Positions 1-8,061 of a stretch of DNA of 8,061 nucleotides are shown one piece after another. The notes under the pieces are model-generated. The model ran no database searches. It saw only the letters and a list, made by a program, of their open reading frames with translations, and was not told the origin of the DNA. Within the stretch, counting starts at the first letter, position 1. Each line of letters begins with the position of its first letter. This DNA is from Gemmatimonadota bacterium (GTDB taxonomy: Bacteria; JBHIER01; G020348925): positions 3,672,898-3,680,958 of the forward strand of contig CP070758.1 of assembly GCA_020348925.1 (NCBI GenBank). Reading direction: 5' to 3'. Made by a program: the position numbers and the translations under genes.

Positions 1-181
1 CGGGGGTAAAACTCAAGAATGAAATTCGCTTGGATTATTAATAAAATCAACGTAAATGTAACGTAATATAAAAATATTTATAGAGTTAAAAAGAATGTTG
101 GTTTGAACATTGTACCGCCCTACTATCCACGATTCTGTGATATGTCATTACGGGTTTATCCAGGAATCTCCTGAGTGGAGC

Positions 182-450
182 GTGTGTTAAAAAAAGCGAG
201 GAGATTTCGGCATCCTAGAACAGGTTCCGGCCGGAATAACAGTTGTGAATAAAGCAGGTGAGGTATACCAGTATTTTATCATCCTTGAAAAAGGATGATC
301 CAAGCAATGCCACTGAGCAACATGTGTAACCTGAGCAAATCGTGGTGCTTCAATTGAAATTCAGGATTTCAATCTAAAATTATGTTCATCGCTACAGTGT
401 TTGTGAAAACGGTTTGACAGGTGATCATTCCCGTTGGTAATGCCGTAAGA
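182..450 (+). ncRNA. Structured RNA-like segment, possibly truncated group II intron (domains I-III)
   Basis: This stretch has stop codons in all frames but is rich in hairpins. ATCATCCTT (278-286) and AAGGATGAT (291-299) form a perfect 9-bp stem closed by a GAAA tetraloop. GTTT/AAAC (399-410) is closed by GTGA, also a GNRA loop. ATTGAAAT (353-360) pairs with ATTTCAAT (366-373). AAGCA and CCAC (302-313) pair with GTGG and TGCTT (342-350) around an ATG bulge. TTCCGGCCGGAA (225-236) is a perfect palindrome. It starts with GTGTG at 182-186, which fits the GUGYG 5' end of group II introns, and the GGTTCCGGCCGGAATAACAG stretch (223-242) recalls domain I of bacterial IIB introns; that likeness is from memory and was not aligned. 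I found no domain V and no reverse transcriptase, so if it is an intron it is truncated. It could also be an unrelated structured RNA. Confidence 0.4.
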
Positions 451-455
451 ACGAC

Positions 456-623
456 ATGGAGCTTTGGTTGTACTTGGCGTCACGATTAGATACGCGTGTA
501 TATCGAGAGAGGCTCGGTGAGCGTTTTGAAACATATAAACGTGCCTCTCTTGTGAAGGTGAGACAACAGAGGGGTGTCATTCACGTCCGTTCAATTCGAG
601 TACAATTTCGTCGTCATGCATAA
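456..623 (+). CDS. Small Arg-rich ORF, doubtful
   Basis: ATG at 456 opens a 55-codon frame ending with TAA at 621-623. The product starts MELWLYLASRLDTR, and about a quarter of its residues are Arg, with no recognisable domain. There is no clear Shine-Dalgarno sequence before the ATG, and an in-frame TAA lies 16-18 bases upstream (438-440). It directly follows the structured segment. The same bases also contain an inverted repeat, AGAGAGGC (506-513) with GCCTCTCT (543-550), which may mean that this too is RNA structure rather than a gene. I do not recognise the peptide. An ORF of this length can occur by chance, so it is listed only so the region is not left blank. Confidence 0.15.
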   Translation: MELWLYLASRLDTRVYRERLGERFETYKRASLVKVRQQRGVIHVRSIRVQFRRHA

Positions 624-657
624 ATTTCCAAATCAGGCTTCTCCCCTGAATCTCGCA

Positions 658-1641
658 TTACAGCCACCCCTGCTCCCGATACCAATCGGCCGTTATTCTT
701 AATCCTTCTTTCAATCCGACCTGGGACTCGAATCCGAAATCGCGTTTGGCCTTGGAGGGATCGCACAGCCAGTACCTCTGGACCAGCTCCCTGGCTTTCC
801 CCCAGGAGAGGGTGGCGGACTTCGGGGCGATGCGGCTCAGGAGTGGCGAGAATCCCGCCGCTGCCTGGGCGAAGAAGTCTGGCACATGAAGCGTGACGGC
901 CCTGACTGACAGCACCTCGGCGATGGCGTCCAGCACCTCGGCCCGGGAGTAAGGTTTTTCGTCTCCGATGTAATAGGTCTGTCCTGCGGCTCTTTGACTT
1001 TCCGCGGCCATAATGAACCCTCGGACGAGATCCTCCACGAAACAGAGGGTGATGTATTTCTTGCGGCCCAGACCCAAAAGCGGCTTGATCCCTTTTTTCA
1101 CTATTTGAAAATAGCTCAGTACCATGGTATCCCTGGGACCGTAGACGGCAGGCGGGCGGATGAGGGTCACGGGAATTTTCTCTTTGTAGGAGAGCACCTT
1201 TTCTTCGGCCTGGAGGTTGCTGCGCCCGTAATGGGTGATGGGTCGAGGCGGATCGGACTCGTCCACGCATTCTCCCTTGGTGCATGGTCCGGCCGCCGAT
1301 TGACTGCTGGCGTAAACGAATCTTTTCAGATTGGGGGCATGCTCGAGGCAGGTCTGAAGGAGAAGACCGGTTCCCTGAACATTGACCTCGTAGAAGGTTT
1401 CCGCCTCTTTCGCCTCCACGACACCGGCGATATGGTAGACGTAGTCCATCCCGTTCGCGGCCCCGGCCAGAGAGGAGGGATCTCTGACCTCACCGTACAC
1501 GTATTCCACAGAGACATCCTTCAACCATCTGAGATTGCTTGTCTTCCGGATCAAACACCGGACCTGGTATCCCTTTCTCACCAGGGCTTCGACCAGATGG
1601 CTGCCGATGAAGCCATTTCCTCCTGTAATGAGAACACGCAT
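658..1641 (-). CDS. cerR: Extended SDR, NAD(P)-dependent epimerase/dehydratase-like; probable 3-ketosphinganine reductase
   Basis: The product is a 327-residue extended short-chain dehydrogenase. It begins MRVLITGGNGFIGS, the Rossmann GxxGxxG motif (Gly7, Gly10, Gly13), followed by D54, the HIAG segment (70-73), YASSQSA (110-116), HYGRSN (137-142) and RPPAVYGP. The active-site Ser is probably S113 and the Tyr is Y138, but the Lys expected in YxxxK is Asn142 (codon AAC). The start at 1641 is chosen because the Rossmann strand begins there; the frame is open to another ATG at 1746, which would add 35 basic residues unlike the family. It diverges from the serine palmitoyltransferase gene with a 212-base gap. 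In Caulobacter, CerR, an epimerase-like SDR, reduces 3-ketosphinganine-type products (family knowledge). That role here is inferred from the neighbours; a nucleotide-sugar or sterol-type epimerase remains possible. Confidence 0.68.
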   Translation of the reverse strand: MRVLITGGNGFIGSHLVEALVRKGYQVRCLIRKTSNLRWLKDVSVEYVYGEVRDPSSLAGAANGMDYVYHIAGVVEAKEAETFYEVNVQGTGLLLQTCLEHAPNLKRFVYASSQSAAGPCTKGECVDESDPPRPITHYGRSNLQAEEKVLSYKEKIPVTLIRPPAVYGPRDTMVLSYFQIVKKGIKPLLGLGRKKYITLCFVEDLVRGFIMAAESQRAAGQTYYIGDEKPYSRAEVLDAIAEVLSVRAVTLHVPDFFAQAAAGFSPLLSRIAPKSATLSWGKARELVQRYWLCDPSKAKRDFGFESQVGLKEGLRITADWYREQGWL

Positions 1642-1714
1642 ATTAAATTTTCGTTTTAAAAAACTTCTCTTGATTCTGATGAAGGTGATACGTATATTAA
1701 ATCCTTGTTTTAAG
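1637..1714. repeat. Imperfect direct repeat at the 5' end of the SDR gene
   Basis: The 24 bases at 1637-1660, which include the start codon of the minus-strand SDR gene, match those at 1691-1714 at 19 positions, with a 54-base offset. Both copies contain ATATTAAAT and GTTTTAA. The upstream copy lies in the leader of that gene and would encode GFNIRIT-like residues if read in frame, an echo of KFNMRVL at the true start. It may be a small duplication or a chance match in AT-rich DNA. Confidence 0.35.
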
Positions 1715-1853
1715 ATACGCCCTTTTGCAAGTCCGTCGTCACGCATAGACTTCGGCCTCTTCGGACCCGGGCGTGTTTCAGGTAAAGTATACCACTTTCC
1801 CCCACGGGGCGCAAGTTAAAAATTGGCATGAATTTGGTGTAAGGAGTCTCATT

Positions 1854-3038
1854 ATGGATCTCTTCGCTCGATGTCGCAACTTCACGCGTGCCAAAGAGGC
1901 CATGGAAGCCGGCATATATCCCTACTTCAAACCCATCCAGTCCGGGGCCGGGTCCGAGGTGATCATTGACGGCCGGAAAATGATTATGATCGGCTCCAAC
2001 AATTACCTCGGCCTGACCAATCATCCCAAGGTGAAGGAGGCGGCGGTCAATGCCATCGAGCGCTATGGTACCGGATGTACCGGTTCACGTTTTCTCAACG
2101 GCACCCTGGATATTCACGAGGAGTTGGAGGAGCGGCTGGCTGCCTTCGTTGGGATGGAATCATCGCTCGTCTTCAGCACGGGTTTTCAGACGAACCTCGG
2201 GACCATAGCGACCATCGTAGGCAAAGACGATCTCATGTTCACCGACCGCTCCGATCACGCTTCCATCGTCGACGGCTGCCGCATGGCCTTCGGAAAGACT
2301 CTCAAGTATAAGCATAATGATATGGAAGATCTGGAACGCGTATTGGAGGCTCACAAGGATAAAGACGTGGGTAAAATCGTCGTGACCGATGGAGTGTTCA
2401 GCATGGAAGGTGATATCGTCAATCTGCCGGAATTGGTTACCCTGGCGAAAAAATACGAGACGAAGGTATACGTCGACGACGCCCACTCCATTGGGGTTCT
2501 GGGCGATCACGGACGGGGTACCGCAAATCACTTCGGCATCGGGGACAAGATAGACCTGGTTATGGGTACCTTCAGCAAGTCCTTCGCCTCATTGGGTGGT
2601 TTCATCGCCGGAGACGAGATCGTCATCCAATACATCAAGCATCACTCCCGGGCTTTCATCTTCAGCGCCAGCATGCCGCCCTCCGCCGTGGCCACGGTTC
2701 TGGCCTGCCTCGAGATTATGGAGAGCGACACCGAGCGCCTGGAACAACTGTGGCACAATACCCGGAAGATGAAGGAGGGATTTGACAGTATGGGCTTCAA
2801 CACCATTCAGAGCCAGACGCCCATTATCCCGATTTTGATCGGTGAGGACGAGGACTGCTTCTATTTCTGGAAACAACTCTTTGAAAACGGCATCTTCGCC
2901 AATACGGCCATCAGTCCGGCGGTTCCGCCTCACGAGGCTCTCATTCGCACCAGTTACATGGCCACGCATACCGAGGATCAACTGGATAAGGTTTTGAAAG
3001 TTTTTCATAAAGTAGGTAAAAACATAGGGATAATATAG
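1854..3038 (+). CDS. spt: Serine palmitoyltransferase (alpha-oxoamine synthase family)
   Basis: This is a 394-residue PLP enzyme that would condense L-serine with a long-chain acyl thioester to give a 3-ketosphinganine-type long-chain base, the committed step of sphingolipid synthesis in the cytoplasm. Family signatures are in order: GSNNYLGL (47-54), the glycine-rich GTGCTGSRFLNGT (72-84), SDHASIVDG (133-141) with H135 stacking on PLP, DGVFSMEGD (179-187), DDAHS (208-212) with D208 and H211 contacting the cofactor, and GTFSKSFASLGGFIAG (238-253) with K242 as the Schiff-base lysine. The start at 1854 has AAGGAG at 1841-1846, seven bases upstream; the open frame before it lacks family residues. 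BioF (AONS) and Kbl share this fold. The TFSKSFAS-GGF context and the cerS/cerR neighbours favour SPT. No strong promoter is visible upstream. Confidence 0.85.
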   Translation: MDLFARCRNFTRAKEAMEAGIYPYFKPIQSGAGSEVIIDGRKMIMIGSNNYLGLTNHPKVKEAAVNAIERYGTGCTGSRFLNGTLDIHEELEERLAAFVGMESSLVFSTGFQTNLGTIATIVGKDDLMFTDRSDHASIVDGCRMAFGKTLKYKHNDMEDLERVLEAHKDKDVGKIVVTDGVFSMEGDIVNLPELVTLAKKYETKVYVDDAHSIGVLGDHGRGTANHFGIGDKIDLVMGTFSKSFASLGGFIAGDEIVIQYIKHHSRAFIFSASMPPSAVATVLACLEIMESDTERLEQLWHNTRKMKEGFDSMGFNTIQSQTPIIPILIGEDEDCFYFWKQLFENGIFANTAISPAVPPHEALIRTSYMATHTEDQLDKVLKVFHKVGKNIGII

Positions 3039-3081
3039 AGGGAACTTCGATCCAATAGATTCACAAGACCCACATCAAACC

Positions 3082-4206
3082 ATGCCGGTGAACAACCTCA
3101 CAGTCGAACCTGTCAGAGATAAAAAGGGGCTTCGGCAATTTATTACCTTTCCGTGGGAAGTATATCGTCATGATCCCCTTTGGGTTCCCCCTCTCATCTC
3201 GGAACAGAAGGGCCTTTTCAATCGTAAGAAAAATCCGTTCTTCCGACATGCGCACGTCGAATTCTTCCTGGCCAGAAAAAACGGAAAAGTTGTCGGCCGG
3301 ATCGCTTCGATCATCAATCAAAACCATATTTCGTTCCACAATGACAAGACAGGTTTTTTCGGCTTTTTCGAGTGCCACAAAAACATTGAGGCGGCCCATG
3401 CTCTCCTTTCGACTGCCTGCAGTTGGTTACGGGAACGCGGAATGGATACGATGCGGGGGCCGATGAACTTTTCCACAAATGATGAGTGTGCACTCCTCAT
3501 CGATGGCTTCGATTCCAGTCCGGTCATTATGATGCCGTACAATCCCAGGTACTACCTGGATTTCATGGACGGGTTCGGGCTGAAAAAAGGCCGGGATCTC
3601 TATGCTTATTCCCTGACAGCAGATCGAGTGCCGCCGGAGGATCTCCGGGTAAAGCTTGAAAAGATCAGGAAAAGAGCCGGTATCATCATCCGTAAGCTGA
3701 ACATGAAGGATTATGAGGGGGAGATTCGACGCGTCAAGGAGGTCTATAATGCGGCCTGGAGCAGCAACTGGGGATTTGTCCCCATGACAGACGAGGAGAT
3801 AAATCACCTTGCTTCTCATCTGAAGAAGATAATCGATCCTGACCTTGTTTTCTTTGCGGAAGTCAGGGGGAAACCCATCGGCTTTTCCGTGGCTCTTCCC
3901 GATCTCAATCAGGCTCTAAAAAGGATAAACGGGAGGCTGTTCCCCTTCGGTCTGCTGAAACTCCTGTGGCATTCCAGGAAAATCGATGGTGTCCGCGTGC
4001 CCATAATGGGCGTCATCCATGAGTATCATAACAGGGGCATCGCCGCCATGTTCGGTGTTGAAAGCTTCATGGTCGGGACAAAAAAGGGATACGTCCGCGG
4101 GGAGTTATCCTGGATTCTGGAGGATAATATCCCTGTCCAACGGAACCTGGAGCGATTGGGGGCAAAAGTATATAAAACCTACCGGATCTATGAGATGTCC
4201 ATTTGA
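3082..4206 (+). CDS. cerS: GNAT-fold acyltransferase, probable bacterial ceramide synthase
   Basis: The product is a 374-residue soluble protein of the GNAT superfamily with no membrane segment. The N-terminal part has the FPWEVYRHDPLWVPPL block (23-38), a GNAT-like strand pair EFFLARKNGKVVGRIASI (60-77), and a conserved-looking MRGPMNFSTNDECALLIDG stretch (124-142) followed by MMPYNPRYY (150-158). A second GNAT-like half has VFFAEVRGKPIGFSVAL and the acyl-CoA-loop-like HEYHNRGIAAM. Bacterial ceramide synthases, described in Caulobacter, belong to the GNAT superfamily, are unrelated to eukaryotic CerS, and N-acylate the long-chain base. The assignment rests on length, fold and the position 43 bases after spt. 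There is no good Shine-Dalgarno before ATG 3082, so translation may be weak or coupled, or a GTG at 3088 could be used. The fallback is a GNAT-family protein of unknown substrate. Confidence 0.65.
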   Translation: MPVNNLTVEPVRDKKGLRQFITFPWEVYRHDPLWVPPLISEQKGLFNRKKNPFFRHAHVEFFLARKNGKVVGRIASIINQNHISFHNDKTGFFGFFECHKNIEAAHALLSTACSWLRERGMDTMRGPMNFSTNDECALLIDGFDSSPVIMMPYNPRYYLDFMDGFGLKKGRDLYAYSLTADRVPPEDLRVKLEKIRKRAGIIIRKLNMKDYEGEIRRVKEVYNAAWSSNWGFVPMTDEEINHLASHLKKIIDPDLVFFAEVRGKPIGFSVALPDLNQALKRINGRLFPFGLLKLLWHSRKIDGVRVPIMGVIHEYHNRGIAAMFGVESFMVGTKKGYVRGELSWILEDNIPVQRNLERLGAKVYKTYRIYEMSI

Positions 4207-4222
4207 ATGAAGGAGTGAATCG

Positions 4223-5242
4223 GTGGAAAGACTCCTTACACGACGTTCGATTCAACACGGCCTGAAGCTCTTTGTTCTCATCAGCCTGGCCAGTATTCTC
4301 CTCCTGGTTTTTCTGACCGGTGGCCAGGAGAGCTGGCTCAGCCTCCGCCATCTGCAGCCCCAATATATCCTCTTAGCCGTTCTTCTTATGGTATTGAGCT
4401 GGGGCTTCAACAGCCTCAAGGTGAAGATTCTGGGATGGGGCATCGACACGGCCATCTCCTACTGGAGCGTTTTCAAGGCCAACCTCGGCAATCTTTTCCT
4501 GGGCGCCGTCACACCCTTCGGCATGGGTGGGGTTCCCATGCAGGTCTATATTCTCTACCGGGGTGGTGTTGGGTTTGAAGAAGCCTTGGTCGCAAGCTAT
4601 GTAGTGAATTACCTGACCCAGGTTATCCTTTTCCTGACGTGCCTGGTGGTCTTGATTTTCCATCAGGGACTTATCTCCTATCTCGGGCTGAAGATCCTCT
4701 TCAGCTTTGTCACCTTCATCTATCTCGCCGTTTTTATCTTCGGGTTGATCGCCATTGTCAAGCCCAGGGAGACGAAGCGGTTTCTGGGTAAATTCGGACT
4801 CATGCTGGAAAAACGGCTCCAGTGGAAGATCTTTCAAACCCGGGCCTGGTTGAAGGCCGCCCTGCGTGGCTTGGATCGTGTTCTCTACTGTATCGGTATT
4901 TATTTTCGACAGGCCAAGGGCAAGCTCATACTGGCCATCCTTATGGGTGCCATTTCCCTCGCTTTCCACCTGTCGACAGCCAGTGCTATTTTAGCCGGGC
5001 TCGGTATCAAGCACAACTTTGCCGATGTGCTCATGATCCAGGTTATCCTTCAGTTTATTCTCTACTTCAGCCCCACCTTCGGCGGCAGCGGCGTGGCCGA
5101 GTTCGGGGCGGCCTCGCTCATGGCGATCTTCATGCCCACAGCCGTGCTGGGTGTCTACGTTCTGCTGTGGCGTTTCTTCTCCTACTTCCTCGCCGTCGGC
5201 CTGGGCGGCGTCGTCGTCCTGGGCACCATTGCCCAGAAATGA
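4223..5242 (+). CDS. YbhN/UPF0104 (LPG synthase TM, flippase-like) integral membrane protein
   Basis: The product has 339 residues with about seven or eight hydrophobic segments, roughly at 16-32, 48-66, 84-112, 122-147, 157-178, 235-258, 267-283 and 305-335, so it sits in the inner membrane. Two family signatures are visible. One is GNLFLGAVTPFGMGGVPMQV (89-108), the first P-x-G-x-GG motif. The other is SPTFGGSGVAEFGAASL (283-299), equivalent to the PSPGGxGxxE motif of lysylphosphatidylglycerol synthase TM/AglD-like proteins. The soluble aminoacyl-transferase domain of MprF is absent. Start is GTG at 4223 with AGGAG at 4211-4215, seven bases away; it lies 16 bases after cerS, so it is almost certainly co-transcribed. 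Members are annotated as flippase-like, with few tested substrates. The context suggests moving or handling ceramide or another sphingolipid; that is inference. Confidence 0.8.
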   Translation: MERLLTRRSIQHGLKLFVLISLASILLLVFLTGGQESWLSLRHLQPQYILLAVLLMVLSWGFNSLKVKILGWGIDTAISYWSVFKANLGNLFLGAVTPFGMGGVPMQVYILYRGGVGFEEALVASYVVNYLTQVILFLTCLVVLIFHQGLISYLGLKILFSFVTFIYLAVFIFGLIAIVKPRETKRFLGKFGLMLEKRLQWKIFQTRAWLKAALRGLDRVLYCIGIYFRQAKGKLILAILMGAISLAFHLSTASAILAGLGIKHNFADVLMIQVILQFILYFSPTFGGSGVAEFGAASLMAIFMPTAVLGVYVLLWRFFSYFLAVGLGGVVVLGTIAQK

Positions 5243-5423
5243 GTGTCGATTCTGACAGAGACATCGCAGTCTCAACCTTCGCACTATGAAACAATTTTTT
5301 ATTGCGCCTGTTTTTACCCTGGAAGCGTGTCTTTTGGAGTGCGATAATTATTGTGATATGTGAAACGTTTTGAGGTGACTTTGCGGTGTGTCGAAGCGAT
5401 CGATCGTTTCAGTCCGATGGTGA

Positions 5424-5454
5424 GACTTCCGAAGTCTGAAAAACTTCGGAAGTC
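5424..5454. promoter_or_regulatory. Perfect 12-bp inverted repeat made of two near-palindromic 13-mers
   Basis: GACTTCCGAAGT (5424-5435) and ACTTCGGAAGTC (5443-5454) are perfect reverse complements around a 7-base spacer. Each half is itself nearly palindromic: GACTTCCGAAGTC at 5424-5436 and AACTTCGGAAGTC at 5442-5454, 18 bases apart. As RNA it would be a stable hairpin, but no T-run follows on either strand, so it is not a typical intrinsic terminator. It lies 182 bases after the membrane-protein gene and 56 bases before a strong promoter. It could be a paired operator, an unusual terminator or a processing site. Confidence 0.4.
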
Positions 5455-5510
5455 CTGCAGGGTCACGGAAATCCTCCATCTCTCAACCCAATAAAAAAAC
5501 CAAAATGTTC

Positions 5511-5539
5511 TTGACATGCCGCAGAAATGGGGCTATTAT
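5511..5539 (+). promoter_or_regulatory. Near-consensus sigma70 promoter
   Basis: TTGACA (5511-5516, a perfect -35) is separated by exactly 17 bases from TATTAT (5534-5539, five of six matches to the -10 consensus). Transcription would start near 5546, giving a leader of about 175 bases before the ATG at 5722. It is the best promoter in the window and would drive the large secreted Cys-rich protein as its own unit, separate from the lipid genes. A run of A residues (5492-5498) upstream resembles a short UP element. Confidence 0.7.
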
Positions 5540-5545
5540 TGGAAT

Positions 5546-5721
5546 GGTCATAGTTTGTCCGAAATCAACCTTGCGTGATGTGAACGAGCTCCGAAAAGGG
5601 GTTATCCGCAAAAAACGCTGAAAAGGCAACCTGGGACCACCATTCTGAAATCATGAAAACAAAATAATACTGTCTCTTTTTAGTATTGCTTACTGCCAAC
5701 CAAAACGTAAGGAGAACAGAG
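5546..5721 (+). promoter_or_regulatory. Long 5' leader of the secreted Cys-rich protein gene
   Basis: This is the presumed untranslated leader between the promoter and ATG 5722. It ends with a good ribosome binding site, AAGGAG at 5709-5714. It contains a small inverted repeat, AATACT (5666-5671) with AGTATT (5682-5687), whose loop carries a T-run. No start codon in it leads to a substantial ORF, and I could not match it to a known riboswitch. It is long enough to hold regulatory structure, but none is proven. Confidence 0.35.
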
Positions 5722-8061
5722 ATGGAAAAGAGTACTTCTTATTGTTGTCATACGGTGATGCTTGTTATTATTGCGGTGTGTGGTCTTGTGATGCTGGTGA
5801 CTCCCTTGAAGGTTCTCGGACAGGCGTATGAGGATGCCTGCGAGTGCTGGGACAGTGAAGGCTGCGCTTGCAGCGAAGATTACGACCCGTCCGGCGATTA
5901 CACCTTCGACGAATTGTACGCGTGTGAGAGTGTCCCGCAGTGTAGCCTCATTGTATGTAACCAGGCTTACGTCTGCAGTCTGTTCAATGAAGGTGTGACC
6001 TATGAGGAACTCGTGACATGTGTAGAGGAGTTTGTCGATCTGTCTCAGTCCGGTCTGCCTGCAGGATTCTTTTTAGCATTTGCTTTACAACAATGCAACT
6101 TCTCTATTGAAGAGATACTGGCAGCTGGCTTACCGCCGTGCTACCTGATGCTAAACATTTCCATCGGCGGTGTCACCATTTCCTGTGAGGTGCTCGATTA
6201 CGTGACCTTAGAGGGGGTCATCCCATGTTTTACCCAGTTGATTGAGGATATGATATCTTCTGGAATAGGTTTGTTTTCTCCAGAATTAGCACCATTCTTC
6301 AGTGCTATTATCAATTGCTCTATAGTTGAGCAATGCGATATACCTCCGGATGAGCTCGGTGTAACGGCGTGTGATCTCATGATATGTGAGATTCTTAATT
6401 TTTTCTTGCAGGGAGGCCCAGGTAGCGGTGATCTCTGCGATCTGATCTATGACGCGACCTTTGACGATCTCGTCGCGTGTAGTGAAGAGTTGGAAGCTCT
6501 GATCGATCTACTCACTCAATTAGGTCAAGGAGGATCAGGATCTGGCGTGGAAATGGACCCGCTGTTTATGGTCCTGTCCATGCTGATGGGGTGCTCCGAT
6601 GTTCCCCTGAATGATCTATTGGACTTTGGAATGCCGCCGTGCCTTCTCACGTTCATGCAAACCGCCACTAGCTGTTCTCTGTACGATAAGGGTGTCACCC
6701 CTGACGATTACACAGCGTGTGCCGAAGAGGTCATTCCGCTGTTTGGAGACCAGCTCGGAGGTCTCATCGGAGAAGAGCAGTTGTTGCTCATATCGTATTC
6801 ATATTCGTGCCAATTGCTCCAGGATGAGTGTGTAACTTTGGATTCGTTGCTCACAGAGGGTGTGCCACCGTGCTTTCTCCTTTTTTGTGGTGTATCCGCC
6901 TGTAGCACGTACAAAGCGGGTGCAAGCACACAGGAAATTCTCACATGCTTCGATGATGTTTTTACTGAGGAACTTCTCGCTCTGCTGGGAAGTATCTTTG
7001 GAGGTTTTGAATTAGATATAGAAACTTTGCGTGCATTCATGAGTTGCGATCTCTATCAGCAATGCGATATCCCTCTCGAAGAGATGCTGGGAAGTGTATC
7101 GGCGTGCAGTCTTTTAAAGTGCGTTGAACCTGTCCCTGTCTGCAGTCTGATCAAATCGGGTGTGGACCTCGGAGAGCTTATGTCTTGCGAAGTCCATGCC
7201 TGTAGTATTTATAAATGTGATCCGACAACGCTGTGCGATCTGATTTCAGACGATGTACCCGTCGGGGATCTCCTTGAGTGTGGGGCGCCTGCCTGCAGCA
7301 TATATAAGTGTGATTCAAGTAAGCTGTGTGCCCTGCTTACTGAGAACGCAGGTGTCGGGGATCTCCTTGAGTGTGGGGCACCTGCCTGTAGTATATACAA
7401 GTGTGATTCGGGTAAGTTGTGCGATTTGGTCTCCGAAAACGTACCCGTTTCCGAGCTTTTAAAGTGTCCAATACCTCCGGATCCGTGCGACATATACGAC
7501 TGCGATCCGACGAAGCTGTGCGATCTGGTTGATGAAGATGTAGCCGTAGGGGATCTCCTGAATTGCAGTGCCAGTGCCTGTGACATCTATACCTGTGATG
7601 GGACGACCCTTCCCGATCTCATCACACAGGGGCAAGCGTGCGATCTCTATTCTCCCCCGTGCGAAGTACCCTTGTGCGACCTGATCGACGAGGGGGCACA
7701 ACCGGCGGCGCTTCTCGCCTGCTTGGATAGCCCATGCGAGCTGTGTGATTGCGACGTTGCCGATGTCTGTCCACATCTCACGCCTGGTGATGACTGCGAT
7801 GGTGATTTCGGCCTCAACGGCGACGAATGCAACGGGGGGACAGATCCCTGTGTCTTCGATGACAGGGACGACGACACTGTCTCGGTTTTCTTCGACAACT
7901 GTCCTGACGATCCCAATCATGGTCAGGAGGACGGGGATGTGGACGGGGTGGGTGACGTCTGTGACAACTGTCCGGCGGTATACAATCCCGGCCAGGAGGA
8001 TTTCAATGACGACGGTATTGGCAACCACTGCCAGGACTCCGACGACGACGGCGTACTGGAC
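5722..8061 (+). CDS. Large secreted Cys-module repeat protein with thrombospondin type 3-like repeats (partial, 3' end outside window)
   Basis: This frame is open from ATG 5722 to the window edge (780 codons, no stop). AAGGAG sits seven bases before the start. Residues 1-35 look like a signal peptide: EK, a hydrophobic core at 12-29, and a likely cut after VLGQA. Residues 36-84 are Cys-rich and acidic. Five long units begin at C85, C155, C239, C318 and C394. Each opens with a C-x13/14-C module (for example CSLFNEGVTYEELVTC), has a 24-37-residue hydrophobic insert, and mostly closes with further Cys pairs. From C474 short units of 31-33 residues follow, with the pattern C-x4-C-x5-C-x14-C. Residues 725-780 hold DNCPxxxNP and DxDxDGxGD motifs of TSP3-type calcium-binding repeats. 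The protein is acidic and presumably exported and disulfide-bonded. I do not recognise the Cys-module family and assign no function; adhesion or a surface role is only a guess. Confidence 0.85.
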   Translation, partial: MEKSTSYCCHTVMLVIIAVCGLVMLVTPLKVLGQAYEDACECWDSEGCACSEDYDPSGDYTFDELYACESVPQCSLIVCNQAYVCSLFNEGVTYEELVTCVEEFVDLSQSGLPAGFFLAFALQQCNFSIEEILAAGLPPCYLMLNISIGGVTISCEVLDYVTLEGVIPCFTQLIEDMISSGIGLFSPELAPFFSAIINCSIVEQCDIPPDELGVTACDLMICEILNFFLQGGPGSGDLCDLIYDATFDDLVACSEELEALIDLLTQLGQGGSGSGVEMDPLFMVLSMLMGCSDVPLNDLLDFGMPPCLLTFMQTATSCSLYDKGVTPDDYTACAEEVIPLFGDQLGGLIGEEQLLLISYSYSCQLLQDECVTLDSLLTEGVPPCFLLFCGVSACSTYKAGASTQEILTCFDDVFTEELLALLGSIFGGFELDIETLRAFMSCDLYQQCDIPLEEMLGSVSACSLLKCVEPVPVCSLIKSGVDLGELMSCEVHACSIYKCDPTTLCDLISDDVPVGDLLECGAPACSIYKCDSSKLCALLTENAGVGDLLECGAPACSIYKCDSGKLCDLVSENVPVSELLKCPIPPDPCDIYDCDPTKLCDLVDEDVAVGDLLNCSASACDIYTCDGTTLPDLITQGQACDLYSPPCEVPLCDLIDEGAQPAALLACLDSPCELCDCDVADVCPHLTPGDDCDGDFGLNGDECNGGTDPCVFDDRDDDTVSVFFDNCPDDPNHGQEDGDVDGVGDVCDNCPAVYNPGQEDFNDDGIGNHCQDSDDDGVLD
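7171..7641 (+). repeat. Five tandem 31-33-codon repeats inside the secreted protein gene
   Basis: The units span residues 484-514, 515-545, 546-576, 577-609 and 610-640 (31, 31, 31, 33 and 31 codons). Each reads roughly G-[DE]-L-[LM]-x-C-x4-C-[SD]-I-Y-x-C-D-x3-L-C-x-L-[ILV], and the last has Pro where the third Cys should be. The second and third copies are closest: over the first 66 bases (7264-7329 against 7357-7422) I count 8 differences, 7 of them synonymous. This points to a fairly recent duplication followed by selection on the protein sequence. Confidence 0.8.

Follow-up and report, generated by a model that had tools for sequence, protein, structure and literature searches.

The window, by which we mean the whole stretch of 8,061 nucleotides that was analysed, is an entire contig, flanked on both sides by spacers of 100 N in an assembly of 5.04 Mb, so that its scaffold neighbours are unproven. 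Its source is an uncultured bacterium without sequenced close relatives; by rpoB the genome is nearest several small phyla, at ~60–65% identity, and it is the sole representative of its phylum among the genomes compared. On the plus strand, an ATG at position 5722, with the ribosome-binding site AAGGAG just 5' of it, starts a frame of 780 codons that runs free of stops up to the last base, 8061, where the contig ends and the gene does not. The initial annotation had reported 780 codons open to the edge with no stop; this is confirmed, and the frame is a real gene. The following features can be distinguished in it.

5722–8061, plus strand: open reading frame of the putative Cys-module surface protein, 780 codons, leaving the contig; AAGGAG before the ATG.
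5722–5820, plus strand: signal-peptide-like N-terminus, residues 1–33, likely cleaved between VLG and QA to give a mature N-terminal Gln (sequence inspection; the layout of the paralogue is alike, with SSG and QT).
5839–5871, plus strand: CxCWxxxGCxC cluster, residues 40–50, common to the paralogue L032 (blastp).
5974–7140, plus strand: five long Cys modules, residues 85–473, 70–84 residues each, with an extra helical insert (alignments A2 and A4; matches to their own HMM of 76–98 bits).
7141–7611, plus strand: five short tandem Cys units C-x14-C-x4-C-x4-C-x5, 31 residues (one of 33), predicted alpha-solenoid (alignment A1; AF2 core pLDDT 86–91; purifying selection).
7612–7749, plus strand: degenerate solenoid end, residues 631–676, with the last module at C652 (Cys positions; low pLDDT).
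7750–8061, plus strand: Asp-rich TSP3-like stalk, DxDxDGxGDxCDNCPxxxNPxQ, continuing past the window (Pfam TSP_3 16.9 bits, below the cut-off of 25; NCBIfam MtsC partial, 2.3e-10).
7922–8061, plus strand: 140-bp overlap with another contig end (G000:C1:2295542-2295681, minus strand), leading to L010:6622-10682(-) (exact identity; both ends abut 100-N spacers).

The remainder of the window holds, at 658–5242, a sphingolipid-type cluster of an epimerase-like SDR (minus strand), a serine palmitoyltransferase (572 bits to NF047600, whose cut-off is 640), an acyltransferase of the GNAT family and an LPG_synthase_TM/flippase protein. It could be the set of Spt, CerR and bCerS, the three genes named in the literature (PMC11334938), the assignment of the SDR and the GNAT protein within that set being a guess.

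All eleven Cys-x13/14-Cys modules listed in the initial annotation were recovered, at C85, 155, 239, 318, 394, 474, 505, 536, 567, 600 and 652, each with its partner Cys 13–14 residues on. The null model consisted of 20,000 composition-preserving shuffles of residues 68–676. That region contains 16 C-x13/14-C pairs (shuffle mean 2.7, maximum 10), 16 C-x4-C pairs (mean 3.4, maximum 12), nine copies of the full pattern (maximum 1) and three exact C-x14-C-x4-C-x4-C-x5-C runs (maximum 1), and none of the 20,000 shuffles reached any of these four counts. The composition of the Cys region is 55 Cys in 609 residues, its identity autocorrelation peaks at lag 31, and residues 34–676 are strongly acidic (108 D+E vs 12 K+R).

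The modules form two classes, five of ~70–84 residues (from C85, 155, 239, 318 and 394) and six of ~31 residues (C474, 505, 536, 567, 600 and 652); five of the short units stand in tight tandem from C474 to L630, and the sixth, which is degenerate, starts at C652. The core design is the set of six 31-residue units, while the five ~80-residue units bear an extra helical insert. In a hand alignment, the short unit appears to us to be a long unit that lacks a hydrophobic insert of 24–37 residues together with its closing Cys pair. Between short units, pS (0.51–0.88) exceeds pN (0.13–0.41), so that the differences are mostly synonymous, indicating that the repeats are conserved as protein; the Cys repeats are translated and under purifying selection.

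A structure predicted with AlphaFold2 for residues 467–676, without an alignment, reached in the best model a mean pLDDT of 71.7 and a pTM of 0.63, with 86–91 in the central units; in it each stretch of 31 residues forms three short helices, and these stack into a solenoid. It is the one confident model of five, the other four lying between 30.7 and 51.9. For the long units (residues 285–540) the prediction was all helical, with a pLDDT of 54 and a pTM of 0.34, which is too poor to use. The regular solenoid that had been expected from the repeats was thus predicted for the short units, whereas for the long ones there is a low-confidence model only. A Foldseek search of the PDB and of viral models gave no match to the predicted fold at E ≤ 0.001. 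The top VIA-align rows for the short-unit model were importin-alpha ARM solenoids, with Z 3.9 and an rmsd of 12.3 over 207 residues, a Z so low for a helical repeat that it may reflect a common arrangement only.

It had also been stated that no named family with this Cys spacing was known, and the searches agree. A Pfam scan of the 780-residue protein to E 10 matched TSP_3 only and left the modules unmatched, and searches of NCBIfam and of PDB sequences gave no convincing match on the Cys modules. We found no relative of the modules in a peptide-pattern scan of 84,980 genomes or among plasmids, phages and viral contigs, and only weak, chance-level matches in searches of 145 and 386 domain-wide genomes and of the two phyla closest in rpoB (8 and 4 genomes). 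A DNA pattern with degenerate positions, made from the short unit, had no match in the genome contig collection; the pattern finds four copies in the window, and the version run, two positions tighter, should by codon reading find three. A looser DNA pattern matched viral contigs in 15-bp repeats coding C-x4-C runs, which were rejected as unrelated. It should be noted that the negative results on distribution are weak, because the window protein, run by the same method to E 10 against its own genome, did not recover the paralogue L032, and relatives as divergent as this would be overlooked in other genomes as well; therefore, we make no claim that the module family is confined to this lineage.

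Beyond the modules, residues 677–780 form an Asp-rich stretch that the initial annotation had called a TSP3-like stalk. The pattern supports this name, but the Pfam TSP_3 score of 16.9 bits lies under the gathering score of 25, so that the stretch is TSP3-like only, and the partial NCBIfam MtsC match is likewise under its curated cut-off. The Asp ladder presumably binds Ca2+. The last 140 bp of the window recur without a mismatch at the end of one further contig, which also lies beside an N spacer; contigs sharing a k-1 overlap in an assembly graph would look like this. That contig continues the frame for 1,307 residues past the overlap, to a total of ~2,087, and the continuation (L010:6622-10682(-)) carries a Cohesin match (4e-10) and a sorting domain, recognised both as Por_Secre_tail (PF18962, 34 bits, cut-off 27) and as TIGR04183 (39.2 bits, cut-off 23). 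Reading downstream for the C-terminal domain, as had been suggested, therefore gives a type IX sorting domain, on condition that the 140-bp join is right, and the statement that the protein ends in TSP3-like repeats did not hold, since these repeats are preceded by the Cys head and followed by a large C-terminal region.

The join to the L010 contig is supported by the paralogue L032 (ORF 4665-9602, corresponding to G000:C1:3645664-3650601), because this protein has the same domain order in a single ORF: a signal-peptide-like start, ACDCWNTDGCDC, Cys modules, an Asp-rich MopE/TSP3-like stalk and the same C-terminal region, which is cut off by the end of its own contig. From the stalk onward, L032 and the continuation of the window gene share 65.6% identity over 627 residues. 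Pfam matched L032 with MopE only, and the putative metal-binding motifs of MopE type are in the stalk, not in the modules. The cluster CxCWxxxGCxC, which reads CECWDSEGCAC at residues 40–50 of the window protein, occurs among the 4,803 ORFs searched in the window protein and L032 only. The Cys modules of L032 are ~104 residues each (six aligned), and their repeat number differs from that in the window protein. An HMM of the long window modules (A4) finds L032 with E 1.4e-8, hhalign of the two module sets gives 1.3e-7 and 94% probability, whole-protein blastp gives 1.4e-18 with the stalk included, and the module scores lie above all of ~1,000 composition shuffles in both directions. By these scores the two sets of modules are diverged yet homologous and constitute a family; a search of 753 kb of the genome, in stretches rich in sorting-domain genes, yielded no third member.

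The T9SS route for the linked C-terminal region is well supported, because the SprA/Sov translocon is present in the genome (TIGR04189, 568 + 135 bits, over the cut-off) and 150 matches to the sorting domain (Por_Secre_tail) are listed in its 5 Mb, nearly all over the cut-off. Together with the start of the window protein, which by inspection consists of Lys, a hydrophobic stretch and then small residues, this favours the earlier description of an extracellular protein, and anchoring at the surface appears probable to us.

Several further observations concern the sorting-domain proteins of this genome. The C-terminal region is common to L032:4665-9602, L051:1714-6288, L051:6986-10999 and L010:6622-10682, which are 36–66% identical in it and differ in their N-terminal heads; these heads include Cys modules, a beta-propeller (TIGR04275) and possibly a beta-helix. 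A Gln stands just after the likely cleavage site in 12 of 29 sorting-domain proteins of the loci examined, according to a crude script (L051:1714 and L040:3589, for example) and, by eye, also in the window (5818–5823) and in L032; the pyroglutamate Q-rule has been reported as specific to Bacteroidetes (PMC5837995). Several of the sorting-domain proteins bear dockerin or cohesin domains, and the organism would have a large T9SS secretome, perhaps with cohesin–dockerin assemblies. One locus, L009:6602-8323(-), combines an amidohydrolase, a dockerin and three Dictyostelium CTDC repeats (PF00526, 1.4e-17).

Taken together, these data make it probable, in our estimate, that the Cys modules are a helical head for binding, locked by disulfides and carried by a surface protein of ~2,087 residues that is exported through T9SS; the window gene would encode the N-terminal part of this protein. 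According to this model, the signal peptide would direct Sec export, and the Cys region, once in the periplasm, would fold as a long, acidic alpha-solenoid made up of short helices, its repeats stapled by two disulfides per short unit and two to three per long unit. The TSP3-like, presumably Ca2+-loaded stalk would link this head to the ~1,300-residue C-terminal region, cohesin-like and with a type A sorting domain, and the latter would take the protein through T9SS to the cell surface. There the solenoid would most likely serve as a binding head, for adhesion or partner capture, that resists proteases and denaturation. The heads would be swapped on a shared display chassis, L032 and the beta-propeller protein using the same C-terminal region. 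The binding role is suggested by the position of the head, the diversity of heads among paralogues and the usual role of solenoids.

The module array may instead be a passive rigid spacer or a surface-layer building block, without a specific ligand, which we regard as unlikely but worth weighing. The array is repetitive, acidic and Cys-rich and lies at the end opposite the sorting domain, and the two paralogues are unlike in how many repeats it has, all of which would suit a spacer; its N-terminal place is the most distal one in a T9SS protein, and a beta-propeller is the head there in a protein with the same C-terminal region, both of which argue for a head, without being decisive.

It is rather improbable that the true 3' end of the gene is not on the L010 contig and that the 140-bp overlap is a repeat common to two genes. 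The overlap does fall within TSP3-like sequence of a sort that many genes contain (47 DNA matches in the genome), and the assembly graph probably branched there, because the assembler left the contigs unmerged. Nevertheless, copies at 100% occur at two places only, both of them contig ends beside 100-N spacers, while the next best match is at 82%, and L032 crosses the junction in the same order in one ORF.

The disulfides of the proposed binding head are suggested by the numbers of Cys. The count is even in every unit of the window protein from C85 to residue 630, the tail beyond being irregular, so that the even arrangement noted earlier holds unit by unit over this range; the units contain 4 or 6 Cys in the window protein and 6 or 8 in L032. 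Long modules 1 and 3 of the window protein are without both the third and the sixth Cys, and in L032 the two modules of six that are without the Cys of column 54 are also those without the Cys of column 93, the numbers being small in both cases. Parity, paired losses and a secreted protein would all fit oxidation and pairing of the Cys; VKOR was not found in the genome, which may count against the disulfides. Metal binding in place of disulfides, with the Cys region as a Cys-rich store or a metal-loaded repeat, is quite improbable: the many Cys, the very acidic composition and the MopE-type motifs of the L032 stalk would agree with it, but the units have no CxxC, CxxCH or clustered His/Met pattern, a protein with a signal peptide and a T9SS route is more likely to be oxidised, Cys losses come in pairs, the number per unit stays even up to residue 630, and the MopE motifs are outside the modules.

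Among described proteins, the predicted disulfide-locked head is most readily compared with the cysteine-rich Hcp proteins of Helicobacter (HcpB, HcpC; Sel1-like) and with Csep1P, secreted bacterial alpha/alpha-solenoids in which regularly placed disulfides strengthen the repeats (PMC12904459, PMC3851747), the disulfides of the window protein being our inference. The Sel1-like/Hcp unit is a helix-turn-helix of 36–38 residues (PMC3851747), whereas the window unit has 31 residues and three short helices in the one confident model, and the Sel1 profile PF08238 was unmatched by the window protein in the Pfam scan to E 10. In Campylobacter Csep1P, paired Cys are nine positions apart (PMC12904459), in contrast to C-x14-C-x4-C-x4-C-x5 here, and the window protein is much longer than either, with its stalk and T9SS sorting region. 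Since unit length, Cys spacing and profile all differ, we judge that it does not belong to Sel1/Hcp. Armadillo repeats, as in importin alpha, also have three helices per repeat but no sequence match to the window protein. ARM repeats have ~42 residues, are cytosolic or nuclear and are without disulfide staples. The protein resembles type A cargo of T9SS (TIGR04183 / PF18962) in its signal-peptide-like start, its sorting domain on the linked contig and the presence of SprA, and differs in a head family that has not been described. Its stalk shares its pattern with thrombospondin type 3 and MtsC-like stalks, although here it is merely a linker from the head to the C-terminal region.

Accounting for these likenesses and differences, the modules are most aptly described as a repeat family that is new but belongs to a general kind already known, and that serves as the head of a T9SS surface protein. 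More tentatively, and with the odds somewhat against it, they could represent a new family with a fold of its own, built on a 31-residue, three-helix, two-disulfide unit that inserts expand to ~80–104 residues and that serves as an interchangeable head on a T9SS chassis in an unsampled phylum.

Outside the cytoplasm, helical solenoids stapled by disulfides are uncommon, and the bacterial examples that we found in the literature are Hcp and Csep1P. A repeat type absent from Pfam and NCBIfam is added here. The near-exact 31-residue repeat would be a compact and stable scaffold, which structural biologists could test with a short-repeat construct. The two paralogues show how one lineage may expand and diversify such units as surface heads.
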